A stretch of 64,000 nt of DNA from positions 39,884,501-39,948,500 of the forward strand of contig NC_091671.1 of assembly GCF_042453785.1 (NCBI RefSeq). Direction: 5' to 3'. The DNA comes from Malus domestica (Eukaryota; Streptophyta; Magnoliopsida; Rosales; Rosaceae). The notes below the pieces were generated by a model, which did not search any database, had not been told where the DNA came from, and worked only from the letters and a program-made list of their open reading frames with translations. Below are positions 1 through 64,000 of this stretch, piece after piece (position 1 is the first letter of the stretch; each line of letters begins with the position of its first letter). The translations under genes and the position numbers were made by a program.

Positions 1-180
1 CTAATTCACACCTGAACAGTTTGGTCAACGGTATGATCTTCAAGATTGATGAACTCTTCTTCCAGTTGGTGACTTGATCTTTAAGGATTTGTTTCAAGGG
101 TGGTGAATCGGCACGTGCAGCCCACAACGCCTAGTAAGTCGACCCAAGAATTTGAGGGTCAAAACAAGTTCACCGTCCTC

Positions 181-445
181 AGGCAGATGCGGCATTTTCT
201 CGAGTTCTTCATCTCAGACTCTTTCTGCTGAGTTGACTGTGCATGCTGCATTCTTCTCTGCTTGTTTCTTCAGGCAGATGTGGCAGCTTCTCGAGTTCCT
301 CAGTTCGGACTCCTTCTGCTGAGTTGACCGTGCAGACCGCATTCTTCTCTGCTCGTTCCTTCTGCACCTTGTCTCCACATGCTGCAAGGTATCATTTTCA
401 CTTGCCTTATCTGTTCTCCAGGCAGGTGTGGCAGCTTCTTTGAAA
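181..445. repeat. 91-bp direct tandem repeat
   Basis: Two units start at 181 and 272 with the shared opening AGGCAGATG and similar cores (TTCTGCTGAGTTGAC). A third partial unit starts at 420. It lies in the untranslated leader of the retroelement. Short ORFs reading through it are repeat artefacts. Confidence 0.7.
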
Positions 446-917
446 GTACATCAGCAGTGGAAGGCGAGTACTCGAGAGCAGTGCTAGGTAGGCAATCAGG
501 GAAGGGTTCCAAGCAGTCGGTTCCTTACCCGAGTTTGAGTGGAAGTTCCGGCATATTGTTTTCTTTATCCTTGTCTTTGTAGGTAAGAACAAGGACAAAG
601 GAAAGGACAGGGAGAACGCATGATATGAGATATTTTTGCTTTCTACCCTGGTGATATGAGATACTTTTGCTTTGGTGTCATTTGTTGCTGAGGTACCCCA
701 AGGAATAAGGAACACTGAGTGACTCGAGAGGCTTCGTTGGGAAGGCATTCTCGGAGATGAAGAAAGGTTCTGTATGTCTGCCTTGCTATGGAGGGTGAAG
801 GTGGACAGTTATAGGGAGTTCCTTAATACCTGTAGAGGTACTGTTCTTTCACTCGTGTCAGCAACCAACGCGTGATTGATCAGTATGGCTTCACGTGCTT
901 TCTTCTTTATCAGAAAT

Positions 918-1120
918 CTTCGACAAACTGTCCGTAATTTCCGCCAAGTTGAGTGTGCATGTGACAGGTGTTGACGCGGATGAAAAAGACCGGCGCCTCT
1001 TCGATAACTGGGATCGGCGCTTCGACAAATTACCCGTGATTTCCGCAAAGCTGAGTTTGTGTGTGATGGGTGCTGACACGTCTGGAAAAGCAAGATGCCT
1101 CTCCGATTTCTGAGCTTGCC
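918..1120. repeat. 102-bp direct tandem repeat
   Basis: Units begin with CTTCGACAAA at 918 and 1020, and both contain TTTCCGC followed by a GAGTTTG/GAGTGTG stretch. A shorter CTTGCCTCTTCGAT motif repeats just downstream (about 1110-1180). This is leader sequence of the same retroelement. Confidence 0.65.
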
Positions 1121-1317
1121 TCTTCGATTTTTGAATTGGCGTCTTCGAATTCTGAGCTTGCCTCTTCGATCTCTGAAATCCCGTCGAGTGCCGATTTTTT
1201 TATAGAGGCACGCAGTTCGTTTCAAAGCACACTTGAATTTTCGCTTGTAGAAACTCCCTTCTTGCACTTCTAAGGTCTTGATTTGTCCGACCTCTTCTTT
1301 CTTCAACACTTTTGAAA

Positions 1318-1983
1318 ATGTCTGGACCCTCCGACCGTCGTTTTGATTTGAACCTTGATGAAGAGGTAGTCCCGTCTTCTCCAGATAACATATGGCGCCC
1401 ATCCTTCATATCCCCTACTGGTCCTCTTACCGTTGGGGATTCGGTGATGAAGAATGATATGACCGCTGCGGTGGTGGCCCGAAACCTTGTTACTCCCAAA
1501 GATAACAGACTACTTTCCAGACGGTCTGATGAGTTGGCTGTTAAGGAGTCTCTGGCTCTTAGTGTGTAGTGTGCGGGTTCTGTGTCCAACATGGCCCAAC
1601 GCCTATTTGCTCGAACCCGTCAAGTTGAATCGTTGGCGGCTGAAGTGATGAGTCTCAAACAGGAGATTAGAGGGCTCAAGCATGAGAATAAACAGTTGCA
1701 CAAGCTCGCACACAACTATGCCACAAACATGAAGAGGAAAATTGACCAGATGCAGGAATCTGATGGTCAGATTTTACTTGATCATCGGAGGTTTGTGGGT
1801 TTGTTCCAACAACATTTGCCTTCGTCTTCTGGGGCTGTACCGCGTAATGAAGCTCCAAATGATCATCCTTCGGTGCCTACTCCTCCTGGGGTTCTGCCTA
1901 GTACTGAGGCTCTGAATAATCACCCTCTGGTGCCTCTCCGATCTGGGGCTCCGCCGAGTACTGAGGCGCCACCTGATCAATGA
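1318..1983 (+). pseudogene. Retroelement coiled-coil ORF interrupted by one in-frame TAG
   Basis: The reading frame starts at the ATG of MSGPSDRRFDLNL, runs to a TAG at 1567-1569, and resumes in the same frame as CAGSVSNMAQRLFARTRQ, ending at a TGA at 1981-1983. A single nonsense codon therefore splits an otherwise open frame of about 221 codons. The second half has heptad-like leucine spacing (VESLAAEVMSLKQEIRGLKH), consistent with a coiled coil, and ends in a proline-rich degenerate repeat with PSTEAP-like units. I recall homologues in apple and pear repeats in which the stop position is glutamine; that is memory, not a search. It may be a gag-like structural protein of a non-autonomous element. 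The function is unknown. Confidence 0.6.
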
Positions 1984-2460
1984 AGGCTTTTGTTTGTTTG
2001 CACTCTCTTTTTTTTTTTTTTTTTTTTTTTGGTATGTAAATGTTCCCTTTGTAATTTTCCAGAGAAATCAATGAAATGGACTTTATTTCTCTCAATGTTT
2101 TTTTTTTATTTTTTTTAGTTTTTTTTTAAATTTATTATTTGTTTAATTTATTTTATTTTATATATATATTTTTTTATTATATTTTTCTTCTTCTTTTCTG
2201 ATGGTGCAATCCGCATCATCCCCCTTTTTTTTTTGCATGGTGCTAGCCACCAAGGATCCACTTACTTCTTTGTATATATATATACACATATTTTTTTTTT
2301 TTCGGTGGTGCTGATCCACCATTCATTTTATTTTTTATTTTATTTTATTTTTTTATATTTTATATATTTCTTTCCTTTATTTCTTTCACGTGGTGAGGCA
2401 TCACTTTGCTCCACCATCCCATTTTTTAATATATATTTTTTGTATAAAGTTTGATGATGG

Positions 2461-2775
2461 GACGGGGAATTTTGCAGGGATGAAGCCGAGCTCCGAGTCG
2501 AGAATCACGCTGCTGGTGCTGACGTTGCTGATGCTGTCGAGACCGAATCAAATGTTGCTGAGCAGGAGAAGCACACCAACCTTCGAACCCAAGACCCTCC
2601 ACCTGAGCGGAGCATGGAAGCCAGTTGTGGTGTAGCGACGGTGGCGTTCGCAGATCGGGGGAGCGGGCTGTCGTGGAGGTCCACTTGCTTCGGGTGTGCA
2701 CACCATGTGCAGCAGGCAGGGTTTGGTGGAGTGAGGCAGCAGAGAGCGGCACAAAGACCGGTGGATTTAGAGATG
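2461..2775 (+). other. Junction stretch between retroelement and P450 fragment
   Basis: A GC-richer block follows the T-rich tail. It is open in one plus frame (a [16 protein letters not shown]-like reading) but has no recognisable domain. It is probably the end of the retroelement or another captured scrap. No gene is supported. Confidence 0.3.
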
Positions 2776-3195
2776 TTTTGGAGGGCATGGGCAGTGGGTC
2801 AACTACGATCTGCTCGTTGGGAAGGACTTTCTCCCATTTGAACCTCTTCACCAAGTTTGTGCATGAACACTAGGATCTCCAATCGGGCGTACTCTTTTGC
2901 CGGGGCACATCCGAGGACCTCCTCCAAAGGGCACAAACGTGTATGGTGCTGGACATTTTCCTTCGAATCTTGAAGGGTCGAATTTGAATGGTTCCGGGAA
3001 GTAAGCTGCGTTCTTGTGTATTGAGTTTGCGCTCCAATATAACTTCCAGCCCTTTGGAATGGTGAAACCATTGAAGACGAAGTCAGACAAGGCTTCCCTG
3101 AAAGCTCCTTGAAGAGGTGGAGCCAATCTGGGAACTTCCTGAGCTACGTTCCATGAGTGTTTCATCTTCTGTAGGTCATCCCTATTCAAAATCCC
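2776..3195 (-). pseudogene. Cytochrome P450 (CYP716-like) C-terminal fragment with two frameshifts
   Basis: Reading the minus strand from about 3195 gives the helix-K to heme-loop part of a P450: [32 protein letters not shown], then the heme-binding motif [10 protein letters not shown]. The family, CYP716, includes triterpene oxidases such as beta-amyrin 28-oxidase. Directly after the heme Cys the frame breaks: AAAAGAG stands where AAAGAG would give GKEYARLEI. About 50 bp later a second extra A breaks it again before [20 protein letters not shown]. Both lesions are +1 in short A runs. The N-terminal three quarters of the enzyme is absent. It cannot make an enzyme. It is more likely a dispersed fragment than a decayed local gene, because neighbouring fragments come from unrelated genes. 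Confidence 0.85.
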
Positions 3196-3299
3196 TTCTT
3201 TTTCAAAACCCAGAAGCCAAATCCGTCCAACTTTCCGACCCGGATGCCAATTTGATCGGATCCGAACCCTAAGGGGTCACCTGAACCTGCCCGCATCGA

Positions 3300-3545
3300 A
3301 GCGGAGCCCGCGGCAGTGGCGCCTCCTGGACCTTATCTCGGCGGTCTTCTTCAATTCGAAGAGGGACGAGGCTGTTTTGGGAGTGTACTTCCACGTGGAA
3401 ACGGGGCTTTTGCTCCAATTGAATCCTTCATCATCTTCAGCTACTCTTGCCGCCATGGACGAGTTGCTCGAGCTCTGCAACTCTTCTGTCCCTCCATTGC
3501 TGTTGCGAGAGATCTTGGAGACCATAGCAGCTGGAGATAGCAACT
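3300..3545 (+). other. Unrecognised coding-like fragment
   Basis: One plus frame is open through about 75 codons, including MDELLELCNSSVPPLLLREI from 3454 to a TAG at 3548-3550. The composition looks protein-coding (Leu-rich amphipathic helix), but I cannot name a family. It sits between the P450 and adenosylhomocysteinase fragments, so it may be another captured exon. Confidence 0.3.
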
Positions 3546-3768
3546 TTTAGGACCTTGACGTGTCGACTTTGAGGACCCTCGACGGGCTCGTCGGTTCTTC
3601 ACCGAGTGCTGGCCAAACTTGTCAGGAGTTTCAAGTCCGAGGCTTTGATGTCTTTCTCTGTCGGTCTGGTTCTTTGCCACCGTTTCCGAGCTTCCTTTGT
3701 CTTAGTCCGAATCCGACTGCCCACTCCTCGTCCTTTTGGAAGGTTCAGCGGAACCAGCCGGGAGCACG

Positions 3769-4690
<922 letters not shown>

Positions 4691-5016
4691 CCTCCTTGTG
4701 GAGGAACATCAACTGAGATATCAAAAACTTGGTGGTGGTGGAGCTGCTGGTGTCTGCGGCGTCGGCCGAGGATAAATGAGTTGAGAGAGAAACTTGGGGA
4801 GTTGGGCCTGGATTTGAGCTCCGTGGGCCGAGAATAGCTGGGAGAATAAGACAAGTCGAAGCATGGGCCTGGATTTGTGGCTGGGCTCATTGGTTTTGGA
4901 GAGATGCGTTGTCAAGTTGAGAGAGAAACTTGGCCTTTTCTTGGGATCCGACGGCTGTGAAATGAAGGAAGGCTTGGGCCTGTTGGAATTGCAGATGTTA
5001 TTTGATCTGCTTCTGA

Positions 5017-5020
<4 letters not shown>
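4691..5020. other. Gene-free stretch with a short internal duplication
   Basis: The motif TTGAGAGAGAAACTTGG occurs twice (about 4780 and 4917), as does GGGCCTGGATTTG. No coding signal beyond short shadows is seen. Confidence 0.4.

Positions 5021-5065
<45 letters not shown>
5021..5065. repeat. (TA)n microsatellite
   Basis: There are about 22 TA dinucleotides without interruption, followed by poly-T. Confidence 0.95.
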
Positions 5066-5073
<8 letters not shown>

Positions 5074-5282
5074 TTTAAAAGCTGTAGTGTTTTTTTTTTT
5101 TGTACAAAGAAATTGTAATAACATCAAACTTTTAATAAAATTTCTTATTCTTTATTTTGATGTGACTGAACTCGAAATTGAATGCTCGAGCTGCCTACGT
5201 ACCCTTCCAAAGAAGAGATCAAGTCGTAACGTAGTTCAAATACATTTTTTTTTCCTTGGTATTTTTTTTTTGTACCATTTGC

Positions 5283-6190
5283 AGTTTCAGCTTATGCAGG
5301 CAAGGAGCGTTGGTGTTGCCTTTTATGCTCGTGCAGACCATGAGCGTTTGGTGCCGTGTTGCAGTTTCAGCTCGTGCAGGCAATGAGCGTTGGTGTTGCC
5401 TTTTATGCTCGTGCAGACCAGGAGCGTTGGTGTTGCCTTTTATGCTCGTGCAGACCAGGAGCTTTTGGTGCCGTGTTGCAGTTTCAGCTCGTGCAGGCAA
5501 GGAGCGTTGGTGTTGCCTTTTATGCTCGTGCAGACCAGGAGCGTTTGGTGCCGTGTTGCAGTTTCAGCTCGTGCAGGCAATGAGCGTTGGTGTTGCCTTT
5601 TATGCTCGTGCAGACCAGGAGCGTTTGGTGCCGTGTTGCAGTTTCAGCTCGTGCAGGCAATGAGCGTTGGTGTTGCCTTTTATGCTCGTGCAGACTAGGA
5701 GCGTTGGTGTTGCCTTTTATGCTCGTGCAGACCAGGAGCTTAGTGCCATGCAGTTTAGGCTCGTGCAGGTGATGAGCCTTGTGCCATGCAGTTTAGGCTC
5801 GTGCAGGCAAGGAACTTTGGTTCGTGCAGTTTAGGCTCATGCGAACAAGGAGCATGTTATGTCGCCTTTTAAACTCGTGCAAACCAGGAGTGTTGATGTT
5901 GCCTTTTATGCTCGTGCAGACCAGGAGCGTTGTGCCATGCAGTTTAGGCTCGTGCAGGCGAGGAGCCTTGGTTCGTGCAGTTTAGGCTCGTGCAAACAAG
6001 GAGCATTGATGTTGCCTTTTATGCTCGTGCAGACCAGGAGCGTTGATGTTGCCTTTTATGCTCGTGCAGACCAGGAGCGTTTGGTTCATGCAGTTTAGGC
6101 TCGTGCGAACAAGGAGCATTGGTGTTGCCTTTTATGCTCGTGCAGACCAGGAGCTTTGTGCCATGCAGTTTAGACTCGTGCGGGCGAGGA
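5283..6190. repeat. Minisatellite with two alternating units
   Basis: A ~36-bp unit (TTGCCTTTTATGCTCGTGCA plus GACCAGGAGCGTTGG) alternates or repeats with a ~43-bp unit (CCGTGTTGCAGTTTCAGC plus TCGTGCAGGCAATGA). Later units change to GTGCCATGCAGTTTAGGCTC. More than ten units are visible. The array begins right after the gag stop in the element's orientation. ORFs in every frame across it are repeat artefacts. Confidence 0.9.
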
Positions 6191-6206
6191 GAATTTATGA
6201 ATTTTG

Positions 6207-8156
6207 TCAAGCAATTTTGGAGAGGCGTTCCTCACAATTTTCATAGCAAGGAGCTTTGACCGCGTGATTGAAAAAGTCTTCGGGCAAGAAGTCGCGCATC
6301 GTGATGGCAACGGACGATCTTTGTGTCGCAATTTCATCATCTTCAACACGTTCACGTTGCTTTGAAGGTTGACAAGAGCTGTTTTGCCCCCTTTCCGATT
6401 GGCGGACTTGTGGAGGAGACGTATGCTTCTTGTGCAATTTCTTATGAGTGACTTGAGTCCATCCTTCAATTTTGCTTGTCTTGGAGGATGCCCCCAGCGG
6501 TTGAGGTGAAAACTTCGAGTCGAAAGAGTCAGAAGTGATGGTGGTATAGTTTGACTTCACCACATCGTCAAGATCTAGCTCGATGATTCCTTTTTGAGCC
6601 AGCTTCATGATAAGATCTTTCAGCACGAAACACTTTTCTGTCGGATGACTGATGAAGCGGTGGAATTTACAGTACCTTGGACTGTCGGTGCGATTCATCT
6701 CTTCTGGCTGTCTGCACTCAGGCAAGCCGATCACCTTCTTTTCCAGCAAGTCTTCTAACATGGCAACCACATCAGAGTCGGGGAATGGATAAGTTTTCTC
6801 CTCGAGCTCCTTCAAAGTGCGTCTACGCATCTCTTGATCACGAAAGCCTTCGGCTTGAATCGCCTTGCCTCGTGTGGAGATTTTGACAGGAGATGTGTTG
6901 ACCGTCATCGCTTCCTTGGTGGGTTTCCATGCAGCCTTTTCCACCTTTGACTCAAGAACTTTGTCATTCTTGTAGTTGGCGATTGGTTCATTCTTCCCAT
7001 GATGGGCGATGCTCAACTCCATGTCATGGGCGCGGGTGGCCAATTCCTCGAAGGTCCGTGGTTTAATGCATTGAAGGATGTATTGCAATCCCCATTGCAT
7101 GCCTTGGATGCACATCTCGATTGAAGAGGTTTCCGAAAGCCTGTCTTTACAGTCGAGGCTTAGAGTGCGCCATCTGTTGATGTAGTTAATGACTGGCTCG
7201 TCCTTCCACTGCTTTGTGCTCGTTAGTTCTAGCATGCTCACAGTGCGGCGGGTGCTGTAGAAGCGGTTAAGGAATTCCCTTTCCAATTGCTTCCAACTGT
7301 TGATGGACTCAGGCTCTAGGTCCGTGTACCACTCAAAGGCATTTCCTTTCAGCGAGCGCACAAACTGCTTGGCGAGGTAGTCTCCCTCCGTCCCCGCGTT
7401 GTTGCAAGTTTCGACGAAATGTGCAACGTGCTGCTTTGGGTTTCCTTTTCCATCAAACTGCATGAACTTTGGTGGTTGATAACCCCTTGGCATCCTTAGG
7501 GCATCGATCTTCTTGGAATAGGGCTTCGAGTAGAACAAGGAGGTATGTGAGCTCCCTTCGTACTGTGCCTTGATGGTGTTGGTGATCATCTCCTGCAGCT
7601 GTTGGATAGAAAGAGATCCCATGAGTGCCGCTGCTTGGTCTGGCTCCGGCTTCCCATCGATTTTCTTCATCGGGGGTTCTTCGTCTCTGCCAGCTTCTCC
7701 CTTTAGTGGATCATCCTCTGGGTCGGGTTTATCGCCGTCCTGCGCCTTCAGTCGGTTGACTAGTGCTGCAATTTGCAAGTCTTTTTCTTCCACAGTTCGG
7801 GTTAGCCTTGCGATTGCTTCATTCATTTGAGCCAGCTGCTCATCGATTGAAGTTGCTCCAATGGTCATGACTTGCATGGCTGAACTGTCGCTTGAATCGG
7901 CATCAGAGAGCATGGATTCAGAGTATTTCCTTGGGTTTTCCCCCCTTGGTGCCCTTAGTGAGGCTAAGGTGATCAAAGGCTCGTGCCTTGGGTGCTTTTG
8001 TTCCCTTGGCAGAGTTGATGCAGAGGTGAAAGAGGCGGCAGAAGTAGCTTTTGCCATGCTTCGAGTCGTGATGCCCAAAGTGACACCAGTTGCGACGATG
8101 ACGCTTTTGTTCTTTGCGCCGGTTGCGGGAACAGTTTGAGCCTTCCTTGATGCCAT
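6207..8156 (-). CDS. gag: Retrotransposon gag polyprotein, 649 aa, intact
   Basis: The ATG follows the LTR and primer-binding site at a normal leader distance, and the frame is uninterrupted. The N-terminus is Ser/Thr/Ala-rich. A short coiled coil (IDEQLAQMNEAIARLTRTVE) lies at about residues 104-135. The retrotransposon gag domain covers about 262-380 (FVRSLKGNAFEWYTDL, WKQLEREFLNRFY, INRWRTLSLDCKDRL). Near residue 500 a Cys/His cluster CKFHRFISHPTEKC resembles the CxxH...HxxxxC knuckle of Ty3-type gag proteins and probably binds RNA. A basic, Gln-rich C-terminus follows. The protein would form the virus-like particle; replication enzymes would have to come from another element. It ends without a protease, unlike a full gag-pol. 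Confidence 0.9.
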   Translation of the reverse strand: MASRKAQTVPATGAKNKSVIVATGVTLGITTRSMAKATSAASFTSASTLPREQKHPRHEPLITLASLRAPRGENPRKYSESMLSDADSSDSSAMQVMTIGATSIDEQLAQMNEAIARLTRTVEEKDLQIAALVNRLKAQDGDKPDPEDDPLKGEAGRDEEPPMKKIDGKPEPDQAAALMGSLSIQQLQEMITNTIKAQYEGSSHTSLFYSKPYSKKIDALRMPRGYQPPKFMQFDGKGNPKQHVAHFVETCNNAGTEGDYLAKQFVRSLKGNAFEWYTDLEPESINSWKQLEREFLNRFYSTRRTVSMLELTSTKQWKDEPVINYINRWRTLSLDCKDRLSETSSIEMCIQGMQWGLQYILQCIKPRTFEELATRAHDMELSIAHHGKNEPIANYKNDKVLESKVEKAAWKPTKEAMTVNTSPVKISTRGKAIQAEGFRDQEMRRRTLKELEEKTYPFPDSDVVAMLEDLLEKKVIGLPECRQPEEMNRTDSPRYCKFHRFISHPTEKCFVLKDLIMKLAQKGIIELDLDDVVKSNYTTITSDSFDSKFSPQPLGASSKTSKIEGWTQVTHKKLHKKHTSPPQVRQSERGQNSSCQPSKQRERVEDDEIATQRSSVAITMRDFLPEDFFNHAVKAPCYENCEERLSKIA

Positions 8157-8215
8157 TAATTTTGGAAGTGCGCTTGAATTTCTTGAACGGAGAAAGAGAT
8201 AAGAGGTAGAGATGA

Positions 8216-8233
8216 TCCCACCGGGCGTGCCAA
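8216..8233 (-). other. Primer-binding-like site of the gag element
   Basis: Two bases after the LTR end the minus strand reads TTGGCACGCCCGGTGGGA, similar in form to the TGGCGCC...GTGGGA sites of plant LTR elements. I do not assign the tRNA. Confidence 0.6.
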
Positions 8234-8235
8234 TT

Positions 8236-9226
8236 TGTGAACACAGAAAATTCCTGAAACGAAAGAGACAAGAACGACGTGCACAAACAAATATTTGTAT
8301 TTGATGATTTTGGGTTACAATCTCTCTCTATTTTGATCCTCTGATTCGATCTCCGTAAAGTGTGTATTTGTGGATGTGTGATTGATCCAAATGGCCGTTG
8401 GGCTTGATCTAAGGATGAACGTTCTTCAAGGGCCGTGGACTTGATCTTGAAGGTGGATTTGAGCGGATCTTCAAAGGGGCTTTTGGGCTTGATCTTTGAA
8501 GAACAGTGATGAACGGATCTCCAAGGGCTTTTGGGCTTGATCTTGAAGAACAGTGATGAACGGATCTTCAAGGGCTTTTGGGCTTGATCTTGAAGAACGA
8601 TTGGATGTGTGGATTTGTCGACGTTGTTGATCCAAAGGGCCGTTGGGGCTTGATCTTGGATGAACGGATGATGAACGATGGTGCTTTTTTCAAGGGCCGT
8701 CGGGGTTTGATCTTGAATTGGTGGATGGTTGATCCAAGGGGCCGTTGGGGCTTGATCTTGGAAGAACGATGAACGAAGAACGAGGAACACTTTCTTCAAG
8801 GGCCGTCGGGGCTTGATCTTGAATTGGTGGATGATTGTTGATCCAAAGGGCCGTTGGGGCTTGATCTTAGGATGAACGATGAACGAAGAACGCTTTCTTG
8901 ATTCTTCGGGAACCTGGATGCTTGAGAGCTTCGGAGTTTCAGAGCTTCAGAGCTTCAAGAGTTTTGCCTAATGATTTTTTGGTTCCCCCAAATGAATGAA
9001 TTAGCCTTCTATTTATAGAAATTTCCAAGGCCTAATTTTGAATATAATATTCCAGATGAAATAAGTCGTTTCTGCCAAGTGTTGACACGTGTCCTGTTTG
9101 ATGATTTTTCCAACTTATTTCGATTTTCATTGAGTCACACGCTACGTGTAAAATTTATGTAATACATGAGCGTTGACACTTTGATTTATCGGTCAACATT
9201 TATTTACCGAAATTTCGATGTCTACA
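8236..9226 (-). repeat. 5' LTR of the gag element
   Basis: It starts TGTAGACATCGAAATTTCGG and ends TGTTCACA on the minus strand, so the TG...CA ends are present. Internally (about 8390-8870) it contains degenerate tandem units with GGGCCGTTGGGGCTTGATCT and GATGAACG. These produce false ORFs on both strands. No matching second LTR is in the window, so an insertion age cannot be estimated. Confidence 0.75.
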
Positions 9227-10480
9227 GTATTTATTAAAAAAAAAAAGTAGCGACAACAAGGAAAAAGAAACCCAGAACCCCTGCAAATCAAAACAACAAA
9301 ATATTCCGATCAATCCCCAAATCCAATCTTTCAATTCAATCCCCCACTCTCAACCTCCTCTCTTCTCACTTTCCCATCAGATCCACATTTTCTCGATAAA
9401 CAAACACCTCGAGCCCCTCATTTCTCTCCTCTGCATCCACGGGGACACTTTCATTCCTCCCCATCTTCTTCTTCTCTTCCATAACCACCACCATACGATT
9501 AAGCTCGGCCCAAATCCCCAGACCCTTCCTCCCTTCTTTCCTTTGCACCCACCCTTCCCCTCCATCTCCTTCTTCGATTCCACCTACCTTCCCCCTCCCT
9601 CTTCGAATGGAGCCCTTCTGCGTCACCCTTTTTACGTTTTCTGGGTCTCTCCGGCCGCAATTTACCCTCGAAGGGCAGAACCCTTTTCGCCTTGCGTATT
9701 TGCGACTTCAAATTCAGGTTTAATTTTCTGTAACTCTCTCTCTCTCTCTCTACCTACTCTCTCCTGTTTTCTATGTTGTCTGTTTAAGTAGAATTGCATG
9801 AATCAATGAATGTGTGTTAGTTTGTATTATTGTTAATTGTGTGTTTTTATGGATAGTTTTTTAGATCTGTTGCAGCTGGGTTTCTTGGGTTTTTTTGGAA
9901 TTTGGCAGCTATTGGAAAAATTGGGGGAAAATGTTACAGAATTTGTAAAAATTAGGAATTATTAATTTTCTATTGTGATTGAAGGTTTTACTGATTGGTT
10001 TTCTGTTTCCAATTTGAAAGTGGGGGTGCTAATGACAGAGCGGAGGCGGTGGTGGGGAGGGACATAGACGGAGCCATACGAGGAAGGAGGCCGATCCTTC
10101 ATTGCCATGAGTGAGGGTTTGGAGGGGGAGGCAATGGGTTTTGGATGTGAAGGCAACGACATACGATTTCAGAGTGCAACGTCGTTTTGTCCTTTGTCTT
10201 CATCACCATGACCTGAACCGGAGCAATCGGTTTGATGCCGCAAACCGCGAGGGTCTGGAACTTCCTCAGCTCATAGTGCAACCGTCGCCATGGATACAAG
10301 GAAGATAAGGGATGTAGGGTGCCCAAAAACATTTGTTTTTTTTTTAAAATTGAGTGGGTCGGGGGTTGAGGGAGGGAAAGGCTTGGATTTGCAGTAGAGG
10401 CCGAGAAGGGAGGGAGAAGGGAGGACAGTCGGGGTTTTGAGGAAGAACAATTTTTTTTTTTGAATAAATACTTTTATTAT
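9227..10480. other. Orphan 5'-UTR-like stretch; no intact gene
   Basis: The plus strand from about 9290 is C/T-rich, ends in a plausible donor at 9716-9717 (TTCAG/GTTTAA) and is followed by a (CT)n tract and T-rich intron-like sequence. This resembles the first non-coding exon and intron of a plant gene. No coding exon follows in that orientation. The left side abuts the LTR end at 9226 and the right side abuts a half foldback element, so it looks like a gene start cut off by insertions. Weak minus ORFs across it are not convincing. Confidence 0.4.
9962..10165 (-). other. Possible captured coding fragment on the opposite strand
   Basis: The minus strand reads MAMKDRPPSSYGSVYVPPHH followed by RLRSVISTPTF, which looks like a real protein N-terminus. 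An upstream overlapping frame (VQVMVMKTKDKTTLHSEI) also looks coding, with a frame change between the two. I cannot name the family. Its orientation is opposite to the UTR-like stretch around it. Confidence 0.35.
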
Positions 10481-10489
10481 TTTAATATT

Positions 10490-10688
10490 TTTAATGACAC
10501 GTGACGCCCAATCATTGTCTACATAGGCGCCACGTTATCAGTTAACGGTATACTTAACAGATTGACTAACGGATGTATGAGACTGTCCCAAAATTAACAC
10601 TTTAAGTATGACTCTGGGACGAAAAAAACTTGATGTACTAAATGTTGAAAACCACAAAACATGAGGGTAGTAAACAGTCTTTTGCCCT
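10490..10688. mobile_element. Half of a foldback (MULE-like) element
   Basis: The stretch matches the right arm of the foldback elements at 41.5-43.4 kb: GCCACGT, TTAACGG, CTAACGGATGTATGAGACTG, ACGAAAAAAACTTGATGTAC and the tip CATGAGGGTAGTAAACAG ending in GCCC. The left arm is absent, so this copy is truncated or interrupted. Its tip coincides with the left edge of duplicated copy A. Confidence 0.75.
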
Positions 10689-10888
10689 AAAAAATAAAAC
10701 CTCACTTTAACAACAAGCATTGTGCACAAGAACGGAATTGGAAAAGAAAAAACTGCATATGTGATAACGAAATTGACAGCAAGAGCATAAGATGGTATTT
10801 TGTGGATAATCTATGTAAATGCTCACAAGTCACAACCCATTATGTGGGTCCCTTCATAATTGGGGCATAGTTTTATCTGTCTATATAG

Positions 10889-11110
10889 AGGACCCGGCTT
10901 CTCTATCCTCTCACTTTTCATACACTCTCATCCCCTTCTATTTTGTGCAGTAACGGTTAAGCCACGTCAACATTTTATATTGATTTTTTTATAGAGATAA
11001 TAAGACAAAAAGTAATAGTAATATAAAATGTTGACGTGGTTTAACCGTGACCGCAAAAATAAGAGGGGATGTGAGTGTATGGAAAGAAGGAGGGCAGAGA
11101 AGTCATGTCC
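10889..11110. mobile_element. MITE with 8-bp target duplication CTATATAG
   Basis: Inverted arms of about 95 bp share GGACnnGnCTTCTCT, CATACACTC, CATCCCCT, AACGGTTAA and CCACGTCAACATTTTATATT. The site CTATATAG flanks it on both sides (10881-10888 and 11111-11118). The 8-bp duplication suggests a hAT-type transposase. It is present only in copy A. Confidence 0.85.
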
Positions 11111-11184
11111 CTATATAGACAGCAAAAAGAGTAAAGTTTTCATAATTTAAATTGCCCTTCTCTAATGAGGATGTTTTTTTAACA

Positions 11185-11345
11185 AACGATAGGTAGGTGG
11201 GCGGGCTTAGCTTCATAGTAAGTTAGTAATAATGTGGTTCAAATTCGTCTTTGACGAATAGACTTTAGGTTCAATTCTCGTCAAAGGTGAATTTGAACCA
11301 CATTATTATGGTAAGCCCATTGACCCACTCTCCTACCCCTTAATT
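11185..11345. mobile_element. SINE-like inverted unit shared by both duplicated copies
   Basis: Two facing segments with AATAATGTGGTTCAAATTCG and its complement flank TTTAGGTTCAATTCTCG, a box-B-like motif of the local SINE family. The homologous unit sits at about 17200-17345 in copy B, so it predates the duplication. Confidence 0.55.
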
Positions 11346-11940
11346 ATTTTTTAAAATATATTTTAATAAAAATAATAAAATTTAAAATAAGTAAAATTAA
11401 AACAAAAGAGAAACAATAAAAAAAAATACTCGTAAGTTGATGAGTATGAGTGAGGAACAATTCAGACTATCATTTCAAGTAAGTAAACATATGTTAGTTA
11501 TTTTAACATTTTGCAGTTACAATGAATGTAAAAAGGAAGACAATGATTTGAAATTATATTTTAACTATTTCAAATTACGTGTTTCTACACTTCTTCTATG
11601 TTCACCTGTAAATAAATAAATTTTAAATTGAGTTTATGTTAAAATGAATGACCAACTAACATATCATCTGATGAACAAAATTTAGTATACATTGCATCAC
11701 AAAACTCAAATTTTTCAATTTGTCCTTGAAAATTCAATAATCTTGTATTGATTTCAACCAACGATTATTATACAAAGCTCAAAAAACAACATTGAAATAA
11801 CTAACAAATTGTTGCACATGAGTTAAGTGAATTATTGTTTTAGACAACTAAATTGAAATTAAAAATAAATAAATAAACTCCAGACATGACAACCACATAA
11901 AGAGAGGGACATTTTTGTCTCAAAACATATGTAAGCATAA

Positions 11941-12132
11941 GAAAGGGATCATTTTCATATCCCTTCCACCAAATTCACCAATCAATCAATTCGGACCTTT
12001 GAAATTTGATCAAACGACTATAAACAAAGGATCTCTTTAAAAGTTATAATAACTTTAGCCGTTATATCAAATTTCAAGAGTTCAGATCAGGTAATTGGAT
12101 GAATTTGGTGAAATGGATCCGAAATCCCTTCC
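11941..12132. mobile_element. MITE with 10-bp target duplication
   Basis: Inverted arms of about 75 bp share ACCAAATTCA, TTGAAATTTGAT and the tip GAAAGGGAT/GGAAGGGAT. GTAAGCATAA flanks it at 11931-11940 and 12133-12142. It shares an AAATTTGATCAAACG core with the MITE at 16890, which suggests related families. Confidence 0.75.
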
Positions 12133-12460
12133 GTAAGCATAAACCAGTCAACCAGTTGAGGTTTGCTGTCTCCACCAAACCCATTTGGTGCGTGCTTCTT
12201 TCTCTTTCAATATTATTATTATTATTTTAATTATTTTCTTCTGTGAAACACTGCGGTAAATACTAAATAATTCATTTTTTTTAATTAATTTCGAATTTAT
12301 ATTTTTCGTTTTTGATTTTCCAGTGTTGCTCTTTTTTTTTTTTTTTTTTTTTTTTTACCTATTTAAGTCGTTAAAGTCCTGACAAATGGATAAAACAAAA
12401 TTCTCTTGATCTTATGATTCAAATTGGGAGTCTAGAAACTTAGCATTTCGAATATGATGA

Positions 12461-12821
12461 TTTTATCAAGGTATGACAATTGCTTTTCACTATGATTGAA
12501 GGAAATGTGAATACTTATGTGTATTACTATACAAAGTGCTTATCCAAAGCCAGTTTCTGGATTATCGCCTGACTGCCTTGTCCTCCCGTCTTAGGTCTTA
12601 GGGGAGCTTTCTTCGTCGCTCTCCATGGCCGAGCTTAGAAAGTACGAGTTGCTGCGTGATCAGTTCGAAGGAGCTCCCAAGTGAATTCCCATCACATTAA
12701 AATGATCTGTGGGGAATCTAGATTTTGAATCACTTATTATATAGTCAAGTGTATATGATATCAGTTTGTACTTCGAGGGTAGAAAAAGAAATATAGAAAA
12801 CAGAAGAATAAGGAAAGATAG
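12461..12821. other. Gene-free stretch
   Basis: A short coding-like scrap (MAELRKYELLRDQFEGAPK, about 12625-12683) stops immediately. I see no gene here. Confidence 0.4.
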
Positions 12822-12837
12822 TATTTCCCTGCATGTA

Positions 12838-13006
12838 GGGCAAGCCTTGGCGCAATGAAAATGTTGCTTCTTTGTGACCGAAAGGTCAGGGGTTCAAGTC
12901 AGGGAAACAACCTCTTTTCAAAGTAAGGGTAAAGCTGCGTACGATAGAAGTTCCCCTCCCGACCCTCGTAAAGGCGGTAGACTTGTTGGCTTGGAGCTAC
13001 CTTTAA
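12838..13006 (+). mobile_element. Au-like tRNA-derived SINE with 16-bp target duplication
   Basis: The element opens with GGGCAAGCCTTGGCGCAATG (box-A-like), has GGTTCAAGTC (box B), and then GGGTAAAGCTGCGTACGATA followed by CCCCTCCCGACCC, the diagnostic Au SINE core as I remember it. TATTTCC(C/T)TGCATGTA flanks it at 12822-12837 and 13007-13022 with one mismatch, as expected for LINE-driven integration. Confidence 0.85.
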
Positions 13007-13022
13007 TATTTCCTTGCATGTA

Positions 13023-13867
13023 CCATTAATTTGAAAAAGAGTTATTTGTCGATTTATTGCCTGAATTTTATGTAGCAATATGATCAAATTGTCAACTTTA
13101 GAACTACATTCTTCATTGGATCATGAATTTTTTTTTTGTCCCTTAGATTTTAGGTTTGATTCTCGTATATGACGAGTTTAATTACTTAATTATAGTTGGC
13201 TCATTATGTGGCTTACCTCAAGTCTCCAATCCACAATATTGTTGTATCAAAGAAAAGAAAACAAATTGATAGTCTATTCTAAACTAATCTAAACTAAGAG
13301 AAAGGAATTTAAGTATGCTGCTCTACTCAACTTAGTTAACCTCATGTCTACATCAAGCATAAAGCGTCATAAGGTCCACATAAATGAGGTCGACTTGGAC
13401 CTATAAATAAATTGGACCAAAGAAAAAGGCATGCCGATTAAGAATGGATGTCCGATAATGGGCATGTACATATTTCACACAATATTGTAGCACGTGAATT
13501 ATTTGTTAATACTACACTCTAAACCATAAGGGCATGTTTGATGGTCTGGTTGGAATATGTTGTGACCAATTAAAATAGATTTGAGTTCAATTCGTTGTTT
13601 GTTATGTCAAAATGTGAGATGAATATGACTGAACATGATGGGTTATGAATCCTCAATATATGGGGTTATTTAACCTATCAATATACACAGGTTTCAAGTC
13701 ATGCCTGACCAATCTCTGCCAACCCAATCATATCCAGCATGACCAATCTCTGCCAATCCAATCTTAACCTTAAGGCCATAGGCCATTCAGCTTTACATCT
13801 ATATTACAGCACATTACTAGTTGCTATTATATCATGTGACTATACGATATCATAACTTTTCGAAGAT
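13023..13867. other. Gene-free stretch with a SINE remnant
   Basis: A degraded piece of the local SINE family (TTTTAGGTTTGATTCTCG, GGCTCATTATG) lies at about 13140-13220. CCTGACCAATCTCTGCCAA occurs twice near 13706-13760. No coding signal is seen. Confidence 0.5.
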
Positions 13868-13880
13868 GTGTACAAACATC

Positions 13881-14093
13881 ATTTTTTTGGATCTTTTAAT
13901 AAACGATATTATCTACATTAAAAGAAGGGGAAATAAAAAATAAAATAAAATAAAAAAAGTCGGGGTGGGTGGGGCTAAGCCTCACACTATGCTAGACAAT
14001 AATGTGATTCAAATTCGCCTTTAGCTATAATCGAACTAAGACCTTTTACTTATAAGTGAAGAGAAATATCAATAAACCGTAGTATTAAATGAC
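13881..14093 (-). mobile_element. SINE of the local tRNA-like family with 13-bp target duplication
   Basis: GTGTACAAACATC flanks the copy exactly (13868-13880 and 14094-14106). On the minus strand it runs from TCATTTAATACTACGG through GGTCTTAGTTCGATTATAGC, CGAATTTGAATCACATTATT and GTGAGGCTTAGCCCCACC to an A/T-rich tail. The length, the tail and the duplication fit a SINE. Confidence 0.8.
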
Positions 14094-14303
14094 GTGTACA
14101 AACATCGTTTAAATTCCATTTTTGATACTAAAATGCTTCTGTTTTTTTTGTTTTTTTTGTCAATTGGAAATACTAAAAAAATATTTGGATGGTCAAATTA
14201 AAGAGCACAAATCCAAGCATATTCTTTCATAATTAGCGAGGAGTATATTCCAAAAACCTTGTTCTAGTACTATACATTGAAAGACCTGCTTCCCATTTGT
14301 AGG

Positions 14304-14502
14304 AGGATTTGGATCCTCTCCTGAGCCCAAGGTGAGGATCGTCCTGACAAAGAGTGTGGGCCGTTGGATGACAATCCAACGGTTACAAACAAGGGAATCC
14401 CTTTAAAGTTTTAATATTTATAGCTGTTGGATTTTCATCCAACGGTCCACACTCTTTGGTCATGAGGATTCTCACCTTGGGCTCAGGAGAGGATCCAAGT
14501 CC
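14304..14502. mobile_element. Foldback MITE with 8-bp target duplication TTTGTAGG
   Basis: The arms share TTGGATCCTCTCCTGAGCCC, AAGGTGAG, AAAGAGTGTGG and CCGTTGGATG in inverted order. TTTGTAGG flanks the element at 14296-14303 and 14503-14510. This is a hAT-type signature. Confidence 0.85.
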
Positions 14503-14551
14503 TTTGTAGGGCCCAATTATTGCCTTGTACTTTTAATAAAAAATAATTGTT

Positions 14552-14717
14552 GTTATTTAGTATTACGGTCTAGTGATTTTACTCTTTATTTGTAAATGAG
14601 AGGTTTTAGATTCGATTCTCGCCAAAATGCGATTTGAACCACATTATTGTTATCACATATGAGATTAATCATACCCCCTCCCCTTAGTATAAACAATATT
14701 GTTTGTTTAAAAAAATA
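14552..14717 (+). mobile_element. SINE of the local tRNA-like family
   Basis: The copy contains ACGGTCTAGTGATT (box-A-like), a small Tyr-like anticodon-arm motif TTATTTGTAAATGA, GATTCGATTCTCGCC (box B), CGATTTGAACCACATTATTG and an A-rich tail. AAATAATTGTT occurs at both ends (14541-14551 and 14718-14728). Confidence 0.75.
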
Positions 14718-14740
14718 AAATAATTGTTACTATTTTTTTT

Positions 14741-14890
14741 TAACAAATGATATTATCTAGCTAAGGGATGAGGTGGGTTAAACCTCACAATGAGTTAGTA
14801 ATAATAAAGTTCAAATTCATCTTTGGCAAAATTCAAACCTAAATTCTCTTACTTACAAATGAAGAGAAATACAATTATACTGTAGTACTA
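14741..14890 (-). mobile_element. SINE of the local tRNA-like family
   Basis: The minus strand shows TTAGTACTACAGTATAATTG, AAGAGAATTTAGGTTTGAAT, GAATTTGAACTTTATTATTA and TGTGAGGTTTAACCCACC followed by a T/A tail. An imperfect flanking match (AATTGTTACTAT/AATCATTGCTAT) may be the target duplication. Confidence 0.6.
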
Positions 14891-14895
14891 AATGA

Positions 14896-15304
14896 CAATA
14901 ATCATTGCTATTTATAAGCTTACTAATTACTTGATGCTTACTGACCGTCCATTTATATACAAAAACATCTGCCTTTACTACTTACTATTTCCTTTTGGAT
15001 TTTCTGTTAATTAGTAGTTTTCTGTTGTCTGATATTTATTGCTAATCATTATCATTAGTCTCCATGCGTCACGAATATTATTCGACTTTTTACCTGCAAT
15101 GAGGCATCTATTAATCTACAAATTACAATTCAATACATTTGCATAGCTTTTTTTTAATCATAAATACATCTGCATAACGAACCCGTTAAAATCGTAAAAA
15201 AAAAAAAGTAATTTATATTTAACAGACTATAAGAGCACATGAAAAGTTTTATGCAAACAAATCAACCCCATTTATTCGCTCGCAGGAAGTTATAATGGGA
15301 CACC
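14896..15304. other. Gene-free AT-rich stretch
   Basis: I see no coding frame, repeat or element structure beyond poly-A/T runs. Confidence 0.5.
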
Positions 15305-15309
15305 ATTTA

Positions 15310-15913
15310 TGTGACATCCCACATCGTCCAAGAGAGTGATCCTTAAATGTATATTCACATCCCTACCTAGCATAAGGCTTTTTGGGAGCTCACTGGTTTC
15401 GAGTTCCGTTGGAACTCCGAAGTTAAGCAAGAAGGGGACCAGAGCACTTCCATGATGGGTGATCTACTGGGAAGTTGCTCGTGAGTTCCCAAAAACAAAA
15501 CCGTGAGGGAATGGTAAGCCCAAAACAGACAATATCGTGCTACGGTGGTGGAACGGGCCCGGGCCGGGATGTGACAAATTGGTATCAGAGCCAATCCTTA
15601 GCCGAAAATATGCCAACAAGAACATCGGGCCCCTGAGAGGGGTGGATTGTGACATCCCACATCGCCCAGGGGAGTGATCCTTAAATGTATATTCACATCC
15701 CTACCTAGCACGAGGCCTTTTGGGAGCTCAATGGCTTCGAGTTCCGTTGGAACTCCGAAGTTAAGCGAGAAGAGGGCCAGAGCACTTCCATGATGGGTGA
15801 CCCACTGGGAAGTTGCTCGTGAGTTCCCAAAAACAAAACCGTGAGGGAATGGTAAGCCCAAAACGGATAATATCGTGTTACGGTGGTGGAACGGGTCCGG
15901 ACCGGATGTGACA
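15310..15913 (+). mobile_element. Complete Cassandra TRIM retrotransposon carrying 5S rRNA-like LTRs
   Basis: Two LTRs (15310-15576 and 15648-15913) both begin TGTGACATCCCACATCG and end GATGTGACA. Between them are only 71 bp, with the primer-binding site TGGTATCAGAGC (15580-15591) and a purine-rich GAGAGGGGTGGAT before the second LTR. The target duplication ATTTA is perfect (15305-15309 and 15914-15918). Each LTR contains a 5S rRNA-derived stretch (GGAACTCCGAAGTTAAGC, GATGGGTGACC, CTGGGAAGTTGCTCGTG), the hallmark of Cassandra, which is thought to be transcribed from 5S-type RNA polymerase III signals. There is no ORF; it depends on other elements. The LTRs differ at about 20 positions (roughly 93% identical), nearly all C/T or G/A changes. 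Confidence 0.95.
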
Positions 15914-15918
15914 ATTTA

Positions 15919-16139
15919 ATATCAAACTCACCATAAAAATATATTATACATGCACTCGTGTAAGTCAAACATAAGATGTTCTCTAATTAAGTAGAGACAT
16001 AGTATCGCTAATATTGCACAAAAGGATCAAAGAACTTTGGTTACGTACATTGTTAACTTATGGGACGAAAAGCACCCACATATTTTTGTTAACTTATGGG
16101 ACGAAAAGCACCCACATATTTTTGTCTCAATTCTCAAGT
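15919..16139. other. Short gene-free stretch with a 36-bp tandem duplication
   Basis: The unit TGTTAACTTATGGGACGAAA plus AGCACCCACATATTTT occurs twice at 16051 and 16087. The frame through it repeats VNLWDEKHPHIF but has no other sign of coding. Confidence 0.7.
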
Positions 16140-16151
16140 GTAAATGTACTT

Positions 16152-16321
16152 GTCATTTAATATTACAGTTTAATAGTATTCTTATTCATTTGTATGTGAT
16201 AGGTTTTAGGTTCAATTCTCTTAAAATGCGAATTTGAACTACATTATTGTTAGTTCATTGTAAGATTTAACCTACTTCTTTACTCCCTTATTGTAAAATA
16301 TATCATTTATTTAAAAAAAAT
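16152..16321 (+). mobile_element. SINE of the local tRNA-like family with 12-bp target duplication
   Basis: The copy runs from GTCATTTAATATTACAG through TTTTAGGTTCAATTCTC and TGCGAATTTGAACTACATTA to an A-rich end. G(T/C)AAATGTACTT flanks it at 16140-16151 and 16322-16333. Confidence 0.75.
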
Positions 16322-16696
16322 GCAAATGTACTTTAGAAAATAAAAACAAAACACATGCTGCTTTAGGATGGGCCTCTCATGTCACCTGCCTCGTGTATTT
16401 CGTGATTTTCATTCTTCATGGTGGGGTTTCCTACTTTGGTTTTAGATATTGTTCCAATAACAATAACAAAATAATGTTTGTCGATTGAGAGAGATTTTTA
16501 CAAAACGAGATTACTTACTATAGTGTTCCGAGTCATTAATATGAAGTCTTACAAAAATAAAATTATACATTATTTTATATTACTGAATGAATCACACGAT
16601 GATGAGTCTTACCAGCTGTCAGCAACTGATCTCTTTTCGAAAAATATATATAATAAAATATTGATTTTTTTAATGGGGAATTAAAATAATGGCATT
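16322..16696. other. Gene-free AT-rich stretch
   Basis: A short open frame near 16478-16684 has no coding character. I see nothing else. Confidence 0.45.
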
Positions 16697-16889
16697 AAAA
16701 AATAAAACCTCACTTTAAAAGCAATCATTGTGCACAAGAGCGGAATTGGAACAGAAAAAACTGCACATGTGATAACGAAATTGACAGCAAGAGCATAAGA
16801 TGTTATTTTGTGGATAATCTATGTAAATGCTCACATCCCATTATGTGGGTCCCTTCATATTTGTGGCGTGGTTATATCTGTCTATATAG

Positions 16890-17093
16890 ATGGAAAGAGA
16901 TCTTCTTCGGATCCTTTCTACCTAAGAAAGTCCACTGAGCACAAAATTTGGGTCCTTAAAATTTGATCAAACGGCTAAATGTATTATAACTTTTAATGGA
17001 TCATCTTGTTTTTAGTCGTTGAATCAAATTTTAAGAATCCAAATTTTGTGCTTAGTTGGCTTATGTGGAAGAGATCCGGAGATGATCCATTTC
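16890..17093. mobile_element. MITE in the same CTATATAG target as the copy A MITE
   Basis: CTATATAG flanks it at 16882-16889 and 17094-17101. The inverted arms share GATCnTCTnCGGATC, AAGCACAAAATTTGG and TTAAAATTTGATTCAACG-like sequence. The sequence is unrelated to the MITE at the equivalent position of copy A. Confidence 0.85.
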
Positions 17094-17849
17094 CTATATA
17101 GACAGCAAAAAGAGTGAAGTTTTTATAATATTTAAATTGTCAGTCGCTAATGAAGATTTTTTTTTTAACAAAAGATATTACCTACATTGAAGGGGAAGGA
17201 AATGAGTTTAGCCTCACAGTAAGCTAGTAATAATGTGGTTCAAATTCGCCTTTGGCGAGAGGCGTTAGGTTCAATTCTCGGCAAATGTGAATTTGAACCA
17301 CATTATTATAGCAAACCCATTGTAAAGCTTAGCACACTCCCTTAATGTATACTATTGTTTGTTAAAAATAAAAATAAAAAAAAAAAACATGTAGGGTACT
17401 TAGTAAGTTAATTATTTTTTAAAATATATTTTAATAAAAAAATAAAATTTAAAATAAGTAAAATTAAAACAAAAAAGTAAAATAATAAAAAAAATACTCC
17501 TATGTTTATAAGCACGAGTTAGAAATAATTTAGACTGTCATTTCAAGTAAGTAAACATATGTTAGCTATTTTAACATTTTACAGTTACAGTGAATGTAAA
17601 AATGAAGGCAATGATTTGGAAATATATTTTAACTATTTCAAATTACGTGTCTGAACAAGTCTTCTATGTTCACCGGTAAAGAAATAAATTTTAAATTAAG
17701 TTCATATTAAAATGAATGACCGACTAACATATCATCTGATGAACAAGTTTTAGTATACATTGTATCACAAAACTCAAATTTTCCAATTTGTCCTTGAAAA
17801 TTCAATAATCTTGTATTGATTTCAACCAACGATTACTATAAAAGAACAT

Positions 17850-18055
17850 GCTGGATTCGCCAGCTACAGGTGGATAAATGGTAGAGAGTCTTTTTTGGCG
17901 CCTCGAGCTTGCAATAGGACGGCTCATTCGGTGGCCTCGTATGTGTTAGTAATGAAGGTTACCATAGATCAAGGTTATTGTTTCCTAAATTTTTATTCGA
18001 TATTTTTGTTGAGGATGTAAATATTGTTATTCGATTTGACAAAAAAACAAAAAAA
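17850..18055 (+). pseudogene. LINE/RNase H-like C-terminal remnant with A-rich tail
   Basis: One frame reads LAPRACNRTAHSVASYV, resembling the end of the RNase H-like domain of plant LINEs (xCNRAAHxxAxxV). It is followed by a NFYSIFLLRM-like stretch, a stop and an A-rich tail at about 18036. It is a short 3' end typical of 5'-truncated LINE insertion, present only in copy B. Confidence 0.55.
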
Positions 18056-18470
18056 AGACAAAGTTGTTGCATACAAAATATTATTATTATTATTTTTTAA
18101 ATGAGACAACTAGTGACAAGTTACGATATTACAACCTAGCATATTAGATAGTTCAAAACAAGATCTTATCAAATCAATTGTTCAGATTACAATTTCTCAA
18201 TGTAACATGCCAACTAGGTTCAGAGTAATATTCTACTATTCAACATTGCATGCCAAATGTTCACATCTAGTCCCAATTACAAGATTTTAACTGATAAATG
18301 TTTAAATTTACAGTCTGGCACCCTGATGTGCCAAATAGTTCAAACAAGATTGTTGAACCAATAATCCAAATTTATAATTTGGCAACATGACATGTCAGAT
18401 TGTTAAAACAAGATTCTCTTGATCTTATGATTCAAATTGAGAGTCTAGAAACTTAGCATTTCGAGAGTCC

Positions 18471-18779
18471 ATACGAGATTATACTAAATAAATGACCCCT
18501 GTTGATAGTCTGACAACCCAAAATATCAGGTACTTCATACAAGATTTGATTAATAAAATAATCCTAATTTATAGTATGTTTTCATTTAATTCAAAAACAA
18601 AATTACTCTTCTCGAAACACTTTCTACATATTATTCCAAGTATAACAATCTATACAAGGGATACTATTCTATCATAGAACATACCACAAAAGCTTTTTTG
18701 AGGACTTACTTTAGAGTCCTATTCCTTTTTTTTGTTTTTGCAGATTGCCACCTAACAAGAATTGACAACAACGGGACTT
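18471..18779. other. Gene-free stretch left of the LTR element
   Basis: AT-rich sequence without supported features. The last five bases GAATC (18780-18784) form the left side of the LTR element's imperfect target duplication. Confidence 0.5.
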
Positions 18780-18784
18780 GAATC

Positions 18785-19143
18785 TGTTTATACCATATTT
18801 AGGGCCTCGTATTTAGATCTCGTACAAATACTCGGGGGACTTAAATGTAATTATGTGATAAAGAAATGGGCAAATATGTAATAAGTGAGGAGTCCTTATT
18901 CTATAAAAGAACCCCTCACCCTCACAATTAGAGGAGACCAATTATGGAGCCTTCTCACCCCTCTCACATCCCCTCTCGTATTCAGAGGTTCTCTCCCTCA
19001 CCTCTCAAATAAATACATAATCAGTGTGGACGTAGCCCAAACCTTGGGATGAACCACGATACATCTTGTGTTATTTACATTACTTGCAGATTCACGGTCG
19101 GATTTACATTGTTCCAAGACCCCTCTGGTTTTGTGCATCAACA
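18785..19143 (+). repeat. 5' LTR of the gene-carrying element
   Basis: The LTR has TG...CA ends and a TATA box in CTATAAAA at 18901-18908, with a transcription start probably about 30 bp later. It differs from the 3' LTR at only scattered bases (for example CTCGGGGGAC versus CTCGGGGAC), so insertion was fairly recent. Confidence 0.9.
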
Positions 19144-19160
19144 TTTGGCGCCGTCTGTGG
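19144..19160 (+). other. Primer-binding site
   Basis: TTTGGCGCCGTCTGTGG lies directly behind the 5' LTR, in the form usual for plant Ty3-type elements. I do not assign the priming tRNA. Confidence 0.75.
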
Positions 19161-19640
19161 AAATTGACACAAAAAACTATGTCGGTTCTCTTTCATTTTT
19201 TCACCTCCACCGTGAATCTGCAAAATCTGCAAAATCTGCAAAAACCCAGAAACAAAAAAGATCCAAATTCCAACACCTATGCTCTTCCCTCCCTCTCTGT
19301 TCTTGTAAAAGCAACATCCAAATGATCCATTTGGAAAATCACCATCAACGTCCTTCCTGCTCTTCCTTGGTGGAGACAAATCCGTATCAACATCCTATGC
19401 TACTGCACATCGAAGAAGGTTGCAATTTTCGAGCATATGTGAAGTTATTGGCGGGAGAGATCCAAGCTTAGTGCAGTTTCAATCTGGATTTTAGGAGCTC
19501 TCATCTCATCTCATCTACGACATCCATGGCCTCATGGCCATTAGCACCAAGAAAAAGAGAGGGCCACTTGCTTTTCCACCGTAGCTTTTCGCTTTCCTTA
19601 TGTACACTAGGCAATTTGTGAATGGTACGGTCAATGACAG

Positions 19641-20280
19641 GTGTCATGTCCACTACTTTGCATGATGAACGACCTTAGCCTAGATACCAACCAAACACTA
19701 CCCACAACCCAAGAGGCTCTCCAAGCCACTCAATTGCACACCCACAAATTTCAATTTCTCAATTTAAACCCAAATACCTCCCTTTCAAATACCCAATACA
19801 CTCCAATCCTGCCCCATGCCACTACTACTACTGCCCAGAACACTCATCTTCCTGTACCTAAAACTCAAAATCACCAAAAGACCCATGGCCACAATGGGCA
19901 CTACCACCGCCCAACCACCAGGGCGCGCTTCCGAGGCGTTGTCTTCGACATGGACGAAACCTTAACAGTCCCCGTTATCGATTTCGCTGCAATGTATAGA
20001 GTCGTGCTCGGCGAAGACGAGTACGTCAGAATCAAGGCTGAGAACCCTTCCGGGATCGATATATTGCACCACATTGAGAATTGGATCCCCGAGAAGCAGC
20101 GGAAGGCGTATGATATTATCACCGATTTTGAGCGCCAGGGGAACGATCGCCTTCAGATCATGCCTGGTGAGAAAATTTTCCAACTTTGGTTTTGGATTTT
20201 CTGTTTGGTTCCCGGGAAAATGTTGGATTGGGAAAATTGTAATGTGGCAGTAGCACACAATATCTTCAATTACTTTACTT
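19641..20280 (+). pseudogene. Captured HAD-like hydrolase fragment (At2g33255 type) with retained intron start
   Basis: From about 19920 the frame reads ARFRGVVFDMDETLTVPVID, then FAAMYRVVLGEDEYVRIKAE, SGIDILHHIENWIPEKQRKA and DFERQGNDRLQIMPG. It matches the N-terminal part of a plant haloacid-dehalogenase-like hydrolase of the At2g33255 group as I remember it. The upstream Thr/Pro/His-rich stretch could be its transit peptide. At about 20165 a consensus donor (CCTG/GTGAGA) is followed by non-coding sequence, so genomic DNA with its intron was captured. HAD motif I, normally DxDGT, is DMDET here. Motifs II-IV are absent. It is not an active phosphatase. Confidence 0.85.
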
Positions 20281-20314
20281 TATTTTGCTATCCACCACTT
20301 ATGCAAAATCGTGG

Positions 20315-20556
20315 ACGGCCGGCGTGGAGCCCCACAGGGATTCCTGGCAAAGTGCTATATGCAGCGAGCCTTCGCTTTTCGGGTGGCGGGACGGATTGCT
20401 GAGGCGATCGCGGACTGCAATCGAACTCTGGCTCTTGAGCCGAGTTGTATACAAACATTGGACATGAGAGCCTCACTTCTGGAGACCATCAGGTGTTTGC
20501 TGGATTGCTTATGTTTGTACAAAGACCTTCATGGATCCTTAACCCAGCAGTATTGA
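20315..20556 (+). pseudogene. Captured TPR-protein fragment
   Basis: The frame reads GFLAKCYMQRAFAFRVAGRI then AEAIADCNRTLALEPSCIQT and LDMRASLLETIRCLLDCL. This is one tetratricopeptide unit plus the ETIRCLPD-type sequence that I associate with plant TPR/DnaJ proteins. It is preceded by CCCCACAG, which looks like an intron acceptor carried along. The family protein is several hundred residues, so this is a small fragment. It is unrelated to the neighbouring HAD fragment, so at least two separate genes contributed. Confidence 0.7.
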
Positions 20557-20618
20557 GGAATGACAACTAGGATCTTAGCTCTCTGCTTTCCACTTTTAAC
20601 TTCTCACTTAGCCAAACA

Positions 20619-20777
20619 ATGTCTTCTTCCTCATCCTCTCTGTTTTCTAACCTGAAATACTTCGTGTCACAAACTATGAACATCACCGGCATTAGTTTGA
20701 AGGAAGAACAAAAAGAACCTGCAGAAACTTATGAGCATAACTACGTGAGCAGCCATGTGCGTATACGCATTGCATAA
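20619..20777 (+). CDS. Short unidentified ORF inside the LTR element, 52 aa
   Basis: The frame begins MSSSSSSLFSNLKYFVSQTM and continues NITGISLKEEQKEPAETYEH before a TAA. The Ser-rich start and charged middle look like a genuine protein N-terminus, so it may be a third captured first exon. I cannot identify it. There is no evidence that it is translated. Confidence 0.35.
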   Translation: MSSSSSSLFSNLKYFVSQTMNITGISLKEEQKEPAETYEHNYVSSHVRIRIA

Positions 20778-21226
20778 TAGTTTGCTGCATATTTCTTACA
20801 AGAACCTTGATTCGCTCACCACCAGCGTGCTCCGAACTCACCAACTCCAGGAGCACCATGTTTTCCAATGCAGCAGTTGGCTGCTTCGACGTAGAGATGT
20901 CCCACTCCACCTGTCCCAGGCTTTCCACCACATGCCATGTACAAAGTTGAACCTGCAGGCATTGCTGCCCCCACTTCTCCACTGCTTTTGTCGGCAAAAG
21001 CAGAAAGGGAAACAGAGAACTTGAGTGCCATCTGCACTCTGCAAAGTAAAAGCAAAAATAAGATGCGGTGGAATGAGGAAAGCAAAAGAGAGGCACATGG
21101 GGATAAAGAGAAAGCAAAATGGAGGCACATGGAGACACTGCAAAAGCAATGAATAAACACCCCACCATAATGATGTAATTTATTTTCCTTATCTTTCGGA
21201 AACATCTGTATAAACCCCATCAGAGG
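20778..21226. other. Interior of the LTR element, possible fourth captured scrap on the minus strand
   Basis: A minus frame reads MALKFSVSLSAFADKSSGEV followed by a Gly-rich run (CGGKPGTGGVGHLYVEAANC). It has no recognised domain and the frame degenerates at both ends. I treat it as unassigned. Confidence 0.25.

Positions 21227-21258
<32 letters not shown>
21227..21258. repeat. (AAT)n microsatellite
   Basis: There are ten uninterrupted AAT-type trinucleotides inside the LTR element. Confidence 0.9.
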
Positions 21259-21260
<2 letters not shown>

Positions 21261-21335
21261 TAAAAAAAAGGGCAAAGCCCAAAATAAATAGGCTGGCATG
21301 TTGTGGAAGGCGAAAGCCCATAAGCCCAAAATAGC

Positions 21336-21745
21336 ACAAACCAGGTGATCAAAAGTACGCCCAGTACTTCCAAAATTATTCGGCAACCCGCCGCTATTAT
21401 CACCAACCAGGTAACCAAAAGTACGCCCAGTACTCCAAAATTATTCGGCAACCTGCCGCTATTACCACCAACTAGGTGATCAAAAGTACGCCCAGTACTC
21501 CAAAATTATTTGGCAACTTGCCGCTATTACCACCAACCAAGTGATGAAATGTACAACCCGTACTCTAATATCATTTGACAACTAGCCATTCATGCCACCA
21601 ACCAGGTGATGAAATATAACCCGTACTCTAATATCATTTGGTAACTAGCCATTCATGCCACCAACTAGGTGATGAAATGTACAACTCGTACTCTCATTCA
21701 TGCCACCAACTAGGTGATCAAAAGTACGCCCAGTACTCCAAATTA
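21336..21745. repeat. About seven units of a ~67-bp tandem repeat
   Basis: Each unit contains CCACCAACCAGGTGATCAAA, AGTACGCCCAGTACTCC, and AAATTATTCGGCAACCTGCC or a diverged TATCATTTGACAACTAGCC form. The middle units form a second subtype with GAAATGTACAACCCGTACTC. Spacer-like variable DNA is absent, so it is not a CRISPR array. Confidence 0.85.
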
Positions 21746-21749
21746 TACA

Positions 21750-22025
21750 TGAGCATTACTCATGTCATACATACATAAACATTCATGAACATCACTCATG
21801 ACAATCATACATAAACATTCATGACCATCATTCATGTCAACATTCATGAGCATATCATGATAACATTCATGAGCATCACTCATGTCAATCAGCTTCAAAA
21901 GCTTCATTTACAGAGCTTTAGCTTCAAAAACTTCATTTACAAAAGCTCTAGCTTTAAAAGCTTCATTTACAGAGCTCCAGCTTCAAAGCTTCACTTGCAA
22001 AACTTCAACTACAAAGCTTCAGTGC
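21750..22025. repeat. Short-unit repeats (CATTCATGAGCATCACTCATG and AGCTTCAAAA)
   Basis: Two simple tandem families follow one another: a ~30-bp unit with ACATAAACATTCATGA, then a ~35-bp unit with AAAGCTTCATTTACAGAGCT. They supply several short false ORFs. Confidence 0.8.
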
Positions 22026-22057
22026 AGGGTATACAAATACCGCCTCCGAACAACTGC

Positions 22058-22975
22058 CACTTCGGCCCATACATGGATTCAATTTGAAGTCTCCAGCCAA
22101 CAAACTCTATTGACTGAAGACTTGGGAGACTACATTATGTACCATATATTGGGCCTCAACTAGGCCTCATGAAAATACTTGGAGGACTTAGCTCATTATC
22201 TATGTACTGAGGAGTGAGCCCTTATTCTATAAAATAGACTCTCTCACTTTCATTAGAGAGCACTCATGAAAAATACTTGGGGGACTTAACCCATTATCTA
22301 TGTATTGAGGAGCGAGCCATTATTCTATAAAAATGACTCCCTCACTTTCATTAGAGAGCACTCATGAAAAATACTTGGGGGACTTAGCCCATCACTTATG
22401 TATTGAGGAGTGAGCCCTTATTTTATAAAAGGGACTCCCTCACCTTCGTTAGAGAGCATTGCCGCCAGCTGAGCAACTGTCTCGCCACGAGCATCACTCA
22501 TAACCCATTATTCATGTACTGAGGAGCGAGCCCTTATTTTATAAAAGGGACTTCCTCACCTTCGTTAGAGAGCATCGCCGCCAGCTGAGCAACCGCCTCG
22601 CCGCGAGCATCACTCATAAGCCATCATTTATGTATTAAGGAACGAGCCCTTATTCTATAAATAGGACTCCCTTACCATCATTAAAGAGCATCAACTATAG
22701 CCCATCATTCATGTATTGAGAAGTAAGCCCTTATTCTATAAAAGAGACTCCCTCACCTTCAAACGCCACAAAGCTGAGCCAACCAAGGCAACATAAGCCA
22801 CGAGCCAAGCAGCCTCGCAGTGTGTGCTACTTCTAGTTGAGCATCATCTCAGATTGAGCACTGCTTCATATCGAGCATCAGTTCAAGACAACATCTAGTT
22901 ACTTCGGCCCACAAATGGACTGAATTTCAAGTCTCCAGCCAAAAGACTCTCTTGACTGAAGACTTGGGGGACTAC
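22058..22975 (+). repeat. Tandem array of LTR-like promoter units before the 3' LTR
   Basis: A 75-bp block (ACTTCGGCCCA ... CAAGTCTCCAGCCAA ... TTGACTGAAGACTTGGG) occurs at about 22058 and again at 22900, just before the 3' LTR. After the first block comes an LTR-start-like GTACCATATATTGGGCCTC. Then six units follow with GGGGGACTTAGCCCAT, GAGGAGTGAGCCCTTATT, a TATA-like TCTATAAAA or TTTATAAAA, and CTCCCTCACCTTC. TATA-like motifs begin near 22226, 22325, 22421, 22538, 22655 and 22736. The same order of motifs occurs in both LTRs, so the array looks derived from LTR U3/promoter sequence. Confidence 0.8.
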
Positions 22976-23332
22976 TGTTTATACCATATTTAGGGCCTCG
23001 TATTTAGATCTTGTACAAATACTCGGGGACTTAAATGTAATTATGTGATAAAGAAAGGGCAAATATGTAATAAGTGAGGAGTTCTTATTCTATAAAAGGA
23101 CCCTTCACCCTCACAATTAGGGGAGGCCAATTCTGGAGCCTTCTCACCCCTCTCACATCCCCTCTCATATTCAGATGTTCTCTCCCTCACCTCTCAGATA
23201 AATACATAATCAGTGTGGACATAGCCCAAACCTTGAGGTGAACCACGATACATCTTGTGTTATTTACATTACTTGCAGATTCACGGTCAGATTTATGTTG
23301 TTCCAAGACCCCTCCGGTTTTGTGCATCAACA
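22976..23332 (+). repeat. 3' LTR of the gene-carrying element
   Basis: It has the same ends and TATA box (TCTATAAAAG, about 23090) as the 5' LTR, and near-identical sequence. It is preceded by the purine-rich tract ACTTGGGGGACTAC. Confidence 0.9.
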
Positions 23333-23337
23333 TAATC

Positions 23338-23948
23338 TATAATAAATAACCATCGTTACAAATTCAACCACCATTGTTGACTTATATAAAACATATTTCA
23401 TAACGATATTTTTCGTGTACGTTTTAACCAATTAACAAACTTGTATAATATATTGTACAACATTCTTGCTATCACACTACTACAAGAATCACCTATACTT
23501 TACAATTTAGCATACAAGTTTTATTTGGTGAATTATTTATTTGTAACAAATTAATAATCTCTTGTATTTATGTTAGAACATATCACCTATAGAAACTACA
23601 TTTTTGGTGAATTATTTATTTCTCAAAGGGCCAAAAAATGAAGAAGCAACCACGCGCATTCTTGCGTCTCAAACTATAAATTCTCAGTCTTTCACGACAG
23701 AGCCATTACATAAAAAAGAGGAAATATAGGGGCCAAAACGAAAATAAAAGGAAATATGCAAACGGTGTATGCTGGTTAGATCCTGGTTCTTTCCTAATTC
23801 TACGTGGACACATAAATTACATAAATTAATATTATTGCCAGAAAAATATGATTAATTAATTAATTTTTGCTTCGAGCGAAAGAAAATAAAAATAATTAGA
23901 AAAAGAAAAATCAGAAATTAAGAAACCGGCTGCTGTAAACACCAAAAC

Positions 23949-23999
<51 letters not shown>

Positions 24000-24276
24000 T
24001 CCTGCTGAATCAAATTTTCAGCTCAAAAGAATTTACACGCAGAAACTGTTGGCGAAATCGGAGCTTTTAGAAACCCAATTGGGTTTGTTTAATTTTAAAA
24101 ATTCGTTTTTTAATTTGGGAAATTTTGGAAGATTTGAATTTTGGGATTTAGGGTTATTGATTTTTGAGGGTGTTTGTGTGATCGGGTGGGAATTTGATTG
24201 ATGGGGATTTGGGGTTTTGTTGAATGGGTCGTGGTTTGATTAGTAGTTGAAGAATTTGAGAGAGAGAGATTTGTGG
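23338..24276 (+). promoter_or_regulatory. Upstream region and 5' UTR of the CW zinc finger gene
   Basis: Nothing coding is seen. The sequence is AT-rich to about 23930, then has a long GA tract, and then a T/G-rich leader typical of a plant 5' UTR. An in-frame TTG-initiated extension from 24247 exists, but the first in-frame ATG at 24277 is the better start. Confidence 0.5.
23951..23999. repeat. (GA)n microsatellite in the promoter/5' UTR
   Basis: There are about 24 GA dinucleotides with one interruption, about 280 bp upstream of the CW-gene start codon. GA tracts in this position are common in plants and can bind BPC/GAGA factors; that role is inference here. Confidence 0.9.
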
Positions 24277-27200
24277 ATGATTTCTGTAGGGACTAGGGAT
24301 GCAAGGAAGGGGATGGAATTAGGGTTTGCTGGTAGGATAGAGATGGAGGATACTGAGCTTGAAGAAGGCGAAGCTTGCTCTTCCCACATCAATGAATACG
24401 ATTCCAACATCGATGTCGATGTTGCTCTCTCTTACATCGTAAGCATATAGAAACACATATATGTATTTATACATGTAGATTTGGATATACATGTGTTTAT
24501 GCTGCTTAAAAGTTTGATCCTTACATGAATATCGGTTTTGAATTGCTCGATTTTTTTTTGGGTTGACTTGTATGGTGGGTAGATCCAAGCTAATGGAGTT
24601 TGATTGAAATTGAATTTTACTTTGATTATGTTAAGAATTTAAGGGCACTTAATGGAACGTGAACTTTTTATTGAATTAAATTTGAGTAGAAATCTCTTAC
24701 TTGAGCTTAAGAAGCTTAAAGACTTGATATTTGCTTTCAGGGAGCGGAGCTGTAGTTTAGGACTTTGTTACTTAGCTTATGATTGTTGTAATGTACTTAC
24801 AGTGTTAACATATCTTATTCATCCACTTTGTAATGTAAGGATGTATCCGTCTTTGACTTATGGTCTGGCATGAAAATGCTGTTTTGAGGGGTTGAATCAT
24901 GCGAGTAATTGGTTTTCGCGCTGAACTTACTGGTTATTATAACGGTTTAACGTGCCATATAATGTGCCTTGAAAACGATTCAGTTTTGGAATCCATAATG
25001 ACTTACTGTGTAGTTATGAGTTATGTGGGATTGTAAAATCTGAATGTTAGAATCAAGTTTTGTAGAATTTATCTACGTTAGCTTCAAATGCGATGGGTGA
25101 CCTTTTGGAATTTGAAACTGGGGTTTTGAGATTCTGATACTTGTTTAAGTGTTGTTGTAAGGTCATGAAGTGTGATTGCTTTAGGTAGTTAATATTTGGT
25201 AGCTCGACAATGTAAAATCTTAAATCATAAAGATGCCTAATCTTACGAAAAGCGTTATTGAAGTATAACTGTCTTGTTTACTTTGCGTCTCTTTAGACAA
25301 GCTTTGCATTTTAATGACACATACTGCTCTCTCTGGTATTAGGATGATAAAATTCAGGATGTTTTGGGACACTTCCAGAAAGAATTTGAAGGTGGAGTTT
25401 CTGCGGAGAATTTGGGTAAGTCAATAGAAGGGAATTACATTATCTCTTGTGCTTGAGAGATTCATTAATTTTAAGTTCTCTTTAAGTAACGAGTTGGCAA
25501 TCAATACATTGCAACAGGGGCAAAGTGGGGTGGGTATGGCTCATTTTTACCTTCTTATCAGCGGTCTCCAGTGTCGTCTCATCCAAAGACTCCGCAAAAA
25601 GTTCAGAACTGCAGCTTACTCAAATCTCCCAACAATTTGAAACTTGAGGTATCAACTCTCAGTATGTCATTTCCTACTTATATCTAGTTCTGTAGACAAA
25701 CCTTTGTCTCGTAGTGGTTTATTTGACAATTATCAGTGTACTTGAGCATCCCTCATTATTTTTCTACACAGGCTGGTCAACGTAACAATGCAGTTTGTTA
25801 TAATACACCTCAGTCAGTGGGAGTTGGACCTGCTTCTACGGGTTCCACCTCGCTTGTTGCACCAAAGGCACCTTCAGCAAATGATCCAGTCAAACAAGAA
25901 GGAAGTGTGTCATTAATTCAAGCTGACCAGTACGCTCCTCGGCATGAATCTGCAAACAAGAAAGATATTAATTCATTGGACCAGAAAACACTGAAGGTGC
26001 GACTTAAAGTGGGATCGGATAACTTGTCGACACGAAAAAATGCTATCTACAGTGGGCTTGGTCTTGATGCCACATCATCTTCCTCAGTAGATGATAGCCC
26101 TTCAGAGAGTGAAGGGATATCTCATGAGCCTCAAGATGCCCCATTTGAATCTCCCACCTGTATTCTTCAGGTGAATCATCTCCCTGTAATATTCAGATGT
26201 TTTCTGTTTCTGAAATAGTGTGCTTAATCTAAAACATTTCTTTTGGTGGTGCTCTGGAGCAGATTATGACATCCTTTCCCGTGCATGAGGATATGATGTC
26301 ACCTCTTCATGACGACCTCATTTACTTAATTGAAAAGGAAAAGCTCCTAAAAGAGGGTAGAGTGAATGGAAATCATACCATGGAGGGAGGTGGGAAAGTG
26401 TCAGGATCGAGGAAAACAAAATTGGTCGAAAGAAATGATTTGTCAGCTGAATCAAAGAGTGGGAAAAATAAGGATGGAACTGGGCTTCTGTCAAAGAAGG
26501 AACATGACATTGACATGTTTGCTTGTGAGGAGCTTGTTTCTAAAACCTTGAAGCTCCCACTTCTATCTAGTTCATTTTCTACTGTCAACGATGTGATAAA
26601 GAGCAAAGAAATGGATAAGAAAACTTTAGTGAGGGATAAGGTCTTCCCTGGTCAAGCAGAAGATGAACCAATGGAGCCAATTTCCACCCAAGAGGATGGC
26701 TGGGTTGAAAAGCGAAAAGCCAATTTGGCTGGAAAGGTTCAGGAAGATAGAAAAGTGAATGTGAGTGAGGACGTTTTGGTTCACCCAAAGAAAGAGGGCC
26801 ATTGCAGGGTAGAGAAAACTTATGAATTGGTAAAAGGTGACTTAAATGTTTCCAAAGGGAGGAAATCTCTAAATACTGAAGTCATGGACCATTCAAAGCA
26901 GAAAGTCAATCAGAAGGCTACATCACATGAGGTAGATGATACAAGACTAATTTCTGGGAAGGAGTATCCAGTACCTGGGGAGAAAAACAAACCGAAGGAA
27001 AGTCACAGGACCACGGTTGCTGAGTTTCCAAAAGAAAGCTCAAGGGTTGGTTCTTCTTCAGCGCCCAAAATGAAGGGCACTCATGCAAATAGTTCTAATA
27101 TTGATCAAAGCAGGGATACATATAGAGATTTGTTTGGGGATATAGATGAAAAGAACCAAATGAATTTATCTGAACTGCCAGTTGAAGATAAGCTTAAGGA

Positions 27201-30200
27201 CTCTGATGCTGTTGCAAAAAGCACATCTGCAGTTAACAGTGCATCAAGGGAGAGACAAAGTGGCAATAAATTTGAAAAACCATCAATTACAGACTCATAT
27301 CCTATGACGGCTTCAAATATAGCCCCACACTCTGGAAATGGGCCTGTGTCTGCTGTGCCTCCTGCTACGGGGGCTCCTGCACCGATAGCAGATAATTGGG
27401 TGTGTTGTGACAAGTGTCTGAAATGGCGGCTTCTTCCATATGGCACAAACCTGGAGAGCCTACCTGAGAAGTGGCTGTGTAGCATGCTTAATTGGCTGTA
27501 AGTTCCTTTGTCGTAGGCATTTTCTAACCTATCTATCACTACGTTCATTACGGTACATTGTATATCGCTGTATCTACAAAACCTGTAGTGGTATACTGAT
27601 GTATGCCATTTTATAATTTGTGACTGTTCATTCCAATCTCTCTTGCTTTCTATCTCTCTAAAGCTCATCTCTTGATTCAAATGTAGGCCTGGAATGAATC
27701 GGTGTAATGTAAACGAGGAGGAAACAACAGAAAAGACGAAAGCTCTCATTGCACAGTACCAAGTTCCTGCCCCTGAGAGTCAAAATAATCTGCCCAGAAA
27801 TCCTGGTTTACTGGAAGGAGTGGCATTGCCTAAGCCTCGAAACCCTGACCAAAACCTTGAAAATTTTGGTTTGCCTGCCATGCCTAGTGGTGGAAAGAAA
27901 AAAATTGGAGCAAAAGAATTGCCAAATGCAACTAATAAAGATGGTTCCATTCAGTTTCCAAACTCTATGAAGAAAACCATGCAGGCATCGGTGAAGAGTA
28001 GAAGCTTGAATGATGTGAATCAGTCTCCACTGCCAAGTGAACCTGATTTGCAGCAGCTAAGCAAATCCAGTGACATGGCAGTGGAGAAACGAAAACACAA
28101 GTACAGGGAGAAGCATAGAGATTTAGAGCGCTCTACTGGGGGAGGTACTGTATGAAACAGCATTTTTTTTTGTGCTTTTAAAACTTCCTTAACTAATGTG
28201 AATGCTATGTACGTACTAATACAGCATGTCAAACAGGTGACATCAAGAATTTAAAGATAAAGAATAGAAGAGACTCTGATCCAGATTCTTCTAGAGCTTC
28301 CAAGAAAATCAAGACTGAAGTTAAACATATCAATGATGAAGAATGGGCATCAGACTACAGTGGGGCAGTTGGGGAGGTAGGTATTAGCTCAAGTGGTGGT
28401 TTTCTGACTGCTGCTGCAGGGAAAGATCAAATCAAGAACAGGTCACACGCTGCTTCTATTACAAAAGCAAAAGATGAAGCTTTCTTAAATAGTCGATCCT
28501 TAGATGTGGGAAACATTGATTCTAAAGGTAGATCAAAAAAGAGAAAACTGAAGGAATCCTCCGATTCTCAAATTCACATGGGTTCCATTCCAGCTACAGG
28601 GCATTATGTTGAGGATCATTCAATCGCCGTGAAGGAGGAGTTTAGTGAGAACTACCGCAGGAAAGAAAAGAAGGCAAGGACTTCTAAATCCGAGGGGAAA
28701 GAGTCTAGTGCAAGCAAAGGAAGTGGTAGAACAGACAAAAAAATCAGCCATACAAAGAACCAACAACATAGAAAAGATATCAGTAGCAGCTTAACTCACC
28801 GGAGTAGGAATGATGTGGATTCCTTGAAAAAAGATTTGGGATCTGTACAGGTTCCTATGGCTGCAACTTCAAGCTCCTCCAAAATCTCTGGCTCCCAGAA
28901 AACGAAATCCAGCTTTCAGGAAGTTAAAGGTTCACCTGTAGAATCTGTCTCATCTTCACCTATGAGAATATTGAATCCTGATAAGCTTACATCAGTACGC
29001 AGGGACCTCATGGGAAAGGATGAATCACAAAATGCTGGTCATTTTGCCATAGGTAGCCCAAGAAGGTGCTCAGATGGCGAAGATGATGGTGGGAGTGATC
29101 GATCTGCAACAGCGAGGAAGGACAAAGTCTCCACTGTGGCTTATCATGGGGCCCGTGAGTCTTCTGTGCTTGATTTCCAGGACAGAGAGAATGGAAAGCA
29201 TTATCACTCTAATGGGTCGCACCCAAGAAAGTCAGGGAAGGGATACTCTTCTTCACTGTCAAAGGACAAGAAAAGGAGCTTTGAATCTGATTTGGACATT
29301 GGTGAGGCCAAGAATTCTAATGTTCTCAGTGAACAGAAAGATCATTCACCCTCTCATGGAATAAAACCCGAGGATGGTAAAAACAAGTTGCAGGAGAAAT
29401 TTGGGTCTAAATCTGGTGAAACTGAGAACAAATATGTCAGCAAGAAAGATGTTACCGGAAAATCTTCCATTGAGAGCAGTAAAAGGGAAGGTCAGTCGAA
29501 TTTTGGGGGGCATGATGGCCCAGATGTTAAGCCAGAAACCATTTGCAAAAAAGATGCAATTTCTACTCCCAAGCAGAATTCACTGCAAGATTGTGATGGT
29601 GAAAAGTCATCAAAGATTCCTTCTGAAAAAACTGAACGAGTGGATGCAGGCTCAGTTAGGGGGAAGTCACTACCCTTGCCACCCTCTGGTGGATTTCAAA
29701 ATGAGATTACGGGTCGTTGTCCCCGACCAGCTGTGGGTTCTCAAAAGGGTAATGGAGCAGATAGCTCACAAGTTGATGCCTCTGAAGGTAATGATGCTCT
29801 GAAGCAAATGCAAACCAGAAGGGTTGATAATCAGAATGGAGCTAAGCATATCAGTTCAAGGCATCTTGCACAGAATGGGCACAGGGCCAGGGATATTGAT
29901 GCCCCTAGTCCAGTTAGAAGGGACTCCGGCAGCCAGGCTGGTACTAATGCTCTGAAAGAAGCTAAAGATCTAAAACATCTTGCTGATCGCGTCAAGGTTT
30001 TAACCATCATATTTTCATGATTAGATGTTGCTGTTCTCCTTTCTGTAATAATCATTTGTAATACTAATCCTTGCAGAACGCCGGGTCTTCCGAAAGTACG
30101 GGGCTTTACTTCCAAGCGGCTGTCAAATTTATTCATGCTGCATCTTTGTTGGAGAACACTGATAGTGCCAAGCATATTGACATGACTCAGTGCATGCAAA

Positions 30201-31638
30201 TGTATAGTAGCACCGCGAAACTATGCGAGTAAGTCAAATTTGAGCCGTATTAATACTTCTTTTCTCGTGGCACATGCACTGGTTTTGGGTCTTAGTGATC
30301 ATATCGACTTGTGCAACCTTGCTGTGAGTCCTGCTCTACCCTTTGTGGAACCCTGCATGTGCATTGGGACCCATAATATGGTTGTCTGCAATTTTAGGTG
30401 GTACTTTCAACTATATTTTTGTGGTTTTTACCATCGTGTATTTGGACTTGCATCGAAAGCCCTTTTGGATTGGTTGGGAGGGGTGACAGAGAAAGTGTAC
30501 TTTTGGGGTACACATAGCATTAGCTCTTAAGATGTAGGGAGTGATCTTCTCATACTGTTGAAGCTGTCATCTGTCTTTTGCATGTGGGATGTGCTTTTGG
30601 GCCGTACTAGGTATTGATTGTGTCGTCTTTGGTCATTAGAATAGTTATTGTCATATACTGTAGTGGCACGTATAGTAGCCATTCCTATTGTTTTTTTAAG
30701 TATGTTCTTTGCAGGCTTTTATATTCTAATGGGTTCTGGAGCTTTCATGCCTTTTATGCTTTTCCTTGTTAATTAAAAATTATCTTATAGGTTTTGTGCA
30801 CATGAATACGAGAAAGCCAAGGATATGGCTGCTGCGGCTTTGGCCTACAAATGCATGGAAGTGGCTTATATGAGGGTGATATACTCCTCACATGCCAGTG
30901 CAAGCAGAGATCGTCTTGAGTTGCAAACAGCTTTACAATTGGTTCCTCCTGGTAAATTGACCAGCATCCTAAGTGAGCTGTTAGTTGGTTCTAGAGGAGC
31001 TGCAAGGCTCTTAATAGCCTTGTTCTGAGTTGCTGCTAATTTGATAATTGTCTTGTTGCTTTTCTATCAGGTGAATCTCCTTCTTCCTCTGCCTCTGATG
31101 TTGATAACCTAAACAACCCCTCAACGTTAGACAAGGTTGCCTTACCCAAGGGCGTTAGCTCTCCCCAAGTTGCTGGAAACCATGTTATTGCTGCCCGAAA
31201 CCGTCCCAATTTTCTCCGGATGCTCAATTTTGTAAGTTTATATAGATCCTATTCTGAAACTTCCCTCGTACTGTTGCACATTTTCATCAGAATTATTTTT
31301 CTAGATTTTTAGTACGTATAACGTGGTCAGAGAAGGGCATGAACAAGAATTGACTATCAATTTATTTAAGAATGGGTATTCTCTTTTCACAGTAGAGAAG
31401 TGTGGATGATGACCGAACATTTTGTAAATATGATTTCTTGCAGGCTCAGGATGTAAATTTTGCAATGGAAGCGTCGAGGAAATCGTGGCTTGCATTTGCA
31501 GCTGCTAATACAAACACGGGAGATGCTAAGCGTGCAGAAGGTATATCTGCCATTAAAAGGGCTCTTGACTTTCACTTCCAAGACGTAGAGGGATTACTAC
31601 GTTTGGTACGGCTCGCGATGGAGGCTATCAGCCGTTAA
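24277..31638 (+). CDS. CW-type zinc finger protein, 11 exons, 1628 aa
   Basis: Exons: 24277-24438, 25343-25415, 25518-25648, 25772-26170, 26263-27497, 27687-28144, 28237-29996, 30077-30228, 30791-30951, 31071-31231, 31444-31638. All junctions are GT-AG, keep frame and end in TAA. The N-terminus (MISVGTRDARK, ELEEGEACSS, DVLGHFQKEFEGGVSAENLG) matches the large plant CW family. The CW domain (about 633-680) has W634, W643 and zinc ligands C637, C640, C661 and C673 (CDKC, WLCSM, GMNRC). CW domains generally read histone H3 lysine-4 methylation, so a nuclear chromatin role is likely. A long Ser/Lys-rich middle is probably disordered. The conserved helical C-terminus runs from LKEAKDLKHLADRVK to HFQDVEGLLRLVRLAMEAIS. 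It is convergent with cullin-1 downstream. The exact Arabidopsis counterpart was not resolved. Confidence 0.93.
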
Positions 31639-32813
31639 AAAAGGCAAGTAGTTGTGTTATGATTCAACCCTAGCAAAAGGTCAATTGGTGAATCCTTGGG
31701 CTCATGCCTTAAGGAAGGAGGAAAACGAGTCTGGTCTTGATACTTCTGCTGAACTGCTTGGAACATCTGTTGAGCGACTGATTGTTTATCTTCATGTTTC
31801 AAATACAGCAAACTCCTAGTCATTTTATTTTATGTGGTCTCGAATCTGCTTTCTAGCACTGACAAATCATCGTCAAGTACGGCTCTAATGAAAAGATTCT
31901 GGAGCTGCTTCTGAAAGTGGATTTACTTCATCAAGAATGTGAGGGGAGATATAATAGTTGTATATAAGGACGAGAGAACGAGTTCTAAAATCAATAGGGG
32001 GTTTGTTTTGAGTTCAAAAACCAGAACTTACAGCTTTGGAGATTCTTAATTGTTCAGACTGTTAACTTATCTTGATAATTCGTTATGTTGAACTTTGTGG
32101 AGAAGACTGGCAGCTGCCACCTTGATTCAACAGTTGAGACCACACCGACGCTGTAGAAAAGGGTGGAAAAGATGGAAATCGTAGGTATGCTGTTTTTCTA
32201 ATAGATAATCTGTATTTCCCCGTCAAACCTTTCAGTTACCATTTGCACTTTTTTGTCTGAATTTGATTTTGATATGTGTTACATGTGCAGGTTGTCTTCA
32301 CTTTTGTTGTAGTTAGGATATCTTCTTTGCGTTAATAGAGACGAAATCAGATGAAAAAAAAAAAAATTACATTATCAGCGAATTATTATCACTGTTATGC
32401 ATGTTAGCTCGAACCTGCTGCGCTTGCCTGAGTTTCTTTCCTCAAAGGTTTGTTAGCTGTAACTGTTGGTGAAAGTTTGATGCTTCATTCTGAGTGCATT
32501 CATCTCTAACTCTGTCTATTTTCACTTTATCTTGCCAGTGGCGACAATGTATATATCATATACTAATCATTGAATCGGGATCATTGAAGAATCTGCGCGT
32601 GTTTCCGTCTGTAAAGAGGAGGGGATCGGTTGTATATTATTAACTCGGTCCTTCAGATCTAACAGGTAAGGTTCTAATGATTTAGCAACGTCAATATTTT
32701 TTGTCGACTTCAGATAATTAAAGATATATTTGCATACATTAGAGGAGGGCAGGATTGAGCCGAATTACTCTTCTTCTGTACCCTTCCCTTTCGTCTTTAC
32801 TCTTGATTCTCCT
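31639..32813 (+). other. 3' UTR of the CW gene and intergenic DNA
   Basis: The sequence is transcript-like at first (to roughly 32.3 kb) with no open frame. The polyadenylation site cannot be fixed by eye. No other gene is seen. Confidence 0.4.
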
Positions 32814-32822
32814 TTGATTTAA

Positions 32823-32976
32823 AGGAAAACTAATGAAAAGGGTTTGAAAACTTTGAGTTTTAATACTAAGGACAAAATAAAGGGTAAAGTGAATAGTACC
32901 AGTATTGATTTTTTAGTGTAAAAATGTGGTTTTTCATTAAAGTGAATAGTACCGGGAGCTTTTCGTTAAAGTTCCC
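32823..32976. mobile_element. MITE with 9-bp target duplication TTGATTTAA
   Basis: The element opens AGGAAAACTAATGAAAAGGG and closes with the inverted counterpart TTTTCGTTAAAGTTCCC. It contains GGACAAAATAAAGGGTAAAG and GTGAATAGTACC twice. TTGATTTAA flanks it at 32814-32822 and 32977-32985. I recognise it as a very common Rosaceae MITE. Confidence 0.85.
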
Positions 32977-32985
32977 TTGATTTAA

Positions 32986-33630
32986 TTCAATCCAAGGGCT
33001 AGAGAAAGAGAGAGGAGTGTCAGGAAGTAGAAAATCACTTTCCCGTTTATGTGGCATGTATGAGAGATGTTCTAGGGTTTTAAGTAAAGAAAGCAACAAA
33101 TCCAGAGACTTCTGACTGATCGATATTGTTACTGCAAGTCTTGTAGATTGAATTCGAGGAGCGTATAATGTTTTGCTAACCAAACAGGGTCTCTGCGTGC
33201 AGGTTGAGCAGCGGGGGTAGTTGCGATTTCTGCAGCTCTAGCGAGTAGACGTATGAATTCGGTGTGATATTCTCGTTTTGAATTTTGCCGGATGTGATGT
33301 GGATAGTATAGTTTCCGAACAGCTAGTGATTTAACGATTGTTTAGCGATGGAAATAACATTTGTTTAGGTTTACACAATAATGTTTAAAATGAGTTCAGC
33401 TAGCGATAGTTGTTATCCGGGTTTTAGAATTATTCATTGAAAAAAGCCGGAAATGTCAACGGGAGGTTTTGAGCGCTAGTACTACGATTTGGTGGTATTC
33501 TTTTTAGAAAAATACGTTTTGTAGATTTTTTAGGCCGCATCATCTCTAATTTCTTCCATGAATTTTATGGTGAAAAATTGTGACTATAACTCGTAATGTT
33601 TGGCTACCTGGTAAGCTAGTACCATTGTCT
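32986..33630. other. Gene-free intergenic stretch
   Basis: No open frame with coding character and no repeat structure was noticed. Confidence 0.45.
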
Positions 33631-33768
33631 GGTGGTACTCTTCTTCACTACAAGTGAGAAGTTTTATGTTCAATTTTTTTAAGAGACAATTTTGAATCAT
33701 ATTATTGTTAGATCTCTTTCAATGTAGATAATATCGTTTGTTATAAAAAAAAAAAAAAAAACTCGTAA
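33631..33768 (+). mobile_element. SINE of the local tRNA-like family with poly-A tail
   Basis: TGTCTGGTGGTACTCTTCTT, the anticodon-arm-like TTCACTACAAGTGAGAAG, GTTCAATTTTTTTAAG, TTTTGAATCATATTATTG, and a run of 16 A at the end. No clear target duplication was found. Confidence 0.65.
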
Positions 33769-33984
33769 TTTTGTGAAAATGGAAATTGTTGAGTTATTTT
33801 GTGTTTTTAATTACATGCTCACTTGGAGACGGCCGAATGCTTTTAAATTTTTAAAGTTTCAAACCCAACTGTTGAATTTGATATCATACAAAGAATGAAC
33901 GAATGAGTTTTTAATGTTTTGAACCCAACTCTTAATATGACATCAAATCAATCTGTGAGTGATCATATATTCTTTAGTCGCTAG

Positions 33985-34125
33985 AAAAACATCAATTATG
34001 TGTTTCTTCCAAAAAGCAGTTTAAGTACTTTTCTAGAATTTACTTGCAATTTTATTGAGGATCGATTCTAAAAACATTTTCATCAAAAGCACTTTCAACA
34101 TTTTAAAAACACTTTCAAACGAGCC
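33985..34125. mobile_element. Palindromic MITE remnant (AAAGCACTTTCAAACGAGCCC family)
   Basis: GTGTTTCTTCCAAAAAGCAG, AATTTACTTGCAATTTTATT, AAAAGCACTTTCAACATTTT and CACTTTCAAACGAGCCC recur in similar order at 43.7, 60.5 and 61.2 kb. The arms are degenerate and the target duplication is unclear. Confidence 0.5.
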
Positions 34126-34425
34126 CTTAGCCTTCTAAACGTCGTTAAGCAACAACGAAAACACTAAATAGCAGTACAAAAATCTTAATATTATTGCCAA
34201 TAATAATATTTCCCCCTAAGTTAGAAAAACATATAGATAACGGGTCAGTTGCACAAAAATCTTCCACTCCTTTGAAAAATCCTAGCATTTCTAAAAGAGC
34301 TGCACACAATATACAGCAGATCTCTCGGGTCTCAAATCCGAAGACGAAGAAGAAGAAGAAACTGTGGCTCGAGCTTTTTCTGATTAGGGTTTTCAACCAG
34401 TGCCTCCTGTACCCAAGCAATCGAA

Positions 34426-40546
<6,121 letters not shown>

Positions 40547-41395
40547 TTGTAACAAAAGATTTGCTACCCTCCCACTATAACTCTATCAACATAGAAAAAA
40601 ACAAACAAAATGTTAACCATATTGCCTACTTGTATATTCGAGCACACATACTGTTGTGTGCAAGTATAGTCGTGTAATAATTTGGAAACAATTATAGATT
40701 AGCACTCAATAGTCAGACCAAATGCGTGGCAAATATATAACAATCATATATTCCATAACACCAACAGAAAAATATACGGCCATGCTCCACGTCACCCCAC
40801 GTGTTAGGCTTGAAAATTCCATCACGTGTGAGGGGGTGTGTTGAGAGTAATCTCACATTGATGAGAGGAGGGACGTTGCATGTGCTTATAAGTAGTTGGG
40901 CTACTTGGTGGAACCCAACTTTCTTCGGAACAAACCATGGTAATCAAATAAGTAATAGCAATGCCATTAAAATCATGGATAAAAACCTAGATTAATCAAG
41001 AACAAACACCCTTAAATAGATGATGAACAAATGATGACATGGGAAATATTCCAAAATAAAAGCCTAAAAAATGGGGAAAACCCTAGATAGATCATAGACA
41101 AACAAAAATTGAAAATCATATATTCTGCATAGAACACATAAACATTGCTAACAAAAAAAACCTAACACACAGATCGCTGAATAAACAAAACCCATAATCT
41201 TCCATAACAGAGAAAAAAAAAACACGAAAGCAATATTACACAGCGAAGAACAAGGAAAAACCCTAATTGCAGAGAGGGGGGTCGATCGTGTGGAAAATCG
41301 ATAGAGTTAGGGAAAATCCCCAAATTCCAATCCCTGGAAATCGCGGAGAGGAAAATAGTGGAGGACGAAAGAGTGAGAGACTAACTAGGGGTCAG
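40547..41395 (-). other. CUL1: Cullin-1 5' UTR and leader region
   Basis: No coding frame is present. The first bases after the TATA motif are transcript-like (TCTCTCACTCTTTCG on the minus strand). A leader intron is likely, because the start codon is about 840 bp from the presumed transcription start, but the splice sites are not certain. A short LTR-like scrap (TGTTGAGAGTAATCTCACAT, about 40839) lies inside it. Confidence 0.45.
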
Positions 41396-41406
41396 GTTTT
41401 TCTCCT

Positions 41407-41416
41407 TTTTTATATA
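41407..41416 (-). promoter_or_regulatory. TATA box of the cullin-1 promoter
   Basis: The minus strand reads CTATATAAAA about 30 bp before a C/T-rich start-like sequence. The nearest upstream block is a foldback element about 140 bp away, so the promoter is short or overlaps it. Confidence 0.5.
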
Positions 41417-41552
41417 GAAAATAGCCAGGACGAAAATATTTAACAAAATATTAAGTCAGCATTACTCTGCGGAAAATAGTAGGAATTTTATTATTATAAG
41501 ATTGTTAATTATAACATGATGCCTTCTTTTAATTTTGTAATGGACCTTTTTT

Positions 41553-43044
41553 TTTACCCTCATGTTTTATGGTTTTCAATATTTAGTACATCAAGTTTTT
41601 TTCGTCTCAGATTCATACCTAAAATGTAAATTTTGGGACAGTCTCATACATCCATTAGTAAAACTGTTACGTCTCTCGTTAACTGTTACGTGGCGCACTA
41701 ACTGGGCACCATGTGTCATCCACTTTTTTTTTTCTTTTTTCTTTCTTTTCTTTTCTTATTCCTTCTTCTTCTTCTTCTTCATCAGACACCGCAAATTTTT
41801 TTTTTCTTCCTCCGTCTCCTTCTTCCTTCCCCATCTTCCTTTTTCTTCCTTCTCCTTCTTCTTCTTCCTCTGAAATCTGGGGAAGTTTGTTTTTTTTTTT
41901 TTCTTTTTTCTTCCTCCTTCTTCCTTCCCCTTCCTTCTCCTTCTTCTTCTTCTTCCTCCAAAATCTGGGGAAGTTTGTTTTTTTTTTGTTTTTTTTTCTT
42001 TCTTCTTCTTCCTCCTTCTTCCTTCTTCTTCTTCTTCTTCTTCTTCCTCCGACTGCAACTTTTTTTTTTCTTCCTCTTCCTCCGAAATCTGGGGAAGTTT
42101 GTTTTTTTTTCTTTCTTCTTCTTCCTCCTTCTTCCTTCCCCTTCTTCATTCTTCTTCCTTCTCCTTCTTCTTCTTCTTCTTCCTCCGAAATCTGGGAAAG
42201 TTTGTTTTTGTTTTTTTTTTTTTCTTTCTTCTTCTTCCTCCTTCTTCCTTCTTCTTCTTCTTCTTCCTCCGACTGCAACTTTTTTTTTTCTTCCTCATTC
42301 TTCTTCTTCTTCCTCCTCCTTCCTTCCTCCTTCTTCTTCTTCTTCTTCCTAAAAAAAAAATTTCATCTTCCCCTAGATTCGGAGGAAGAAGAAGAAGAAC
42401 GAAGAAGGGGAAGGAAGAAGGAGAAGAAGGGGAAGGAAGAAGGAGGAAGAAAAAAAAACTGAATCTGGGCAAATTCGGAGGAAGAAGAAGAAGAAGAAGA
42501 AGGAAGAAGAAGAAGAAAGAAGAAAAAAAAAAGAAAAAATTGAATCTGGGTAGATTCAGAGGAAGAAGAAGAAGAAGAAAGAAGGAGGAAAGAGAAGGAA
42601 GAAGAAGAAAGAAGGAGGAAAGAGAAGGAAGAAGAAGAAGAAGAAGAAAGAATGAGGAAAGAGAAGGAAGAAGAAGAAAAAGAAAAAAAAAATAAAAAAG
42701 CTTCCCCAGATTCGGAAGAAGAAGAAGGAAGAAGGGGAAGAAAGGGAAGGAAGGAGGAAGGGAGGAAGAGAGAAGGAAGAAAAAAAAAAAGTTGCAGTCG
42801 GAGGAAGAATAAGAAGAAGAAGAAGGAAGAAGAAAAGAAAAAAAAAAAAAAAAAAAAGTGGATGACACGTGGCGCCCAGTTAGTGCGCCACGTCACAGTT
42901 AACGGAAAACTTAACAGTTTGACTAACGGATGTATGAGACTGTCCTAAAATTTACACTTTAGGTATGAATCTGAGACGAAAAAAACTTGATGTACTAAAT
43001 GTTGAAAACCACGAAACATGAGAGTAGTAAACAGTATTTTACCC
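41553..43044. mobile_element. Foldback element with very long CTT/GAA inverted arms
   Basis: Outer arms of about 175-185 bp (left 41556-41730, right 42858-43044) are inverted copies sharing ACGAAAAAAACTTGATGTAC, CTAACGGATGTATGAGACTG-like sequence, GCCACGT and GTGGATGACAC. Between them the plus strand is almost pure pyrimidine for about 620 bp (CTTCTT runs with TCCGAAATCTGGGGAAGTTT units) and then almost pure purine for about 500 bp with the complementary motifs (TTCGGAGGAAGAAG, GTTGCAGTCGGAGG). The two halves can pair. The left tip is shortened compared with the family. The long Lys/Glu-rich and Phe/Ser-rich ORFs are artefacts of the low-complexity sequence. Confidence 0.85.
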
Positions 43045-43092
43045 TTTTTTTATATACAAACGATAGGGTTAATAGATGAAATATTTTTTTTA

Positions 43093-43431
43093 GGGTATAA
43101 GACTGTTTACTACTCTCATGTTTCATGATTTTCAACATTTAGTACATCAAGTTTTTTTCGTCTCAGATTCATACCTAAAGTGTAAATTTTGGGACAATTT
43201 CATACATCCGTTAGTCAAACTGTTAAATCTGTCGTTAATTGTGACGTGGCGCCTAGTCATTGTCCACATGAACGCCACGTCACAATTAACGACAGATTTA
43301 ACAGTTTGACTAACGGATGTATGAGACTGTCCCAAAATTTACACTTTAGGTATGAATCTGAGACGAAAAAAACTTGATATACTAAATGTTGAAAACCACG
43401 AAACATGAGAGTAGTAAATAGTCTTTTACCC
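43093..43431. mobile_element. Compact foldback MITE with 9-bp target duplication
   Basis: It is an almost perfect palindrome of two ~160-bp arms: GGGTATAAGACTGTTTACTA at one tip, GGGTAAAAGACTATTTACTA inverted at the other, and GACGTGGCG near the centre at about 43260. TTTTTTTTA flanks both sides (43084-43092 and 43432-43440). The 9-bp duplication and long inverted ends fit Mutator-like elements, though the T-rich site makes the exact edges less certain. It lies about 40 bp from the larger foldback of the same family. Confidence 0.85.
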
Positions 43432-43440
43432 TTTTTTTTA

Positions 43441-43545
43441 TAAACAATAATGTAAAGGTGGTTCAAATTTGTTTTTCGTGATAATCGAACCTAAAACTTC
43501 TAACATACGAATGAAGAAGAATACTGCTAGACAATAGTACTAAGT
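43441..43545 (-). mobile_element. SINE-family fragment, minus orientation
   Basis: The minus strand has TTAGTACTATTGTCTAGCAG, GAAGTTTTAGGTTCGATTAT and CAAATTTGAACCACC. It is truncated at the foldback MITE boundary. Confidence 0.6.
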
Positions 43546-43700
43546 AACTAATAGGTGAAATTGATGTTATTCACTTTTAAGTGAGAGATTTTAGGTTTGA
43601 TTATCGTCAAAGTTGAATTTGAATCGTATTATTGCTAGCTCATTATGAGGCTAAGCTCATCCATTCCCATCTAATATCTTTGTTAAAAAAAACATTAATA
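43546..43700 (+). mobile_element. SINE-family copy, plus orientation
   Basis: TTCACTTTTAAGTGAGAGAT, TTTTAGGTTTGATTATCG, TTGAATTTGAATCGTATTAT and CTCATTATGAGGCTAAGC with an A-rich end. It forms a head-to-head pair with the fragment before it. Confidence 0.65.
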
Positions 43701-43835
43701 GATGCTTGTGAAGAAAAACACTTCAAGTGTTTTTTTCTAGATTTACTTGTGTTTCTATTAAGAATTGATCCAATATTATCTTCACCAAAAACGGTTTAAG
43801 TCATTTTAAAAGCATTTCGAAACAAGTCAGATGTC
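43700..43835. mobile_element. MITE remnant of the AAAGCACTT family
   Basis: ACACTTCAAGTGTTTTTTTC, GATTTACTTGTGTTTCTATT, AAGAATTGATCC and TTTTAAAAGCATTTCGAAAC recur at 33.98 and 61.2 kb in similar order. Confidence 0.5.
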
Positions 43836-45186
43836 CAAAATGATTGTGGGAAAAATAATATTTTGGTATTTCATTAAGTTAAATTGATATTTATATTTAT
43901 TTTGCTGAAAGGTTATTTTATTGTTAAAATTTGAGAGTCGTGCTATGAATAAAATTAAGTTTTTTTCAACTCAAAGAAATATATTTATATCTAAATTTAA
44001 ATTACCCATTAATAAAACTTTATTTGTCAATAAAAAATGTTGAAAAAACTATTTAGTCTTCTATCATAAAAAAATAAAAACTACGTAAGTTTTCAAAATT
44101 AAAAAATAAAAAGAATTGTCATGTATTGTAGGACTCTCGTAACCCAACAACACATTAAGGCCGAAAAATATAGGTCGTTGAATAAGCCCTATGGACCAAT
44201 ATAAGCCCAGAAGCTTTAGGACATAGAGCCCATGAATTACAAGAGCAGGCCACCATGGGGATCACCCTGACGCATGGTCACCATTGGTTGGTCCGCCCAC
44301 ACACTCACTTTTGAGATGACCGACTGATCATCACCTGAGAAATTAGATCGCACGAGAAGGAGAGATACTCTTATACAACTAAACACACCACATGGTAAAC
44401 ATCAATCAGTCAATTGGTTTACTTTTAGAACTCGTGATAAGCAATCATTGAATCAATGACACCATTGTAATTGTGCATTGGGTGCAATAGAGACCTCTTC
44501 ACGTAAAATATATGATATATGGATGAATCTATTATCTAAACGTGTTGAGTTCGGATTAACCTGGATAGAATACACGCGTTGATGACAAACCTTAACCTAG
44601 ACAAGATTACTAAACCTATCATATTTTCTCATCATGAACATACACATGGAAATTATAACGATTAACCCATTTAATAATATGATTATTTTTCATGTGTTTG
44701 ATCCTAGGATCCACCCTAATTTTATGTGAGAAAACCAAATATAATACAAATCCAAGTTGCAAGGCACGTGCATACCACACGAACGTGTCAAATTCAACTT
44801 CATATTTTATGGGTCAGATGTGGGTTAGACGAGTTTTGCTTACATAAGCAATTAAGAATGAGATTCACTCCGATCTATGTGTCCAAAACTTGCAGACCAT
44901 TCAAGATAGAGAAAAAGATTTGGGTTGTTCAAGCTTTTGGGTTTTTAGAAGTGGGCAAGTGGTACGGATTGACAGTGGCCATAGGATTGAAAGTCAGTTG
45001 TTTGAATTTCTTAATTAGCAAGCTTCACACACAGAAATTCAAAATGAATCTTAATTCAAATAATTAGATGTGTTCAAGAGTTCAACTTGATAATGGACAC
45101 TAACACCATTATGACAAACCAAAACCCATTTATGTCATGTCCCAAATTAGCACGTGTAACTTTTTACAATTTATTATTTATTTTTG
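43836..45186. other. Gene-free intergenic stretch
   Basis: AT-rich sequence. A ~400-bp block near 44.14-44.55 kb is less AT-rich and could be an old LTR piece, but no ends are visible. A ~340-bp open frame at 44726-45067 has no recognisable domain and poor coding character. Confidence 0.4.
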
Positions 45187-45350
45187 AGTACATCTATATT
45201 TTTATACTAAGGTGAGGGAGAGTTCGGCAAAACCATATAATGGGCAGCCTAATTTGGTATCAAATTCGCCATTTACAAGATTCGAATATAAAACTTCTCA
45301 CTTTCAAATAAAGAAAATACCATTAGACCGTAATATTGAGTAGAGCATAA
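45187..45350 (-). mobile_element. SINE-family copy, minus orientation
   Basis: The minus strand has ACTCAATATTACGGTCTAAT, GAAGTTTTATATTCGAATC and GGCGAATTTGATACC. It lies about 250 bp upstream of the LUMINIDEPENDENS start codon, next to its probable promoter. Confidence 0.55.
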
Positions 45351-45465
45351 CAATGCGACCGAAAAGCAAACCGAATCGGGAGAGAGCCCAAACCCACGAA
45401 CCGGATCCGAAAGACACACGCGCCAATTGTTTTGGGTTTTACTTTCCTGCTCTGCTTCCACCCTG

Positions 45466-45497
<32 letters not shown>

Positions 45498-45616
45498 CTC
45501 TTCTCTTGTCGAAGCCTAACCCTAATTCTATCCCAAACTTCCCAGTGATTAAGAGCTGAATTCGAATTCTTCATGGGCTGCATTTAGCTTCAGAAACTCG
45601 AGCTTGGAGGTCGGCA
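45351..45616 (+). promoter_or_regulatory. Proximal promoter/5' UTR of LUMINIDEPENDENS
   Basis: A (CT)n tract at about 45471-45497 is followed by GCCTAACCCTAATTC, a telo-box-like motif common in plant housekeeping promoters and leaders. No TATA box is obvious. Confidence 0.45.
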
Positions 45617-48600
45617 ATGGAGGATCCGTCGGCGGAGATGGAGATTGGGACCTCCCCGGAGTCGTTCGGGAAGTTCTTGGACTCGCAGAGGGAGCTTTTC
45701 CACAGCCAGATCGATCAGCTCCAGAGAATCGTCGGCACCCAATGCAAACTCACCGGTGTCAATCCTCTCTCCCAAGAGATGGTGCGTTGTCTTCGTATTC
45801 GAATTTGCATTCTGCGTGTTTGGTTTCCCGAGAAATTGGAGGAAAATTTAAAGAAAATTACAATACCTAATTCTAATGATGTTGTCTTTCGTTTTGTGAT
45901 ATGCAGGCAGCTGGTGCTCTTTCAATTAAGATTGGTAAGTATTGGAAGTGGGATTATTATTGCTAATTGTGGGGTTAATCTTGTTTAATTTGCTTATTCA
46001 GCTTAATTATGTGAGATGCTATATACCCATCTGGATGCTATAGTTTACTGTTTACAAATATTTATACTTTTCTTGTGTTTGTTCATTGTGGCCATCATCT
46101 GTTATATATTAACTAGATGGTCCAATTGCAGGAAAAAGACCTAGGGATTTGTTAAATCCAAAGGCTATAAAGTATATGCAATCTGTTTTTTCGATTAAAG
46201 ATTCGATTAGTAAGAAGGAATCTCGGGAGCTCAATGCTCTATTCGGCATTACAGTCACACAGGTTACCTTTCATTCAGCTTTCCTTCTCAAATACTTGTT
46301 CCTTTAGATGTTTTTGTAATGCATTTAGTTTATGCCGTCATATGACCCCTACCATGTGCGCCAATGTGGTTTAAACTGATAGTGATATACCGCCTTACAC
46401 TTTACAACAGGCTATTTTTTGGTTGATCCACGTTTTCTCCCCAGTGTGGTCCTTTTATGGTGATTTTTTTAATTGTTTCTTACATATGTTCCATTAATTG
46501 ACAGGTTCGTGATTTCTTTAACAGTCAACGGTCGAGAGTTAGAAAACTAGTACAGTTGTCAAGGGAAAAGGCCTTGAAATCTGGTGAACATAAAGATTTG
46601 CAGGATGGGGTCTCAACAAGCCCTGATTCTTTGACACCAAGTGATCCAGTTCCCTTGAACTCTGTTGGTCCAGCAAATGTTGAAGATGCACCATCATGCT
46701 CAACGCAGGATGATGCTCCTTCTGGATTAGACGATTTAGATAAATGTTTTGTTGAAGACATTTTCAACCTGATGCGGAAAGAAGAAACATTTTCTGGGCA
46801 AGTGAAACTGATGGAGTGGATACTGCGGATACAAAATTCTTCAGTATTATGTTGGTAATACAAATCACTTTATAGGTTTCATAGTACAACACTATTTGTC
46901 TCTTTTCATGTTCCAAACATCCACTTGTATACGTGCAGGTTCTTAACTAAAGGAGGTGTAATGATTTTAGTAACGTGGTTGAGTCAAGCTGCTGTCGAAG
47001 AACAAACAAATGTTTTACTAGTTATCTTAAAGGTACTTATTGAACTGGAATCCATCTTGTCAATGATCTATCTTCCGCATTTAATGATTGTTGTTTAAAA
47101 TTCTAACATTACCTGCTGCACAGGTTCTTTGTCATTTGCCTCTACATAAAGCACTTCCTTTGCATATGTCAGCCGTATTGCAAAGTGTTAATCGACTGCG
47201 GTTTTACAGGACAGCAGGTGTGTATTTGTTACAGATAGTTCTTTGGTGCTTTATCACCTCTCTACCGTACCCCGTCTCTCTCAAGTTCTTTCATGCTCAT
47301 ATCTGTGTGGTTAAACTTGTTCTTGACTCAACAAAACAAGGTTCTCAATATGCATAGATGGTTATATTGCTTTGATATCTCTAAACTATGGTTAGTACAA
47401 GTAAGCAACTCTATATGTTCTCCGGCCGTACTTTACCATACACAATAGCATTTTTCTTCTCATTCATCTTAGTTTTATTTCTAGGGCAAAATTCTTTTGT
47501 ATAATAAGCGATCTATATATGCTGTATCTGTCATTTTTTATAAACCATGAAATTATTTAATCTCATTTATCTGATTTGAAGATCAGACATATCAAACAGG
47601 GCAAGAGTTTTGCTATCAAGGTGGAGCAAGTTATTAGCAAAAAACCAAGCTTTGGAGAAACCAAATGGCATTAAAACATCTAGTGATTCAGGACAAGAGT
47701 TAGTAATTCTGAAGCAGAGGCAAGTACATTTCTCAATTCTCACTGCCAATGCACTGAAAAATTGGGTAATCAGTTTTTACTAATCTAAAATTTTCTTGCA
47801 GTATCGATGAAGTTATGGGTGATGAATCGTGGAAGTCAAATATGGATATTTCTGTAAGTGCTTCGTAGATTTAATTAAAAATTCGTTCAAATTGATTTAA
47901 GGTGCGTAGTTTTTACAGATTTTATTTTATGTTTTACAGGAAGACTTCCTTGGAACACCATTTGAAAGTGCAGAGAATTTCAGGTAAGAATGTTTATTTC
48001 TTCTGACATACATGTTCATAAGACAGCGTTTGTGGTGTTATTCTTGAATGCATTTTTTTCAGGAAAGTAAATGCTTCAGAACCCTTGAAGTTATTGACAG
48101 CATCATCAGATGAGTCAAATAAGAAGAACATCCTCGGTGTATCTTCATCTCGTATCCTTAATATAGGTTTTTACAATTTTCTCCCAAGTGGTATATAGAA
48201 CTTTTGAGTAACATTTACTTATTTGAACAAAATTATATCATTAGTTAAGAAAAGTAGGCTTTTTGTCGATGAAGGGTTTTATTTCTACGTTGTTATGTTT
48301 CTACGTGGATGGCCTAAAAAAATGTTATATGAATATAGTGTGTAAAACTTGATTTTTTAAACATATGAGAGTGAAGGAGCCTCTTTCCTTAGCTAGTGGC
48401 AGAATTTCGAGAGCGCAGAAAAGTTCAGTTGGTGGAACAACCTGGCCAAAAATCAGCTGGGAGAAGTGTTCAGGCCACAAGGACAACACCTGTGAGTCAG
48501 GCTCGTCCAATGTCTGCTGATGATATCCAAAAAGCAAAAATGCGAGCACAATTTATGCAGAGCAAGTATGGGAAATCTGGTTCATCCCATGAAAATAAAG

Positions 48601-51600
48601 AATTGAAGACTGAAGGTGTGAAAAAACTTAAAACTTCTCAAGCAAGCATTTTGCCTGTGGTACCCAAAGTTCCAATTCGGTCTAACATTGAGGAACCCAA
48701 TATACCTGCGACATATCCTTTGAAAGAGAGGGAAACTCCTAATAGGCCCGAAACTACTATTGCCCCAAAGCGGAGTATGGATTTGAAGGAGCCCATATTA
48801 GAGAAGTGCAGGAGAATCCAGATCCCATGGAAGATGCCTCCAGGTACATATGCTTTTAGTGGCTCTTTTCTCGTTCCTTTGACTCTTTGTTCGTAATGTT
48901 AAGTATGAAAGCAGTAGGCGTAATAGAAAGGGAAAAGGGAAAAGAAAAATAAGAGATCTACCTTAGTTGTTTAGAGTTTGTTGGGAGAGTGCCTTCAGTA
49001 CTTCCAACGTATATCATAGAGAGACAGTTAATTTTTTGAGTTAATAGCTTCTCATTGACCAATAATTTCCTTGCTCAACTTTTTTTTTTTTAATATCTTT
49101 TTTGTTCACTTATAAGAGTTGAACTCAAGAACTCCCGCTTACTAAATTGGTGCTCTAACTCAACCTTATAGCAGTTGCGTGTACCTCTTAAAATCCTTTG
49201 GACACTCAGACTTGGTCCTGTTACTATTTATGTTTTGCATTTTGGTAGGGAATGTTACAGTCCAGGCATCACAATTATGTGGTAGATTATACCTGCCGCA
49301 TAGAGAAAACGAATGGAGGATGTCATTTCTTCCATGTGACAGTAGCTGGGTGTACTGGTGCCCATGTGGGTGTTCCTTGCCGGATAAAAGTGGGCTCGCT
49401 CAGTTTAGGTTTCTGAGTATATTAATGTCAATGCTTGTTTTGTTGACAGAAATGACTCGTCCTTTCCTTACTTTCTCCTCTATTGTTGTGGACTGTGATA
49501 ATTCTGAGGGCCGTTTTGCCACACGTTACATAAATAATGTGCTACAAGATTTATTTGACGACATTTTGTTTCTTGTAAGAAATTTTAATAAAGTTTAGTT
49601 TTGTCATGATTATTTTATGGGTTCCTATGTGAATTCTACAAAGCAGGCTGAGTGAATGGAAATATCATCAATTTTGAATTCATTAGCTTGAAAAGATAAA
49701 CATAATTGAATAACTGATTACGAACCAAACCCATATGGCCAGCACCCGGTAATTCACAGTTCCGGGAGCTCGCATTGAAACTCTGGTAGCATGCTTCATT
49801 ATGAAATGCATCTTGAGAAGGACAAGAGGGACTTACCTGGCACGGGGATATACCCGTCTTCTACCTATCACGTGCGGAATGAGATAGGCATGAGACGCGT
49901 TTTATCCCATGATACCGGGCAAAATAACTGATGAACTTGGCCGTGAAGGCATTAACGGATAAATGGACGTTGATCGCTTAGAGGAAGCAAAAACAGAGAT
50001 TCTGGACACTGTTATATTCGCCCATTATTTTTTTACTTAGTTTTTGGTTGGTTGATGGCTTCTGTAAGTGCTGAAAGTAACATTTTCTGCAGTTGGATAC
50101 TTTTTCATGCCGTTTCCTTTCCTTTCTGCAGAAATAAAACTCGATCCTTCGTGGAGTGTTGGTGGTGGTGAGAATGGCAAAGAAAATGAAGTCCAGAGAA
50201 ACAGAAACCGCCGCGAGAAGGAAATTATTTACCGGACAGTCCAGGAGACACCATCTAACCCGAAGGAACCATGGGACATTGAAATGGACTACGATGATTC
50301 TTTAACACCAGAAATACCAATAGAACAGCCGCCTGATGTTGCCGATTCCACTGAAACACAAGCTTTCCCTAGAGAATATAATCCAGAAACAATGGTCGTT
50401 CCTTCTCAAGGAGCAAACAGCGTCGCTTCCTTGCCACCGGCCTTATCTCAAATTAACAAAGCAAGCGCAGCTGAACCGGATCTAGAACTGCTTGCAGTAC
50501 TGCTAAAAAATCCAGAACTGGTGTTTGCTTTGACTTCCGGCCAGGCTGCTAACTTGTCGAGCGAGGATACAGTAAAACTGCTGGATATGATTAAGTCCGG
50601 TGGGGCTGGTGTTGCCGGTAGTGTAAATGGTTTAGGTAGAAAAATGGAGGAGAGGGTCGAGGTTTCTCTTCCATCTCCGACACCTTCGAGCAACCCTGGA
50701 ACGGTGCGTTACTCGGGCTCATTTTGCAACTTCTGCCGGACATTGTATTCACTCTTGCAGTTTTTGACTACTAGTAGAAAAAATTTACCATGCACTGCAC
50801 TCTAGCCCCTCCCGCTCTAGAATCCTGAAAGCCAAGCAAATAGAAGCACAATTGATAATTTTGGTAAAAGTTGAACCTCCATTGGTGGTGTTGAACTGTA
50901 GGGTCTTGTTATCTCGATTCTGGTTAGGAGTCACCATCGATGAAACAAGTGGCAAGTAGTGAATGGTGGTTGATATTCCCGTGGACGGAGATAAACTTAC
51001 CTACACTTCGGGATGTCATTGTCAGCGGTATTCCAAGCCAACGACAGGCTAAACGCTTTATGGCTTTCCCACATGGCAATGCATTATTGGTTTGACATAT
51101 CATCACAGTGACATCCCCGTTCACCTTTAGATAGATGGGATGGGAATTCTCTGCATGGGCCATAGATGGTGGCCAGGCTATAAACCTTATTAGGGCCACA
51201 TATTGTGTAATATTACAGAAAAAGGAAAATTTGAGAAAATTCTGTGAATTTAACCATTGAAACTTTAATTTCTTGATGTAATCATACATGTTCAGTATAA
51301 TTATCTGCAAGTTAAACTGATTGTTTTTCTGCGGTTTTCGCAGAGTGGATGGAAGGGAGATGCTGGAAGGAATGCATTTCCCCAACAGATGCCACAGGTT
51401 TCATCTGCTCATCGCAGTATTCCGCCCGAACGGCTCTCAACTCCGCAGCCAGCGGTACCTTCATACTCACCGGATTATTATCCTATGCAAACACCCGCCT
51501 CGGAGATGACTTCTATTACGAAGAACACACACTTTCACAACTTATCGAACATGACTGTGCCATCAGTTTGGGGTGAGAGCACGAGCAATGTCGAACGAGC

Positions 51601-52090
51601 CCCTCTGTCTACCTCATATAATCTAGCAGAAATGCAGCAGCCCTTGTTTTCGAATATGGCAAGGCAACAAAGACAACCGCAGCCGTTACAACAACAACAA
51701 CAACGTTTTTCTACACCTACGTACTCGCCTAATCCGCCGATGGGAAAAGCCGTCCCTCCGTCCGAGTCGTGGAGAGCCAGGCAGGATTTGACTTCAAATT
51801 ACCATTACTTAGAGAACCAAAACCAGTATAACGCATCGCATGGGGGACATTTGCAGCCTCACTTGTCAGGTCCTTGGGAAGGATATGAACGTGTTGGCAG
51901 CAACCAAGATTTCCATTCGTGGAGTCCGGATGATGATGATAGTCCGAGTAGAAATCCCGGCTACATGTACGGAAGAGAACCCAGAACAAATCCGGGACGG
52001 GATTACACGTCAAGGGGAAGGAATCCTGCCGGATACCGCGGTCATACTCGGCAGCGGGGGAACAGATGGCCTAACCGCGGCGGAGACTGA
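45617..52090 (+). CDS. LD: Homeobox protein LUMINIDEPENDENS, 13 exons, 979 aa
   Basis: Exons: 45617-45781, 45907-45934, 46132-46262, 46505-46854, 46939-47032, 47124-47217, 47587-47719, 47802-47853, 47940-47983, 48063-48151, 48403-48843, 50132-50703, 51344-52090. All keep frame. The intron after exon 7 uses a GC donor (CAGAG/GCAAGT). A divergent homeodomain spans about 64-125 (GKRPRDLLNPKAIKYMQSVF ... VRDFFNSQRSRVRK). The next block (EDIFNLMRKEETFSGQVKLM to RLRFYRTADISNRARVLLSR) resembles a TFIIS-N-like helical domain. FRERRKVQLVEQPGQK and a disordered Gln/Pro/Gly-rich end with RG motifs match the family. In Arabidopsis (953 aa) LD is a nuclear autonomous-pathway factor that promotes flowering. 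The exon 10/11 junction was chosen because it gives GVSSSQFRERRKV; an alternative acceptor is possible. Confidence 0.95.
48844..50131 (+). other. Largest LD intron (1288 bp)
   Basis: It contains an open frame at 49179-49598 without domain or homology that I recognise, and sequence that is less AT-rich than other introns (49.74-49.93 kb). An old insertion is possible but no ends are visible. Confidence 0.4.
50704..51343 (+). other. Last LD intron (640 bp)
   Basis: No repeat or coding structure is evident. The donor is ACG/GTGCGT and the acceptor TTCGCAG. Confidence 0.6.
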
Positions 52091-53936
52091 GTTCCTATAA
52101 TCCAGACTGGATATGTTACGAACGGACTTGTTCTCTCTTGCCCCTTCGTGGATTAAGCATTGGGACGGATGAATGACGTGACACGAAAGTCCTTACTCTC
52201 TCGAGTCTCAGTTTTGGAAACGAGTGAGAGCTTGTAAAAGCCATTGTGACTGTGACTGTAGATTTGAGATGCTCATAAGAACACTCTACTGATCATTAAT
52301 TTCAATTTTATTAGGGTGAAAAAATATTCTAAATTTTGGGCAAACATTTTTCTTTGTAATTTTCACTTTCTAAAAACAAATATCAAAATTCTAAAGCCTA
52401 ATTCTTTAATTTGACGATTGGATTTGTTACCTATCTGAACTGAATTGTGCTTTTGGGCCCAAGACTTCGGCTTTCTGGTCCAAAGAAATATAAACTGTAA
52501 ATCTTGAATTCTTTTCAATAGTTTGTTTTGGTGTGATAATGGTCTTTCTCTATGGACTCTTTCGTCTCTCATTCACAACGGCATTAAGCTTGTGAAGAGA
52601 TTTTTCATTGTCTCAGAACCCAGACGAAAACACAGGTTATTACAAAATTAGAAGAATATTTTTTTTGTTCTACGTTTCAGGCACACTAAAAAGTTTCTTC
52701 TGCTTGTGTATATGTGTTTGCTCCCTAAATTCGCCATGGGCCTCGCTGGCAGGCCGGGAATTTACCTCCCGGTGCAGTTGCCGAAGCACGCTGGGACGGC
52801 GCGCTTTGCCCACCTGGGAATAATTCCTGCTCAGATCTCAATCCTAGACCTTTTCTCTTACTATATGTCATTAGTAGACGAGATCTGAATGATTGAGGTT
52901 GCGCCTGAGTTTGACTTCAAACCAAGAGATTGTGTCATTGAGTGAGAGTGGCTCAAATCAAGGTTCTTTGTTTGCCTTTACTTATATGGAGAGATGAAAC
53001 AATATGTAAATGGCATGGTTGCTAGAAATGTAAATGATAGAGAAAAGTGAATGACTAATATTATAGATTAATTGTAAATTAAATGACTGGAAATGAGTTG
53101 TACATGAACTACAAATGAGATCGATACTACTAGTGAGCAGTAGAGCTAATAAACAAGGAAAACAATGAATGCTTGGCTAAAACTAAATGTCTACAAGGAA
53201 GTTGATGAGCTAATTTGAGTAGAGTTGATAGATTGGTTGTTTGAGTGTTCATAATCCTTCTGCCGTTGTTTATTTATATAGAGATCTAAAAGAGCTCCTT
53301 TGCTGAGAACAATGAACTTGCTCGAAAGAAGCTTGGCCAAGCATGCATTTGTCCTGATTAAACAAATCTCTTGGTAAGCCTCCACCATCCAAATAAAAGG
53401 TAAAATCAATATTATAATGTCAAACTACCCCACTTGCAGTCAAATATCTTTCCAAGTTAGCCTTCTTGCACATTAATCCTCCAAATGCCATATTTTATCC
53501 AAATAAGTGAAATGATGCACATTTTAGTGCAAACAATATGTATCTCACAAATATAATCGTTACAAATCCATTTAACTTGACATTAAAATTTGTGTATGTA
53601 TATCACAAATGTGTTGTTAAATTATATTAGTGATTTAGCAGGTCCTAATTTTATTTTTTACAATTTGTTTTGTGACAGTTTACTTTGAATATTTTTCAAC
53701 CAATGTACGAAATGCACCGGTCTTTGAATTACAGACTATCAAAATCTAGCCTTACAAATTCAACCGTTCAATTTGTTCGAAAAAAATTCAACCGTTCAAT
53801 GCACAAACGCATTCATTACACTGGCACATTAAAAATTTTAATTATTTTGATGCTCCATTAATATTTGTTATTTGGCTAAAATTGATTCTATGGTCTTGAA
53901 TTTATCCACGATTTAAATTTCTGTCCAACAAATAAA
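52091..53936. other. LD 3' UTR and gene-free intergenic DNA
   Basis: The first ~230 bp are transcript-like. The rest is AT-rich with no supported gene apart from the small open frame listed separately. Confidence 0.45.
52736..52888 (+). other. Small coding-like ORF, unidentified
   Basis: The frame MGLAGRPGIYLPVQLPKHAG followed by TARFAHLGIIPAQISIL is GC-richer than its surroundings and ends within 50 codons. It could be a gene fragment. I do not recognise it and see no splice partners. Confidence 0.25.
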
Positions 53937-54145
53937 GGAAAATGATCTTCGCCGGTGGGAATCCGGAGGATCAAGCAATAACGACCGTTCATCGTATATT
54001 GTACGATTAATTTTCTTTAAATAATATTTATATTTAATTTTAAATTTTAAATTTATAATAATTTCTGACTGTACAATATACAATGAACTGTGATAGCTTG
54101 ATCCTCGAATCCCCACAAAGAGGATCCGGCAAGGATGCTTTTCCA
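53937..54145. mobile_element. Foldback MITE
   Basis: Inverted arms of about 75 bp share GGAAAAnnATCnTnGCCGG, GAGGATCAAGC, and TTCATnGTATATTGTAC around a T/A-rich centre. The target duplication is not clear. Confidence 0.7.
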
Positions 54146-55570
54146 ATTACAAGAACTGAATTTTGTCATAAATTCAAGACAATTAAACAATTAGGCCAAA
54201 GAAAATTGGTTTTTTGAATTTTTTTTTTCTGGGTTAAGGTTGAAAATTAGGAAAAATAATTATATACCAAAAAAAAAATTGAACAGAAAAGTGAGAACCG
54301 TTGATCAGATAATTGTAGTCTGTAATTTAGTCGACACGGTGGAGATTCCGAGAAACATATCATCACATCAACGGTTCTTAATTAAACAGAGAAAATAAAA
54401 ACAAAATAAAATTGAAAAAAAAAGAAGAAGAATAAAATTAACGAAGAAGAAGAGAGTTGGGAGGCTCAGAAGGATCCATTGGTAATTTTTGTAATCACAC
54501 TTGGGAATTTAATCCCTCAGAAAATAGGTAGATTTTCATCATCACTGCCTCAAGCAAATCGCACAAAGCAAAACCCTAATTCTAGAGAGAGAAAGAGAGA
54601 GCAAAACCCTAATTCTAGAGAGAGAAAGAGAGAGACGGCGAGAAGACAGAGATTGCTGTGACGAGGTAGGCTCTGAGCTCTGAATATATAGAAGCGCGAT
54701 TCCGATTAGGGTTCAAGTGTTTAGCCGTCTTATGGGCCGAGCAACTTTACTGAATTACGAAATTACCCCCAATACCTTTAGCCCAATAACGCCCATTTAG
54801 CAATGGACGTTAAAGATCTAAAAGTGGAAATGGGCTTCTATTCATTTATTTCCAAGTCCAATTGTAGTTAAGAGGCCTACACAATGATTGATGATTGACA
54901 AACCAATTCCACTCATATTCCAGTTGGACAATGCAATTTGTTCGTACTCTTGAACCATTCATATTATAACACGTTATTCATATTATACTCTAAAAAATAA
55001 ACTTGACGTTCATTCATATTATAACATTGATATAATGCGTGATGGTTTTTAACTACCTTTGAAATATTTCCTCCCTTTTATTGGTTCAAGGCATTGATGT
55101 AAACATTGAACATTCATTCCAAAGGGAAAGCAAAGTCACATTCAAGTTTTTTATTGATTTATGAAAGGAAAAATACCCATGGGATTTTCTGAATTGATGA
55201 GCAAGGATGGTACTATTTTCACATTTCTATTTTCCACACACTTTTGCTAATTTTTTGTCATTGATCTTCTTCAACTCATCCGGTCTGACGGTCGAAAAGT
55301 GAGAAGAGTATGTGAAAAGTAAAAATAAGTATGTGGATAACAGTATCTTTTGGCAAATATACCCAGAGCTTCTATCATCTCATTGGGTCAGTATATAAAA
55401 AGTGACTTGGGCAGAAAGAAAAAAGTCCCAAATTAGCTCAAATCTCAAACGTGTCAGCGAAACAAAACAAACCCTAGTTTGTTTCTTCTCGCTTCCTCTT
55501 CTTCTCCTTCTTCCGCAAGTAATGGATACATCGTACATGTAGATATTACAAGGAACATGAATATCTTTTC
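54146..55570. other. Intergenic DNA with a 33-bp tandem duplication and IDD 3' UTR
   Basis: At 54569-54634 a 33-bp unit (CAAAACCCTAATTCTAGAGA plus GAGAAAGAGAGAG) occurs twice, each with an AAACCCTAA telo-box. It resembles the leader of a plant housekeeping gene, but no coding exon follows. From about 55380 to 55570 the sequence is probably the 3' UTR of the IDD gene on the minus strand. Confidence 0.45.
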
Positions 55571-58500
55571 TCAAACATCCCAAATCTGTTTTTCCATAGC
55601 CGAATCTCCATGCGAGCGTTGTTGCTGTTGCTGAAAAGGGTTCATCATTGCCGGCAATCTGTGCTGACTCATTGCCTCCAAGTCCAGCCTTTGTTGCTGG
55701 TTGTGGTGGTGGTGGTGCTGCTCATGCAAGTTTGGCGGCCTCGACCCTCCGATACCCAGCAGATCGAGCGTCGTTGAAGGCCCCAGCGCGCTGTTCATTC
55801 GATGCGTCGAAATACTACTACTGGAATTGTTGGTAGGGCTATTAATGTTCTGATGGTCTTGTTCGAAATTCTTCAACAATGCCTGGTGGCTCTGATGGTG
55901 CTGGTGGGGATCGCCATCGATCCCCATGAAGACTTGGCTGAAGAGTCCCATGTCTGTCATTGCCGAGCTAGCGGCTGAGTTGTTGGAGTGATGATCAAAC
56001 AGCTGTGACATTTCTTGTGGGCCCTTTTGCATGAGCTGGTTAGTGAACCCTCCCATCATGTTGTGTGAATTATATGATAGAGGATCAGACGCTTGAGGTT
56101 GTTGTTGGAAGTGGTGAGGTTGATGATCATACGATGGTGGGGGTCGAATATTATTGTTGAGAAGGGAATTCGGGCTAGAGAGGTGTCCGTGATCAGGACC
56201 TGCCATGCTGCTAACAAAGCTCTTCTGCATCATCGGCGAGTTGATCGTAGAGTTGCTTGCGGAGGCTCCCATTTGGGCGGCTTTTTGAAGCAAGGCGGTG
56301 GCTGACATTTGAGCAGCCCCAGTAATACTACTTAGGCTGCTGCCTCCGTTTTTGATTTCTTGGTTGTGAAGGTAATTGAACCCTGATGAGCTGTTGTTGT
56401 TGTTGTTGGAACTTAGCTGAAGGCTGGAGGCCGAGGTGGAAGACACGCTTCTTGGCCCGCCAAAGAGCGAACCGGCGGTGCTTGAGAACATGCCTGGTCC
56501 TCCACCACCACCTGGAATGTTCATGTTCATGTTCATGGATTTGAATGGCATTGGGACCAGATCTTCAGGAAGCTTGTTTTTGTTGGGGTTAATATCGTAA
56601 TTGAGGAATTCGGAGACTCCTCCTCCTCCCATGGTGGAGGTGCTGGTGTTCATGGCCGTTGATGATATGAGCTGATCATGTGGCATAGACATTTGGTTTA
56701 CTTTGTTGTTTTCTTCTGCCAATGCGTCACAAAAAGCTCTGTGGGTGATGAAGCTATCCCTCCTGCACGTTTACATGCAAAAGTACAAAATTTGTACTTG
56801 ATATTGTTGATTACATAAAATTCTGTGGAAGAATGTGCATGTAGTTATCTTATTTAAATTGCAATAAACTATTTGGACATACAAAATAGACATAAGCTAA
56901 TATAAATGGGCTCTATTATTGCGTGCACTCCACTTATATTAAAAATCGTGTCAACAAGTATGTCATTGTTATTGTGTCTAAACAATGTTGGAAGGGAGAG
57001 ATCATTTTGTGGAGAAATTTTTAGTTGTGACCGGAAAATGGATGGTACATTACGTATTTTTATGTAAGTGGTAGAAAATTTTAATTTTTAAATTATTAAC
57101 CTTTTAACACACATATCCTACCATTTATATAAGGACACGTGATGTACCGTCTCGTGTGACGGTCACACTGAAAAATCTCTCCATTTTGTGACATAAAATA
57201 GAAAGGTTCCAAAAAGAGTTTGACAAATGTAACTATTATTTCAATTGGTCGGCCATTTCTTTCCTAAACGTATATTTTTGCGTTTGGAGGGCTCAAGCAC
57301 AACAATTATGGTACATTAAAAGTCATTTTACATATAATTTTGTGACAATTAATGCTTGTAAGAAAAATGTTGCAGAAATTATAACTAGCTTGTAGAAGAA
57401 TAATAATGTAGTTAGTTGGTTAGAGCAATGTACTTCATACTCTACGCTCAAGTCTGAATTCTACTCGCAATATAGATTAATTTAGTGAAGATTATTGCTT
57501 GGTAAGTTAGTATAAAAATACACATATGGGGACTAATTCTTAACAGATTAAACAACCATCTATACATGAAGTAGTTTTTGGTGATCCCAATCTTGATTAT
57601 ATGTTCATGCACATGCAATATTCAATTAACAAAATTAAACTATTCATGATCATGAGTTAATTAACGAACCTGGAAAAGATGGTTCCACAGTCACATTTAT
57701 ACTCCCTTGTGCCGCAGGTCTTTTGATGCGCCTTCCAATCCGACTGCACTGCATATTTCTTGCTGCACTTGTCACATTTCCATTTTTTCTCCCCATGTTT
57801 CCGGCTGAAGTGCTTCTTAATGCCGGTGAGATCTCCTAGCGCCCGAGCTGGGTTATGGTGAACACACGTCGGCTCGGGACATATGTAGACCCTTTTCCTA
57901 ACCTCAGTTGTGGTTCTCTGCCGGAGCTTCCATGGAAGGTTATGGCCTCGACGATGCAACTGAAGGTTTTGATCCCTTTGAAACCCTTTGTTGCAGATCT
58001 CACACACAAATCGGTTCGTTGCCATTAGGGTTGTTGGTGATAGTGCAATAACTTCTGCGCTAGGATCTGATCACACAAATACAAAACTTTTAGAACATAA
58101 TTAATTAAGTAGCATAAATATTAATTAGTATAATTAGCAACACTGGTTAATTATGTCAACATATACACTTGTGGCCAACAAAAAAAGTGAAATCAAGCAA
58201 ACAGTTGTATATTATTGTCAACAATTCTTGATAAAGTTTATATTCTTTCGCAAGATAACTAAAATCAGAACTCTTTGTTTTTTTTTTTATTTATTTTTTA
58301 TTTATTTAAAGAAAAAGCAATATATGTCGTTGAAATGAAATATTACAAGACTCAGGCATGTCGCCAAATATTGGTAAATATTCTCGAGTGAATCAATCTC
58401 AACATAAGCTGACATGATCCGGAAAGAAGCCCTTTTGTTTTGTTCTTCTGAAATGAATCAAATCCCCGCGCCTTGTGTCGTATGTTATATACATATAGTG

Positions 58501-58767
58501 AAACATGCCAATCAAATCAAGAAACTACTTGATATTAATTCAAGATTATTTGCCTGGAGTTCCTGGAAGATTTCTTTTCTTCTTAAGTGGCGGCTGCTGG
58601 TGAGTGACAGAGCCATTACTGTTGCTTTGGGCACCGGAAGCACCGCCAGAGCTGGAGCGATGCAAGTGGTTTTCTTGCTGCTTTTGGTCTTGACGAACTT
58701 CTAATTCTCCAGTATTATTCCCTGAGGAGAAGCTTCCTTCTTCAACATCACCTGTAATATTTGACAT
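55571..58767 (-). CDS. IDD: INDETERMINATE-DOMAIN C2H2 zinc finger transcription factor, 3 exons, 600 aa
   Basis: Exons: 58767-58554, 58066-57670, 56762-55571. The first intron has a GC donor (CCAG/GCAAAT); frame is kept throughout. A basic nuclear-localisation-like KKKRNLPG precedes four fingers: C93/C96/H109/H113, C134/C139/H157/H162, then two C2HC fingers (C169/C172/H185/C189 and C196/C198/H211/C215). This is the invariant ID-domain order (FVCEICNKGFQRDQNLQLHR, FSRKHGEKKWKC). C-terminal family motifs are MSATALLQKAAQMGAS and LDLLGIGGSRPP; the latter is normally TRDFLG-like and reads TLDLLG here. Poly-Asn, poly-His and poly-Gln tracts are present. The overall form is closest to the IDD4/5/6 group as I remember it. 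IDD proteins bind DNA and often partner GRAS/DELLA proteins. It is convergent with LD. Confidence 0.93.
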
Positions 58768-60696
58768 TTTTGACAGACAATAAGGGTTGAGATAATTATA
58801 CAGTTATAATTAGCCTGTTCTTTTTCTACGCTCAGCTCAGATTTTCTATGTTGCCAGAAGGACTAGAGTACTAGAGACTTGTTTTTGCCGAACAGAAATT
58901 CAGGAGTTTGCTTTTGGTAGAGGAAGACAAAAGCAGGGAACTCAGCTCCTCCTTTTCTGGTGACACTGGTCAGAGGAGGAGAAGCAACTTTTGCAATTAG
59001 ACTTAATCTTGGAACCTGGTCTTCTTTGGCCTTACATAATTATATATAGTGCTCACAAGAAACAATATTGAAATACTTAATTTAATTACCAAATACCCTT
59101 GACTTGTTGGGTAAATACAACCCTAACCTTGCTAGCTATATACCTTGTATTCCTTTTGTTTTTCTTTTTATGGTTCACATGTGAATTATGCTCAGTTTAG
59201 TCAAATTAGTTAGAGCATAGTGCTTTCACATTTGCACTTAATTTCGAATTCCTTTTTTTATATAATTTAGATGAATTAGTGTAAATAATCGTTCGTAAAA
59301 GAAAAAAACCATTAAAGAAAACGTTTCCCTAACTATATATATTTATGTATATATACACAAACACATTCTCATCACTTTCTTGTTTAGTTATCGAGGTATG
59401 CTCACTTCTAGAACAAATTTATAAACAAATTAAAGTCGCTTAAAGTCAAGAAAAAAAAAAATCAACGTAGGACCTAAATTTATAAACAAAATATTTTTTA
59501 AGAGAGAAATAATAATTGGATTTTGTTGGTGAACAGAAGTGTAGAATCTTACTTAAACTTGACACATAAAGGGTTACAGGTATCAGGAACACTTGTCACG
59601 AGATATATCATTTTGTGTTGTGTTAATAAAATAAATACATGTGTCATAATTTGAGTAGAACAATAATACCACGTAATAGTGTTTCAGATACAAAAAAATC
59701 TCTCCAAAGTATGTAGCTTTGAGTAATCATATTAATTGCTTATGTTAAGTATATTAAAGATATGATTATCATTCACTGAATTTAATTAGGATTTGATATG
59801 TATTTTCTTTTCACTAATGATCTAGGCAATGTCCTAATCAAACTTACTTAATTACCTAAGGGCCATTCTCTGTAGCTTTAGGTTCTACATATATAGTATA
59901 GTTTAGATAGGAAGAAATATGGCTATTGAAAGCATGGTTTCATTTCTTAAGTTTTTCTTAAGTTCAAAGTAAAAATGCATACTTTTCCAAGCTATATAAT
60001 TCAACTTTTATATCTCTATCTATCGTTCTTCCATAACAAACCTTCCTGACTAGATGCCCTTGTATTTTACCATGCATCCTGTTGAAACCAATTAGTTTAA
60101 TTCAAACCTACGTAAGTAATTATAAACCCTAAAGTAGTTTAAACAAAAATTTCACAAATAATTTAAGCTTAGTCACATTAACTAGTTGAGAGCTGCCGAA
60201 CCCGATTTGTCCTTGTTACTTCCAAACGATCGAAGAGAACCAAACAAGTCCATATTTGTTGTATTTAAAGGATTTATTGACAAATTAATTAATGATATAT
60301 ATAATAGATGTTGCTGCTTTGTTTTCTAGGTCAAGTTCAAAGTGAATGAGTAACGACATTAGCTTAAGAGCTTAAGATAATTAGTCACGAAGAAGAGCAC
60401 TAGGCACAATTATATTCATTCCATTCTATTATGTCCAGCCAAATTAATCTACATCAAAGCTAATTTAATATGACCTAAATGTGTACGTAGAGGTCACGTC
60501 TGACTTTTAATTTTCGAGCTTGTTTGGAAGTACTTTAAAATGATCGAAAGAGCTTTTTGAGAAAATATTTTTGGAACCAATCATTTGTAAAAATACAAGT
60601 AAAATTTTAATTTATTGGTTTTAATTTCCTACCAATAAATTATTAATCTCAGCAATCTTGATGTGGTTATTGTTGGGTAGCAAATATTATTGATTG

Positions 60697-60698
<2 letters not shown>
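58768..60698 (-). promoter_or_regulatory. IDD 5' leader, promoter side and AT-rich intergenic DNA
   Basis: The leader probably reaches to about 58.99 kb (purine-rich GAGGAGGAGAAGCAAC near 58971 on the plus strand). TATATATA motifs near 59041 and 59335 are possible TATA boxes, but none can be chosen. No gene is seen beyond this. Confidence 0.4.

Positions 60699-60737
<39 letters not shown>
60699..60737. repeat. (AT)n microsatellite
   Basis: There are about 19 AT dinucleotides followed by a TATGTATATGTGTGTG stretch. Confidence 0.9.
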
Positions 60738-60739
<2 letters not shown>

Positions 60740-60956
60740 GTATATGTGTGTGTATATATATATCTGAAAGTTTTATAGTGCATAATAGAGAACTTCTAGT
60801 GTTAGTTGTTTACTCGTTACCACATCAAATCAGTGATTCTGAACGATTCGTGCATGCGAACAATTGATTTTACTATAGCTTGGTTTATGTAAATATCCCC
60901 ATTACCCATAACTTACAGGAGAATCAATACTAATTAATCTGTGTCTTCACTATATA

Positions 60957-61128
60957 TGTAACATCCCACATCGTCCAGGGGAGTGGATCCTGTAAGTATA
61001 TTCCTATCTCTATCTAGCACGATGCATTTTGGGAGCTCACTGGTTTTGGGTTTCATCGGAACTCCGAAGTTAAGCGAGTTCGCATGAGAGCATTCCTAGG
61101 ATGAGTGACCTACTAAGAAGTTCTTATT
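60957..61128 (+). mobile_element. Truncated Cassandra LTR with 5S-like sequence
   Basis: It starts TGTAACATCCCACATCGTCC and contains GGAACTCCGAAGTTAAGCGA, GGATGAGTGACC and AAGAAGTTC, then stops before the LTR end. It keeps more 5S-like bases in some places (CATCGGAACTCCGAAG) than the complete copy at 15.3 kb. It is a fragment, not a 5S gene. Confidence 0.85.
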
Positions 61129-61187
61129 TGTCTGTTGAAAAGGAATAAATTAAAATAAAGTCTTAATTTGTTACCCAAATTATAATA

Positions 61188-61352
61188 TAAGACTTGTTTG
61201 GAAGTGCTTTTAAAAATGACAATGCTTTTAGAGAAAATGTTTTTTGGTCAAAAGCACTTGAAGTGCTTCATGAAAGAAGCATCCCTTGTGTTTTTACCAA
61301 GAATTAATTCTAAAAATATTACAATTTTAAAGCATTTCCAAACGAGCCCATA
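61188..61352. mobile_element. MITE of the GTTTGGAAGTGCTTTTAAAA family
   Basis: It begins ACTTGTTTGGAAGTGCTTTT and ends with the inverted ACAATTTTAAAGCATTTCCA, AACGAGCCC. Inside is AAAAGCACTTGAAGTGCTTC. The palindromic layout supports a foldback MITE. Confidence 0.65.
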
Positions 61353-62178
61353 TAAGTGCACATAAATTAAATAAATGTGGGCATGCAGTTTATCCTTAAG
61401 CTTTTCAGAAGCTTAATGGGAAAAAACAAGCATGTAGGCTATCAAATGGAAAACAACAAGGAGACAAAAGCTAGAATATCAAACATGGTTCAAATTAACA
61501 TCTAAATACTTAGTCAATAATTTCAAAACTCTTAAGAGTCCAGATTCCATTTCTTTGATCACAAATCACTAATCATTCCAAATGGTAACAAAGGATTGCT
61601 TAGTAATCATCGAGGAAGGTCGATGCAATTGAGGAAGCTAACATCAACACAACAACGTAAGGACAACGGGATCCAAACATCACCACGCATTCCTCCGAAT
61701 TTTCGACGACCCAAGCAGCATTAGGGTGCTAATTAAATTTCATAAATATATAAGATTAGTGACTCATGAGTTGCTAATTGACATGAGCAAAGGAGCGCCA
61801 TGGATAAAACCAACACAAAAGACGGTCAAGGCATAATATATATATGTGGGTGTGTATTATATTTTGTGTAACGAAAACGATGTTTAAATAAACAAAAACA
61901 AATTAGGGTTTATCTTATTAGGGTTTTGATTTGGACATCGAAAATTTTAAACAACTGGAAAGAAATTTAAGGAGATGAGGAGGAGGATATTTTAGAGTTG
62001 TAGTCAGCCATCAAACTTCAACTTCGTCAATTGGATTTGCAATCAGGGTTTGTCTGGTATATATTAGTTTTGTTAATTACAAATTTGCAGGGTTTTTTAA
62101 CAACACAAACAAACTTATTGTAATGTTACTTTTGAACAGATGATCTGCCCTACAAACGCAAGGTCCAAAAGCGATTTC
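61353..62178. other. Gene-free AT-rich stretch
   Basis: I see no coding frame or element ends. Confidence 0.45.
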
Positions 62179-62385
62179 TTGGACCGAAAATCTTTAAAAT
62201 GTTCTACATGAATTTAAGAAGCTTAGGTTGAGGCGACATTAATACGGAAATTAATATGTTTTATGATGGTCGAAAATAGTTTTTGGACCGAAAATCTTTA
62301 AAATGTTTTACGTGAATGTTAAGCTTAGGTTGAGGTGACAATAACACGGAAATATGTTTCATGATAGCTTTTGCAGAAACTTCTA
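62179..62385. repeat. 104-bp tandem duplication
   Basis: Units at 62179 and 62283 share TTGGACCGAAAATCTTTAAA, AAGCTTAGGTTGAGG, CGGAAAT and ATGATnG. A more diverged third piece (CTTGCATGAATCTTAAGAAG) lies near 62526. Confidence 0.75.
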
Positions 62386-63440
62386 AAACTAACTAAAAAT
62401 CGTGGGTTATAAGCTCACAATTTTTTTTCAGTAATGCGACTGTTGAGTTTTTATAAGATTTGTTGTGTGGGCATTAAGATAAATTACTAGCTAAGACATG
62501 TTCAAGAGACGAAAATTATCAAGTGTCTTGCATGAATCTTAAGAAGCTTATGGTTAGGCAGAAAAGACGGAATACACAGTCCCATTCTCCTAAACTCAAT
62601 TTTACATTAAATTTATCAAACGGTGAAGATGAAGGGTCACACTACATTATACACAGTTTCATTCTCCTAAATTTTATTGTCCACAAAAATTATGGTCACC
62701 ACTGTTCGATTTTAATCCAATGATGGTAAAGTATGATAATAAAAATTGAATGACCACCTAGTATTGGATTAAGATCTTACGGTAAGTGACCACTATTTTA
62801 TTAGACAATATGGGGTCTAGGAAAATGGGACTCACATTATACAAGTGTTGTATTCAGCCCGAGCGACGTGGCAGATTTTCTTGTGGACTCGGCCAGATGG
62901 CGGAGCACATCTTGATTAAACAAAATAGAAATGCTGTCCACCCGGCCCATCTTAATCTGTGTTTTAGGCCCAAGTAAAAATTGGTAGGCCCATCAGATGC
63001 CGGTCCAGCCCACGAAGTTGTTTTACTTCCTTTCTTTATGGGGGATGTATTTGTATATTCTCTGTGTAGCAATATATGCCGTTGCACCATTTTTTACACA
63101 AACCTTTAATATGAGTTTGTTGGGGCTTACTCGTAATATATTTTAACGATCCAAATCGTTTATTTTTTAGAATATTATTCATAGATCTTCATTGCAAAAA
63201 ATTAGACAAATCCAAAACTATTAAAACATTCATTTGTAGTGGAGAAAATGAACGAGTACGGTTTTACAAGGAAAACTTAAACTCTTAATCCAATAGCCAT
63301 ATGATTTCAGATTTGGGTGAGACATGATCTTTAAGGGAAAACCTAAAAGATGGACATTTCAGATCATTGAAATACATTACAAAATGAGTCTCACAAAAAC
63401 TTGTGTAAAAAAAAAAATGCTGTCACAAATTCATACTCTT

Positions 63441-63473
<33 letters not shown>

Positions 63474-64000
63474 ATATATTATGTTCGTAATTCAAGAATA
63501 TATTATGCTGGTTAATTATGTGGTTTGCTTGTCACCTACATGTGTGACAATAATTGATAAAAGTTGGCTAGTGATTTAACACTAATCTGCATTCCTTTTG
63601 TCAGTGTATGAAATAGTACAATATATAGTTTGAAGTAATAAATAATTAAAAGAGAAGTGTTAAAATTGCTATCACAAATTTTTAGTGTGATGTCGTTTGT
63701 TTCTTCATATTGATTTTCCTAAATTCTTGTGATTAATTAGTTAAGCTTTGTTTAAGGTACTTAAAGAGAGAAAAATCATATACATGAAATTGTGAAACAA
63801 GAAATAATACATGGCAACCTACATCTGCATGTCCCTCATCTGTCTTCCATCGATCCCATCTCCGTTTCGATCTGCAGTTACTATTGACTACGGTCTGTTG
63901 CGGTCCACCAACGGGAAGGTGTGTAGAATTTTGGTGTTCAAACTAGTTCGGGTGGCCACACCATCACATTCTCTCTGTCTACCTTTTCTAGCAGTGTTGC
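62386..64000. other. Gene-free stretch to the window end
   Basis: Contains short open frames without coding character, a (TA)n tract, and, from about 63830, less AT-rich sequence that could be the edge of a feature outside the window. Confidence 0.4.
63440..63480. repeat. (TA)n microsatellite
   Basis: There are about 20 TA dinucleotides with one TTTA interruption. Confidence 0.9.

Follow-up and report, generated by a model that had tools for sequence, protein, structure and literature searches.

This locus raises the question of how a single LTR retrotransposon came to hold pieces of several unrelated host genes, and whether these pieces were taken from DNA, from unspliced RNA or from spliced RNA. 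The element lies in a stretch of 64,000 nucleotides of Malus domestica DNA (the window); coordinates refer to the window unless a contig is named, and all window features except the target-site duplications are on the forward strand.

Structure of the element

The region 18785-23332 is an LTR retrotransposon of 4,548 bp. Its 5' LTR (18785-19143; 359 bp, with a TATA-like CTATAAAAG at 18901) and 3' LTR (22976-23332; 357 bp) both have TG...CA ends and are identical at 339 of 356 aligned bases (K2P 0.050), and they are flanked by 5-bp target-site duplications with one mismatch (GAATC at 18780-18784, TAATC at 23333-23337; four of five bases agree). LTR identity, terminal bases and the near-perfect duplication bear out the preliminary description, in which these were matched LTRs of one element; the identity and the flanking duplication speak against two separate insertions. 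The primer site and purine tract named in the same description are present as putative sites: the PBS-like TGGCGCCGT starts two bases past the 5' LTR end, in a leader (19144-19240) that reads TGGCGCCGTCTGTGG from 19146, and a PPT-like G-rich tract (22958-22975) stands directly 5' of the 3' LTR. ARAGORN found no tRNA in the 64-kb window.

The 3' module comprises a start common to the family (21061-21180), tandem repeats with units of approximately 65 bp and then approximately 29 bp (21332-22015), and six tandem repeats that resemble the LTR core promoter region (22186-22813; 73-81% over 34-59 bp), all of them containing TATAAA. Eight stretches of the window gave no gag/pol match in Pfam and no retroelement domain (gag/pol) was found in the 324 cargo ORFs of at least 62 aa scanned in 30 relatives; nothing in these regions points to an autonomous LTR retrotransposon. 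TRIMs are very short elements, a class ruled out by the length of 4,548 bp. LARDs combine LTRs several kb long with an interior that is non-coding but conserved, and are ruled out by the 359-bp LTR and the unlike interiors of the relatives described below.

Host-gene pieces in the window

The first cargo segment (19241-19685) is not common to the 30 members compared, apart from leader extensions to at most 19303. It is followed by a HAD-hydrolase gene piece (19686-20290) made up of 5'UTR, exon 1 to 20166 (G|GTGAGA) and the first 124 bp of intron 1. Its donor is a multi-exon gene on the minus strand of C16, with which it is colinear and 96.5% identical over 606 columns, so that the HAD fragment, complete with splice donor and intron start of its own, stands as first described. 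In the genome search (E-value 2.3e-190) this sequence was located in the window and the donor only; the first search gave C16 22657429-22657840, and the match as a whole is contained in locus L041. Pfam and PDB matches to the fragment alone were weak (E 0.045 and 0.058, respectively). From its sequence, the source of the HAD piece is indicated to be unspliced RNA or DNA, and taken alone it would fit DNA capture too, since intron sequence is kept and the piece ends inside the intron.

The TPR gene piece (20287-20511) matches C3:37591145-37591369 at 93% and a second gene copy (C11:40982985-40983209) at 89%, and was located in the window and these two gene copies only (E-value 1.8e-91). Donor loci of both fragments have thus been located, on C16 (HAD) and C3 (TPR). 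The splice acceptor thought to precede the TPR fragment is absent, as the piece is interior to one long donor exon (a single ORF) and abuts the HAD intron piece with a short junction overlap, GC(T/C)A. Overlaps of such small size at junctions may be due to chance.

A segment of 74 bp without a listed match (20512-20585), which was inside both the TPR and the C15 search queries, separates the TPR piece from a small-gene piece (20586-20763) that covers the region before the ATG and the start of the reading frame. The short coding-like ORF noted earlier is there, and it derives from a small C15 gene (2168851-2169030, minus strand; 95%; E-value 6.5e-75) that has a second copy at C8:2717344-2717525 (84%). 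The E-values of the HAD, TPR and C15 pieces are far beyond chance. The TPR and C15 pieces are uninformative as to a spliced or an unspliced source.

A short segment (20764-20811) is common to the relatives L043 and L044 (91.7% over 20764-20823). It is followed by a piece of mRNA from what we take, by eye and with no model match, to be a GLK-like transcription-factor gene (20812-20982; donor L029, C17:28741753-28742099), in which the intron is precisely absent; BLAST covers 20829-20982 and the first bases were fitted to the end of the preceding exon by eye. This piece was overlooked in the preliminary description and is older than the other window pieces. With it, the claim that several unrelated host donors occur in one non-autonomous LTR element is confirmed for at least four (C16, C3, C15 and C17).

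Intron loss extends to relatives. L047 joins the GLK donor exon pieces 330-774, 1244-1306 and 1499-1623 as GT-AG splicing predicts. L051 has an SnRK2 piece composed of three contiguous parts that in C8:29892079-29892771 are spaced by 265 and 87 bp; judged by this spacing, it is without two introns. In all, four introns are missing from the GLK and SnRK2 pieces, and the intron-free pieces so far represent two donor genes. Spliced RNA is therefore indicated as a further source, and the earlier view that capture was from DNA or unspliced RNA rather than mature mRNA holds for the HAD piece only.

A constant frame with differing cargo

The comparison set consisted of 30 other copies, five of which (L043-L047) were picked for sharing part of 20764-21060. 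Leader homology is present in all 30 and ends between 19213 and 19303, while the 3' module is seen in 26 and begins between 20764 and 21170; cargo lies between the two wherever both are seen (26/30). For ten members mapped at length the LTRs are approximately 80-95% like the window LTR. Both LTRs were located in eight of these ten, and six of eight relatives inspected by eye have exact 5-bp duplications (L043, L046, L047, L048, L050 and L052); none was seen by eye in L051, and that of L045 is ambiguous at the boundary used.

None of the 30 members matches the window cargo, and hence no other copy examined shares the HAD and TPR fragments. Taken literally, and for the copies examined, this is the absence that the preliminary description had named as refuting. 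We do not read it as a refutation, since in the other copies the slot holds other inserts, many of them host-like; the slot's other inserts also lead us to reject the idea that the pieces entered an otherwise ordinary copy at a later time. Among the 31 cargos, seven of 465 pairs share at least 100 bp. For five of the seven, the shared part falls within the last third, at the 3' side, of each cargo, and for a sixth (L071/L072) it reaches the 3' end; L069 and L073 share an inner 153 bp, counter to the 3' gradient. Two places on C9 have the 3' part of the L051 cargo in common with it, starting within the SnRK2 piece. A copy on C13 has both the first 371 bases and the 3' part of that cargo, without the SnRK2 piece. 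Cargo is thus not always private to one copy.

At E≤0.001, Pfam returned 29 rows from 186 sense cargo ORFs and none from 138 antisense cargo ORFs. Of the first 20 copies, at least 12 have cargo of indicated host origin (11 with assigned Pfam matches, and L047 with a donor), and the others have no match assigned. Some matches (DIOX_N, Amidase and PUNUT) fall under Pfam's curated cut-off. A DUF1068 match in batch A1 and all matches in batch A4 are not tied to individual members, and the count of host families omits the A4 rows ABC_ATPase, nSTAND_NTPase5 and NXPE4_C. ORFs tested singly from L043, L046, L048, L050, L053, L057, L058 and L060 had no Pfam match at 0.001; L060 gave RCC1 at 0.0025. Host origin is accordingly indicated for many cargos, not for every cargo.

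Origin of the cargo

The explanation that we consider best, and probably correct, is that reverse transcription switched template repeatedly to host transcripts, in a family that consists of a constant frame and a slot for host-transcript cargo. The observed frame is an LTR and a short leader with a PBS-like site on one side of the slot, and on the other a 3' repeat module with a PPT-like tract and the second LTR; the slot, of approximately 1.0-1.9 kb, would hold sense-oriented pieces of host transcripts. A reverse transcriptase from another element would start on the element RNA by copying its 3' end, jump one or more times to co-packaged host mRNAs or pre-mRNAs, and return to an element leader, which would allow copying of the PBS and completion of transfer. 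The older a piece, the more it would tend to remain beside the 3' module, with newer ones replacing sequence 5' of it. The differing break points of leader and module among members count for template switching. Capture of the HAD, TPR and C15 pieces most probably took place during the event that produced this insertion, or not long before it; their divergences from the donors (0.034, 0.070 and 0.053, respectively) are similar to that of the LTRs (0.050).

Entry at the DNA level, by recombination or by gene-capturing DNA transposons inserted into element copies, is unlikely. It would account for the unspliced intron within the HAD piece and for multi-donor mosaics, since several donors per element are common for Pack-MULEs and Helitrons, but it is at odds with the loss of introns from the GLK and SnRK2 pieces, with recognisable coding cargo in sense only and with the position of cargo between leader and 3' module wherever both were seen. 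Moreover, 11 inverted-repeat pairs (≥20 bp) were reported, and not one of them brackets the window cargo; with no such terminal inverted repeats around it, a Pack-type DNA transposon is not indicated. Pack-MULEs and Helitrons resemble this family in having an exchangeable host-gene mosaic between constant ends; they are DNA transposons, whereas here we find LTR ends, a PBS-like site, 5-bp duplications and spliced cargo.

Less probable still is read-through transduction, in which transcription passes from the element into an adjacent gene, or the other way, and the resulting chimera is reverse transcribed. A review, in the portion available, places Bs1, a TRIM and Rider under a read-through heading (PMC13317346), but the donors of the window pieces are on different contigs (C16, C3, C15 and C17) and the pieces are internal, so read-through would need several independent events per element. 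That this is an ordinary old non-autonomous family with merely diverged subfamily interiors and incidental host matches, as cargo segments common to several members might suggest, is very improbable, being contradicted by the donor loci, to which window pieces are colinear and 93-96.5% identical, and by the lack of any cargo match in 30 members despite such similar LTRs in the ten mapped at length.

Comparison with known elements

Bs1 of maize bears retroelement coding sequence of its own; none was found in the cargo of the window family. According to the excerpts of the literature on which this comparison draws, Bs1 is an LTR element in which three host genes are represented by pieces (PMC13317346), and its captured sequence consists of exons only (PMC4717578). 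The window element is like Bs1 in holding several host-gene pieces between LTRs, with donor loci found. On exon-only capture the pieces disagree: introns are absent from the GLK pieces and from the SnRK2 piece of L051, and part of an intron is kept in the HAD piece. A further difference is that copies hold unlike cargo. GmaRetroS15 is likewise described as non-autonomous, an LTR element that carries parts of three genes as intron-free exons, among gene-bearing TRIMs of 1,172-1,449 bp, with gene fragments in 30 elements from 7 of 289 subfamilies (Gao et al. 2016, PMC4717578). By contrast, the window element is 4.5 kb long with intron sequence in one piece, and the 30 copies compared here share no cargo with it and little with each other.

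The maize LTR retrotransposon survey, as excerpted, is similar in reporting gene-fragment capture, with many elements of unknown superfamily; it lists 425 elements with at least 189 captures, and no element that combines fragments from two or more standard nuclear genes (Baucom et al. 2009, PMC2774510). Another published genome-wide case of host-gene capture has small RNAs on some elements, and its available text describes no fixed frame with exchangeable multi-donor cargo. Multi-donor capture is, on these partial accounts, already known (Bs1, GmaRetroS15), and in published surveys, to the same extent, gene capture by LTR retrotransposons is apparently infrequent and mostly single-donor; a family built of a constant frame and exchangeable multi-donor host cargo was not found in the portions of the literature covered.

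A family with copy-specific cargo from host transcripts would continually generate new combinations of exons, would supply sequence homology to many genes and would represent a natural record of the RNAs that enter retrotransposon particles, and its break points alone would let the template-switch model be tested. More speculatively, and in our view doubtfully, capture may be built into the family life cycle: the element RNA would be leader and 3' module only, packaged host transcripts would bridge the gap, and nearly every insertion would be a fresh random exon mosaic under the LTR promoter. An antisense signal would need another promoter, since the pieces are sense to the LTR transcript. A transcription start as the general origin of capture is not borne out, since the TPR piece is interior to its donor; the HAD piece starts 33 nt past the first base of a TATATT in its donor.

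Frame of the element and its family

The window (C11:39884501-39948500, from a 651-Mb genome in 19 contigs) carries a non-autonomous LTR retrotransposon at 18785-23332. The 5' LTR measures 359 bp and the 3' LTR 357 bp; of the 356 bases aligned between them, 339 are identical (K2P 0.050; the alignment omits the first base of each LTR). The element is flanked by GAATC on one side and TAATC on the other. No tRNA genes were found in the window and the putative primer binding site was therefore assigned from position alone. The tandem-repeat part common to the family (3' module) begins at approximately 21061; since six of its repeats (22186-22813) resemble the LTR core promoter region, with 73-81% identity over 34-59 bp, and each has TATAAA, this module may contain additional promoters.

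A genome search with the LTR listed 40 places including the window (40 of the 4712 candidates were scored). We compared 30 other members with the window copy, i.e. 25 of the 39 other listed places (14 were left out) and five picked separately for sharing part of 20764-21060. The leader is present in all 30 members and the 3' module in 26; it was not found within the roughly 2-kb stretch of each of L053, L058, L068 and L073. Both LTRs were located in eight of the ten members taken at length, the exceptions being L044 and L049.

Host gene pieces in the window copy

Between leader and 3' module (the cargo) lie pieces of at least four host genes. The first (19686-20290) is colinear with a HAD gene on C16 (96.5% over 606 columns) and comprises 5'UTR, exon 1 and 124 bp of intron 1, with the splice donor taken as G|GTGAGA. 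Further downstream exons with HAD-like sequence were recognised by eye in translations of the donor, so that it is multi-exon and intron 1 is real. The element copy differs from its donor by the loss of one base and by DMDET in place of DMDGT. The TPR piece (20287-20511; TPR_1 match 1.4e-5, under the curated cut-off) falls within a single long ORF belonging to a gene on C3 (93%; C11 copy, 89%). In the genome search the HAD piece matched two places (window and donor) and the TPR piece three, absence of a match being no proof of rarity. The third piece (20586-20763) matches a C15 gene (95%) and a C8 copy (84%), while the fourth (20829-20982) joins parts of two exons of a C17 gene without the 193-bp intron between them; this gene is presumably GLK-like, as judged from its translation.

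Cargo content and sharing

Cargo ORFs of at least 62 aa were scanned against Pfam (E≤0.001), sense and antisense being relative to the element. The 186 sense ORFs gave 29 family rows and the 138 antisense ORFs none, and no retroelement domains were found in either set; in the second batch (L066-L075) matches were again sense-only. In our judgement the rows reduce to 18 families: linker histone, BRX, protein kinase (counted once despite two members, by eye SnRK2-like and MAPK-like), amidase, dioxygenase, DUF1068, TRAP-beta, LURP-one, WD40, purine permease, phosphotransferase, HSP70, PMR5/PC-esterase, PMEI, Myb, ribosomal L19e, P450 and lactate/malate dehydrogenase; the DIOX_N, Amidase and PUNUT matches score under their curated cut-offs. 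Among the first 20 members (L043-L062), 11 of 12 Pfam matches could be placed, each in a different member, and together with L047 and its GLK donor these sequence matches indicate host origin for 12 of the 20 cargos.

At E≤0.01, no plus-strand match between the window and any of the 30 members starts between 19293 and 20702. Among the 31 cargos, seven of 465 pairs have at least 100 bp in common, none including the window cargo. The common part lies within the 3' third of both cargos in five pairs, extends to the 3' end in the sixth and is internal in the seventh (L069/L073). Cargo is not always private, since places on C9 and C13 share parts of L051, the member with a SnRK2 piece: at two C9 places the match begins within this piece and continues to the 3' limit of the query; a copy on C13 (C13:39286794-39288283) matches both outer parts without the SnRK2 piece, having approximately 790 other bases there, which looks like an internal cargo swap. 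As aligned, these relatives appear to show both inheritance and exchange of cargo.

Gao et al. 2016 (PMC4717578) describe a TRIM carrying three genes, each represented by exons alone. In maize, Baucom et al. 2009 (PMC2774510) found that no LTR element held pieces of more than a single standard gene. A 2026 review (PMC13317346) places Bs1, with three genes, among the earliest cases, and captured genes were counted by Jiang and Ramachandran 2013 (PMC3726574). In the open-licence literature we found no report, for apple or elsewhere, of an LTR family with exchangeable multi-donor cargo.

Source of the cargo and mode of capture

L047 carries three GLK exon pieces whose junctions are those expected from GT-AG splicing, with two introns (470 and 193 bp) missing. 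The L051 kinase ORF aligns gap-free with SRK2E over 91 residues. In the genome it matches best on C8, where its three pieces lie 265 and 87 bp apart (boundaries uncertain by 2 and 4 bases), and a copy on C15 is laid out likewise; intron absence is here judged from this spacing and not from splice-site sequence. Unlike these pieces, the HAD piece retains intron sequence, and RNA, whether spliced or unspliced, is the simplest source for all of them.

In LTR elements, minus-strand synthesis starts at the 3' end of the RNA and proceeds towards the leader. We infer that a jump onto host RNA during this synthesis, followed by a return to a leader, would leave the pattern observed: a retained leader, break points at varying positions, pieces in sense orientation and shared sequence adjoining the 3' module. 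We consider such template jumping a probable explanation of the family as a whole, and put it no higher for two reasons: of the first 20 cargos 12, not all, show signs of host origin, and SnRK2 intron loss was judged from spacing. The same two points speak for acquisition of the host pieces at the DNA level, which we nevertheless regard as improbable. The divergences (LTR, 0.050; HAD, 0.034; C15-gene piece, 0.053; TPR, 0.070) fit capture around the time of insertion, with the caveats that the donor genes have also been evolving and that TPR exceeds the others.

Other repeats and RNAs in the window

Upstream of the element, direct repeats at 11340-11777 and 17408-17844 (90.7% over 440 columns), with more paired pieces nearby (10688/16696 and 11110/17093), possibly represent another transposable element. 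The region 5267-6199 is repetitive, with self-matches of approximately 76-83% identity at many offsets. Near-palindromic inverted repeats occupy 42881-43447 (43092-43432 versus itself, 92%) and also resemble 10499-10694. Finally, two C/D-box snoRNA matches, snoZ155 and snoR41, are present on the minus strand at 54299-54554.
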